A stretch of 64,000 bases of DNA from NCBI RefSeq assembly GCF_023343835.1, contig NC_064442.1:17904501-17968500 (forward strand), read 5' to 3'. A model generated the notes under the pieces. It was not told the origin of the DNA. It worked only from the letters and a program-made list of their open reading frames with translations, and made no database searches. Positions 1 through 64,000 of this stretch are shown piece after piece (the first letter of the stretch is position 1; each line of letters opens with the position of its first letter). A program made the translations under genes and the position numbers. This stretch comes from Lagopus muta (Eukaryota > Chordata > Aves > Galliformes > Phasianidae).

Positions 1-3000
1 GGGGGAGTTGACCTGAGCAAAATTTGGGATAACTTTAGGACTTGTAAAAAAAGCTGCTTCTCATAAGAAGCAAATTCTCTTCTGTGTTTTATGTGCTAAG
101 ACATCCATCCTATTTGAAGTGACAGGCTGCTGTTGGTTGGCAAGACTCCTTCTGCAGCTTGTTAACCTGGTGCCAGCCTGCTGCAGCAGTGGCCCTTTGG
201 GGATCTCCGAATCCCTGGCTGCACAGAACTGAAGGATAGAGCCAAAGGTGTTTCTCCTTCCCCTGAAGATTGAGATGTCAAACTGTAACACACATCTCCA
301 GCATCTCAAAGACTGCATGTTTGTGTCTCAAATCCCAGACTCCCAGAGCTCGTCTATGCACTGGTACTTTATTCTGGGTGTTCCTGGCCTCCCCCTAAAT
401 CTGACAGCCTGTTTCTCCGGTGATTGATGAACTTGAGCAGTTGACCAGCAGAGGTGTTTCAGCTCACAAAAGATGACCGTGTGGATACCCAGCTGGATGG
501 AAGGTGGGACTGCTCAGTGTGAAGATGCTCCGGTTTTTGACTCGTTGACCCAGTTCTGTTTTCCCCAGCTGCCCCCATTGTAACTCCTCTCTACCTGGAG
601 AAGTTTGTCTGCTTGGTTCAAAGCCACCACCATGGCTGTGCAACATCTGGGGAAGAAGTTTGTGATAGCAGATAGATTGGAGCCAGCTGTGCCAGTAGCA
701 GCCCAGCTCAGCACAGGAGCACAAACCTCTGTGGGATCGCAGTTTTGGGATGGAGAAGTGAGGAAGGTTAATGTGGCCAGAGCCTTGGTGAATAGAACAG
801 GGGCATGGGATGCCAGTTAGGCTGCTTCCAGTTCAGCAGCTGAAATCTGATAAGGGGCTGCTGTCAGCCTCACTTATTGAGGAGGGAAGCAGAAACTGAT
901 GGTGTTTCGAGGGGTGCAGATAAGAAGTGGGCCTCCTGTCAAATAGAACATGATTAATTACCCTCTATCCTGGCTCCCGCTTTGATAGCAGTGTCTAATG
1001 GTCTGCAGGCTTGCAGATCAGGTGGTGACATTCCCACTGGGAGGTGTGGATGCCCGCTGTGGAAATGCCATGAATAGGGGGGGAGAGATTAGATCAGCGT
1101 GGCACGGGCAGGGAGAGCTGGTTTGCCTTCTGTTTTCTCAGGGTCAGCCATCAGGATGGGCTCAAAGCAACAAATACAACTTTGAGGCAAAGGAGCTGGG
1201 GTGGCTGAAGAGGCAGCCTTTGTGTGGAACCAGCTTTGGTTCAGAATTTGGCTTATTGTAAGTCACTTTGGGAGGCTGGAAGTTGGAAGCAGCAGCTCTT
1301 TCCTTCCCTATGTGGGTTATTGCTTAAACATGGCCCTCTGTGCCTTATTCACTTCTTTGCTCCAAAATCCACTTCAGATGTTGCTCTGCTGAATAATGAT
1401 TTGAGTCTTGCCTCCTTTGTTCTTTACCTAAAAATGGACACGTTTGAAAGTACACTGGATAGGAAGAAGAAAAAAAAAGGAGGAGGTGATTGAAAAAGTA
1501 GTGCTTCAGGCTGGCTGTAATTAACTGCTCTTTGTCTCTGCAGGACAAGTCATGGCTTAGGCTGCTTGATGGCGGGGAACTCCCTGCAGTGGGCATGTTC
1601 CTCAGTGGGAGAGAGGGGACTTACCTGCCGTCAGCCTGTTAGCATCATAGGATCACCAAGGTTGGAAAAGAACCTCTGAGACCATCCAGTGCAACCTGTC
1701 TTAGGTGACAGTTTCCTTTTAACATCACCTGTCTGTTCTGATGTCGGTTTGAATCTGAAGCCTGGCAAACAGGATGCAGCCACCTTGAGCAAGGAGCTTG
1801 GGTAGGTGAGGAGTGCTTCAGTGCAGTGTGGAGGTCCTTCTAGATAAAAGGGAAGGCCAGTGCTGGGCTGTAGCTGTCAGCAGAACAGAGCAGGGCAACA
1901 GAGCTCACCCAGCTGACTGCTCAGCACCTCTTCTGCCAAAACATGTCACAACAGTCGCTTGGAGATGATCCAGGGCTTGCATCTTCTGTCTCCTCCTAAA
2001 GAGCTCTTGGAAGGTGGAAATCAGGTTCCCCTTCAGCCTGTTGAGCATAGGAGACATAGGGGACATTCAAACCTATCCATGTACACCCTGTAGGCTTCTG
2101 TTATGTCTGCCTGAAACAGAGGCAGCTTTTGAAAGGGGTGAAACAGCTTGGCAGGAGGGGCTGCTTACTTCCCTTGAAGGACAGAGATGTTTATAGCTAC
2201 AGTCAGGCTTCCTCCAGGGAAAGTCTTTCACTCCAGAAACCCGAATTGTAGTTACAGCTGTCTTTCCTTTCATCCTATGCGATGATTCCTCCTTTTCCTT
2301 CCAGTGTTGTGGTTGGGCATTTTGCCCTCTCCGTAGCCCTTTTGTGTTAGCAGAGCACTTGTCTGGAGGCAGCAGCCTCTTACCCTGGGGCTGTTTCCCA
2401 CCTCCAGCAGCTCCAAGCCCAGCAGAGCAAGTACACCTGTCTTGGAGCTTCTCTTCTTGAGGTCTCCCATGCGCATCAGCTGCCCGTCATCCCTTTTCCA
2501 GTGGGAGCACTCTGTCCCCTCCCAGCCTCCCCCAGCTGATTCCTTCCAGGGCTGCCCCATGCTCCCATGGCTGGGTTGTGCTTAAGGTAGAAAGCTTGTT
2601 TGCCAGGAGAACCATGAGCAGAAGAGCCGGTCGTCATCCTCAGCCTCTTGTGGAGCTGGCTGTGCACCGCGGTGTGTGCAGCGCTGCTGAGAGCCGGCGG
2701 GATGGAGGGAAGCTGGAAAGTACAGTAAAATGAGTTTGCCATCAAAAGGCAACAAGTCTTATGCTTTGCCCCCGGCTGCTGACCTTTCCCTTTGGAATTC
2801 TCCCCTCTGACCTCCCGATCATTAATCCTGATGCTGCCAGATGACAGTAATCCATCATGGCCCCTGACAAGCCTCGCGGCCGCCTGTGAAAGGATCCGCT
2901 CGCCTTCAGCATCCCCTCGTCCCATGATACTTGTTTTTCAGCCTTTCCTGTCGGAGCACCGGGGGTTTCCAATAAAGACTTTATCGCCTCGCTCCTCCTC

Positions 3001-5505
3001 GGAGGGGGCTGTGGGAGGAGGGGGCTCTGCTGGCAGCTTTGGTGCTCAGATCCTATGAAACGTGCCGAGTTGGTGAGGAGCGCCCTTAATTTGTCAAGTC
3101 CGAAATGCAAATGGCGCTGTGCTTGCTCGTCCCAGGCTGGGGGGTGATCCTCATCCTGGGGCAAAGCACAGGAGGAAGGTGGCTGTATCTGTGCAGAGCA
3201 GGGAAAGGATGGGAGTTCTTTCCCTCTGATTGAACCCCAGGGCGCTTCAACCTGTGGGTCCTGTTGAAACACAAACCTGAGGAAGGGAGCGTGCTATAGG
3301 GCTGGTAACGTGAGGCCTGGGGTGGCCTCTGCTTGCTGGTGGTGAGCAAGCTCTGCAATACGTGTAAGCCTTTATTTCCCACTGGATAATGTTTGTCTGT
3401 GTCACAGGAGCGTTTGGATGCATTTACTTGCGTATTTCCAAACGCTAAGGGATGAGGAGGTCCAGGAAAGAGTAAGGCTGTGTTTAGGATAAATATATTA
3501 TTTTTAAAAGTAAATATTTCATCGTGCTTCTGTGTTAGCAGCTTGCTTGCTGGAGGAGCCTTCCATCTGACCCTTCTCTTTCGCTCCCCATCTGCTCACT
3601 GTCCAGGGAGAGAAGGATGAAAGTCCCTTCTGGAGCAGCCAATGCCATTCCCTACATGAGATAGGGTGGCTCTGAGTGGTGTGGGATTGCTGAGGGAATG
3701 GTCTCAGCCCAGCAGTGCTGAGCCTTGTGCCCCCAATGGTTTCTTGCTTGGGCAGAAACACTGAAGTGCTGACGGAGGGAGCCGTGGAGGTGGGCAGAAC
3801 TATTTGCAGCTCTTTCTGCAGTCCTTCAAAATAAACATTTCCCTGCTCTTGCCTTTGGGGTGGGCTGGGTGTGACCGGTTCCTGCGGCTCAGCTGATGAG
3901 TGATAACTTCAGGCTGGTAACATGATCGCTTCCAGCCCTCTACGTGTCTGCAGTGACACTGCTACCAGACTCTTAATCTTTCTTTTGACGCATGAAAGGA
4001 GACAAAATGGAGGCAGAGGGGAAGGCAAAGCAAAAGCGAGGATTGCATTCGCCCAGGCTGACGTTTTGTCCGGGCTGGATGGAGCCAGACTGCATCTAAA
4101 CAACTGGGAAACGTCCTCCCTCCCCCAGGGAGCCGGGATTTGAAATGCAGGAAGAGGATCTGATGCAGTTTATGGATGTTAGCTTCGTGCACAGGGAGGG
4201 GATTGTTTAGACAGAAGGCAAATAAAAGAGGATGCAAGAGATGGGAAGCAAGGGAGCTCGCAGGCCAGCCTGGCCGGGTTGCTCTTTATGCTGTCTTGCA
4301 GAGTCAGTGCCTTAGTGAAATTGAGGGCTGCTCTTGAAAGCTGAAGAAGTTTCCTTTAATCCAGCATCTCGTTAACCTGTGGGAATCGTTGCCGTGAGCT
4401 GACGTGGAATAGGCTTCAAAAAGAAGAAAAAAATTGCACTTAGGTGTCTAATGAGGACATCTGCAGAGCTAGCTGAACTCCTTTTCACCAAACCGAATAA
4501 AGCCCATTTATAAGGGCCATAAACTGCTCTGCTCCGGGGCGTTATCCCACTGCTGGCTGATGAGCAGTGGCAAAAGCCTCCCCTGTGGGTTGGGCATCCC
4601 GTAATTGTCCATTACGGCGCTGCCGCCGGCCGTTGCGGTAGCAGGATGCTGACCTCGGGGTGGGCTGCTCTTTGATCCACGACGGTGTTTCCTACGCAGA
4701 GGAAGAAGGTTGCTACATCAGCATTTCTCCCTCTTCCTCTCCTTGCCGAAATCTCCTCGCTGCAGCCTCTGCAGACCCTCCACGCTTTGTGGCCTTCAGG
4801 TGCAGCTGTGAGGGTCGCAGCAGCGGGCTTTCGGTCGATAGACGTGAGCACGCTGCTCCATAGCACTGCCTGCATCACTGCCGTGCAACAAGTAGGGCTC
4901 CCACAGCTGGGCTGCGTTGGCTGCTGCAGGACACACATCCCAGAGCTGCTGCAGGGACAGGGAGCAGAACTTGCAGCAAAACGCTGCACGCTTGTGAGGG
5001 AGGATGGGGAAACGCGTGCTGGGTGTCACGTACCCTTTCCTATTGCTCTGCCCGGGCACACAGCACGTACTGGGGCTGGGGGAGCAGAATCCCAGTGCAT
5101 GAGCAGCTCGAGCTGCCTGCAGGCTCAGCCCCTTCCTGAGCACCAGCTCTACAGATTTGATCAGAGATAGCTCTGGGAGCTCGTAACAAACGATTCCTCT
5201 GGGCTGCTCCCTCGCCACTAGGGTTGAATGGTCCCTGCTTCCCCTCTCCTATTTTAGAAGCTGCTCTTAGCTGCAGGTTATTATTTGTCTGTTAATTGCT
5301 TTTGCCTACAGGAAAGGATTTTTCATGAGAAGGACGTGCTGTGGAGCTACACTTCTCTGGCTCATTTACTCACCCATAGAGAGGCCTCGAGTCAGGCTAC
5401 AAATAGAGTTGCCTGAATTTCCTATTGGAAAGAAGATCAATAGCCCCGACCTGCCGGGCTTCTCAGCCTCATTTTCTCTCTCACTCCTTGTTTTCTTCCC
5501 TGCAG
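1..5505 (+). other. ARID3B: ARID3B intron upstream of the second ARID-domain exon
   Basis: No exon is recognisable here. The exon ending at the start of the ARID domain, which must precede position 5506 and supply the first base of a split glycine codon, is not found, so this stretch is taken as one long intron whose donor lies before the window. The open frames are short and lack family resemblance. It contains one small CR1 fragment (1643-1700). The stretches around 2700-3100, 3890-4100 and 4430-4560 look like possible conserved non-coding DNA by composition only; this cannot be tested without an alignment. Confidence 0.7.
1643..1700 (-). repeat. CR1 LINE 3'-end fragment
   Basis: The plus strand reads as the reverse complement of a CR1 3' terminus: a CATAGGATCACC-like tail followed by the AAGGTTGGAAAAG and CCATCCAGTGCAACC blocks typical of avian CR1. 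It is short and diverged. Confidence 0.65.
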
Positions 5506-8500
5506 GAACTCCCATCAACAGGATCCCCATCATGGCGAAGCAGATCCTGGATCTCTACATGCTCTACAAACTGGTGACCGAGAAGGGAGGGCTGGTGGAA
5601 ATCATCAATAAGAAGATCTGGAGGGAGATCACCAAAGGCCTTAATCTGCCCACCTCCATCACCAGTGCCGCGTTCACACTTCGAACCCAGTAAGTCTGGA
5701 GGGTCTGACAGCAGAGAGGTCAGAGCAGGAGCTGGGCAGTGCAAAATGGGGGCTGAGCTTGCTCTGTCTCAGCACAGGGAGCAGGGGGAGGGGACTGCTG
5801 GAGAGCTCTTACCTCTTGGTTATTGTTATTCTTAGTTATTAGTTGAGTCCTAAAGGTGGAAGCTGCTTGCTGTTTCTATAGCCTTTGATACACACAGTGT
5901 TCCCTGCAAATTTGCCTGCTGGATTGCAGCAAAAGTTGTGAGGTTTGGTGCTGCCCTGTACTGACTTGGACAAAATAACCCTCACGTCATCCCACCTTGC
6001 ATGTAAGCGTTACGATGCGAGCCCTAACTTATCATTTGACATGTTATGTCAGTTGTAAAGGCTTTGGGGATGATTTTTTTCTGCCTCTGGATGTTGCAGT
6101 ACGTAACTACGTGCTTCTGAGGTCAAGTGGAAGCTGTGAGAGCTTCAGGCCCCAACTACATATTGCTTATCACAGCAAGCACTGCAGATGAAGACTCCAC
6201 ATCTGCACAGCACCTTCATCCCAAAGTCTTCCTGCGTGCTGCATGCTATCCTTTTGTGGTCTGGTGAGAAACCTGCTTGACCTTCGCTGTGCTCACCTCT
6301 CTCCCAGGTATATGAAGTACCTGTATGCCTACGAATGTGAGAAGAAATCCCTCAGTTCTCCTGCTGAGCTTCAGGCCGCGATTGATGGCAACAGGCGGGA
6401 AGGCAGAAGGCCCAGCTACAGCTCCTCTTTATTCAGCTACTCACCCACAGCCTCGGGGCCTCCTTCCCTCCTGTCTCCCCCAAAGATCCGCTTCCCCATC
6501 ATCAGCGTCACGCCGGGCAGCGGGACCAGCAATGCTCGGGTGTCTCCAGCAGCAGCTGTAAGAAAAGGTCAGCTGGGGGAGAGGTGCAGCAGCAGAACCG
6601 GGCAGCCCGGTCTAGTGGTTGGTGACCCACAGAAGGGGGTTGGATGATCCTCGAGGTCCTTTTCAACCCAGGCCTGCAGATGAGTCTTGGTGTATTTGCT
6701 TTAGGATCCAAGTGACTCTTTGCTCTCCTAGGTGACGGTGTGCCCTTGACCGTGTCGATGCCAAATCGTATTGCTGTGCCAGTGACCTTGGCTAGCCAGC
6801 AGGCCACGGTGGCAGCAAGAACAGCCACCCTGGAGCAGCTGCGGGAGAGGCTGGAGGCTGGGGAGCCACCAGAGAAGAAAGTCTCCCGGATGACAGAGGA
6901 GGAGCAGCGGCTGGTCCAGCAGGCTCTGCAGCGCAACCTCTTCAGCATGGCGCGGCAGATCCCCATGAAGATCAAAATCAATGGCAAGGGTAAGACGTGC
7001 CTCCGGCTGCGCCTTGAGCTGTGAGGAGCTGCCAGGTTCAGCTGGTGTCCTCAGCAGCGCTCTGCTGCGTGCTCGAAGCCTGTTTCTTCGTTCCAGCGGG
7101 CCAGCTGAAATGGCACAGCTGTGTTCAATGCCTCCTGTGCACTTTGGAGCACAGTGTGCTTCGCTCTGGCCCTTGTGAGATGACTGGTTGGGAAGCCGTG
7201 CCCTGTGCCAGGCGCTCAGCCCATCAAGCGGCGTGCTTTCCCCAGCCCTACCCTCATCTCAGCCCCGTGTGCCTTTTAACTGATCCCAGAGGTGACAGCT
7301 TTTTCAGTGCAGGTGGCAGCGATGCCCGGCTTTTAGGAACCCCATTGGCAGGTGTGATGAGGAGGCCACAAAGCCCTGCGTATCTGCAGGGGCCCCTGCG
7401 CTTTTAGCGAGTCAGGTGATTTCTGCCCACATCTGCTGCAGCTCCTCTCGCAGCCTGCAGGCAAAGAACTCCTGGCAAGGCTGGGTTAGGAGGTCAGATA
7501 TAAGCAGCATTCATGGCCTGGGAAATGCACTCCTGAAATGCTTTGTGAAAGGGGAGTCACCCTGTAAAGGTCACGTTGTCGGGATCAATACTGTTACAGA
7601 GTGGCTTCAAAAGCTCATTAAACGCTGTGGCTGCCTTACCTGTCCTGGGGGCTGCACTTCAGTGGGCAGCAAAGCCTCAGAAGATTTCAGTTCCAGCAGC
7701 TGTTTCATCTGAACCTTTTGATCCATTCAAATTAAAGGTCTGGGGCCCCTATGAATTGTACGGTGAGATGAAGGCGCAAGGCCAGGCACGTTGGGCAGTG
7801 CACAGCAGAGGAGGGGAAGTGGTTCTGGGGGCCCTCGCTAGCAATGCTTCGTGGAGACACTTTGCCACAGTTAGATGTGGCCAGGGGTCAAAGCAGGTTC
7901 CCCTTTGTGGCAGTAGCAGCTAGCTGTGGGATTCAGTCTTTGCACTGCAGGTGGTGACAGCTGTGCATCCACCTAAACTTCAGGTCTTCATTTCTAAAAA
8001 GCAAGCAAAGAGGAATATACAGGTTTGATGGAGTAATAGCCGTTCCCTCATCTCACTGTTCTGTTTTTCACTTCACCCCGGGCTTCCTAAATCCAAATGC
8101 TAGGAAGAAGCAGAGGCTGAGGGCTGAGCCCTAAGCAGGATTCATTGGTACCATTGCCACCTTTGTTACGTGACTGTGTGCAGGTCTTTCGTGCCCTCAT
8201 TTTCTGTGCTCTGTAAAGTGCTTTGACTGGCACTTGTGGAAAGCACTCTGTGAGCTTATTAGAGCCTGATAGCAACATTTAGGTTAAATGTTAGCAGTGC
8301 CCTTCGCATGCCTCCCAGGGACAGTCCCAGCAGACTGGAAATGAGCATAAGGTCTGTTGTGTGCGGTGCCAGAGGCTGGGCAGACTGTCTCCGTGGTCTC
8401 CCTCTGTTTTAACAGCACAATGTCCCCAAAATCAACACAGGCTGGGCTGGTAACCATGGCACAGCTGTGCAAACTGTAAGGCTGAATTAGTGAGAGCAGA

Positions 8501-10166
8501 GAAGCAGTTCCAGGCTCACAGTTCCAGGCTGGTTTAGTTGGAGGCTTCAGAAGCATCCAGGAGAGCGTGATGTTCATTTCTCCTTCAACATCAGAACAAA
8601 CCAGCCTCCCACTATGGCTTAGAAAGGGCCCTCGGTGCAGAGGGGACAGAAGAAAAACAAAAAGGGATTTCACACGCCCTTAGGGACAGCCAGGAAGGCT
8701 CCGTTTGGATGCTTTGGGAAGCTCCTCTCCCTCCAGTGGCCGCTGGAGCTGCTGCAGCCTGAGCCCTGTAAGGAACTGCAGCTCCATGAGAATCCCCACC
8801 CTGGTGAAGGGGCCCAGAACAAGAGCTGGGTACGTGGCTGCAGCCCAGCCACCTTGAGCGTATGCACAGACTGCTCTTCCTATGTGGGGATTGTTAATTG
8901 AGCCCGAGAGATGGGCAGGCAGCAGTGGGATCGTTAACAGTTGGACACCTGTGTGAGCATCACGTGGGGTTTCCTCATCGGAGAGACAGCAGGAGGAGCT
9001 GTGCACCTTTGGTGGGCTCCAGACACGGGACGTTGCCCTCGTTGCTCTCTAACTCTGTGTTCCTTCTCTCAAAAGAAGACAAACCCGACTCGGCGGCGGC
9101 GGCGGCGCTGAATTTGTCACCTAACGGCATTGGGAGCATTAACATGTCGGTGGAGATCAACGGCACGATCTATGCTGGTGAGAAGGGGCTGCTCCTCGGG
9201 GGGTGGGAGTGCCCAGCAGGGTGTGGGGAGGGTGGCACGCTCCTGGGGATACTCATTTTGCAGCTACTCATTTTCCTGCTGTAATTTCAGCAGGAGATGA
9301 GTTTTTCTCACTTTTTGCTAGGCAAACTTAATGCCCTTTCCGTTCAGGTGTGGGGTTTCTCCATTCAGAAACCCCCTGGAGTGCTGGTTTTTGGTGATTT
9401 CGTGTTTGTGCAGGGGCTGTTGCTGTAGTGTCATCCACTTTCTGCTGTGATCTGTCTGCTCTTGAGCAGTCCCCAAGCAGCGTTTTGCTGACAGCTCACA
9501 AGTGGCCTTTTGGTGCAGCAGAGAAGTGAGGATGTGGTGAGAAATTGGGTATTAGGAGGAAGTTTTTGAGCCAGAGGGTGGTGAGGCACTGGAACAGGCT
9601 GCCCAAGGAGGCTGTGGATGCCCCAGCCCTGCATTCAAGGCCAGGCTGGATGTGGCTCTGGGCAGCCTGGGCTGCTGGTTGGTGACCTGCACACAGCAGG
9701 GGGTTGAATGTAGGTGATCATTGTGCTCCTTTTCAACCCAGGCCGTTCGTTCTATGGGTCTATGATTCTGTAAGTCCAACTTGTACATGGGAAGGACTTT
9801 GTATTCAGTGCTAGCAGGAAGGACTGTTAGCCTCCTCCTGCTCTTGAGGAGAGTTTTAACTCAGCTTTTATTTCCACGTCATCACTGACGCTCTGATCTG
9901 CTTCCAAGCCCGCCGGCCTCGTACTATAAGGACAAAGCCTTTGGGGCTGCATCAGCCACCCTTTGCTGCATCCCCCCCACATCCCCCTAACTCTTCCCTT
10001 ACCTCTGTGCCTCGCAGGCGTGCTCTTTGCCCAGAAGCCAGTCGTCCATCTCCTCGCAGGCTCGCAGAGCTCCTGCAGCAGCAGCAGCAGCTCGCACTGC
10101 TCCGCCAGCCCTACCTCATCGCGGGGAACCCCCAGCGCAGAGCCCTCCACTAGCTGGTCTCTCTGA
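5506..10166 (+). CDS. ARID3B: ARID3B, AT-rich interaction domain protein 3B (last five coding exons, 5' part outside window)
   Basis: ARID3B is a nuclear DNA-binding protein that binds AT-rich sites and acts with ARID3A/Bright relatives. Coding exons are 5506-5689, 6308-6567, 6732-6989, 9076-9177 and 10018-10166 (TGA 10164-10166). All junctions are GT-AG and phases join. The first two exons encode the C-terminal half of the ARID domain (TPINRIPIMAKQ through TQYMKYLYAYECEKK). The third holds the REKLES alpha part (LEQLRERLEAGEPPEKK, QRNLFSMARQIPMKIKING), and the last two the beta part (IGSINMSVEINGTIYAGVLFAQKPVVHL) plus a serine-rich tail ending STSWSL. This makes 316 residues, agreeing with the same part of the human protein. 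A five-alanine GCG run lies in exon 9076-9177. ARID3C and ARID3A are less likely because the C-terminal tail matches ARID3B. Confidence 0.94.
6600..6674 (+). repeat. CR1 fragment inside an ARID3B intron
   Basis: The sequence has the CR1 3' consensus blocks: GGTTGGTGACCCACAG, GGGGGTTGGATGATC and CCTTTTCAACCCAGGCC. It occupies almost half of the 164-bp intron 6568-6731, starting about 30 bp after the donor. The ATTCTATG tail is missing or decayed. Confidence 0.8.
9546..9770 (+). repeat. CR1 LINE 3' fragment
   Basis: This is a sense-orientation CR1 3' end in the last ARID3B intron. It includes GGAACAGGCTGCCCAAGG, the CTGGATGTGGCTCTGGGC block, CTGCTGGTTGGTGACC and a terminal TCTATGATTCTG tail. 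It matches copies at 37425, 43307 and 46316. Confidence 0.92.
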
Positions 10167-10301
10167 TGGACGGCCAAGCTTGCTGTCTCACACTGGCCTC
10201 CGGCAGCTCTTCCTCTCTGCTCGCGGCGGGGAGCGAGCCGGGAAGGAGTCGCACAGATTACCTCATCTCAAGGAACCTGCTTCGTGGTTGGCCGACGGCA
10301 A

Positions 10302-10329
10302 GATGATGATGATGATGATGATGATGATG
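10302..10329 (+). repeat. (GAT)9 microsatellite
   Basis: A perfect trinucleotide run about 140 bp into the ARID3B 3'UTR. It is open in all frames but not translated from ARID3B, whose stop codon is at 10164-10166. Confidence 0.95.
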
Positions 10330-11425
10330 CTGAAACCTTTCCATGCCAGCGAGTTTTTTCTTCATCGCCTGTTTGTCCGGCCTTTTTCTTTGTTCTCTCC
10401 TTTCTTCCTCCCTTTCACTTCTGTTTCCTTCCTCCTCCTCCTCCTCCCAGGGTTTGCTGTGTTCCTCTTGGGGGGTGGCACGCAGAGAGGGGGGGCACAC
10501 CTGGCGTTCTTCAATCAGGGATCGGCGGGCGGAGAGATGGCTGAGACGTCACCAAGGCAGGTGGGAAGAGCTGGCATCGGGGCAGGGGAACGGGCTTCTC
10601 TTCGAGCCGCAGCACGGCTCAGTTTGTTGACAATCGGAACAGCCGGCAGGCTGCCTCGCTCCTCTCCTCCCATGGCTTCTGCCAGGAGAGCCTCCTCGCT
10701 TCTCTTCCTCAGGCTCTGTCACGCTCCAGTGCTCGTCTGTCCTCCCCTCGGGCCACACAGCCCTCGCTCGTGGAGCCCCAGAGGTGCGATGAGCCTCCTT
10801 CCCCTCTCTCTGAGGTCTGCCTGGGAAGGACGTTCTCACCGCTGCGCTTGGCCCGTAGACAGAAAAATCCCTCTCCATCAGCTGCTTCGTCCTGCTGGCC
10901 GCTGCTGGCCCGTTCCCTGCTGTTGTTGCCTTGTTCAGGCTTTCAGCCAATCTTTAAACACCCTCAGCCTCATCTGTTTCTCCTTAGGGAATTCATCCTA
11001 CTGATGTTTCCCCCGAACCTTGCCTTTGTTTGGCTCCGATTCTTTGCTCCCCTGGACACAAGCAGCTTGATCTGGACTTGCTGGAGCGGCTTCTCTTCGG
11101 AGGGTGCTCTCCACATCCCCCTTCAAGTTGCACATGAGCAGAAAGAAAACCAATCTCCATCAGCCAAGATGCTCTCCTGTGGGGAAGCAGAGGAAAGAGA
11201 ATCAAACCTTTCCTCACCCTCTCCCTTCCAACCCATGTAAAGCAAGCAGAGGCTGCCCACGAGCTGCTGCCCAGGCGGCCTCGCTCTGCCCCACGCATTC
11301 CCCAGCCCGCAGAGCAGACCCGAGCACCATCCCTCCTGCCCTGGTGACGTCCTTTCCATCCTTCAGGCCCCAGTCAGGTTTTTTGAGCAGATGAAATACC
11401 TCAGATATGTACTTATTGTTGGGGG

Positions 11426-11457
11426 TTTTTTTGTTTGTTTGTTTGTTTGTTTGTTTT
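11426..11457 (+). repeat. (TTTG)n microsatellite
   Basis: A run of TTTG tetranucleotides inside a T/G-rich stretch of the ARID3B 3'UTR; further TTTG/TTG-rich sequence follows to about 11585. Confidence 0.9.
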
Positions 11458-13351
11458 CGGGTGGTTTTTTAACCTCTTCAGGAAGTGTTGGCATATCTTA
11501 TTGCTTGGTTTGTTGTTTTGTTGTTTCGTTTGTTTTTTTTTTAATATGTGGTTTTGCTGACATTGTGTTTATTTTTTATTTTTGATCGTAGCACCAAAGA
11601 CAGAAAAATCAGAGCAAAGGAGCAGTGGCTTCCCCATCCTTTAGGCTAGCAAGGAGACAGCTCTGTGTCAGGACACGCGCATAGCACAGGCCAGGTAGAG
11701 GCAGGAAAGGAGGGCACAACTTAGGGGTTCTGTCCTTCGCCTTGGACACAAGGCTGCCTCCACAGTCCCTGTTTCCCTTCTTGGTATTCCGTGTAGCAAA
11801 GCTTCTTGGTGCAGCTGGGGGACGAAGCCCTGCTCACACTACAGACGTACCCAAAACCTGCTGCAGCAAAATGCTTTCTGACACTTCAGTCCTTGGTGGC
11901 TGCAGAGCAGCAGCCCGCTGGCAGCAGAGATGGGTGCCACCTCGGCTTTCCTTGCCCCCAGCCTGCAGCTCAGGTGACAGGGCTGCCCTCAGCCCTTGCA
12001 TAAACCCCCCACGTGCAGCAGAGCCCAGCTCCCTGCGGTCAGGTTGTGACTCAGGTCAGCTGGCTGCCAGCCCTGGGGAGGACAGGGAGGCAGGGGGTGC
12101 AGGGGGCGCTGTGTGCTGGGATTGGTTCTGCTCCTGGTGGCTCTTGGTGGCAGCAGTGCACTGGGGAAGCAGAGCTGCTCCCAGTCGCCTGGCAGACCCA
12201 CAGACCTCCAAAGCATTTCATTGTCTCTACTCAGAGAGGATTTCCCACACTGATTTACTCAGATTGTTCTTTCCTCCCCCCCTCCCCCTTTTTTTTTTCA
12301 TTTCGGTTCCTTTTTGTTTTTCTTTTTTTTTTGGAGATGGGGGTGGGTTTGGGGGCTGTTTCCTAAGAGTGGGACTGGGGGACTTTTTGCTTTTCCTCGT
12401 GCTTTCTTCTCTGGTCCTGGGGAGCAGAGGTTAGTAATGGGTGTTTTTGCTTATGTATCACATGCTAACGTTGTGTTCTCTTGCACAGAAAGGCACTCGA
12501 ATCACTGAACTGCTAAACAGCTTCGACACTACTAGAGTATTAATGTTTATAAGCTTTACACAACTAGACTGGAACTAGACAGGGACTAACAGATTGTTTT
12601 GTATCCAATTCAGGGAAAGAAACAAGTCGGGATGCGTAACAGATACCTCAGTAAAATAAGCTGCAACAATACCCCGGTCCCTCATCGTGGGGACCGGCCG
12701 TTCAGACTGTGAAGAGTAACCCTTCCCCAGGCCTGGCTTTGATGCTGGCACTCGGCTTCTCGCAGTGTCCGGGTCACCTACTGAGCTGCCGGGCGCTGGT
12801 GGGGATGGGGTTGTAGAAACCAGCAGCAGAGGGAGGGCGGAGGAGCGGGGCGGGCTGGGCGAGCCGCCGGCTCCCATTCATTTCACTCAGCGCGTTGGAT
12901 TGTAGAGTACTCAGGGTTTTGGTACTGCGGGTAGGACTGTTCCTCGGGTGAAGCGTTCCGCTTTGCAGTGCGTTTAATTTCTCTTCCAACTCCAGACCAG
13001 CGAAAGTTTCACAGCGAGCAGCCAAAAAAAAAATAATAAGGATGAGAAGCCTGCGGCTGCTCGGCGCGGCCGTGGGATGGGAGTGCTGCCCCACATCCCA
13101 GCTCCGGGCTGGCACAGCAGTGGGACGCGGCGCTCTGGAGGGATTCGGGTCAGAATGTTCTCACCAAACAACGGCAGCAGCCTTGCTACTCGTTTTCTTA
13201 CCTATTTAAAGTAAAAATAAGTAAATAAAAAAAAAGAAATGTGATAGCCTAGGCGGTGGATAAATACCTCAACGTCTCCTTCCAACAAGTGTCTGTATAT
13301 GTTGTTGTTGGGTTTTTTCTATCTTACACGTTATCTGAATGTTTATATTCC

Positions 13352-13357
13352 AATAAA
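13352..13357 (+). terminator. ARID3B: ARID3B poly(A) signal
   Basis: Canonical AATAAA at the end of an A/T-rich stretch, followed within about 30 bp by the GC-rich sequence leading to CLK3. It is the last such signal before the CLK3 promoter. Confidence 0.7.
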
Positions 13358-13399
13358 CTTCTACCTCTTCACGGTGACCCAACAGCCTCTTTGGGGGCA

Positions 13400-13825
13400 G
13401 CGCTGGTTGGCGGGGGAGGGTGGGGGGAATCAGCTCCTGGGGTGGGTGGGCCGTGCTGGGTGAGCCAGGGGGGCTGGAGACACGTGGGGGGGTTCGCCCC
13501 AGAGATTGCGTCTTGGAAGAGGTCCTCAGCCCTGTGCTCGGCGGCCTCCCGCAGTGGTCAGCGGCTATAAAGCGGGCTTAGAGAGGCCTCCAAGGGAGGA
13601 GGATGCTGTCATCACCCTGAGGCGAGGAGATGGGAAAGACGCTTCTCCCCCCGGCGCGCAAGGGGTTAATCTCCGGGCCACAGAGAGGGACGGCTAGAGC
13701 GGCGCCCAGGGGGGCGGGGCAAGCGGCGGAAGCGGAAGTGGGGGCAGAGCGGGAGTGGAGGCGCTGCTGGGCCGGGCCGGACCGGGCCGGGCCGCACCCT
13801 CCGAACGCAGAGGGGCCGAGGGGCG
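13400..13825 (+). promoter_or_regulatory. CLK3: CLK3 CpG-island promoter and probable non-coding exon 1
   Basis: GC- and CpG-rich sequence directly before CLK3. Two overlapping ETS-type GCGGAAG motifs lie at 13726-13740. A good donor (GGGCG before GTGAGC) at 13826 pairs with an acceptor ending at 14028, just before the ATG, which suggests a non-coding exon 1 ending at 13825. A TATAAA lies at 13566-13571 but is upstream of the ETS pair, and its role is unclear. The start site itself is inferred. Confidence 0.6.
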
Positions 13826-14028
13826 GTGAGCGGCGAGCGGCGCGACGCGGCCGGGGGCGGTTTAACGGCTCCGGGGGGCGCTCAACAGCGCTCGGGGGGG
13901 CGGACCGAACCCTGCAGGGGAGGTCGGAGGGCTCCGAGGGGCGGGTTAACGGGACACGGGGGCGGTCTGACGGCTGAGGGGGGGCGGCGGGCCGCGGCGG
14001 GAGCTGAGCGCGCTCCTCGTGTCCGCAG

Positions 14029-17000
14029 ATGCATCACTGCAAGAGGTACCGCTCCCCGGAGCAGGAGCCGTGCTGGGGGCCGCGCTGGAAGAGGAGGCGC
14101 TCCCGGAGCAGGGCCTACGAGGGCCGCCCGCGCTGCCAGCCCCGCAGGGAGCTGCCCAGGAGGTCGCGATCCAGGAGGTGAGGGCGGCGGGGAGCGGGGG
14201 GCTGCGGCCGCAGTGCGAGTACGGCGAGACCCGGCGGTACTGGCAGCACTGGCGTTGCGTCCCTCTGTCAACCACCTCCTGAAATGATCGCAGCTCAAAG
14301 CAATGTTTTACTGCCCCTGCCCTGCCCGAATAATTCCGAGCACCCGGGCAACACGAACCGGTGTTCTCTGTGCCATCAGTGAATTGCAGAATGTCCTGGG
14401 TTGGGTCACCGAGTTCAGCTCCAAACAGATGAAAGGCCAGTTTAGCTCCAAGGAAGAAAAACCCAAGAGAAAACCTTTTGGCCCCTCTGTCTGCAGGCTC
14501 TGAGCCTCGCATGGCTTCCCTCGTACAGGTTCCTTTGGGTCGGTGTTGCTGAGCCCTGAGGTTTCACAGAGGCACGGTTGGAGCTTTTGGAGGGGTTTGG
14601 GATAGCGTGAGCTGAGGCGGCCGCTGTCCTGGCAGGGAGGGCGGTGTTTTGTCCTCGTTCTGAGATGGAGTGAGCCAGCGCAGGTGTGCAGGGAATATGG
14701 AGACGTGGCGCTTGGGGATGTGTGGTGTGGTGTGGTGGGGGTGGGCTGACAGATTTGCTGACCTCAGAGGTGTTTTCCAGTCGTAATGATCCTGACTCTG
14801 CATTTATCCACATTCTCTTAAGCTGCCAGCGAGAAAGTCAGTTGCTGCCAAAACAGAGGGGAAACAAAGACAGGTTTCTGCTTGCAGAGCAGTGTGGCTG
14901 TAGGGTGGTCTTGGCTGCAGCAGTGATTGCTCCTTGCTGTCAGCTGGGCATGAGAGATGGCAGCAGCCTGGCCAGATGCGTGCCCAAAACACTGCTGCTG
15001 AGCACATTCGTGTTTATCGTTGCCCATATGCTGTGATTTCTCTGAGCAGCAGCATCCACCTAAAAGATGGTTTGGCGTGCGCATGAAGCAGGGCTTGAGT
15101 GGAAGCTGCTTGATTAGAGCAGCTGGGATGCAGAAGGCAGCCGTGCTGCTGGATTGCAAGCAGCCTGAAGCCCCCCCTTATGTATCTGCAGTCGTTGGCT
15201 GTGGCTAGAGGCAGGCATAGCTGTAGAGCAGAGACCAAACATTCCTCGTGGCTCTTGCTGATGAATGATGGCTGTGCCCTGTGCACGGCTTGGTGCGTGG
15301 GGGGCTCTCACCCCGCCGGGGCAGGACGGTACTTGTGATGCTTTTCCAGACTGACAACACGTTGTTTGCACTGCAGCCATGACAGGATGCCTTATCACAG
15401 GAGATACAGAGACCGACGGGACAGCGACGCCTACAGATGGGAAGAGCGGAGCCCGTCCTTCGACGAGGATTATTCCTCCACCCGCACACGGACCTGGCGG
15501 CGATCCCGCGACAGAGAGCAGCACCGTGACAGGAAGCACCAGCACCACTGCAGGAAACGCAGGACCAGGTCTTGTAGCAGTGCCTCCTCGGTGAGTAGCA
15601 TCCAGAACGAGCTCGGGATTGGTCAGGCGTTAACCATTCTTACCTCCTTCTAGCTCTGAACGCTCTGGGTGAGTACCTCTCATCTCGTTCTTGTGTTTGT
15701 TTTGATTACGTGCAGTCTGTGGTCCCTAGAATGTGTCTTGTTAAGCATTCGTAGCTCTCGGTTTTTCCTAGCTCAGCCCCTGTAGCTTTAATACGTGAGG
15801 ACACTAAGCTGTGCTCTCCACGGCCAGGGGAGGGGATGAGTGAAGGCTTCAAATGGCGCACACGTGACGCTCTTCACAGATGAGCCCTGGCTCCAGGCCA
15901 GCTGGGCTGCTGGTTGTGTGGGTTTATAGGCAGCAGAGGCCTCGCTTCTGCGTATCCGTGCTTCTCTGAGGGGATTTGGTATGCAGCGGTGGTACGGAGT
16001 GCTCCGTGAGGGCAGTGTTGCTTTGGGTTTGGGCCAGCATCCCGCACCGAATGGGGTCAGCCAGCTGGATGGAGCCTTGTTCTTCTGAGCCATCAGCCCT
16101 TGGTATTAACTCCTGTCCCACCGTGCTTAGCAGGGCCCTGCACCCTTTGAGAATACCCGTGTCCTCTTTGCCTGGTTCCACACAGCTCTCCTCACACCTC
16201 CTTTCTTTGAAAACGCCGTTTTCCACCCTGATTCTAAGGGCACGGGGTGTTCCTTCCCAAGAGGTTTTGAGGATTAGACGGACTGATTTGGCACGGGGCA
16301 GGGAGGATTGTCTCCTGAATGCCCTGCAAGTGCTGTGAGGTATCAAACTCTGTGTATGCCTCACTTCTCTCCAGTAAGGAAAGTTTCTATCGTGCACGTT
16401 TGTTGCTTTTACCTGTGATTACAATTAAGTGACCGAGTCCTGATCCCTGCAGCTACAGTGGATATCTGCATGGCTTGGAACTTCTGACGGTCTGTTGCTT
16501 TCCTCCTTTCACTCCTTTCCCACTGACTTTTTAATTTTTGCCTTAGAAAGAGCCAGGGCTGTGACTAAAATGTTACAGTGTGGTTTGTGTGCGGTGATCC
16601 AGTGTGCAGGTTTGGGTTGGTGTGATCTGAATTCTTTGAAGACTCACAGCTCTCTCAACTGTCCTCTCTCCTCTCTACCTCCTTCTCTGTTTCAGCTTAC
16701 CTCTGGGGGTCTGTAGCTTCCCATTTTGGACTGGGCGTGGGGCGAGGGGTACAGAAGACAAGCCTGATAGAAGTCCAGGCGTGGAAACGTAGAGCTTTGT
16801 TTCCATTTTTAAGGCTAAATGGAAAAGATCAGGAATTAGGACAGCTCTCTTTGGACCTGGTCCTTCTGGGAACGTTTGGCTGGTTGTCCAGTAGAAGCGA
16901 GCAGTAACAGGAGTAAACATGACCTTGTACCTGTAGTGGACACCTGGAGTGAAACACTCCCCGGGGATTCAGTTGACCTGTTCCTAAAGGTCTTCCAGGC

Positions 17001-20000
17001 TTAAAATTACACCCTGAGGACAAAGAGCAATGCTAGATCTGCTTGCAGCCAGTCAGGTGTAGAGATGGAGGCTCAACCCCGTTGATTCTGTCGAGAAGTG
17101 GCAGGATGCACTAGGGAGCTGGCGACCTGTTAGCCAAGCTATGAGAGAGCAGGCTGTGTGGGGGACAACTGCTACTCTGGCTTCTACTGGACAGCCCGTC
17201 CAGCTCCTTTCCCCTTCGTCATGTTTGCCAGCGGAGAAAAATGACATTCTTCTGGCAAAGCCCTCTTCCTCCTTGTGCCTCTGGGGTCTCCTCTGGTGCT
17301 CCTGAGGATGTTGCTCCTCTGTGCAGACCCTGGGGGAGCGGTGGTGCCGAGCCAGTGCCTGGAGCTCCCCAGTTGCTGCCCCGCAGAGAAGAGGGGGGCT
17401 GTCCCTGCTCAGAGCAGTGGCACCAGCCACTGCAGCTAACGAGGGTTTTCTTTACATACCTGTAGCTGTTGATTACTTTTCTGTTTTGAAGTTAGTTTGT
17501 GTCTTGACGTGTCCCTTGCAATATCCCTATCGTTATATATGCTGTGTGCCTTATGAAATGCTGGGATCTGGAAAATCCAACCACCGACGCTCCGCCGTCT
17601 CCACCTTTGAATGACAACCCAATCTGCCACTCGGAACTGTGCGCACTCGGTCGTATGCCGTTTCGGGGGGCGGTGCGTACAGAGAAGCCAACAGAGCAGT
17701 AAGCGCAGCAGGAGCGTGGAAGATGACAAGGAAGGCCACCTGGTGTGCAGGATCGGCGATTGGCTTCAAGAGCGATGTACAGCCACCTTTCGTAAAACTT
17801 TACCTCTACTTTCTATCCCCGTGTTAGACGAGATCTCTCGTATTGTACTGGAGGGGTCTCCTAGTGTTTATTGCTTATAAATGGACTGAGCAGTAAATTG
17901 CCTGAGGCAGACAATAGTCACTTGAGTTTTAAAGAGCGTAGCGGTGAGAGACGTTTTTGTTTTGACGCTTTGTTGCTGTGAATTGCAGGAGCTCAGCTCT
18001 CGCCGCTCCACTCAAGTTCACATCTGCTCCTGTTTTCTCTCCTAGACGAAATTGTGGGCAGCCTTGGCGAAGGCACTTTTGGCAAAGTTGTGGAGTGTGT
18101 CGACCACGCCAGGTAGGTGGCTGTCGCTTCCAAACACCTCGGCTGTCCGTCGTGCTGCAAACCCAGAGGCTCGTGAGGGTTGTGCTGCCACTGCAATGCA
18201 CCATTCAGCAGCTGAGAGCTTCAGCACAGGGCTGCTCTACTGCCCTACTGTAAAAGCAGGGAACTCCAGGGCTGGGCTAGCCAGATGGGAAAGCAGCCTC
18301 TTAATCTGCCACGGCGCTTCTTTTTTCGTCCTCTGCTGTGATTACGTTTGACCCCGATCTCTTCCCAACCTTTCATCTGGCTCTGAGCCCCAGGGTCAGC
18401 TTAGCACAGGAGCTGCTGGGATCTCCTGCCTCCTCTGGCGCAGTTGGAAGGAGGAGTTGTCTGCTGGCGTGCTGGTGACCTTAGGGACTGCTGGGTCAGG
18501 ACGTGGTGTATTTGCAGAGTTTGCTGCAGCTCTCTTTTGGGTGTCACTTGAGCCTTTCACTTCAAACTTCTGTGGGTATATAAGCACTTGTCAAGGTTGG
18601 GACAAGGACAGAACATCTAATCTCCTACCCAGCGACCTCGCTGGTTTTTGTGCGCTATCACTTACTCATCCCAAGCTTGCTGAAGGCTGTCTCCTTCCCG
18701 TGCCTGTTTGTATTTCTTAGCATGGCCCTAAAGGCTGCTGCAGGGCCCTGTGGAACACGTATAGCAGGCAGTAACAGCTTTTGCTCTGACTCCTTTGTCT
18801 CTTCTCTTACAGAGGCAAATCGCAGGTGGCACTGAAAATCATAAAAAACGTTGGGAAGTACCGTGAGGCAGCCAGGCTGGAAATAAACGTCCTGAAGAAA
18901 ATCAAAGAGAAGGACAAGGAGAACAAATTGTAAGCTTGGGATTCCTGCTACTGCTCTGCTGTCAGGGGAAACCTGTCTTATGCCTCTGGGTTTTGGAAGA
19001 AGAGAACCTGTCCCTCATTCTGCTATACACTTTTTTACTGAAGTCTTACCAGCTGACATGCTGGGTTATAGCAAGGCAGAATTAACCACAACTTATCTGA
19101 CACGAGAGTCAGAGCTTTGGAGATCTGTATGTAAAGGTGGTTGAGCAAAGTGGGGACGGGGTTGTGCTTCCAAGTCAGCTGGCTCAGAGCTTTTGCTTAG
19201 CAACAGTTGGGAGAATCACTGTACTGTCAAGTCTCTAAATGATGCTTAATCCTCATGTCTTCTTCTCTGTAAAGCTTGTGTGTCCTGATGTCAGACTGGT
19301 TCAACTTCCACGGCCACATGTGCATTGCCTTTGAGCTTCTTGGCAAGAACACTTTTGAGTTCCTGAAGGAGAACAATTTCCAGCCGTACCCTCTCCCTCA
19401 GATCCGGCACATGGCCTACCAGCTCTGCCATGCCTTGAAATGTGAGTTCCACAAGGCCAGCCTCTGCAGCTGCCAGCAGCTGTTTGTACCTGCTGGTTTT
19501 GCTTTTCTCCATAGTGGTACCTGAGTATTCTAGTTTCTTTGCTGAAGCTTGTAAGAAAGACAAGAGGTGCTGATTTCTATGGATGGCAAAGTAGGGATGG
19601 AGTGGCAGTCTTTAAATTTGCTTTCTTTTCCTTCTGATAGGAATGGAGAAGAGCCTCGTAAGCTCTTTTGTGCCTTCTCCACCAGAAATACTCCATCCAC
19701 AGCTAGGCTGCCGTGTCTCATCAAAATGGGTTGGGAGGGAAACAAGGACTTGGCTTACATGAAAATGTCCAGTGCGTGACTGGGCTTGGTGCTCTGATGG
19801 GCAGAGCCCTATGAGTGCTTTAGTTTGTGGTTCTTACATGTTTTTTCCCTCTTCTTTCCCACCTATGCAGTTCTACATGACAACCAGCTGACTCACACTG
19901 ACCTCAAGCCAGAAAATATTTTGTTTGTCAACTCTGACTTTGACACTCTGTACAATGAGAAAAAGGTGAGCTATGTCTGAAAAGAAGTGACTAAACCAGG

Positions 20001-21849
20001 AACAGCCTGCCTGTCCCTCCCTGCAGAAGTCTTCCCTGTTCTGTACACGTCCTGCAGTCTGTTCAGCAGGAACAGATTTGAAGTTAGGACTCTTTCTCCC
20101 ATGTCTTTTAAGAGCCTTAAGCTCTGATTCAGTGGCTTCAGTCCACAGCAGCAGTTCAGCAGCTTTCAGTAACAATGACATGAGACGTAGATAGCTCAGA
20201 GCTTCACAGTTGTCTCTGATCTGGTTAAGAGTGCAGACTGGGCAGCTCTAAGAACAGAGGGCTCCTTGGAAAGCCCACCTCAGCCAGCTATTAAGAGTAC
20301 TGAGGACTTGTTTGCTTGCAGAGCTGTGAGGAGAAATCCATCCGGAACACGAGCATCCGCGTGGCAGACTTTGGAAGTGCCACCTTCGATCACGAGCACC
20401 ACACCACTATTGTGGCTACGCGGCACTACCGTCCCCCAGAAGTGATCCTTGGTGAGTGCTGCCGGGGCTGCGGGAGCCTCAGCTCCACCAAGGAGCCAGT
20501 GAAAAGCTGCTGGGATTTGCTGGGAGCACAAAGCTAGCTTTATTCTCTTTGCAGAGCTGGGCTGGGCACAGCCATGCGATGTCTGGAGTACCGGCTGCAT
20601 TTTGTTTGAGTATTACCGCGGCTTCACGCTCTTCCAGGTAGGACTCCTTCAGCCTTCATGTCTAAACAGGCCAGAACTTAGGAGGGAGGGGAAAGGCAGA
20701 GCAGGCACTAAAATCTCAGAAGCTAAGTGTGAAGATTGGCACAGGAGAAGTCACAATTTGAGTGCTCGTGGCTTGCTGGAAGGATGTTTGCTTCTGGTCT
20801 GTTCGTTGTGCCTGTGAAGGCTAGGAAAAGCAAGAGAGGAAGCAGATGGACGGGGCCTGCACCCTGTTGTACTAAGGGACGTGGTTTAGAGGGAAATACT
20901 GATGGTAGGTGGGCAGTTGGACTGGATGATCTTGAAGGTGGTTTTCAACTGTGGTGATTCTGTACTTCCAGACTTCTCTCTCCTTACCCTGTACTTGTGT
21001 AGCAGACAGACCTTTCTTTACACTCTGCCCTGCTTTTTCTCCTTTGCAGACCCATGAGAATCGTGAACATCTGGTGATGATGGAGAAAATCCTTGGGCCC
21101 ATTCCATCTCACATGATCCACAGAACTCGGTAGGAACCCATACCTCAACTCTAAAAGACCAGTCAGCTGTTGGTGGTGGCTGATTAGTTAGGATTCCAGC
21201 TCTCTGTTCACACACCAGGTCTTACTTCTGTAGGTGTGAGCATGGGAAACTTGCTGCAACTTGGTTTTGAGCTTGATCATAAGTTTTAGGGGAAATGGTT
21301 GAGTCTTGTCTTTCAGTCTTACTGGCTGCTGTTCTTCTGTGTGGGTAAGCCTTACTGAACACCTCTTTCCTCCTCTCCAGAAAGCAGAAATACTTTCACA
21401 AAGGGAACCTGGTGTGGGATGAGAACACATCTGATGGGAGATACGTCCAAGAGAACTGCAAGCCGCTGCGTGTAAGTGCTGCTGAATCCCTGTGGGGTTC
21501 CCTTCCTGAGGTCTGTGCTGGGGGAAGGGCAGGAGGTACAGAGCCCCAAACTTGACGAAGTTGTGCCAGCCATAACCTTGCTGTAGGTCACAAAACTGGG
21601 GGCTGGTGTTTGCTTCCTCTTGTACCAGAATCCACATCTGTCTCACCTGCCCTTCTGTTTTAGACATACATGCTGCACGACTCACTGGAACACGCACAGC
21701 TCTTTGACTTGATTAGAAGGATGCTGGAATTTGACCCTTCCCGGAGGATCACATTTTCAGAAGCCCTCCTTCATCCCTTCTTTGCTGGCCTCTCTGCAGA
21801 GGAACGGATGCTGTGTGGTCGTGGCACCAGCCGGGACCTGAGCAGATGA
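14029..21849 (+). CDS. CLK3: CLK3, CDC2-like (LAMMER) dual-specificity protein kinase 3
   Basis: CLK3 is a nuclear kinase that phosphorylates SR splicing factors. Coding exons: 14029-14177, 15377-15590, 17683-17776, 18046-18112, 18813-18929, 19275-19441, 19871-19965, 20322-20451, 20555-20637, 21050-21129, 21381-21471, 21664-21849 (TGA). They sum to 490 codons, the length of the standard human isoform. The ATG opens [14 protein letters not shown], the conserved CLK3 start. Residues 1-150 are Arg/Ser/His rich. Kinase landmarks: glycine loop GEGTFG from about 160, VALK lysine 183, HTDLKPEN with Asp280, DFG at 317-319 and the LAMMER signature EHLVMMEK at 378-385. The C-terminus ([14 protein letters not shown]) is slightly longer than the human one. 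Exon 17683-17776 is 94 nt and ends at a weak donor (GTACAG). Confidence 0.97.
20905..20963 (+). repeat. CR1 3'-tail fragment in a CLK3 intron
   Basis: CR1 3' blocks GGTGGGCAGTTGGACTGG, ATGATCTTGAAGG and TTTTCAACTGTGGTGATTCTG, lying in the intron between exons 20555-20637 and 21050-21129. Confidence 0.7.
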
Positions 21850-22040
21850 CAGCTGGGGAGGGTGTGATGCCTGCTAGATTTGTACAGATGGGAGAGGTTC
21901 TCTCTTCTCTCAGAGTTCAGAGGGGCACTGTGACATGAACCCTGGGTCGGGGAGGTGAGGAAAAGCTACAGCAGAAAGCACAGATTTGTCTATTTATATG
22001 TTGTAAAGTTAAAATAAAGTGTTTCTTATTGTTTGATACT
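21850..22040 (+). terminator. CLK3: CLK3 3'UTR and poly(A) signal
   Basis: A short 3'UTR follows the stop. AATAAA at 22013-22018 sits after a T/A-rich stretch and is followed by a T-rich downstream element, fitting a cleavage site near 22035. Confidence 0.85.
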
Positions 22041-25000
22041 TCCCTCGTAGGCAGGTGTAGGGGTCTCTTGTGCCCAGGTTTATTTTTGTCCCCCCCTTAA
22101 AGATGACAGAGCTGTTGAAAAATAAGAGACTAAGCAGGACACTTTGCTCCAGTGAAGGGCAAGAAATGAGGTAGCAGGCTCCTGGTCTCTGCCCTCATGC
22201 CTCTGAGCTATGGAGAGCAGCAGGAAGCTTGTTCCACCAGGGCTATCAGGCTGCAGCATTATAACAGACAAGTGAATAGCACACATGAATAGTTGCACTT
22301 TATTTCAGGGCATCCCGCAGCAGCAGCAGGAATTAGTCATTACAAACATTGGGTCACAAACAGAACCGAGCAGTGACACAGTGCAGTGATCTTCACGTGG
22401 CCACGACCACAGCAGCGCTCACAGGCAGTTCCTATGATGGTTGTGAAGGTAGAAACTTCTTCATCTCAAACACATTTAAAAAAAGAAAAGGTGTTGCATT
22501 CTTTGAGTTGCAATGGCAGTGTGAGGGAAGGAGGAAACCAAGGGATCTGGCCCTCCTCTTGGTTCTTGCAGAGTGCTCCAGCAGAGCACGTACCTGCAAG
22601 GAAGATGCATTTCATGTGGGTGAGACCCAGACTTCCTTCCTCAAAGAAGCCTTTGTATCTGAGAGAAGGGACAGCCAAACACCCAGATGTGCTCTCACGT
22701 TCAGAAAGCGAGCACAGGGTAAAGGTTAACAGTGCAGAAACACAGCCCCCAACTCCCCACTGTGCCCTAAACACACCACAGGAATACAGATGGGAAATCT
22801 GTGCCTGGGGGCTTGTTATGTAGCACTACCCACTGCATTTTTTGCTTAAAGGTAAGGAACCTTATTGCTGCATGGGCCCTGATGCTTCCTGAAGCCACAC
22901 AGCAGTGACTGCAGGCCTGATGCCAGCTGCCATCCCTGCAAAAACGTCTTCATCTGGTTCAGTGCCCGACTGGGCATTTAGCTTCAGCCACTGGCACAGC
23001 AGCATAGCAGCAAGAAAGGATCCTGTGATTAAATCTTGAATGTTTTTGCACCATTGCTGCTCTGCACGTGCAATCTACAGTTTAACAGCCAACCCAGAAG
23101 AGCCGAGAAAAGCTTGCAGCCTCATTACTGAAAATGAAGTTCCAGTGCAAGTGTCTTGAGCAAAGGAATTGAAAGCAGGAGGAATAAGCCTAACAAAGTA
23201 CTAAACCAACAATCAGGGAACTACTGCCCACCCTTCTATGTCTCATGCTGCTCTGCAGATGAAGATAAGCTGTCAGGAAACAAGAATTGCAAGCACAAGG
23301 CTTCTCTGCTTTTCCAAGAGCCAGCCCCACTGTGCCCTGTGCAGCCAAGTCAGAACCACCACCACTAAGTGCCACTACAGAACAAGCTAAAACATGGCTC
23401 TCCTGAGGATGGGGTGCTTCTGCTTCGCCTTCCTGCCCACCCAAGGGCAGAGCAACACCTGCTCAGAGCACTGACAATTCACAAAGCTCAGTCTCTGCAA
23501 GAGCACAGAGGCCGCCCAGCCCATGCAGTTCAGTAGTCGCACCGCCAGCGGGGAAAGCAGCTTGGGGGAACCAGGCTCCAAGAGAGCAGAGCCCTTGGTC
23601 CTGCTGAGGTAGATATGGCAAGTCTTCCCCCACCACACAGCTTAGAATCACAGAATATGCCAAGTCAGAAGGGTCCCACAAGGATTGCTGAGCCCAACAG
23701 CACCCAAAAACCTCACCCTACTTTTCAGAGTGCTGTCCAAACACTCCGTGAGCTCCTGCAGGTGCAGACCCTTCTCCTAACTTCCACCTGACACAGCTCA
23801 ATGCCATTCCCTTAGGTTGCATTGCTGAAAAGAAGTGGCCCCCAAACAGAGCCCTGCAGTGCCTGGCCATCAGCCTGAGGTGTGTAACCCCATTTCCTGC
23901 CCACCCTTTGAGCCCGGCCCATTAGCCAGCCGCTCACCCACAACATCATGAAGCTGCCCAGCTGTATGCCAGGCATTCTGTGAGATACTGTCAGAAATAA
24001 CACCAAAAGTTTTGCTGAAATCCAAAAATGATTTACATCAAGTGGCTTCCCTTGGTTAACTAGGTGGGAAACCTTGTCATAAAAGGAAACTAAGTTAATT
24101 AAACTGGCCCTTTCCCTTGTAAACATGTGCTGGCTGTGACCATCAACTGTGTTGTCTCATTTTTTCAGTATCTCCCAGCATTACCTTCTCCATAATTTTA
24201 CCAGGCACTAAAGGTAACAATAGGACTGTCAACTTTACAAAGTCTCCCCTCCTGCCAGTTCTGACAACTGGGACAATGCAGCTTCCAGTCAACTAGAATG
24301 CCTGCAGACTCCCAAAGCCATTAAATATAATTGAGAGAGGTCTCAGGGTGACATTGGCCAGTTCTTGTTATATCCTGGGATGAATGCCATTGGGCCCCAG
24401 TCTTCTAGGCATCCAGCTGGAGCAGCAAATCCCACACTATTTGGGAGCTTTGCTGGGAGTTCATTGTTCCTGCAGACACAGACCTTCAAGTGTCCCAGAG
24501 TACATCATAGTGTTGAAGACAGAGGCAAAGAAGGCATCAAAAGCCTCCATTTTATCTGTGCTCCTGTTTGTGAGGCAACCATCCTTATCAAGTAACAAAC
24601 CTACGTTATCTCCTGACTTCCTCTTGCTGTTAACTTATTTTAAAAAGCTCTTTTTGTTGTTCCTCACAGTAATGGCCAACTTCAGCTCTAGTTGAGCTTT
24701 TGCCACACGAATGGTGGAGAGCATCTCTAAAGCCCTCACATAGCTCCTGAGATCTCTTGCAGTGGCCATATACTTTTCTTCTTTTCCCACTTAAGCTCTA
24801 GAAGAGATCCCTGCTTAGAGCCAAGCCAGAATTCTGCCTCACTTCTTTGACTTCTGCCACTTGGGAATCATCTGCTTATGTGCTCTTAAGAGGCAGTAGC
24901 TTTTAAGAAGTGATTATCACTGGTAGACTTCAGAAGCAGATCCCCAGGGGGAGGTCTGAAGTCTGCTCTCCCCACATCCAGCATCAGATCTACGCTTCCT

Positions 25001-26211
25001 GGCAAAAATAATTACTCAACTGCCTCCTTTCCACCAGCAAAGCCTTTCACCCCCACCTCTGATACACTCAGCCTCTGCTCTAAGCAGAGGAAAGGGAAAA
25101 AGAAGTGCCTGATCTGTAAATGCACAGCACACAGGGGTCCACACGTGATGGGCAGGATGAACACAGCTACAGCACAGCTAGAACTATTCCCACACACAGG
25201 GCAGCTGTCCTCATGCTTCAGCCTGACAGAATCCAGCTGCCCTGGAGGAAAGGCACCATGTGAAGCTCTGAAGTCCTCCACAGCTGCCAGAACAGGCTGT
25301 GTGACAAGTTTAGGATCAGCAGAAGCTTTGAGGGCAGGTAAGGCCCCAGGAGAACAGAATTGGGAGCAAGCAGGAAGGACCTGCAGGGACCTCCCCTGTG
25401 GGAACAGGGCCCCTGTTTGGCATCTGCCTGCTGTCTCCCGTGTCACCTTAGCCTGGGCACATAGGCCAGAACTGACCCTCACTCCAGGTCCCCAGTGGGC
25501 ACACGGGGACAGACTCCACATCCATTCCCACCCCTGTGTATTCACAGCAATGCTGTGGCCCACCTGTCACTACTGGGTACGCAGCCCACTGCGACCCGAG
25601 GGCATTCCTGAAGGCCAGGGGTTGTTTCTTCCCAGAAAAGCACCCAGCCACCACGACACAGGTGTGCACACCCACCTTCACACACAGCCTTTGTGCCCAA
25701 AGGGAATGGCCAGAGGGGTGACCCAATTCCCAAACCACACCAAGTGTAGGAAGGATGCTAGAAACGCTGCAGGGGGGCACATCCACACATCACCTGCACC
25801 GAACAGCACAGAGGCAGAGCAACACGGCCCTGCTTCGCTGTGCTTCCCCCCCACTTCAGCCACTCACTGTGCCAAAAATAAGGAAAAAATAATTAATAAT
25901 AAGCAAACCAAAACACTCTGGAAAAGTTCTTTACCGTAACATACCTTGTTCCCCCCAAACAAAGAAACAAACAGCCAAGAATACATGAGCAAATAAGGCC
26001 TGAGGACGCTGGCGCTCCAGGAGCACGTGCTGCCTGAGAGCTTCTGGCTCCTGATACAAGCTTTCTGATGAGGGGACCAGACTCTCTCCTCGAGGGGATG
26101 GAACTGCTGTTGCCTTCATGAATGAAGAACAGGGGGGAGAATCCAACAGAACAGAACAAAATCAAATCCACCCTCTCACAACAACCACAGAGAAAAAAAA
26201 AAAAATAATAG
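22041..26211. other. Tail-to-tail space between CLK3 and EDC3
   Basis: No exon of a known gene is seen. The long open frames (for example 25145-25939 plus) have no family resemblance. The stretch contains an antisense CR1 copy (23642-24990). On the minus strand AATAAA occurs at 22299-22304 and 22079-22084, so a very long alternative EDC3 3'UTR reaching here is possible. The remainder (22310-23640 and 25000-26200) shows nothing identifiable. Confidence 0.6.
23642..24990 (-). repeat. Old CR1 LINE copy with reverse-transcriptase remnant
   Basis: Antisense CR1 with its 3' end at 23642 (AGAATCACAGAATATGCC reads as the reversed tail). Translated on the minus strand, 23812-24126 keeps CR1 reverse-transcriptase landmarks in the right order: LINLVSFYDKV, WLMGRAQRV and the LQGSVWGPLLF turn equivalent to PQGSVLGP. 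The upstream part continues rightward as decayed ORF2 sequence to roughly 24990. Several changes and stops mark it as inactive and older than the short, clean CR1 tails elsewhere in the window. The right boundary is approximate. Confidence 0.8.
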
Positions 26212-26674
26212 TTTATTTCTACACAATCCAGGGGTGCTGCTCCCACCAGGACACCTTGCTGGGTCTACCTGCCCAGAAGGACTGGGAAATGCATCCCAAG
26301 TCTCCACACCACCCACTGCTTGCACCAAAACATTTCCATGCACATCCCTATGTTAAATAGTCCCCTGGCAGGTCTGGGCAGCATTTGCTGCCCTTCCTAG
26401 GGACAGACACCACTCTCCTGCGTGTTCCTTCTTACAATGGCACAAGAGAATGAAAACAGCTTTGCAGTTACATTTGCATCCTTCTTTTTGTTTCATTTTA
26501 GGACTTTTTTTTTTTTTTTTTTTTTTTAAACATGATATTTCTTCTGGAAGGAAACTCTCCAGAACTTCACATCCTTAAGGCTTGCGATGCCCGTTTACCA
26601 GTCAGGTTCCACTGGACAGCTTATGTGACAGAACTCCTTCTCTCTTCCTTCAGGTCCACGTGGCTGGATGGGCT
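26212..26674 (-). other. EDC3: EDC3 proximal 3'UTR with poly(A) signal
   Basis: On the minus strand the stop is followed by about 460 nt ending at an AATAAA (plus-strand TTTATT, 26212-26217) and a U-rich stretch, which fits cleavage just below 26212. A 23-bp T run on the plus strand (26505-26527) would be an A tract in the mRNA. Longer forms using signals near 22.3 kb cannot be excluded. Confidence 0.55.
26505..26527 (+). repeat. T23 homopolymer
   Basis: Uninterrupted T run inside the EDC3 3'UTR region. No target-site repeats were recognised around it. Confidence 0.9.
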
Positions 26675-29600
26675 CTAAGTGGAGTGCAGGGGGATGACGA
26701 ATTTGCAGCCGAAGGGTGAGTGGTAGTTTATTCCCACTTCCTGAAAGACCTTCTGGGGAATGCCAATGTCACAGAGGTACACACGCCCTGCCCTCTCACC
26801 CAGGGGCAAAGGGAGGCCCAAGGCCAGCGACCACTTGGCATCAATGCCCTGCTCCATTTCACTTATGGGAGGGTCTATGCTGAGGACGGGTGCCCTGTTC
26901 TGGTTGGCCCAGTCCACAACTGCTTTGTACCAAGGCTGATCTCTCAAAAAGGCATTTTCGTGACAATCCAGGCAGTTGATCACTAGGTCAACAGGGGTAT
27001 CGGGGAGATCTGAAAGAAACACAAGCACTGTGAGCAGCAAGGAGCAGCCTCAAACCTCAAGCTAAGGCTCAGTGCCTTCCCTCCTCACGCTGTGCTGCCT
27101 GCAGAGTTTTTTCCATTTTTGCCTCCAGCACCATCAGTCTTGTAGCATGCAGTCTGGCCTCACAGGTTATCACTGCTGTCCTTCTGCAGAAGACACTGAC
27201 ATCAGTATTTCAAAGCTCTGTAACTTGCTTCAGCAGCCCTCAGATGGCACCACTGAGCTGGCTCTCCCGACCAGGTAGCTTAGGAAAGCAGGGGACTTCT
27301 CTTTCCATTAAGAAATGGAGATTTTTCTAATCTGCATGCTGAATAAAAAGCATTTTGTTCGGAGTGTGCCTACTGAACAGCAGTTTGTCTGCTGCAGTGC
27401 TGCCTCTTTCACTCTGTTGGCCTCCATGCACTCACTGTCTGCTGCATTACCTCGTCACGAAGCATCTGGTGTGAGGACTGCTGTTTTCTAACAGACACGT
27501 AGCCCTGGCACCACAAGCACAGCACAATATATTGGGCAGTGCTCCAGTTCTCACATTCGTTACTCCCAAAAGGTTTTAATAAACTAGGTCTGATGAAGGT
27601 GCTGGTGAAATGACAGAGAAACAAGCTCTCTCACAACAAACTGCAGAGTATCAGCTTATTCTAGAGCACACTCAGATCTGAGCTCTGACAGCTAGCTCAG
27701 CAAGGCTGCACACTTGGTGAAAAACAGCAGTTTGGATGCTCATTTACTTGTAGTTTCAATATGCTGAACAAGGCAGGCTGTTATCCTAAGAGAATGGCTG
27801 GTCTGACTCAGCTTCACACAGCAGCTCTTGTGTTTGTTCAGACCGGAAACATCTGTACCAGCACAACTGCTCCACTGTTGGACCTCTCGAGGCTCTGCCA
27901 TCCCACCAGCCTCCAGGCACACTTCTGGATGCCACTAGATGGTGCCACTAGCACGGACAAGCAGCACCAAACCGACCAGCAGAGACATCTGCAACCTGCA
28001 CTGCTCCCCGCTTACCTCTGACGCTGGACACCTGCTGGCCTTGTGTCTTGCTGAAGAGGTTCAGCTCGTTGGTAATGGACTCCAGCATCTTGACGAAGTT
28101 GGGCAGGAAAAGGATGACGTGGACATCGTGGTTGGAGAGGTGCCTTCCACAGCTGATCCCCTGGGCCCCCTTCACGTGGGGGCCACACAGCAGGGCCACC
28201 GTGGGCCGCTGATGCACGTTTTTCGGGTTCAGCCTAAACGAAGACAAGAGGGGAATGGTAATAAGGCCCCAAATCATCTATCTTTGTACTGCAAGAGGGG
28301 AAGAAAATTAAAAAAAATAATCAGTAAGATGCAAATGAACAGGTGTTTTGCAAGCCTTCCGCTTTCTCTGAAGGAAAGGAACCCACACCCTTGTGCAGGG
28401 CTGACAGCAGAGAGCTGCTCTGCTTGCAGGTTCCCTTCCAGATCTCTCTGCACCCATGGCACAGAGCTGGTCCCAGCCTGCCCTGGCTCATCTCACAGCC
28501 AGCTTATACTTTCAAAGCAGGGAATATTTCCACCGCTCTTGCAGCAAGCCTGAATTTGGTACAATTTTACTTTAAGAAGGCTTTTTTTTTTTTCCTCCTG
28601 TGACTTTGAAGGGCAACGCTGTGAAAACCACAACAGTTTTATAGTTTAAGTTGTAAAAAATAAGCGCTCCAAAGCCAGCACAAGTGATAAAGCCAGTCAT
28701 ACATCAGGTTTTTGAGCTGAGAGGGTCAGAGCTGCCTGGCAGGTCACCACTTGCTGCTTTAATTCAAGCAGTCAGGTCTTAGAATGCAAGTAAAGCACTC
28801 CTGCACAGAGACTGTTAGGGTTTACCTTCTGTTTCAAGAATGAATCATTTGGACTTAACAATATAAGAATACGTGTGCAATTGCCTGGTCACATCAGTAC
28901 AACGCTAAGGGCAAGCACCAGTCAGCATGTGCAAAGGATGGCAAATGCTCTCCAATCTTGCTACCAAATGAGGCCTGCCAAGAAGGCAAATGTGCTCAGT
29001 TTAGCTGTCCAAGAGCTAACTCAGCCTTGTGAAGAGCAGAACAGTGCTTTGCTTTCATTAGCCAACTTTTTACTGCTATCATTAAACTGTAACGTGTGTA
29101 AACAACAAAGGAAAGGTTTAGCTATTTCCATGAAGGGTCAGCTCATCAAAATCCTGAAATGGTTTAAACAGCCTTGGGTTACGTCTGTGCAAAGCTAAGT
29201 TCCCTGAAGAAAATGCCCATTAAACAGCAAGAAAAACATCAGCCCTGCTTTGTCTTTGACTCAAAAGACACTTCTGCTCCTGGACACAGAGCCAAAAAGA
29301 AGCCCTTCTCTTAGTGTTTCATTCACCCGAGGTGGTACGTTCAGTTGGTGCTCGTTTAGAGAAGGGGAAAAAAAATAATAATGCTAAAACCTCCTACAAG
29401 GGCTCCTTGTCAGGAGCCTGAGCCTCACACTTGTCTGCATGCTTACTGGAAAAGCTGACGTGTGAACTACAGCAGAAGGTCTGCCTGGCATTGGGATGAG
29501 TTTTTTCTTCTTTTAAGGAGAGAAAACAGGTGACAGCTGTCTCCAACTGCAGGACCACTGCAACAAGTGACAGCAGGCACCTACGTCACATCTGCCTCAA

Positions 29601-32600
29601 AAGCAATCTCTCCGCTCTTTCACTTATCCCCACTTAGAGGAAGAAGTTAGAGGCAAAGAAAGGGCAAAACCCCAGCAGAGGTGATGGGATGAGTGTTACC
29701 TGTTGGGTCCCCCGAGCAGGCTCAGAGCCATCTGACTTGCACACACTCCTGTCATCTCCAGCCTCCGTTCCAAGGTCAGCCCATGCTTTTCAGCAACAGA
29801 CAGCAGCTTTTTGTGAAGCTCATACGACACGCTGGGCACAACCAGCCCGGAGTCTGGATTTGAGGAAGAGAGAAAGAGAAAAACCATTAAAGAAAGGGAA
29901 AAGAAATGCAACTGGAGGCTTTTTTCCAGAATGCTGCAGTCTGTTTTTTCCCCAGACAACAGTTAGGTGTTACAAAGAGCCTGCTCAACCCAATAATCCC
30001 AGTTCCTTCTGAGAGCATCACATGTATTCCATCTTGCCAGCTCAGTTTGCAGCCACCCCAACTATTACCCCAAGGGATATCATCACATCAGCAGCTGCAG
30101 TGAACCCTCTTATCCCCAGACACTGAGGAGAGATTCTGGAACACGCTTCCTTTCTCAGCCAGGAGTTGCTACTCTGCTTAAAACAGTTATTCCTACAGTG
30201 TCAGTAGCACAGGCAGCCTCCTCTCAGTCACAAGAGGGGCTGTAAACCAGATACTCCCTGCATTTACACTTCACTGCAGTTGGTTCCTGGATCTCTATCA
30301 CAGCAAGCAGTCCCCATTTGCCATGCAAGTGTCCTCACTGCCTTGGTGGTGCCATGTCACATCATCTGCCTTCAGACACAAACACTGAACTGCAATACAC
30401 TGGAGCAGCGAGGGAGAGACGCAGCTGAAAGAACAAAGTCTATAGCAAAATTCTTCTCAGACATTTGACAGCCTGGTCTGAGAGCCAGGAAATGCTCCAG
30501 CATGTGGATCAGGGGCAAAACAAACAAAAGAGGTCTTGTTAAGCCATGAGAACAATGCCTGCAGCAGGCAGCAATACCACCACTCCAGCTTGCTTCCAGC
30601 TTGCAATAATAAGTTGTGCGGAATCAGCAGGTGAAAGAGAAACAAACCTGAATAACTCTTCAGGCCAATCCATTACACACTCCTCCTAACAGGGGAATCT
30701 GGTGCTGGCTTCACAGAAGAACCCTGCAGTAAACTCCTCTGGAAACAGAGGGCATTTCTTGACACAAAAAAAGCAGCTATGGGAAGCCACAGCAATCGTT
30801 TGATGGTGTGCTGAGCAGCAAAAGAAACTAGAAATAGCTACTGAAGGCATATGGAGAAAGAAATACAAAACACAAGCATCAGGTGAGAAAAATTGCTGCA
30901 ACAGCCAGCATGATACCTCAAACATATTTGGCAACAGAAACCAGATTCTGTATTCCAGCTTTTCTCCACAGCTTTATGATGGCATCCTCTTTGGCCTGCC
31001 TGATAATCAGCCCTACGCAGGATCACAGATGCAGGCTGTTCTGCCTTTCACACACACTCCTGCAAGCCCTGGGGATCCTAAACCATCTCCCAGCTCAGGA
31101 GCAGCACAGCTCAACTCCCTCCCCGTGCAGGAGGAACACAGCTGAAGCACAGCAAGAAAAGCTCGTTTCCCTCTGCTCAGCTCACTCACAAGCACCGCTC
31201 CCAGGCAGACAAGCAATCCCAGCAGAACCACATTAGAGCTTCTGTGCCCTGAACTGTGTTACAACGCCAACTGTTTAGAGAAGGCTCAGAGTTCTGGTTT
31301 CTCTGCAGACTTGCTTTGCCCAGAATTCCTCGCAGGGCTTCTTTGCTGAAGCCTCAAAGAGAAAAGCTAAGAAGAAATGCTGAAGGCCTAGCATAGATGC
31401 TCAGCAGCAGTACCAGCTCCAAGCGGAGCTGCAACGGCGCACACATCCGCTCAGAAAGGAAACCTAACAGTTACTCACAGGCTCGAGCAGAAAAACAGCA
31501 TGAGAACCAGTTGTAACAAGCCACTGCCGCATTCAAATGAGAAAAGCAGCGTCTTTTAATTGCTAAGAACTATCGTTTGTACTGCCATATTTCCCCAGGG
31601 TGCCAGGCACAAACCACTGAGCCGAGGCACTGCGGAAATAGCAGGTTTTGCATATCCTGAGGTTTTCAGAGCACAGGTGCTCCCGTAAGGTAACAGCAAA
31701 AGGCTGCAGCACATCCTGCAGGGCAGAGCAGATCGCACTGGATGCTGGCCTGAATCCCTACGACTTTCATCTCCCAGCCCTGCAGACACGGAGGGACCAA
31801 ACGTGTTCAAGCACTTGACCTTGCATGCTAACAGCCCATTAAACCACCTCTGCTAACGATGTTTTATTACACGCCGTGCACATGGGAGCATGCACACCAT
31901 CAAAGGCATCTCGGAGTCCTGACAGCAGCCGCCAAACGTTTGGAGTCATAAGCCACTAATAACACTCTGCCTGGCCCACTAGTCACGCACCTGCCCTGTG
32001 TTCACACACCCTCTCAGCTCCGGAGTCACGCAAGGCTCAATCCCATCCCTATTCCTGCCACTGCATCGGGGCTTGTTTTTCAAGCTTGAGGGAGGCCTTG
32101 GAGTGAGTGACCTGAGGTCAGGATGTCGCTGCGGTGGCACAAGCCACATCCTCTGCTCATGCGGAGCATGCGACTCGCTGAGCTCCTTCTGAGCTGTGAG
32201 CTCACGGCACAAACTCCTCAAACCAGAAGGCTGGCAGAGCCACCCTATCTATCAGTGCAGTGTGGTTGCTGCCAGTGCCTCCTCTTACACCTCTCTCAAT
32301 CGCTTCCTTCCGAACACAAGGTGTTACAAGCACACCTCTGCCATCAGCAAGACAAAACCCAGCGCCCAGTGGGTTAATGCAAAGAGAACTGCTGGCACAG
32401 GATGAGCTCATGTTTAGCACTTGGCTTGGGCTACACTTTGCCCTAATTGCTCCCTCTCAGGGGCAGGCTTCAATGCCAAGAGAACTTCCCTTCTTCACAC
32501 TCACGCAAGGCCCGACCAGTTCAACTGGCTTATCAGAACCAGGCTGAGGGAGTTAAATAAACTCTGACAGAAAGCAATCAAGGAGGCGACAGGTAAACCC

Positions 32601-35600
32601 ACAAACAATAACACTGCTGCAACAGAACTGAACTCCTGCCAACTTTAATTATGTTTGGGTTGGACAGTGCGCCTTTATTGTTTGGTAATGAAGGTAATAA
32701 AAGAAGTTAGCTCAGGCCTTTTAATATTAAATAAATGTATTCTACAGCTGCCTGGAAGAAAAGAAAAAAAAAAAGGGGGGGGCAAATGAAGCCTGAACAG
32801 TTCTGTGACACACAGAGTATTGCTGAAGCCCGATTAAACATGAAGTTCAGCACACAGGGCACACTCTGTCCTGTGCACGATGACTACAGACAAGTTACCC
32901 TCTTCAGCTTCTCTATGCTACACTACACGCACGCTGCTTGGAGGAGAAAAACATCCCATGCCAGCAGAAGGACTAAGCTAACTGTCCTGAAGTTATCAAA
33001 AGAAGGTTTCCCCCAAGAAGGCCAGAGCAATATTGCTGAGGAAGTCCCAAACTCCAGCTTTCAGCTGGACAAAGCAAGAGAGAGGCAAGAGATGCTCAAT
33101 CTCCATCTTTTACTCTGATAGTTGCTCTCCAGCTGCTGAAAGAATTAAAAGCAAGTTGCCTGAACGGATGACACAGCCCTAGACTATGGATTTCAAGGAA
33201 ACTATACATAAAAGCTCCTTCCCTCCAGCAGTAAAGAGCACCGGGTTCCACTGCTGCCCAGCTCATGCTCAAAGATGCAGTTCCCTGCAGTGGACATAGC
33301 CTGTGCCCATGTGAGGCAGGCTAGCTGTTTGCTTGCTGCCTCTTGAAAGGTGTAAAGCTGGAGCCACCTGCCTGCAGACTCAGGAAAACACAAGTCTGTG
33401 CCCAACACTCCAAACAAAGGCCCTTAAGGGTCAGATTATTATTATTAAGTCAGCATTATGTTTTACTTAAGACAAATCCTGCAGGAGCTTTGACTGAAGT
33501 TCCCCTGTTTGTTTCTCCAGCACTAATGCACAGTTCACTCTGGCCAAGCAAAAACCCGTCAGATGGACAGAGAGGCCTTCCCCATGAGCCTGTTCTTTTC
33601 TCCTGCAGCTGCACGAGGTGAACTTCATTTGCACCCTCCTCAAAGACCCCGCAAACATTCAGCACACACAGTCACTGCAAGGCTGAAGCACTAAAACTTA
33701 CAGAGAGAAGAGTCAGCCAAGGACACGGCACAGAAAAGCCACACTGCCATCATCCACACAGAACACACAGCCTCAGTTCCGCAGTCTGACCCTGGCACAT
33801 CAGCTCTGCTTGCTGCCTTGATTTACTCTGAAGCGTATTTTCTTTTTCCATCTCCTTAATGCATGGAAAAGGAGTTTCTCGCAGGACAAGCTTGAAGTCT
33901 GGGTAGGGGAAGCACAGAGAAACAAATGCCTTACCAGTAGTGCAGGGAAAGAAACAAATACCTCATCTATCTGGCAAACAGCCCTCCTCTCTACTCATCC
34001 CTGTGTGCTGTCTCAGCAATACCCACTGCTCACAAAGCCAGACTTCAGCTACAAGCTTACTGTGTGCATCAACAAGCCCTGCTCAGTGTGGGAAAGAAGG
34101 TAAGGTGTTGTGGCACACCAGAAATTTCAGTCTAGTTTGATGACTACAGGCCAGATGAGGGAGATTTTAATCCAGTTTAATCACCACGAACTGAAGCCTG
34201 CAGCATGCAGGTTGCATGTGATAGCAGTGATTAAAGGTAAGAGGAAAGGAGAGATGAACTGCAAAAAAGGAACCATTCAGAGACACAGAGATGACTGAGA
34301 TTATTACAGAGTTACTGATGATGAACCCACGTGCTCCACCCTACCACAAATGTCTCTAGGCTCTGAGATATCAGCAGATCATTGGCTTTGGGGATACTGC
34401 TGAAAAACCAAATCCCAAAACACTGCTGTTTGAATTTTGCTCTGATGCTGATAGCCAGTAGGAGGAACAGAGACAGGCTCATGCCAATGGGCATTTCAGC
34501 TCCAGCCAGACAGCTTTGGAAGTAGACAGCTTACAGCTAACAGAAAGGATCAGCAACCTGCCCTTCCAGGGAGGGAGGTTTCTGTGAAACAGCTGTGCTT
34601 CCCTTTTTAAGCATCATCTAACAGCAAGCAGACAGATCAATAGCTGCTAGCCCCAAGGAATAAAGAGCAATTAAGTATTTGGGAGTGATTCACCTGCAGA
34701 GCTCCAGGAATAGACACAATTCAGAGAAATACTGGGCTATGAGCTTTGGGTTTTCATTTCTGTTAGGAACAGATTCTGACCTTCATTCCCCACTTCCTCC
34801 ACCACAATCCTTTCCCCTCAGCTCCAGAGCACTGGGCAGATACCCTGCCCCACTCTGTCTCTGTGAGATGCCCAGCACGAGCTTCCAAAGTCAGCTGAGC
34901 AAACCCCAAAGCATTTTGCACTGTGGGAAAAGCCATGCAGCCTACACCTCAAATCTGAGATGTACTGAGCCAGGAATCCATGTTAGACTTCTCATGAAGA
35001 AGAGCTGTCCTCCCTGCAAAACTCACATTTCTGCAATTATTTCAGGTATATATTGTATACAAAAGGTAATAGAAGGAGAAAAAGGGGAAAAAAGGCTTGA
35101 TTTTTTGGCATCATAAGATTGGCTCTGAAGAAAGCATCCCGGTGGGATGCAGTGTCTATTGAGCTTTGCTTACATCCTTCAAGGCTCAGCTTCTTCCCAG
35201 TCAGTAACAAACACTGAGACTGGAAGCCTGTGGAGTGACAAGGGCTGGAGATTCAGCTCGCTGCCAATCACCACCAGCATCACTTTGTGTTCCTATAGCA
35301 GACAGAATGATCAGCCAGAGCTCTTAAGACAACCACCTTCCAGGCTGACCAAGGGAAAAAGAAATGCTGAACTACTTCCCTTATAGCTAGAAAGTGCTTT
35401 TTGCAAACAGCTAGAATGTTTTCTGTGAATAAAGAACCCTTCAGGAGTCCAGATACAATCCTAAAAAGAAAATTCAGAAGCAGAAAGAAACCTTATCACA
35501 GATATATCCCAAAATAATGGCATTTGGGGCTCCTGGCACTGAGCTGACTTCAGCACTGCTGCTCTTTGAGTCACTGTAGCTTAGCATCCTCCTTTCAGCT

Positions 35601-38600
35601 GCTAAACAAAGAAATCCAGACTTCATCAAGTGACAGCCCATCATCGCTCCCAGCATACTGAATGCCCTTCTGTCCTTCTCACTGCAAAAAGCACTCGACT
35701 GAAAGCCAGGAACAGCAGGCAACTTACAACTGTTTACAAAAGCTTTTGCTAGCTAGCTAGTAGCATTTCCTAAGCAAAAGCAAACTTCCTCAGCTAACAC
35801 AAAGAGAACTGCCCTGCGTGGGGAAAAATACATCAAGATCACAGCGATGGGATGCACAATTTGCAGGGCTGTGAACGTGCACCACACAGCACAGCAGAAG
35901 GGAGCTGCAGTCAGCAATACCTGTTGTGTAACATGACGACTTGTCTTCCAAACAGATCCAGAATCCCACACACGAGACTAATCACCCCGCAGCAGCTAAT
36001 GAGGCTAGCAAGACCCTGCAGCTACAGAGAGGGTCACCACTCTCCCCTCTGCAGACTTGCCAAGAGCGAAACAAAGCAGCAGTGCTTTCACAGGGCTGCT
36101 CCCTTCTGCACGCTGCAAACAGGGTGCCAAGAGTTTCCATAGCAAAGGACAATAGAGTTCAGCAAATGATTTCGTTTCCAAGCCCTGAATTTCCACACTG
36201 AGGCTTGCTGGTTACAGCACGACAGTTTTCCTCCCAGGAATTATGCTTCTAGAAAATCATATCAGCTGCACTTCTCAAACAGTCAGTTAGCTTTTGTTTC
36301 AGTCTAGACATACATAGAGGTTCTGTCTCTTCTAAAATAAGCCAAGCTGGAAGATGAATCGACAGATAACAAACTTGAAAATCCTCACACAAAGGAAGAA
36401 GTGCTTATTCACACATAGTGCAGCCCATTGGGAGCCTCGAGCCACGGGGTGGTGCAGCAATACTGAAAGCTTGCACAGAATTAACATGTTATTGGTTAAA
36501 CTAAGCAGAAGAAAAAAAAGGCATCAGAAGCTATTAATACAGGCCTGAATTACCACTTCTGCTTCAGGAAGCTGTCAAAAATAGCAGATCAACAGGAAGA
36601 TGGATGCCACAAAAGGAAAACTAAGATATCACTGCATAGCAGAACCAGTAAGAAAATGACATTTTTCTACAGAAAAGCAGCAAATCACTGTGAATGAATC
36701 AGCTTCCTTCCAACAAGCATTTCACACCCCAGATGGAGTTTTTCTGAGCAGAGAAAGAATGACAGGCCAAAGACTGAGCACACTCATGCTCCATAGCCAG
36801 ACTGCCAGGGTCCAGCTATTCAGTGCCTCTCTATAAAGAGATCAGACACTTGATTTTATTCTGATGTGGAAAAGCATCCCTGGGTGCCAAAGCTCCTTCA
36901 CTCCTCTGCTTTGCACACTTTTTAGCACTTGCAAACTGAAGACAGGTCACAAGTAGGCTAAAGTTACAGAGAGTCTGCAGCTAAGTGTAGCATTAAGTCG
37001 GACATGCTTCGTGGGACGTGTATGTATACAAAGATTCCCAGGTGACAAATACAGAAGCATACTGCATACAGAAGCAGCTCTTCAAGAAAACATCACTGGT
37101 GGTTGGCCAAAATAACAAACAAAACATTAGCAAACAGGAGATGAGCAGTTTTACTCCTCCCCAGAGCCATGGATTAGGAACTCAGGAATGGTTCTCTGCA
37201 TTTAGATTTTAGGAGTGCTACCTCTCAGCAGGCAGACAGCTCATCGTGCTACCCCTCACCTCTATCCAACAGCCCATTTCATGGCAGTAAGGAACAAACA
37301 TTAGACACAAGGGAAGAATTAAAGCCCACATAAAAAGCCATTTGTTTGGAATTATGGATGGGAAGAGCCAGAGCCATTTCTTTTTACACCAGTAACATTA
37401 AAAGCTCCTTATAACCATGCAACAGTGAGGCCGTGGAACAGGTTGCCCAAGGAGGCTGTGGATGCCCCATCCCTGCAGGCATTCAAGGCCAGGCTGGATG
37501 TGGCTCTGGGCAGCCTGGGCTGCTGGTTGGTGACCTGCACACAGCAGGGGGTTGGAACTGGATGAGCATTGTGGCCCTTTTCAACCCAGGCCATTCTATG
37601 ATTCTATGATAAAATACTTGAAATCTCCTGCCTTCCATCAAGGAAGCAGGAATTGTGACATGGCATCAAAGCATGGTTCCTCCTCAGCTTCTATTCTTTT
37701 TAATCCAACCTTCAGTTTTGCTCCTTACTGCAGAAAACTTACCTTGCTGCCCTACCTGAATATTTTCTTTTACCTCAAAACTATTGCAAATAAAGGTTAC
37801 ACGCAGACAAAAGGCACAGACCCGACCTTACATCAGTGAACGTGCCACGCTGAGCTGACAGACACCCAAATGCACCCCAGCAAAGCTGCACAGCTTGCAC
37901 CCTTATCGTGAAGGGCCGTGGCATACCCGTGCAGAACTCTTTGTTAGCATTCTGGGGTACCACAATCCGTCTGTAGACGATGGGCTCTGATTCCAAGATG
38001 TTCTCATCGTGCCGATAGCGAGCTGGCTTCTCGTTCGGGGTCCCGCGGGAACGGGTGCCGCTCCTCCTCTCGTAAGTCTCAATCTCTTCAAACACAGCTG
38101 CCTTGTCAAAAAGGGCCAGGTTCCCTTCAAAATCAAAATCTGTGTCTGGGATTTCATCGATGTCATCCCCGAAGCACTCGTCATCTTTGCTCTTCATCTG
38201 TCCGTTTTTCAGCCCGCTCTTCTTTGGAGTCACCTGGTTTGGATGGCGGCTACTGGACGACCCTAAAGAAAAACAAGAGCAAGTTCTGTAAGAGAGCAGA
38301 GCTCGTGTTTGGAGTCCACTGACCTAGGAGATGCTTGTTTCTCAAAGCACCTGCAGACCTCATCTTTGGTATGACTCATGCTGAGATAAGCTAACAGAAA
38401 ACTGAAGAGAAGGCACCAGGGAAAAGAAGACTTTCAGGGACTTTCCTTTGGCAAGACTAGAAAAACAAGCTTGATCACAGTAGGTAAACCAAGCACTTCT
38501 ACTCGTTTAATTCAAGACAGTGTTATGTTAGTGATAAGATAACAAGAGAGCCCTGGTCTAGGACTATCTTACTCGTACTACACTGAGCTGATGTTCTTGC

Positions 38601-41600
38601 AGCCATGTAACCCAAGACCTTTTTGGAGTTTTCCTATATTTCAGAACCTAATGCAAGTTCTTCTCTTCCAAAATAGGCTGCCCACCTCCTAATGACCTAT
38701 AAGGGATTGCTTATAACCCTGAATGTGAAACACTGCTTTCTCCTCTCATCAACTACCAACAGATGCATTTCCATTCCCTTATCCATACCTCATTATTCTT
38801 TTTACCCACTATCTTGCTCGTTTAATTAGACTGCTTTCCAATCAGTAATTGTGAAAGCCTGCCTTCTCTGAAGTGATCCTGTCAGAAAACTTCTCATTCT
38901 GATGGAGGATACAAAGCCATACAAAATTACAAGGCCAACACATCCTGCCTTTTTGCCTTCTGTACATTATGCACGTCATTCATATGCAACCGAGTCCAGA
39001 CAGTATTTATCTGACGTTGTTAAATCTGCAAATCATCACCTATGACATTCAACAGATGGAGAAACAGTTATGAGATCAAAACAGCTCGTTTTGCTAAAAC
39101 ATTTATTGTATTTTAAGGTAATCATCCTGGAGTATAATTAATGTAAGTGACTACATGCACAGAATCTGATAGCACTGAAACAAATTACCACGAGATGACG
39201 TGTGCTCTTTGGTGCATGTCTGCTCCTTGACAATCACCTCCACAAGTCCAGCAGCATAATTTCTTTCCCAATTTACACATCACTGACAATTAGTGAGGAA
39301 GGATGCAAAAAAGCTTCAGATCATCTAAGGATGTTTACAGAACAACCCACAGGCTTTCAACAGGCAAAACCTTCACGATGTCTGGATAAGCTACTTGCAA
39401 ACCAAAAGGCTTTGTGGAGTCTTCCTTCCCTTCAAAACCATCTCCCTCCACTGACCATTTTCCTACAGCACTTTGTTGGCTGGGGCCTTGTTTACAGTAT
39501 GGCAACAGTTGGAATGCTCAGCTCATAGCAGAGTAAAACCAGCTAGCCCCAAGCACCCCTGTTATCACCCAAACAGAGGTCCCTGCAGCAACACAACTTC
39601 CCTCCAGAGTTTATTCTAACCTCACTGTATCTCTAAGCATAGCACCAAAGCCACTACAAAGCCACAGTTATCAGTGCAACGGTCAGCATGAAATGCTGGG
39701 TACAGCATTTGTCAACACTTTCTAGAGTCTCAACAACAATTTGCTGTTATTACTAACTATAGCAGGTAGCTCGTCTAAAGACTCATTTGCAAGCTGCTAA
39801 AGACTTCATAGTTTGTAACTGGGTGAGAACAAACTGCTGAAATACAGGTTTTGTTAAGAAGCCACTCAAGTGTAGAGTGCAGAATTGAAGAATTGCTGGT
39901 AACAACATAACTTAGAGGGCAAGGACAAGCTGTATACAGGCTGCAACCAGTTACTTACATACAGTTTGAAGTGAAAGCTTCTGCTAGCACAGTTTTCACC
40001 CTCACCCCCCCTCAGGAAGGATTCCCAAACGAAAGTTAACACACAAATCACACCAAAGCTGTATACAACTTGACATGGAGCTGGCAGACATTGCATTCAA
40101 CACTGCTGCTAACAACAGCACGAGAAACAAAAACCCAGGCCAACACAACAGGCCAAGTCTCCAAACGTTTCACTGACTGCAGGTCAAAGCAATAGTCAAG
40201 AGACTCAAAGCTCGCACAAACGAGAGCCTGCACTGAACACAATGAGAGAACAAGCCCACTTCTTGTGTGAATGTCAGATGTTATGGCAGCTCGGTCTGTT
40301 CCTGTTACCCAACAAGAGTTCTTACACTCATTGCCAAGTTTTTCTCCAACCAACTCTCCCCTACCCTCAGCTGACCCAAAAAGCAAACTGTGGGGACGGG
40401 CAGCCGCACAGTGCAGCAGATCCAGGGGACAGAGGCAGCTGATGTGAGCAGGGTGTAAACGCTGACTGAATGAAAAACTGCATTAGAAAAACAGCAGGAA
40501 CAATGGCTGGAAAGCTCCTCAGGCTCCCCTGCAGATCCAGTGAATGGGAGCCAAGACCATACCTCATCAAAACGAGCCGTGCCAGCATTGTGCTGGGCAG
40601 CTCTCTAATCCACACCAATAGATGCCAGCCCTGAAATGCTGCTGACCCCACAACAGGCTGTTTTATTATAGTCTGTGTAACCACCCACTAACAGGGGCTG
40701 CAGAGGCTTCCTACTGCTCCAAGCAAAGGTCAGTGGTGCTCCTCTTCCTCTCTAGATGGGCAAGGAGGCAGGCAGCTGGCACCAAGGGAAAAGGGCCTAA
40801 AAACTGGGCGAGGGGAGGGAAGGGAAAGCTCATGCTAACAGAAGTACCACCAGCCTTCCAGGTTGCTAGTGTGACTCTATCCCAGGGCCTTCTCTGAAAG
40901 CTGCTATTCACAGCTCTGCTTGGTTACAAAGCCTGATCCCCATCCTCTGCCAATCAACCACAGCAACTCAGAGCTTCCAGCTCAGCTCTTTTCAGAGCCA
41001 CTCTCAGAGCCTCCACTCTGCGTGCACATGTGCACAGCATACCAAGGAGAACAGCACATCTCCACATCAAGCTAGCAGCTTGATATTGCACAGAAAAAAA
41101 ACCTCCCTATAAAGACAAGCAACACTTCCCAGCCTCCTGGTTTGTTTCTTAGAAAAATACTTTATGTATAACATACAAGCAAATGTAAAGCCTCGAGTCA
41201 GTTGGCTGCCTTTCCTGGCAGACCCCTGCAGGAGCTCTCAGCAGCAGCCCTGGCATGCAGAGCCCCACTCAGGCACAGCAATACCCCACTGTGCAACCTG
41301 CACTGCTGCTTGGTGCTTATCAGTGCCAAGGCAGAACTCTGTCCCTGACTGAGCACACTAAAGGGCAGCAAAAGGTCGACTTTGAGCCGAACAAAGCATG
41401 GACACAGTACAGCTGAAGTGCTAGATGACATCCCAGCCCATCCTTGCCTTGATTCCTGTGGCCAGGACCACCTCCATCCCACTGTGGAGAGACTCATATA
41501 TTATTTGGCCTGCTCTCCAAATAACATTCCAGAGGGTAAGACATCAATTTTTCGCTGACAATGAGGCCAAGCAAATAAGAACCTATTCCTAGCACCTTGC

Positions 41601-44600
41601 ACAACGTGTTTTAGACAAAGTCTGTAAAAGAAAAATCAGACCCACTGTTGTGCTTATGTAAAAATATCCAAGCTGTTGGTGGGCTGAAGTACTCTGAAGC
41701 CCTCACTGCACACCCCACACCTACCAGGTGCTGTTATGTGAAGTGACCTGGCCACAGGCTCTGCTCAGCAAGACCAAATAAAACAGGAGTTACAGCAGAT
41801 AACTAGGGGTAGAAGGAAAACAGGCAGGCTTGAAGATGGCTGGTTCACCAAGGGGCACGTGCCCTCCCCTCACATCATTCTGCCTTCCTCCTCCCACTTA
41901 ACTGCTTGGCAATCTCTTTAAAAACACAAACAAACAAAGAAGTGAATATGAAACTTCAGAAGTGGTCCTTCCAAGAACACAAAATTACATCTGTTAAATG
42001 TCCTAAACTGATTAAACTAACAGAAATCAAAGGATTACAGTTGTTCCAGAAAATAAGCTGTTGGTGGGGGAGGAAGGCTTCCAGAGGTCCAGGAACTTCT
42101 CCAGACAACATCCAGCCTTTGATCTCCCTGTTTAATTGGCCCTGTCCACCTTGGGTTTGTTTGTTTTCCATACACAAAAACAAGGGGGAAAAAATTAAGT
42201 CGTATATCCTGATGCTGTAATCATTGCATGATAAAGATCTGGAAGGGAGCACAGCCCAGGGGGCTTCATGGAAGAAAAAACAATGCTGAAAACAAAAGAA
42301 CATACCCAAATTTGGCACAGCATGAGAGCTGGTTGAGGGTTTTTTTTCAAACAGGAATAAAAATAGGGACTCCTGGCTTTGAGATGCACTGATTCTATCT
42401 TGACATCATTCTCATTAGAGGATGCTGTGTTGTTAAAAACACAGCAAAAACCACTTGTAATTACTTGTAGGGCAATGTTGTAATCAGTTATGGTTATACA
42501 TGCTTTAACTAGAAGAGCTTCACACTATCATAATCTGGTTCTAGTTCTTTTTAGAGGAAAAACTGAGGCTGTCTTTTGGGCCATTTTCAATAAGGAAAGA
42601 TAACAGGAGTTAGGAAATCATTCTAACCAGCATTATCCAGCCCAATCTTTTGCAACATTTCATGCTGATGAAGCAGAACACACAGGCTGTTCTTCAGACT
42701 GAACGAGGATGGGCAGAGTTAAACAACAGCAAAACATGGCAGAACTGCAGTGCAACTGATCTTTCCATTCAGCTCGTGCCCCCAAATACAACTTGCCCTT
42801 TCTGTTTTGTCATAAGCAGTGCAGCAGAGCATCTTCCCACAAGCTCTTGGATATACTCTCCTCCTGAACACCAGCCCATAGGGCTGGAGAGTGTAAGGAG
42901 AAGCAGCTGTGTTCTTCAGCACCTGTTGGCCCTCTTTGCTGAGTGTCCATTCGTGTCTTTCCCCTGTTGTCCCCCCCAGATATCTGTTCACTCCTTTTCT
43001 CAATCCAACCTCTAACCTCCCACCAGCAGAAAGAGAAGAAAAGGATAAGAAGAGATCATGCTAACTTTTATGGGCCAGTAACAACATCAAGAGCTCCTCA
43101 CCACCCTCCCAACCTGTTGGCCACAGGACTGCAGCGCACAAATGTTGCCTTGGGCCCCTGCTACTTACAGCAGAAGCCAAGGAAATCACCCTGTTCTTGA
43201 TTTTTAGCAGATAAAGTATTGTAACAGCCAGAGATTTGACTGCATGAACATTCTCACCAAGTTCTGCATGAGATCACACCACCACCATGAAGGAAACATA
43301 AACAATGAATCACAGGACGGCCTGGGTTGCAAAGGCCCACAGTGCTCATCCAGTCCCAACCCCCTGCTGTGTGCAGGTCACCAACCAGCAGCCCAGGCTG
43401 CCCAGAGCCACATCCAGCCTGGCCTTGAATGCCTGCAGGGATGGGGCATCCACAGCCTCCTTGGGCAGCCTGTTCCACTGCCTCACCACTCTCTGGGTGA
43501 AAAACTTCCCACTGATATCCACCCTAAACCTCCCCTGTCTCACTCTAAACCATTCCCCCTTGTCCCATCACCATCCACCCTCACAAACAGCCGTTCCCCC
43601 TCCTGTTTATCCGCTCCCTCCAAGTACTGGAAGGCCACAATAAGGTCTCCCTGAAGCCTTCTCTTCTCCAAGCCAAACAAGTCCACTTCCCTGAACCTTT
43701 CTTTGCATTGCTTTCCTTCATCCTCCACCTCACTGCATATTCTCAAGAAGCCTGCAGGAACTTTTCCATTTGCCATGTCATTGCTCTTTGTTTCAGCGTT
43801 CAACCTTTCAAGTGCAAAACCTTTGCAAGATCCATACTTGCAATACTCTGAAGCACAGCTAAGTCTCTCCTCACCATTCACCTTTCTCTTCCCCAGACCT
43901 TTGGGAAAACAAGCATGAAAGCAAGTAGAACTTTTGTTTGAAATACAATTGCTGACCAAGGGCATATATTGCAGCGGTAACCCAGGCAGGAAGGAAAGTG
44001 ACAGGTGAACACACATACTCACAAGAATTGTGCCTACGACGAAAGCCTTTGGATTGAGTCAGGGTTTCCATGTGCCGATCCATGTAGCTCTTGGAGCACT
44101 GCTGCTGGGGGGAGATGATAATATCCTGATTCTTCATGTCTGTCCTCCTCGGGATGCTCTGTGGGGCACTGCTGGAGAAGGGCTTCTTTAACATCTTCCC
44201 TGTGCCATTCTGGCTGGGCCCCACTTGGCAGCCAACGCCAGGGATGCCCATGTCTGCCTGCTGCAGGTCCCCACACTGCCTGCTGTCCCCTGGCCCTGGG
44301 ATCTCCAGAATTTTCAGCTCAGTGATGTCACCTGCCCTAAAAAAAACAAGAAAACCAGTTCAAGATTCAGCATTCCAGTTATTTTACAAAGAAAAACAAC
44401 CGACGTCGGACAGGGGATCGGTTAGGGGTTTCTTTAGGTGCCATTATCAGTGGAAACAAGAAAAAGAAGGAATTTAATACTCAGGCACATATATTCCAGG
44501 CATCAAAACATTCAGCTGAAATCACATGTATTAATAAAAACCTCAGCATTTCTGTGCTGCACCTGGATTTTGTTCTGGAGGTTCTGTTCCCAGCTTTAAA

Positions 44601-45857
44601 AGGAATCAATCAAGCAAAAAAAATAATAATAATTTTTAAATGAAGGCAAACAGCACAGATCTTTCCAAAAATCTGTACCTTAACAGCTTCTAGATAACAA
44701 TTATCCTCAGCCTGGAAGCTATTTTTAATCCATATCTACATAAAGCTATCATTAAATTAGTGCAATTCACACGTGGACATAGTTGGCACTTGCTGTTTCA
44801 GGAGGAGGATGATGTAACTAATGTAGCAGTGAGTGTGAGCCAAAACAAAACAAAGAAGTGGTTGCAAAGACCTCTATCTGGACTGATTGCAAGACATAAA
44901 TTAGAAGTTCAAGGCCTCAATTTCAAACTTAATAAGTACGTGTCCAAGTGGGATGCAGAACTAACAGCAGAAAATTAGCAAGTGCCTGCTAAAGACTTCC
45001 ACTTGTCCTGGAAAAACACAGGAAAGGACAATGACCAACCTCCTTCCAAATGCCAGTTCTTTAGGAAAAACAGTTCATCCCCTGATGTTAGTGCTTTATC
45101 TTACTTGAAAATAAAAATCAGTGGCTTGGAGACTTACATTCTGTATTATGAAAGTTGCACTGGAAATAGGAAAATGTCCAGTGACAAACAACTCTTATTT
45201 GTTCTCTTCTTGACCCCCAGTGTTACCAGGAGCTGGTAGGAAGCAGCACATGAGAATGACAACAGTGCTGCTCTGGTTCAGCACCCTGCTCCCTCCTGTC
45301 TGCACAGCAGAAAGAACATGGGGCAAAGAGAAAGGAGGTGGTGCTGGCTTTGAACAACTGCACGTAATTAAATTGTACTGGGGCAACCGACCTAATAAGT
45401 GCAACCAGAGAGTGGTAAAGTGTTATACACACTGGGAGTGAAGCTTTAAAAGAGGACCAACTTCTCAGCTAGTCAAGAACTGAGTAGAATGTGTTCATGC
45501 AATACATATAGAGCCAGAACAACAGCCTTGTGCACAAACTAACAGAAACACCAGAGGCACCGCTCACAGGAAGATGCTCACAAGCAGCAGGAGGATTTAA
45601 GGCAAAGAGCCTTCTCTAGGAAGAAAAAAAAGCAAAACACCCATCCAACCCTCACCTGGAAATGACACAGCAGTCATTGGGACCAACACTAACCTGAAGG
45701 TGACTTCTGGCACGAGGCACTTGACCCCGTTGTGGAAAGGCCGCGTAAGGGAGATGGTCTGGCTGACCTGATCCACTGCAGACACTCGCCCTTGGTAGAC
45801 TCCCAAGCTTTCTCCACAGTTAATTGACACGATGCTCCCAAGCCAGTCCGTAGCCAT
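26675..45857 (-). CDS. EDC3: EDC3, enhancer of mRNA decapping 3
   Basis: EDC3 is a cytoplasmic P-body scaffold that binds DCP1/DCP2 and DDX6 and promotes mRNA decapping. Coding exons in transcript order: 45857-45694, 44336-44023, 38262-37927, 29853-29700, 28233-28016, 27009-26675 (TAG). Phases join and give 506 residues (human 508). The N-terminal Lsm domain (MATDWLGSIVSINCGESLGVYQG, GVKCLVPEVTFR) occupies about residues 1-65. The FDF motif (DTDFDFEGNLALFDK) is near 200-215, and the C-terminal YjeF_N domain spans roughly 270-506 (GVCASQMAL, LLCGPHVKGAQG, NHDVHVILFLPN, VINCLDCHEN, HSPFGCKFVIPLHST). The linker 65-190 is the least conserved part. The start codon exon begins at 45875 with an 18-nt leader and an acceptor, so a non-coding exon lies upstream. 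Confidence 0.97.
29854..37926 (-). other. EDC3: Large EDC3 intron
   Basis: About 8.1 kb without a recognisable exon on either strand. It contains a CR1 copy near its upstream (high-coordinate) end (37425-37610). The A/T-rich segment 32530-32740, with homeobox-like TTTAATTATG and repeated ATTGTTTGG/AACAAT motifs, stands out from its surroundings. Confidence 0.75.
37425..37610 (+). repeat. CR1 LINE 3' fragment
   Basis: Clean CR1 3' end with GCCCAAGGAGGCTGTGG, the GGGCAGCCTGGGCTGCTGG block and a terminal CCATTCTATGATTCTATGAT tail, which contains two intact octamer-like units. It lies inside an EDC3 intron, antisense to the gene. Confidence 0.95.
38263..44022 (-). other. EDC3: EDC3 intron
   Basis: About 5.8 kb of intron between the FDF-motif exon and the preceding linker exon. 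No coding signal or RNA gene was recognised; the only identified content is the CR1 copy at 43307-43705. Confidence 0.75.
43307..43705 (-). repeat. CR1 LINE 3' fragment (about 400 bp)
   Basis: The reverse complement shows the CR1 3' part. It starts on the plus strand with GAATCACAGGACGGCCTGGG, runs through the TCACCAACCAGCAGCCCAGG block and extends further upstream than other copies here (TCACCACTCTCTGGGTGAAA, AAGTACTGGAAGGCCACAAT). It lies in the sense direction of EDC3, within an intron. Confidence 0.95.
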
Positions 45858-46315
45858 ATTTCTGGCACACAGTTGCTGCAAAGACACACAGGCCTGGCTG
45901 TGAGAAGACGCAGACGTGACAACCTGAATCAGCATCAATCGCAATCCCCACCCCACGCTTTGGCTCCCACCCAGGCTCTGGCTTCATCAGCTTCTCTCCT
46001 CTTTGTAAGCTGGAAATTACATCCACACGGACACTGAGGATCACATTGAAGCGTAAATCCCTTGACAGGGCTCTGCCCAGCAGCCTGACTTTAACCACAT
46101 CACCCTTTGCATAAGTGAAGAAATCATTCTGTAGCAGATTTCGAGACAAACAGCTTTCAACTGCTATGTGTAGCATCCTGTTTTGCCTGTGTACATTCTC
46201 CCTGTGGTTTCAAACAGGGAATTTATCTTCCCTCTGTACAGGCAGTGAGGAGAACAGCTTGTGTGAACTGGTGAGGACACTGATCCCAGTGTGTAGAAAG
46301 AAACCCAACACCTTA

Positions 46316-46480
46316 AATCATAGAACAGCCTGGGTTGAAAAGGCCCACAGTGCTCACCCAGTTCCAACCCCCTGCTGTGTGCAGGTCACCAACCAGCAGC
46401 CCAGGCTGCCCAGAGCCACATCCAGCCTGGAGGAATGCCTGCAGGGATGTGGGGCATCCACAGCCTCCTTGGGCAGGAGG
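46316..46480 (-). repeat. CR1 LINE 3' fragment
   Basis: Antisense copy beginning AATCATAGAACAGCCTGGG on the plus strand, with the TCACCAACCAGCAGCCCAGG block; a small internal deletion follows the CATCCAGCCTGGA block relative to the other copies. Confidence 0.93.
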
Positions 46481-47304
46481 AAACCCTTTAAGGGAATGGG
46501 CAGGTAAAGAAAACGACACCAGAGTCCAGAACAAAAGTCTCCAGAGCCAGGAGGATCAGCATCATAAACAAAGCACACACAGCTTCCCAGCAGCTGCACT
46601 AAGTTCTACAAGAACATAAGAAACACAAAGGTGTGCTGCATGCTCACACCATCAGTCCCATGTAACTCCCTCACAACTCTGATGCTTGACTGAACTTGCA
46701 TCAGCACACTTTGAAGCAGCTGAAGGCATCATTTGATCCCAGGCTTTATTTTCCAGCCAAACAATGCAGGAAGATAACAGGCTTGTTGCCATCACAGCAC
46801 TACAAAAGCTAACAGGCTCTCAGGAAACTAATCACTGCATATATTTGCCTTTCTCTGTGGGATATTTGCTCAGTTTACCAGACACTTGTTAAAAAACACA
46901 AAGAATGTGCAGAACATAAGCCTGGGAAGATTAACATCACTACATCCCACATTTTTATGAGGCATTTCCATTCTCTCCTTTCTGTTCTGAGCTTCCCAGA
47001 AAAGAGATAGAAAGAAGAAAGCCACTACAAATAGCTAGGACATATACATGATATCAGGAAAACCAAACCAAACCTCATTTCCATGACCTTTCAGGAGACT
47101 TAAAGTGTGATGCTTCAAAGGGAAGCGAACACCAGACCTGGTCACCACGCTGCAGATTTTAGAGCCTCCTCACTTTCTTGCTTCTATGTATTTATATTAA
47201 CCCACAGTAACAATGCCTGGATTCCAAGGTGACAGCCAATAAAAAGCACTTCCAAACCACAGACAACACAACACCCCAAAGCATCTGCAGCAAAACTAGA
47301 ATTT

Positions 47305-47460
47305 CATCCACAGAATATCCCGAGTTAGAAGGAAGCCATAAGGAACCAGTCCAACTCCTCCCTTCTCAGCTTTTCACATCTTTTGTGAACCAGCCAAAGA
47401 GCTTAGTACAAATCACCACCCCAAAAGAATCCTTTTCAACGAGCCTCTCTCTACAAAAGC
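47305..47460 (-). repeat. Diverged CR1 3' fragment
   Basis: The plus strand reads CACAGAATATCCCGAGTTAG followed by AGTCCAACTCCT, the reversed 3' blocks of an older CR1 subfamily, then decays into unique sequence. The right end is approximate. Confidence 0.6.
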
Positions 47461-48212
47461 ATCACCATGTTTGTAAGCAAACATAAACAAAGGAACTCCT
47501 GATCTCAGATACTCTCACTTTATGGGCACATCATTCAGAAAGGAGGCATTACCCATCTAGTCAATGAATTACTCAATCACAGGGAGAAAGGCGAGCACGC
47601 TTGTTTGTTTACACACGCACAGAAAGGCAAACTTCCTGTCCAATGCTCTCCCTCATACTCCCAATTTCTGCCCCCACAACCGACAGATATCTCCAATACC
47701 AATTCCCTCACACACCGTATCTCGGATATAAGCTAATGATACCCCGTTAAGTAATACAGAACGCCGATTAACACGCGCTCGCAGCGCTTGGAAAGAAGGG
47801 AGAGGAGCCTGACAGCGCGGGATGAGCCGCTGGATGTACACAGCGCTCTGGAAGAAGGAAGAGGGAAGGCACGAGGCCCGCCTCCCCCTACCCCAATGAT
47901 GAGCTGGCACTGAGGGGATCCCGGCGGTGCAGCAGCAGAGCGGCCCGCCAGCCCCTGGCCCTGCAGTTCAGCCCAGCCCATTCCAGCCGCCCTGAGCACA
48001 ATGCCCCGCAGCGCTCAAAGCCCGGGAGGACCCAGCGGCGGCCCGCCGAGCCCTAGGCCCAACTCCCGGCCCCGCTCCCGGCCCCGCAGGCCTAGCGCTC
48101 CGCAGCCGCTCCCCCAGGCTCCGGAAAGGGCTCACCGCCACGGTTGGGCCTCAGAGCAGCGCCGGACGAGGCCCAGCCCCCGCCAGGCCCCCGAGCCCCG
48201 GCCCCGCCTCAC

Positions 48213-48295
48213 CTTACAGCCGCCGCCGCCGCTCGTCGCCCGCCCGCTGCCGCCTCCCCTCACGCCTCTGCGACGTCCGGAATACGTCACTTCCG
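48213..48295 (-). other. EDC3: Probable EDC3 non-coding exon 1
   Basis: Within the CpG island the minus strand has a strong donor (CTGTAAG before GTGAGGCG) at 48212-48211. Its acceptor partner at 45876-45877 precedes the ATG exon. An alternative minus donor (GGCG before GTGAGC) lies near 48136. The 5' end is inferred from the ETS motif nearby. Confidence 0.5.
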
Positions 48296-48460
48296 GTCCC
48301 GCCCGACAGCGCCGCTCACACCGCCGGCGGGCGACCATAGAGAGGAGCGGACGGGAAAGAGAGCGCAAGGCGCATGCGCGATGGCGCAAGGCTACTCAGC
48401 CTTGGTTTTAGCGGCGGATGGGGTTCTGCGCATGCGCCGAGCGCTGCAGGGCGCATGCGC
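48284..48460 (-). promoter_or_regulatory. EDC3: EDC3 CpG promoter with ETS and three NRF1 motifs
   Basis: An ETS motif (CCGGAAGTG on the minus strand) lies at 48288-48296, overlapping a CRE-like TACGTCA. Upstream of the gene are three perfect NRF1 palindromes GCGCATGCGC, at 48370-48379, 48428-48437 and 48451-48460. This is a TATA-less housekeeping layout, possibly bidirectional, though no plus-strand gene is recognisable. Confidence 0.65.
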
Positions 48461-48871
48461 AATGTGCGCTCGCTGGCCTGAGTGGCTGTAGTGCTGCTAC
48501 GTCACCGCCTCCGTCGCACCTTTGGCAGTGCCGGATCGTAGAGCTGTGGCGTGGTGTCATGGAACGGCTTGGGTTGGACGGGATCCCCTCCGTGACCTCC
48601 ACCGTGCGTGCTGTCACACCTCCCTCCCTGCTGTCACCTCCACTGCCCCCCTGCCTCCCATCCTCCATCATCTCAATCACCTCCATCACCTCCACGTGCC
48701 TTGTTATTATGGCTCCTGGTGAGGATGCAGAGCCTCAGAGGACAACACCAGGAGGAAGGCTCCTCTTAGAGGATGCATTGAGTCAAGCCTCTAGTCAGAC
48801 ACCCCTGCAATGAACAGGGGCATCTGCAGCTAGGTCAGGGTGCTCAGATCCTCATCCATCCTGACCCTGAG

Positions 48872-48935
48872 TGTCTCCAGGGTTGGGGTTGGACCTTGGT
48901 GCTCTTTTCCAACCTTAATGCTTCTGCGATCCAGC
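48872..48935 (+). repeat. Short CR1 3'-end remnant
   Basis: GGTTGGGGTTGGACC, GGTGCTCTTTTCCAACC and AATGCTTCTGCGAT correspond to the CR1 3' terminus with a decayed tail. Confidence 0.6.
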
Positions 48936-49090
48936 ACCCACAAAGACAGCAAAACTCCCATCAGTGTGAATGCTCAGTTCAGTTCCCCCTAGGCAAAATC
49001 CCAGATTCAAGCAGACGTTTGAGGACAGAGCTCTGATCCATGTTGCCCTCCCAGTAGAATGAGACCAGCAAAATGCAGGAAACTTTTGTG

Positions 49091-49226
49091 TTTATTAGGT
49101 TAGAAAACCTGGGCAGCCTTTACCTCTGTAAATGAATGCCTTTTTATGCAGGACACAGAAAACAGGCACTGATGCAACATTTGCCAGGAGGATTTGCCCT
49201 GCAGTCCTCAAACCCTTCTCTTTATT
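49091..49226 (-). terminator. CYP1A4: Candidate CYP1A4 poly(A) signals
   Basis: On the minus strand AATAAA occurs at 49226-49221 and again at 49096-49091, giving a 3'UTR of about 400 or 530 nt after the stop. Which is used cannot be told from the sequence. Confidence 0.4.
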
Positions 49227-49229
49227 AGT

Positions 49230-49245
49230 CATAATGCATAAATCT

Positions 49246-49291
<46 letters not shown>

Positions 49292-49315
49292 CAGCAGCAG
49301 CATAATGCATAATCT
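49230..49315. repeat. A41 tract flanked by a 15/16-bp direct repeat
   Basis: CATAATGCATAAATCT (49230-49245) and CATAATGCATAATCT (49301-49315) bracket ATTT, an A run (49250-49290) and four-fold GCAGCAGCAG. The near-identical flanks resemble target-site duplications around a poly(A) tail. It lies in the CYP1A4 3'UTR region, where the tract would be U-rich in the mRNA. Confidence 0.75.
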
Positions 49316-49611
49316 GGAAGCCAGAAGTGTTTTCCTGTGCCTCTTATTGCTCTGTGTCCCTTCTTATCATTCATTTGGTATTTCCTAGGAGGCTTCTCAT
49401 TAGGAGGCCAGCTAATTATTTCATGTGCGAGCAGCGCTACTTGTATAATGCATTTCTATAGTCAGGCTGCCACCAGTGTGCAAATGCTGGGGGATCCCCT
49501 GCGTGAAGTCATTTCAGGGCACTCGTCCTGAGCACGGCAGAGCGAAGCATAGCGGAGATGGGAGCTTCTCCATGCCCTCAACCCCACAAGGCTTGGCTCT
49601 CTCCTCCCTCC

Positions 49612-52600
49612 TCACGCAGAGCTCTTGGTGGCGAAGCGCTTCTTCATCTGGAAGCACTCGCACTGCTTGTACTTCATGGTCAGCCCGTACTGAGGGGTGA
49701 TGTCCACCTGCTGGCCGGGGGCCAGGCTGATCTCCAGCTGCTGCAGGATGGTGGTCAGGAAGAGGAAGACCTCCCAGCGCCCGATGGATTCCCCGATGCA
49801 CCGCCTCTTCCCCAGGCCAAAGATCACCACCTTGTCACCCTCCATCTTGTTGATTTCGGTGCCGGATGCATTGAGGAAGCGCTCGGGCTTGAAGGAGGAA
49901 GGATCCTTCCAGATCTTCCTGCGGCAGAAGGGAGAGACCTGAGCAAGGTGCTGTGGGCAGAGGCCAAAGAAAGCTTTCGTTTCCCCATCCTAAAGCAGCG
50001 GCCCTCTGCTGAGCCTCTGTTCCTGATCCGCAGTGCCAGCTGCACGTCAGCCCCTATCAGCTCAACCCACTGAAACCTCCACTTTGAACTCTCATTGTGT
50101 TTGCCTGTGCAGATACCAGGGTTGATTGAACTGGGCTCATAATTCCAGGACGTATTTCAGCTGAAACAGGAGCACGGGAATCAGGCAGGAAGGATGGGAA
50201 CCGGAGGGATTTCTTCTCTGGCATTCTTCCTGCAAAACCTCTCCAGCCTGCCCCAGCCTAGCTGCACTGGGGGATTTCCCAGCATCTCAGCCAAGGGACT
50301 GCTGCTTGGATTTGGGGAAACACATTCCCACATAGCACAAAGCTTCTGACACCTGGTCTGGGAACCCCTTCTGCATCCATCCACCATCATGTTGCATTCA
50401 TGCACTTATAAGGATGGATCTGAGCTACACTTGTGCCTGGTGCACCTGGTTAGGAACACTTTGGTGTACTCACTCATCGTGGTTCACTTGCCACTGGTTG
50501 ACAAATACGCAGGTGTTCTTGGGGATGTAATAACCATTCAGTACAGTGTCTTTTGTTGTACTGCAAGAAAAACGGGAGGAGGAGTTGAGAGGAGACTGGC
50601 AGCTTTGTCGTGACCTCCAAAGAGACAAAATCCAAACAGTGCTTACCTATGTGGGATGGTGAAGGGCAGGAGGGAGGTGTGCCGGAACACCTCCAGGATG
50701 AAGGCTTCTGTGTAGGGCAGCATGCCTCGGTCAGACAGCCGTGGTGTCCTCTCCTGGCCGATGGTCTGATCTGTGGGGTGCAGACAGGAGGAGCTGGTTG
50801 GGGGCCAGCCCTCGGTGGAGGTCCCAGCCCTGGAGAAACAGGCTGAGGAACTCACCCAGCTCTGCCTGAATCTTCTTCTGGATGTGGGGGTACAAGGCAG
50901 CGTACAATATGCACCAAGACAGGGTGGTTGTCACGGTTTCAAAGCCTGGACAAGCACAGAAGAAAAGTGTTTAGATGGCAAAAGAAGACAGGTAGGAGGA
51001 TATTTGCAGATCCCGGCGCTCTCAGTGCTTTGGCTGATGACACGCAGCCAATATTTGCCTTGGAGCAGTTCCACCATCAGCCACCACTGCAAAGCCATCT
51101 GCTCTGAGCCCACGGTCCCTCCAAAACCCCAGGCTTCCAATCCCATCTGCCAGCAGCAGATGGGGCTGCACGCACCGAGATGCCCTCACCTGCCCCAAAG
51201 AGGTCGTTGACGATGGAGATGATGCTCTCATCAGAGGGTTGGACACGGACATCCTCCCCTGTCTTCTTCTCCTGGCAGTGCCCAATCAACGAGTCTGTGA
51301 CGTCCCGAATGTGCTCCTGGGAAGAGCCAGAGGGTCAGAGACACGAGGGCACATGGGAAGCGGAAAGCTGGAGGCAGTGAATGCCCGCAGGAAAGCAGTG
51401 AGATGATATGGTTTGAATTTTGGGGGGTCCTGCGTGGGGCCAGGAGTTGGACTTTACGATCCTTGTGGGTCCCTTCCGATTTAAGGTATTCTGTGATCCT
51501 AGGTAGGTAACAAAGCCAACCCAAAAGGTGAGGAGAACTGGGGATGTGCTAGAGAAAAACCAACAGTTCTGGGAGCCCCACCACATACTGCAAGCAGCAG
51601 AATTAGATGTGAGCCTCCTCCATGGCATCTTGGTTTCATCAGGCAGAAAGCAGAGCAAAAGCTCGAATTCTGTGCCTTCTTTCAGTGATGTTAATAAATG
51701 GGATCATGACAAAGAGAAAGAGCAGTGAGGCAAAGGAAAGGTTTGCCACAGAACGGCACCCAAGCTCTTACCTTATCAAAGGTAGTGTAATGGTTCTGGA
51801 CGATTTTCTGTATGAAGGCATCGAAACGAATGTTGACATCCTTAAAGGCAGCCATGGCACGGTTGGGGAGGTACCGGAGCAGCGGGATGAAGTCAGAGGG
51901 GTTTCCAGCAGCAGTCACATCCCCAAACTCAGTGTTCATGTTCACCACGCTGAGCAGCTCCTGGTCGTCGTGGTCGTAACGCTTGCCAAAGCAAATGGCA
52001 CAGATGACGTTGGCCACCGACACCACCAGGTAGCTGTAGGGGTCAAAGCTCTGCTTCCCCTCCATCAGCTGCAGGAATTTGGTGACCAGGTAGCTGGCCT
52101 CGGTGGTGACGTGCTCCTCCAAGAGGCAGCTGGAGGAGGCCGTGGGGCTGGCGGCGATGGAGAAGGTCTTCAGGGCGTTCTGTGCCAGCTTCCTACGGGC
52201 TTTCCAGGCATCCCCACATTCGTAGCTGAATGCCAGGCTGTGGCCATTGGAGATGTACTTAAAGCTGGGCAGGTCAGGGCGTCCCATGAAGTCTTCTGCT
52301 TGCCTCACCAAGGCTTGCCTGATGGTTTCCAGCCCGCTGAGCACCACCACGGGCCGGGAGCCGATGGTCACCTCCATCACATCCCCGTATTTGCGGCTCA
52401 TCTGGGTGAGCACCAAGTGTGGGTCCTTCCTCAGCTCCAGCACACTGCCCAGCATTGGGAGCCCACGGGGACCCGGGGGTCTGCGCAGCCCCTTGGGTGT
52501 GTGCTGCCGGCGGGTCTGGGTCAGCAGCAGGAGCAGGCAGAAAGTGGCAGCTGCCACCAGCACCTCGGTGGCCGAGATGAGACCTGAGCTGCCCACCTGT

Positions 52601-52629
52601 GCCATCGCTGCCTGCGATCCCGCTGCCAT
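49612..52629 (-). CDS. CYP1A4: CYP1A4 cytochrome P450 (avian CYP1A1 counterpart)
   Basis: An ER-membrane heme monooxygenase, induced through the aryl hydrocarbon receptor, that oxidises planar aromatic compounds. Coding exons in transcript order: 52629-51772, 51316-51190, 50945-50856, 50770-50647, 50560-50474, 49918-49612 (TGA). The total is 530 residues, the length known for chicken CYP1A4. Exon sizes after the first (127, 90, 124, 87, 307) equal those of its neighbour. The N-terminus [11 protein letters not shown] is followed by a hydrophobic anchor ([14 protein letters not shown]) and the proline hinge [10 protein letters not shown]. The I-helix AGFDT is at 328-332, ExxR at 385-388 and the heme loop [11 protein letters not shown] has Cys469. 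The C-terminus [15 protein letters not shown] is CYP1A4-like. All introns are GT-AG. Met9 is an alternative start; the first ATG matches the known protein. Confidence 0.95.
51421..51501 (+). repeat. CR1 3'-end fragment in a CYP1A4 intron
   Basis: GGCCAGGAGTTGGACTTTAC, GATCCTTGTGGGTCCCTTCC and GGTATTCTGTGATCC match the CR1 3' end; it lies antisense to the gene between its first two coding exons. Confidence 0.8.
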
Positions 52630-52798
52630 CTGGAAGTGAACCTGGAGGGGAGAAAGCGCTGATGAAGAGGAGGGTCCTCCACCAGATATTGGGGTTTGAG
52701 ATTGTGGGTGACCCCACGCAAGCCACCGGGACCCCCTCGCTGCCCAGAAGCAATGGCTGCAGGTGGGATGCTGGAGGGTTGGGGATGGGAACGCTCAC

Positions 52799-52842
52799 CT
52801 CTGGGTGCTGCTGTCCCACGAGGGCCCGATCCTGCCACCAGG
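52799..52842 (-). other. CYP1A4: CYP1A4 non-coding exon 1
   Basis: The leader starts about 25-30 bp downstream of the TATA box and ends at a strong donor (CCCAGAG before GTGAGC) at 52798-52797. It joins an acceptor just before the ATG: CTCCAG then either a 12-nt leader from 52641, or the ATG itself via a second AG. CYP1A genes usually have a non-coding first exon. Confidence 0.65.
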
Positions 52843-52866
52843 TACCCGCTGTCCCTCCGAGCCTGC

Positions 52867-52872
52867 TTTATA
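52867..52872 (-). promoter_or_regulatory. CYP1A4: CYP1A4 TATA box
   Basis: TATAAA on the minus strand, in the context ATGCATATAAAGC. The same 13 bases surround the CYP1A5 TATA box. Confidence 0.8.
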
Positions 52873-54739
52873 TGCATCGCCTCCCGCTGCCGTTGGCCGG
52901 GACACCTCCCATCACGTGACCCAAAGTTGAACTGCGGCCAAACTTTTGAACACCCCCCACCTCTCCCCGCCGGTCCCCCACCAACCTCCCCGGTAGCCCT
53001 CCTGGTTTTGCGGGGTGGACACCTGCGGGGAGCCCCGACGGGGCGGGGGGGTGCCGAGGTGGCACGGCGCGGAGGGCGTTCGCGGCGCCACGAGCGGTTG
53101 CCGGGACATCGGGCGGGGGATCCGGAGGTCCCGTGAGGAAGGCTGTGGGGGGACATCGCGTGCGAAGCGGGCGGGAGGTTTGGGAACCTGCACCGCCCCG
53201 GTCCCTGCAGTCACGCTACCGGGGAGGTTCTTAAAGGAGCCGCAGCCCCACGCGGCTCCGCGAACACGCGGGGGGCGGCTGCAGCCCCCTCGTCACGCTG
53301 AGCTCCCCGCTGCCGCCCGAGCCGCCCCGAGGTGGGGATCTCGGATCTCAGCCCCTTCCCCACTCTTTGCCCTCGGGGCTGGACGCCTGGCCGCCCCACG
53401 GGACTCACGTCGCGGGGCTCCCGTCCCGGTTAAATATTGGCCAGGTTCGCGTGAGAAGCGATCGTGCCCTCAGTGCCCCTCTGCCCCCAGGGGGCACGTC
53501 GGGGTGAGGGGGGAGGTGGCGAGTGAACAGCACGGGGCAGCGAGGAGGAGAGAGCTGCTATTTGGGGGGGGGACACAAAGGGGACCCACCCCCAGGCGCT
53601 TGGGGACATCGCGTGCGAAGGGGCCAGGAACAACGTGGGACGGTCACTCTCTGTCACGCTATGGGTGTGTGGGTGGGAAATGGCTTTTAAAGGGCCAGGG
53701 CGGTGGCCCCACGTCCACGAGCCCGTCCCGGGGTCAGGGCGGCGCCGGGACCTTGCGGGATCAGATCCCCCCCCGGCGCCGTCGGGGGTAACGGGGCTCG
53801 GTGCCAGGCGTGTCCCCAGGGCAAAGCGGGGCTCAGCAGTGCCTCCGCGTGTGTCTCTGCTTAGGGATGACACGGTGGCAGGGTCCGGCGACAGCCGTGC
53901 AGCCGTCCCCTACAAGCAGCCTCGGAGCTGCTCGCCCCGTCTGTGCATCCATCCAGTCATACCCTCTCCACCCTCCCCTCCCCCCCCAACCTTCTCAGCA
54001 CTTCCCGTCTGTCTGAGCTCATCTGCCGTGTGCTGACCGGCACCTTCCCCACGCGGAGCTGGGAGGCATCTGCGGGCTGGGACGCCTGCGTGGTGCCCGT
54101 CATTAGCGCGTGCAATTACGGGGCCGGCTTTTATCAGCGGGGATTTTGTAACTGTTCTTGCCAAGCATTAATGAGCCCAGGCACTGCTATTAACGATCCC
54201 GCTCGAGCCAGATGTTGAAAGCCTTTATTAAACATTAGCTCGGCTTGTACCTGGGCAAAATTCCCACCGTGCTTTCCAAGGAACGGATGAAAACTGGGGC
54301 CAAATTGTATCCCATCTCATCAGCCTCCCTGCTGCCCTGAGCACTTGTGCATCGCACCGAGGAGGGATGCAGTGTGTCCCCATCGGGGCACGCAGGGGGA
54401 CGAGCCCTCTGGGATGCCCCCAGCCTTGCCCCTGTCCCCTGCCCTATGTCAGCAGCTCCCCCTGCCCTGCCACTCCTCTCCCTGCAGCAGGGGAAGCGCG
54501 CCAGCCACTTCTCACGCAACCCTGGCCAATGGTTAACCCGAGGCCAGAGGTCCTGCCACTGATAGCGTGGGGATACAGGTGCCCCATTTGAAAGGCTAGT
54601 GCCCTGGAGCATCTCAGAGCCGGAGGGCGTATGCCTGCGTATCTAGAGTGGCTCCAGATGGGATCAGCCCCTCTGTTAATAGGTAGTCGCTCGTTGGGTC
54701 TTGGCTGCTGTGACCCTCAGATAAGCACCCAAAAATGCA
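52873..54739. promoter_or_regulatory. Shared CYP1A4/CYP1A5 intergenic region with XRE (AhR) motifs
   Basis: About 1.9 kb between the two TATA boxes. Five sites match the full XRE consensus (T/G)NGCGTG(A/C)(G/C)A: 53156-53165, 53447-53456 and 53609-53618 on plus, and 53652-53661 and 54510-54519 on minus. Another near-match is at 53209-53218 (minus), and further GCGTG cores occur near 53249, 53266, 53809, 53847, 54051, 54090, 54108 and 54576. A CACGTG E-box is at 52913-52918. The part 52950-53800 is CpG-rich. The open frames here (for example 53015-53791) have no resemblance to proteins. Confidence 0.75.
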
Positions 54740-54745
54740 TATAAA
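54740..54745 (+). promoter_or_regulatory. CYP1A5: CYP1A5 TATA box
   Basis: TATAAA in the context ATGCATATAAAGC, identical to the CYP1A4 core promoter on the other strand; it is placed about 30 bp before the inferred start of exon 1. Confidence 0.8.
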
Positions 54746-54769
54746 GCCCCGTGGCAGAGCTAAGAAGCA

Positions 54770-54844
54770 GGGGAAGAGGATCCTGCGTGGTTCCTGGCTC
54801 TGAGTGCCCTCTGCCTGTCTCTGCCCAGCTTCAAGGACCTGCAG
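54770..54844 (+). other. CYP1A5: CYP1A5 non-coding exon 1
   Basis: Runs from about 30 bp after the TATA box to a strong donor (CTGCAG before GTAGGA) at 54845. It joins the acceptor TTCCAG at 55013, six bases before the ATG. The 5' end is inferred. Confidence 0.65.
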
Positions 54845-55019
54845 GTAGGAATGTATGCATGTGGCTCTGAACACAGAGGTAGGATCGAGAAGGTATTTAT
54901 GTCAGCATAAGAAATTCACGGAATGTCTCTGCCATCCCTCTCTTTCTCTACACTCTCTGCTCTGTTTAAAATAACTTTTTCAAACCCTAACTCTACACCA
55001 CGCTTCCTTCCAGGTGGCA

Positions 55020-57599
55020 ATGGGGCCAGAGGAAGTGATGGCACAGGTGGGCAGCTCAGGTCTCATCTTGGCCACCGAGGTGCTGGTGGCAGCTGCCACT
55101 TTCTGCCTGCTCCTGCTGCTGACCCAGACCCACCGGCAGCACACACCCAAGGGGCTGCGCAGACCCCCGGGTCCCCGTGGGCTCCCAATGCTGGGCAGTG
55201 TGCTGGAGCTGAGGAAGGACCCACACCTGGTGCTCACCCAGATGAGCCGCAAATACGGGGATGTGATGGAGGTGACCATCGGCTCCCGGCCCGTGGTGGT
55301 GCTCAGCGGGTTGGAAACCATCAGGCAAGCCTTGGTGAGGCAAGCAGAAGACTTCATGGGACGCCCTGACCTCTACAGCTTCCGACACATTACGGATGGA
55401 CAGAGCCTGACCTTCAGCACTGACACGGGGGAAATGTGGAGAGCCCGTAGGAAGCTGGCACAGAACGCCCTAAAGACCTTCTCCATCGCCGCCAGCCCCA
55501 CGGCCTCCTCCAGCTGCCTCTTGGAGGAACACGTCACCAGCGAGGCCAGCTACCTGGTCACCAAATTCCTGCAGCTGATGGAGGAGAAGCAGAGCTTTGA
55601 CCCCTACCGCTACATGGTGGTGTCGGTGGCCAATGTCATCTGTGCCATTTGCTTTGGCAAGCGTTACGACCACGATGACCAGGAGCTGCTCAACGTGGTG
55701 AACGTGGTGGATGAGTTTGTGGATGTGACTGCTGTTGGCAACCCAGCTGACTTCATCCCGCTGCTCCGGTACCTCCCCAGTCGCAACATGGATTTATTTC
55801 TGGATTTCAACAAGCGATTCATGAAATTGTTGAAGACAGCTGTGGAAGAGCACTACCAGACTTTTGACAAGGTAAGAGCTCACAGGAGCCTCACCTGCTG
55901 TTCCCCCTTGGTATCAGTGAGTTACTTGTGCTCTTGCTGCTAATGGCCAGCTCATTTTCATAGACTGTAAAGTCAGTAGGGCTGTAGAGTGTTGGAGGGC
56001 GGACACCCTTGCTCATACCACCATGGGTTCTTACAGCAAGTCAGCATCACTTGTCTCTTCTTCTCAGAACAACATCCGAGATGTCACCGACTCCCTCATT
56101 GAGCAGTGCATGGAGAAAAAAGCCGAAGCCAACAGTGCCACACAGATCCCAAATGAGAAGATCATCAACCTGGTGAATGACATCTTTGGAGCAGGTATGT
56201 CTTCCCAGCGCTCCCTCAGCTCCTGCAGCTTGTCTCAGGCTCCTCACTCCTCCTTGTCCAACCCCAGGCAGCCAGGCTGGAGCTAAGCACCCACCTGGCT
56301 CTCTGGTTTTCTCCCAGTAACCCAGAGACCCCATGGGACATCAGCTCTGGAAAGAGGCTTTAGGAAGAAGCACAGAGCACAGTTTGTAGCTTGATCAAGC
56401 TTCCAAGCCAGGGTGGTTGAAGGAGGTGCCTGCTGACTGGTTCATGCTAGAGCAGCCCTGTGGAAACTCCCTCGATTCCCAGGAAGCTAGAATCTTAGCC
56501 CAACCTGATGTAAACAAGGGGTAGACAGAGAGGAATGAGAACTGAAGTTTTTAGTAAAGCTTTCTCCATCAGGATAAAAGTCCGAGCCCTACTGTGTGCG
56601 CCTAGGATGTCCTCTGCCCTGCACATTGTGTAGACCTGGTCCGCTCTCTGTCTAGGCTTTGACACTGTGACAACTGCCCTGTCCTGGAGCCTCATGTACC
56701 TCGTGACGTATCCCCACATCCAGAAGAAGATTCAGGCAGAGCTGGGTGAGTTCCTCAGCCCGTTTCTCCAGGGCTGGGACCTCCACCGAGGGCTGGCCCC
56801 CAACCAGCTCCTCCTGTCCGCACCCCACAGATCAGACCATCGGCCGGGAGAGGACACCACGGCTGTCTGACCGAGGCATGCTGCCCTACACAGAAGCCTT
56901 CATCCTGGAGGTGTTCCGGCACACCTCCTTCATACCCTTCACCATCCCACACAGGCAAGTGCTGGGCTTTCAAAGAGGAGGGAGGGTCAAGCTGGTCTTA
57001 ATGAAGTCCGCTGAGGATGCAGAAGAGCCTCTTTGCTTCCCAAAACCTCACAGTCCTCTCTCCTCCCACCAGCACGACCAGAGACACGGTGCTGAATGGC
57101 TACTATATCCCAAAGGACCGCTGCGTGTTTATCAACCAGTGGCAAGTGAATCACGATGAGTGAGTACCTTCAAGGGCAGGAAGCCTCCTGCTCTGGGAGA
57201 AAAAGGAGCAGATGAGGTATCTGCTGAACCCAGTGTCCCCTGCATCCGTGGCCAGGGGACATCATCTCAAAATCTGATGTCTGCCATTGTAGGAAACTTT
57301 GGAAGGATCCACAGGCTTTCAACCCAGAGCGTTTCCTCAATGCTGAAGGGACTGAACTGAACAAAGTGGATGCGGAGAAGGTGATGACTTTTGGCCTGGG
57401 GAAAAGGAGGTGCATTGGGGAAAACATAGGCAAGTGGGAGGTGTTCCTTTTCCTGTCCACGTTGCTCCAGCAACTGGAGTTCAGCATCCGCGATGGCAAG
57501 AAGGCAGACATGACACCTATATATGGACTGTCCATCAAGCACAAGAGATGTGAGCACTTTCAAGTCAAGAAACGCTTCTCCATGAAGAGCTCAAACTGA
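55020..57599 (+). CDS. CYP1A5: CYP1A5 cytochrome P450 (avian CYP1A2 counterpart)
   Basis: An AhR-inducible microsomal monooxygenase, paralogue of the divergent neighbour. Coding exons: 55020-55871, 56068-56194, 56656-56745, 56831-56954, 57073-57159, 57293-57599 (TGA). They give 528 residues, the known length of chicken CYP1A5. The start MGPEEVMAQ matches the avian protein. It shows the hydrophobic anchor [14 protein letters not shown], hinge [11 protein letters not shown]-helix AGFDT, ExxR at 383-386 and heme loop [11 protein letters not shown] with Cys467. The C-terminus is [19 protein letters not shown]. The intron after exon 56831-56954 begins GCAAGT rather than GT; using it gives the same 124-nt exon as in CYP1A4. 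Long parts of exon 2 and the exon 4-5 region are nearly identical to CYP1A4. Confidence 0.95.
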
Positions 57600-57681
57600 G
57601 CAGTTTATCCATAGCCCAGGTATTTTCACCTGGGCGCCCTTATAACAGACCTGGGTCTGGCATTACCTCACAGAACCGTGC

Positions 57682-57687
57682 AATAAA
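57682..57687 (+). terminator. CYP1A5: CYP1A5 poly(A) signal
   Basis: AATAAA 83 bp after the stop codon, followed by a GT-rich stretch (near 57720-57770). This gives a short 3'UTR of roughly 100 nt. Confidence 0.75.
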
Positions 57688-60365
57688 CAAAAGCCATTGA
57701 AGCTCCCGTTCTCAGTCTTGTTCACTTCCTTGTGTTTGTTCACCTTCTTTGTTTCCCAGCATTTCTGGTGTTGGATGTTCTGTCCTGTCTACTCTTAGCA
57801 CCACAAAGCACAGTTATGGGGGGCACAAGCTGCCATTTGAGGGAAGGACAGGAAATGTATCCCAAACCATCTGAAGGCCTCGGGGCTGTATTCCTTCAGA
57901 ATTACTCTTTGACAGCTGAAGGACAACCAACCTATGCCCCAAGACCTTGGCAGAACTGATGCCCAAAGCCTGGATGGGGATGAGGATGATGCTATCAATG
58001 TCCAGCCAGCATCACTGCTTCTGGACTTCTCAGGGGACAGATTTTCACCAATTGGAATTTACCTTCACTGTAGATGAGAGTGCAGGGAATAAATTATTGG
58101 AGATTTTGGGAAGATATCTTGGAAAAATGCTGATAGTTCTCCAAGCCCTCCAAAGACAAGGCTTCCTTGTTTCTACATTGGGTTTTTAATTGCTCGACTG
58201 ACTTGTCCCTCTGAGATCCCATTCAGAAGCTTCAATGCCTCTCTGAGAATCTATCAGACAACCTTGCACCAGGCTGTTGGTTTTCTGGGCTGGAGCAAGG
58301 GTGTTTTCGTGACAGGGAGAGGAGAACAGGACCTTCTCCAACTCAAACCCAAAAGTTTACATTGGCTGTCAGTCAATCCCTGCCAGGAAGGCCAGATGCC
58401 TCCTCTTCTTGCCCTAGTACAGCTTGGTGTTCGTTTGCACGCAACCCAGTAGCTGTCACGCAACGATATGGGAACAAGAACAACCACTCAGTGCAGCACT
58501 GCTCTTGAACCCGTTTCCATGGGTTGCATCTACTCAACCATTACACCAGACCCTAACCAATGAGACTTCTCTTTGGGTCCGAATACGGGTGCCTGGTAAC
58601 GTGGAAACACGCCTTGAGCAAAAACTTCCAAGAAGAGAGGAAAACAAAAGAGCCCTTGTGGGGAAGGAAATGGGGAAGCCGATTGCCCAAGACCTCACGG
58701 AGATTCCAGCAAGAACTGGGAGGTGTTCAGACCCGTTAAACCGGCAGGAATGGAAGGAACAACTCTTCGTCTGTCCAGATGCTGCCAATGGGTGTAGGGG
58801 ATGATGAGGCAGGAAGAAGGAGTTTGGAGCCCAGGTCAATCTCTGCTCTCAGCATGGAGACAAATGGAGAACTAATTCTGCCTAGCTTCAATAAAGATGC
58901 TGATGCAGCTATTTCCAGCATGCTGCTGAGTCAAAAGTTCCTTTAAGCTGAGGTCACCAGACTTGGAGGAAATGTGGACGGGCGGCTTAGGACCACGCAT
59001 GAGGTCCACTGGGCAGATAGCATCTCAACAGAACAACAAAATAAAATAGGTAAAGGCAATCTATTCACGACCTGCCTGTCCATGGAGGGCATCCCAAGGA
59101 CAGCCCAGGGAAGGTGGAATCATCACAGACATGGGATGAGCTTCTCAGCACCTAACTTGGGGGAAGACCTCCAGGACCATCCCGTCATGGTGTCACCACC
59201 ACCCCATGGTGTGGGAGGCTCCCATGGGCTCAGCCAGCGACTCTGGTGCTGGTGCAGGACCAGAGTCCCATCAGCTGGAGCCATTGCGTGACTCTGTCCT
59301 CCTGAGTCCTGGTGCTGGTTACTGATAAGGCCTGCAATAAGCAGGTGCTGATATAAAGGAAGAACGCTGGGACGATTTTTACCCTTTAGAGATGGATGTT
59401 TTATAGCCCCGGGGCCGATAAGTGGATTAATATTAACATCAGGGAGGTGAAACAGCTCCTTGGTGATTGTTCCTCCAGAAGCGTTTATCAAGGGCTGATT
59501 GCTGCCCCTGGGATAACTGCAGCCTGAGGGTGCAGTGGGCAGAACCAGGGTGAAGTCACTGCAGAGCTGTGATGGGGAAGGGAGAGAGAAGGCAGGAGGG
59601 GAGTGGAAGGAGAGCAAGCAGTGAGCAGCAAGGAGACCTTTTGTGGAGGCTCTGGAAGGGAGCAGGGCTGCCATACAAGGTTGGACTGGCCTCCTTGGAC
59701 ATTCTTGGTGTGTCCTGGCAGCTCTCATCAAAGTGCTCCCATGCTGCACTCACAGCTCTGCCCTTCCTCCTCTTCCCCACCACCTCCCAATAAGCAAATC
59801 TATCGATCATTGCCACACCAGCACCAACTGCTCACACAACTCCTCTATCTTCGTCTTCCCACAGATTATTTCCCTCGATTAAAGCCTCCATTTATTCCCC
59901 AGGTAACTTGAGATTGCCATGATTTCTTTATGGGGACCTTTATGGGGACCGGAGCTGTGATAAGCCAGGGGAGCTTTGATTGTACCACAGCTAATTGCTT
60001 TTATTGGCGCTTTTAAAGTGAGTCAGCACTGAGCCATGGCCTCTTGGCTCCTGGTCCTCCTGCCAAGCTGGTGAGGCTCACCAGTCCCTTGAGCCCACAG
60101 AAAAACATCCAGCAGGGATGGAAACCTTAAATGCAGGCAGCACCAAGCTCCTCCACCTGGACGCCAGCCTTTGGAGTTCCCAATTCCCCAGAGGAGTTGC
60201 TCCAGTACTTAATGACCCTCCTTGTTAAAAGAGCGCCCTGTACATTTCTAACCCAGCTCCATCTCTCTTCTTTCCCTCAGCACTCTTGGGTGCCTGTAAT
60301 TGATGGCCAAGCCTGCTCAGTTTTGCCAAGGGAGAAATAAATTGTCTCCTAAGCTAAGCAGGCGT

Positions 60366-60545
60366 CACAGAATCATAGATCACAGAATCACAGAATGGCC
60401 AGGGTTGGAAGGGACCTCGAGGATCATGAATGTCCAACCCCCCTGCCACATGCAGGGCCACCAACCTCCACATTTAATGCCAGACCACTGCTGTGACTGC
60501 CAGTCCCCAAAAGAGGGGACAGCCCCTCCTTGTTAATAATACTCT
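60366..60545 (-). repeat. CR1 LINE 3' fragment
   Basis: The plus strand starts with repeated CACAGAATCATAG-like tail units and continues CCAGGGTTGGAAGGGACCTC and CATGCAGGGCCACCAACC, i.e. a reversed CR1 3' end of a different subfamily from the GTTGGTGACC copies. The right boundary is approximate. Confidence 0.85.
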
Positions 60546-60654
60546 TGATGCTTGATGTCTTCAGGCTCACTTTGAGCCCCACATTTCTGAGCCACGTGTG
60601 CAGTGTGATGGCACCCGAGCACCGTGAGCTTTGCTCCTGCATCCCTTATTGAGG

Positions 60655-60735
60655 GGTTAGTGGGCAGGGTGGTGATGGGCTGGTGGTTAGACGAGATGAT
60701 CCCAGTGGTCATTCCAACCTTAATGATTCTATGAC
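60655..60735 (+). repeat. CR1 3'-tail fragment
   Basis: GGTGATGGGCTGGTGG, GATGATCCCAGTGG and TCATTCCAACCTTAATGATTC with a terminal CTATGA are the CR1 3' terminus in plus orientation. Confidence 0.75.
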
Positions 60736-61468
60736 AAGATGATCTCCAAAGATCACATCTCCTTGCCTCTCCACATTCAGGACCAAGCCAGGCTTTCCTC
60801 TTCCTTCAGCCACGGGAGCAGCTGTGTTGCAGTGGGAAGAGTGGCTGATTTCTGCCTCTGGGGGAAGAAAAACTGCTCCCCACCATGGAGCATGGCTCTC
60901 TGATTTTATCTTCCAGGGCACTGGAGCTGGTGGGACTTTCTCTGGACCCCAAGCCTGAAGGTACAATGGGGTGCACAAGAAAGCAGGTGAGGGTGGAGTT
61001 TGTCCCTGGGTTGAGGCAGAGCAAAGCAGTCACGGTGATAACCACATCCTGCACACCGAGGGCTGCTTGGGACAAGTGGGGGTTGGGGGCACCGACCTCA
61101 ATCCCAGCTCTCCTTCAGCTCCCTGCACCCCTCACCAGCATCTGGCACACTGGGAGACCCCACGGCAACCCAATCCCTTCTGTTTTAATTAAAACCCTCC
61201 TGGAAACGAGGGAAGTCTCGGAAAATGAGGCAGAACCAACGAGGTGTTTTAGGAGCCGGCACACGGCATGCGAGGGTCAGGGTTGAATGTCCTCAGGGAG
61301 CAGCACCAGGCACAGCAGTGCGGGTCCCGAAGCAGCGATGCTCTCCGGAGCCTTTTTGTCCCCTGTGAGTCGCCTTTGGGACGTGATCGCCCTCGTGTGG
61401 CATCTGCCACATCTCTGCTCTGCATGAACGGAACCTTTCCCTGAAAGGCTGAGCTCCTGCTCCGAGCG

Positions 61469-61572
61469 TTTGGGGGATGCTCATGCGGGGGATGCTCATG
61501 TAGAGGATGCTCATCAGGAGGATGCTCATTCGGGGAAGGGGATGCTCACTTGGGGGATGCTCATTTGGAGAG
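61469..61572 (+). repeat. 15-bp minisatellite
   Basis: About six copies of a 15-bp unit around GGGGATGCTCAT, the fifth interrupted by a short insertion. Because 15 is divisible by three, the array is open in several frames (GDAH-type peptide repeats), which does not make it coding. Confidence 0.8.
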
Positions 61573-62429
61573 GGAGCTTTGTATCCCCACCGCCCTGGAG
61601 CTTGCAGTGCTGCAGGACCGCATCCACCTGCCTTCGTGTTCAGCTCAGCATGCAGGTGCGCTGCTTCGCTCGCAGCATTTCTGCCCTGGGGAGGCTGCAC
61701 GGGTTGGTGCCCGCATCCGCGCTTTGCTGCAAGCAGAGCTGCTCTCATTTCCTCCCAGCATCGCTCTGAGTGAGACAGAGCGTGGAGTAGGGATGAACAC
61801 GAGCAGGGCCAGCCTGCAACCCAGCATCCTTCGGGGCACTGAGCTCCATGCGGAGAGCTCCATAGCAATCCTCCCGACGCATTCAGCACCATCTGGGCTG
61901 CTGGAGCTGTTGGCACCGAGCTCCCATCGGTGTCACCCGCATGGTCCCCTGCGCTGGGGGGCGGGGGGAGATGCAGGCACTGTGCCGGGCTTCCTGCTTC
62001 GCCCTACATGGGCTGCACGCAGCGCAGGGCAGGAAGTGACAGCGGCTCTGCCCGCGAGCAGGCAGTGCTTGAGAGCTCGGGGCATGGCGGCACGGTGCTG
62101 GGGGCCATGGGAGCAGGGTGCCCACCTCCCTGCGTGCAGAACCCCCACAGCTGGGTGGGCTCCTGCAGTCACAGAATTGAACTGGAAGGGAATCACTCCC
62201 TCCCCCCCCCCTCCCCCCCTCCCCGGCCAAAACACACAGAGAGACACCCGTAGCACATCAGGCGCTCAAAGCCACCCAGCCTGACCGTGGTGTCTACAGG
62301 TACGGGGCACCACCGCCTCTCTGGGCATCCCGTGCCAAGCTCTTCGGTGTACAAAACTCCTCGCACCCAACCCAAATCTCCCCTCCCGCACTCCGAACCC
62401 ATCTCCCCATCCCGCATCTCCCCGCACCC

Positions 62430-62877
62430 TTAAAGCCGCCTCTCTCCCTTCTCCCCACCAGGGGGCGCCGCGGAGCCGCACGGCGCAGGCGCGCTGTTCG
62501 GGGCGCTCCGATTCCGGCCGCCGCTTCCTTCCAGCAGGCCCCGGCCGCGCCGGCCCGCGCTCCCCGCTCCCCGCTCCCTCCTCCCCCTTCCCCCGCACCG
62601 CCCGGTCCCGCTCTCTCCCCGCATCCCGGGCCGCGGCCGCTCCGTTCCCTTTTCCCCCCGTCCCGACGCGGCTCCTCCGGCTGCGAGCGGCCGCGGCCGC
62701 CTCTTCCTCGGGGCTGGGAGCCGCCGGGCTGCCGCTCGCCTTCCTCCGCCCCTTCCGTCCCCCCCTCCGCCTTCCCTCCCCCCCACCCCCCCACCTCGAG
62801 CACGGAGGCCCCCGGCGGCGCCGCATGGAGTACCCGGCGGCGGGCTGAGCCCTGCCTGCCCGCGGCCCCTCGGGGAG
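62430..62877 (+). promoter_or_regulatory. CSK: CpG-island promoter and non-coding exon 1, probably CSK
   Basis: Very GC- and CpG-rich sequence ends at a strong donor (GGGGAG before GTGAGT) at 62878. A seven-codon upstream ORF (ATG 62825 to TGA 62848, MEYPAAG) lies near the exon end. CSK, the kinase that phosphorylates the inhibitory tail tyrosine of Src-family kinases, is the next gene in this orientation in mammals. No CSK coding exon is in the window, so the identity rests on synteny alone. Confidence 0.5.
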
Positions 62878-62892
62878 GTGAGTACCGGGAAA

Positions 62893-62893
<1 letters not shown>

Positions 62894-62924
<31 letters not shown>
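62894..62924 (+). repeat. G31 homopolymer
   Basis: Uninterrupted run of 31 G, then A and six more G, 16 bp after the donor of the inferred CSK exon 1. Its length is prone to sequencing error. Confidence 0.85.
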
Positions 62925-62925
<1 letters not shown>

Positions 62926-63136
62926 GGGGGGAAAGCTGCGGGACACCGCTGTCAGCCGGCCCGAAAAAGCTGCGGGGAGACGGAGGGGTCGGGCAGCTCT
63001 TCCTCGAGGGGGTGGAAGAGCGCTGAGCTCGGCCGGACGGGTCTGCGCCGGTAGTGGTAACGGAGGGGATGCTTTGTTCCCTTTGGGGCTGTGGTCCTTG
63101 GACCCGTAGTGGAGAGAGCGTCCCAAAGGGCCTCCG

Positions 63137-63770
63137 GTGGAGATTTGCCCACTGGGGGTGGAGATCTGTCTGTTGGAGATGGAGATCTGTCCATTGGGGA
63201 TGGAGATCTGTCCATTGGGCACGGAGATCTGTCTATTGGGGATGGAGATCTATCCATTGGGGATGGAGATCTGTCCATTGGGCATGGAGATCTGTCCATT
63301 GGGGATGGAGATCTGTCCATTGGGGATGGAGATCTGTCCATTGGGCACGGAGATCTGTCTATTGGGGATGGAGATCTATCCATTGGGGATGGAGATCTGT
63401 CCATTGGGCATGGAGATCTGTCTATTGGGGATGGAGATCTGTCCATTGGGGATGGAGATCTGCCCACTGGGGATTGAGATCTGTCCGCTGGGGAGGCAGG
63501 GGTTGGAGGTGCATCCACTGGAAATGGAGATGTGCCCATTGGGAACAGGAGGTGTGTCCATTGGGGATGGGAGATCTGTCCGTTGGGGATGGGAGGTGTG
63601 TCTGTTTGGGGAGAGGAGGTGCATCCATTGGGGACAGGAGGTCCATCCACTGGGGATGGAGATTTGTCCATTGGGGGTGGAGATCTGTCCACTGGGGACG
63701 GTAGGTGCATCCACTGGGAATGGGAGATGCATCCACTGGGGACAGAAGTCTGTTGGGGATGGAGTTTGAA
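63137..63770 (+). repeat. 21-bp minisatellite with higher-order structure
   Basis: The unit ATTGGGGATGGAGATCTGTCC (21 bases, positions vary) repeats about 16 times with few changes in 63137-63480. It then continues in a decayed, length-variable form to about 63770. Within the regular part, variants recur every three units (63 bp) and every six units (126 bp; for example the GGGCACGG variant at 63217 and 63343). Nearly every unit carries AGATCT. All frames stay open because 21 is a multiple of three. Confidence 0.95.
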
Positions 63771-64000
63771 GATGGGGCCCCCAGCAGAGGTCAACGGCAG
63801 TGATGCATCACAAGCAGGATGTCAACCCATGGTTCTCCTCCCACATTCACCCATTCCTTTCGGGGCGCACAGAGCCCACGTGCTGCTCCCCAGGAAGGCA
63901 CTGACACCCTTCAGGGCACGGGAAGCAGACCCAAAGGATGTGGCCTTGGGACATGGTGTGGTGGCCGTGGGTTGGCGGTCACAGTTGGTCGTCGTGGAAG
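63771..64000 (+). other. Inferred CSK first-intron sequence at window end
   Basis: No exon, repeat or regulatory motif is recognised in these last 230 bases; they are assigned to the first intron only because no acceptor with coding sequence is seen. Confidence 0.4.

Follow-up and report, generated by a model that had tools for sequence, protein, structure and literature searches.

How can two neighbouring P450 genes be almost identical over most of an exon and yet differ sharply over 70 bp within it? CYP1A4 and CYP1A5 of Lagopus muta raise this question. The pair lies in a stretch of 64,000 nucleotides (contig NC_064442.1, positions 17,904,501 to 17,968,500 of the forward strand; hereafter the window), whose first-noted feature was a mosaic of similar and dissimilar DNA in exon 2.

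The gene pair and the mosaic of exon 2

CYP1A4 (minus strand) and CYP1A5 (plus strand) form an inverted, head-to-head pair of intact genes with about 2.4 kb between their shared ATGs, and their open frames and splice sites give 522 amino acids each from the shared ATG (Table 1). Both belong to the P450 family: Pfam p450 (PF00067) matches exon 2 and a piece of exon 7 of CYP1A5 as well as exon 2 of CYP1A4, and the nearest solved relatives, queried with a piece of CYP1A5 exon 2 and with the whole of CYP1A4, are CYP1A1 (4i8v) and CYP1A2 (2hi4). The two proteins are 78.7% identical; PMC3709703 gives 79% for the chicken pair. A search of the bird's own genome with exon 2 DNA returned the CYP1A4 and CYP1A5 loci only, and among the 8 and 64 pattern-matching stretches in the viral and prokaryote genome collections, respectively, none encodes a relative of the protein. 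Past the 3′ end of CYP1A4, at about 45.6-46.0 kb, lies an N-terminal exon of EDC3 (match to chain 2vc8), which neighbours CYP1A1 in human as well. In both genes an in-frame ATG lies upstream of the shared one, at 55020 in CYP1A5 (6 codons) and at 52629 in CYP1A4 (8 codons). Because the two leaders are unlike in length and sequence, high identity begins almost at the shared ATG.

Table 1. Coordinates in the window of the CYP1A4 and CYP1A5 exons and of the blocks compared between them
Feature	Position (strand)	Partner in CYP1A4	Codons	Remarks
CYP1A5 exon 2	55038..55871 (+)		278, from the ATG shared with CYP1A4	open frame, splice sites
CYP1A5 further exons	56068-56194, 56656-56745, 56831-56954, 57073-57159, 57293-57599 (+)			open frame, splice sites
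CYP1A4 exon 2	51772..52605 (-)		278	open frame, splice sites
CYP1A4 further exons	51316-51190, 50945-50856, 50770-50647, 50560-50474, 49918-49612 (-)			open frame, splice sites
Converted block B1	55038..55372 (+)	52605-52271	1-111	4/335 differences; pS 0.023
Divergent island	55373..55442 (+)	52270-52201	112-135	SRS1 and rest of B-C region; 28/70 differences
Converted block B2	55443..55703 (+)	52200-51940	137-222	9/261 differences; pS 0.069
Small SRS2 island	55704..55721 (+)	51939-51922	223-228	4/6 codons replaced; 7/18 nt differ
Block B3	55722..55778 (+)	51921-51865	229-247	4/57 differences; pS 2.0/16.0 (0.125), pN 2.0/41.0
Second converted tract T2	56712..56951 (+)	50889-50650		end of exon 4, intron 4, most of exon 5; 6/240 differences
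SRS5 codons (F/L, I/L)	56929..56934 (+)	50672-50667	384-385	human CYP1A1 residues 381-382; 3/6 nt differ, both codons replaced

The locus has several further features. The donor of CYP1A5 intron 5 is GC (CAG/GCAAGT, 56955-56956) and its CYP1A4 counterpart GT, and third-position GC in exon 7 is 0.90 in CYP1A4 (49918-49612) and 0.66 in CYP1A5 (57293-57599). The sequence TNGCGTG, which we take to be an AHR-response-like motif, matches 18 times in the window, a total that 24 of 100 shuffles also attain and that does not exceed chance, and eight of these matches fall between the two genes, at 52606-55037. A minisatellite with units of about 21 bp occupies 63138-63698, with 17 copies within 63138-63494. 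Elsewhere in the genome, at about 5.865 Mb of C9 (L018 606-1365), a CYP1C1-like exon is split over two reading frames and carries an in-frame stop, so that, barring an assembly error, CYP1C has the look of a pseudogene in this bird. For CYP1C, PMC3786927 describes an intact chicken copy, with stop codons in the copies of turkey and zebra finch.

Exon 2 of the two genes was compared without gaps over 666 bp, 55038-55703 (+) against 52605-51940 (-). The 41 mismatches in this alignment number 4, 28 and 9 in its consecutive parts of 335, 70 and 261 bp, very nearly the 4, 29 and 9 that an earlier note on this DNA had estimated by hand. All 28 differences of the island fall within 69 bp (55373-55441), with 61 identical bases before them and 30 after, and the densest 70-bp window of 20,000 shuffles of the 41 differences over 666 bp held at most 16. 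The differing codons are 112-135 from the shared ATG at 55038, or 118-141 from the upstream ATG at 55020; the latter numbering accounts for the residues of about 118-143 given in the note. Downstream, the low divergence of block B3 perhaps reflects older or partial conversion. In a genomic alignment, identity climbs just upstream of the shared ATG and drops inside exon 2, then climbs again in exon 4 and drops at the end of exon 5; this global alignment mispaired exon 3, which was compared by codons instead.

Gene conversion in exon 2 and beyond

The silent sites carry the case for gene conversion. Specifically, silent divergence lies between 0 and 0.07 in B1, B2 and T2 and reaches 0.61-0.65 in the island, in codons 248-338 (pS 0.653) and in codons 391-522 (pS 0.612). 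The synonymous rate is therefore far from uniform along exon 2, with pS of 0.023 in B1, 0.63 in the island and 0.069 in B2. The island (codons 112-136; pS 0.630, pN 0.31) has a bootstrap range for pS of 0.35-0.92, which does not overlap the 0.016-0.145 of B2. Because protein constraint cannot yield low silent divergence beside high, conversion is the best reading of B1, B2 and T2. In line with this, silent sites and intron 4 are homogenised in sharp-edged blocks, the pattern by which interlocus conversion is recognised. The proposal that gene conversion had homogenised the flanks thus holds, as silent sites are nearly identical in the flanks and near saturation in the island, and the orthologue tree is rejected in the flanks. 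Judged from these patterns, B1 and B2 were evidently converted recently between CYP1A4 and CYP1A5.

The conversion pattern is wider than the exon 2 mosaic first noted, since T2 and the differences in SRS2 and SRS5 (SRS, substrate recognition site) add to it. Of the six differences in T2, codons 384-385 account for three, codon 356 for one and the 85 bp of intron 4 for two, and pS is 0/35.8 in codons 341-390 without codons 384-385. Intron 5 is unequal in length (118 and 86 bp) and has no identity like that of intron 4. To judge by their silent sites, codons 248-338 and 391-522 appear free of recent conversion.

Quartet tests of the bird CYP1A4 and CYP1A5 proteins with human CYP1A1 and CYP1A2, expressed as AU values, reject the orthologue tree in B1 (codons 35-111; 1.6e-5), B2 (1.0e-4) and T2 (0.001), so that the flanks group by species when compared with the human proteins. 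For the island, the bird-paralogue tree is preferred (0.906) but the orthologue tree is not rejected (0.113), with two sites for orthology and one for the paralogue tree. This quartet is a poor judge, because PMC3199271 places human SRS1 itself inside DNA converted between human and mouse. The motif ISNG, found in CYP1A4 and human CYP1A1, and a 12-residue motif of CYP1A5 and human CYP1A2 had been considered as a sign of kept orthology, a reading that the island quartet failed to support. The island together with the SRS2 and SRS3 codons, a set chosen post hoc, gives 0.763 for the orthologue tree against 0.275.

In the remaining exons, codons 248-338 only lean towards the orthologue tree (0.714 against 0.405), and the quartet for exon 3 alone, with the human proteins, separates neither tree. 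The orthologue tree is rejected in codons 392-515 of exons 6-7 (AU 0.002), and codons 223-340 and 392-515 together prefer the paralogue tree (orthologue AU 0.031). In codons 392-515, silent sites are saturated, yet the bird paralogues group against human CYP1A1 and CYP1A2. Exons 6-7 may reflect an older conversion, in either lineage, or another duplication history. Additionally, we compared 14 primers that the literature gives for named genes of chicken, quail and duck: the orthologue was closer for 13, one was a tie and the paralogue was closer for none, a comparison biased by the fact that primers are usually designed to discriminate. All 14 begin at codon 258 or beyond, one overlapping the end of T2 (codon 387), and among the primers found in the main texts consulted none lies within the exon 2 flanks. 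Two further duck primers, labelled CYP1A1 in their source, fit CYP1A4 better.

The island and the substrate recognition sites

What, then, is the island? It holds 13 replacements in 24 codons, with dN 0.395, dS 1.377 and dN/dS of about 0.29, so that a ratio above 1, looked for as a sign of positive selection at SRS1, was not found in it. Its silent divergence resembles that of exons 6-7 (Fisher test on rounded counts, p 0.78), and its replacement divergence resembles that of exon 3 with the end of exon 2 (p 0.87) and exceeds that of exons 6-7 (p 0.03). The island is much older than its flanks. Since its pS equals that of codons free of recent conversion, it is best seen as leftover divergence between old paralogues and not as fast new replacement. 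The emphasis shifts from a difference driven by selection to an old remnant, with selection kept as a possible reason for its sparing.

The SRS ranges were taken from human CYP1A1, for which PMC5220472 gives residues 106-124, 217-228, 251-262, 309-324 and 381-386; SRS6, for which that text gives no range, was left out. By alignment to 4i8v, with Arg106 and Phe224 from the literature as anchors, the codon number is the residue number plus 3. The earlier note had assigned SRS1 to the island, which stands as an overlap (published SRS1, codons 109-127; island, codons 112-135) but not as a full description: the island runs 8 codons 3′ of SRS1, and 7 of its 13 replacements fall inside SRS1 and 6 just 3′ of it. 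Replaced codons number 7/19 in SRS1, 4/12 in SRS2, 7/12 in SRS3, 4/16 in SRS4 and 2/6 in SRS5.

Across the low-divergence codons 1-247 and 341-390, replacements hit 13 of 37 SRS codons against 16 of 260 others, and random placement of three intervals of the SRS lengths reaches 13 at p about 0.009. With the island excluded, SRS2 and SRS5 keep 6/18 against 10/254 for other codons (p about 0.006). These placement p values are approximate, as the choice of regions followed inspection of the data and SRS2 lies on the margin of the converted DNA. With the same reservation about post hoc regions, the SRS enrichment means that the divergence peak falls on functional sites. SRS2 and the two SRS5 codons carry replacements with almost no silent change, albeit over few sites, and B2 holds five replacements outside any SRS.

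PMC6083639 describes five residue pairs assayed for the specificity of human CYP1A1 and CYP1A2. At these five sites CYP1A4/CYP1A5 read A/T, N/V, G/V, N/N and L/I, four of the five differing, and Gly/Val at 225/227 exactly repeats the human CYP1A1/CYP1A2 difference. The small SRS2 island covers the equivalents of human 1A1/1A2 221/223 and 225/227. Functional divergence of the pair is documented in chicken, where, according to PMC3709703, 3′-OH-T-2 is a product of CYP1A5 only and not of CYP1A4; the chicken paralogues are therefore functionally different.

Probable selective sparing, its rivals and known systems

We favour, with a probability of roughly 0.7, the reading that conversion homogenised most of exon 2 and a stretch running from the last part of exon 4 into exon 5, and that selection on substrate sites spared the islands. 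CYP1A4 and CYP1A5 would be old head-to-head paralogues that convert from time to time. In a fairly recent conversion, one gene would have been copied onto the other over these regions, while the 70-bp SRS1/B-C stretch escaped and retained its old silent and replacement divergence. Converted alleles that equalised both substrate pockets were probably lost to selection, and the surviving tracts would be those that stop short of the SRS1, SRS2/3 and SRS5 codons. Several conversion events would have been involved. The sparing is probably due to selection, each enzyme needing its own pocket, and the spared differences would alter substrate choice. The case for selection rests on the replacements also found in SRS2 and SRS5, through the placement values given above, both overall and without the island. 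Against it stand a dN/dS below 1, the 6 of 13 island replacements outside SRS1, the B2 replacements outside SRSs and the preference of the island quartet for the bird-paralogue tree.

The same dN/dS below 1 is consistent with a patchwork that arose without selection, in which at least two tracts ended by chance at the sides of the island or one tract was discontinuously repaired. The difference in divergence between B1 and B2 is not significant (Fisher p 0.088), which makes a single discontinuous event possible. We regard such a neutral origin as unlikely, because replacements in SRS1, SRS2 and SRS5 exceed random placement and because SRS2 and the two SRS5 codons changed almost without silent substitution, few as these sites are. 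A mechanical barrier, in which heteroduplex cannot form across an island of 40% divergence so that conversion started in the flanks halts at its edges, would suit the sharp edges with their runs of identical bases. It leaves unexplained how the island first diverged and how a two-codon SRS5 difference persists inside a 240-bp near-identical tract, and we consider it rather improbable.

Conversion of the whole tract followed by fast positive selection at SRS1 would accommodate the many replacements in the island, but its pS matches that of codons without recent conversion and 4 of the 19 SRS1 codons differ only silently. The silent sites largely rule it out, and we give it hardly any weight. 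Slighter still is the chance that one of the two genes received its island from a third (CYP1B1, CYP1C1 or another P450): CYP1B1 residues are shared by 11/23 positions of the CYP1A4 island against 9/23 of the CYP1A5 island, yet at the DNA level CYP1B1 matches 37/69 island bases of CYP1A4 and 40/69 of CYP1A5. A 90-bp DNA query around each island matches only itself across the whole genome at E up to 10, and a third-gene donor was rejected.

The sparing of substrate sites has a precedent in birds. For chicken CYP1A4/CYP1A5, Goldstone and Stegeman (J Mol Evol 62:708) reportedly described in 2006 that conversion homogenised most of the pair and spared about 250 bp with two SRSs and a raised dN/dS, attributed to selection. 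The locus of Lagopus muta is like this case in its gene pair, its homogenising conversion and its unconverted SRS-bearing stretch, and unlike it in the separate 70-bp SRS1 island with dN/dS of about 0.29, in exons 6-7 without recent conversion and in a second tract that leaves out two SRS5 codons. That 2006 work on conversion and positive selection in the chicken pair is cited in PMC3229566, PMC3786927 and PMC3199271. In a literature search that did not cover the 2006 text itself, no earlier mention of a separate SRS1 island of 70 bp was found. Conversion of bird CYP1A genes that spares an SRS-bearing stretch is thus already in print, to which the 70-bp island at SRS1 adds a new instance or a refinement.

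In mammals, PMC3199271 reports that conversion of CYP1A1 and CYP1A2 in human and mouse covers the initial 500 bp of exon 2 and exon 5 in full, and its authors likewise propose that conversion-poor regions are under selection for distinct specificities. The same two exons are converted in the bird pair; however, the mammalian converted regions, in 150-bp windows, are reported to include SRS1 and SRS5, whereas the bird tracts leave out SRS1 and two codons of SRS5. Conversion-selection theory, as given in PMC3924837, predicts divergence peaks, and the red/green opsins show one, at exon 5. The opsins are alike in being a converting pair with low-divergence flanks and a peak at functional sites; they are unrelated genes compared between human and macaque, whereas the bird case comes from one genome.

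According to PMC3709703, more work is needed on which residues underlie the metabolic difference between the chicken enzymes CYP1A4 and CYP1A5. The mosaic supplies a shortlist of candidates for specificity, with roughly 24 codons around SRS1 plus four codons of SRS2 and two of SRS5, and it means that trees built on the whole of exon 2 can misplace avian CYP1A genes. Taken together, we tentatively propose, as an idea that may well prove wrong, that conversion acts as a natural screen in which mainly positions that must differ survive, so that the differing residues of SRS1 and the B-C region, SRS2 and the two SRS5 codons would map the specificity of avian CYP1A4 and CYP1A5 nearly one residue at a time. 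On this idea, conversions that arose independently elsewhere among birds would have left these sites untouched.
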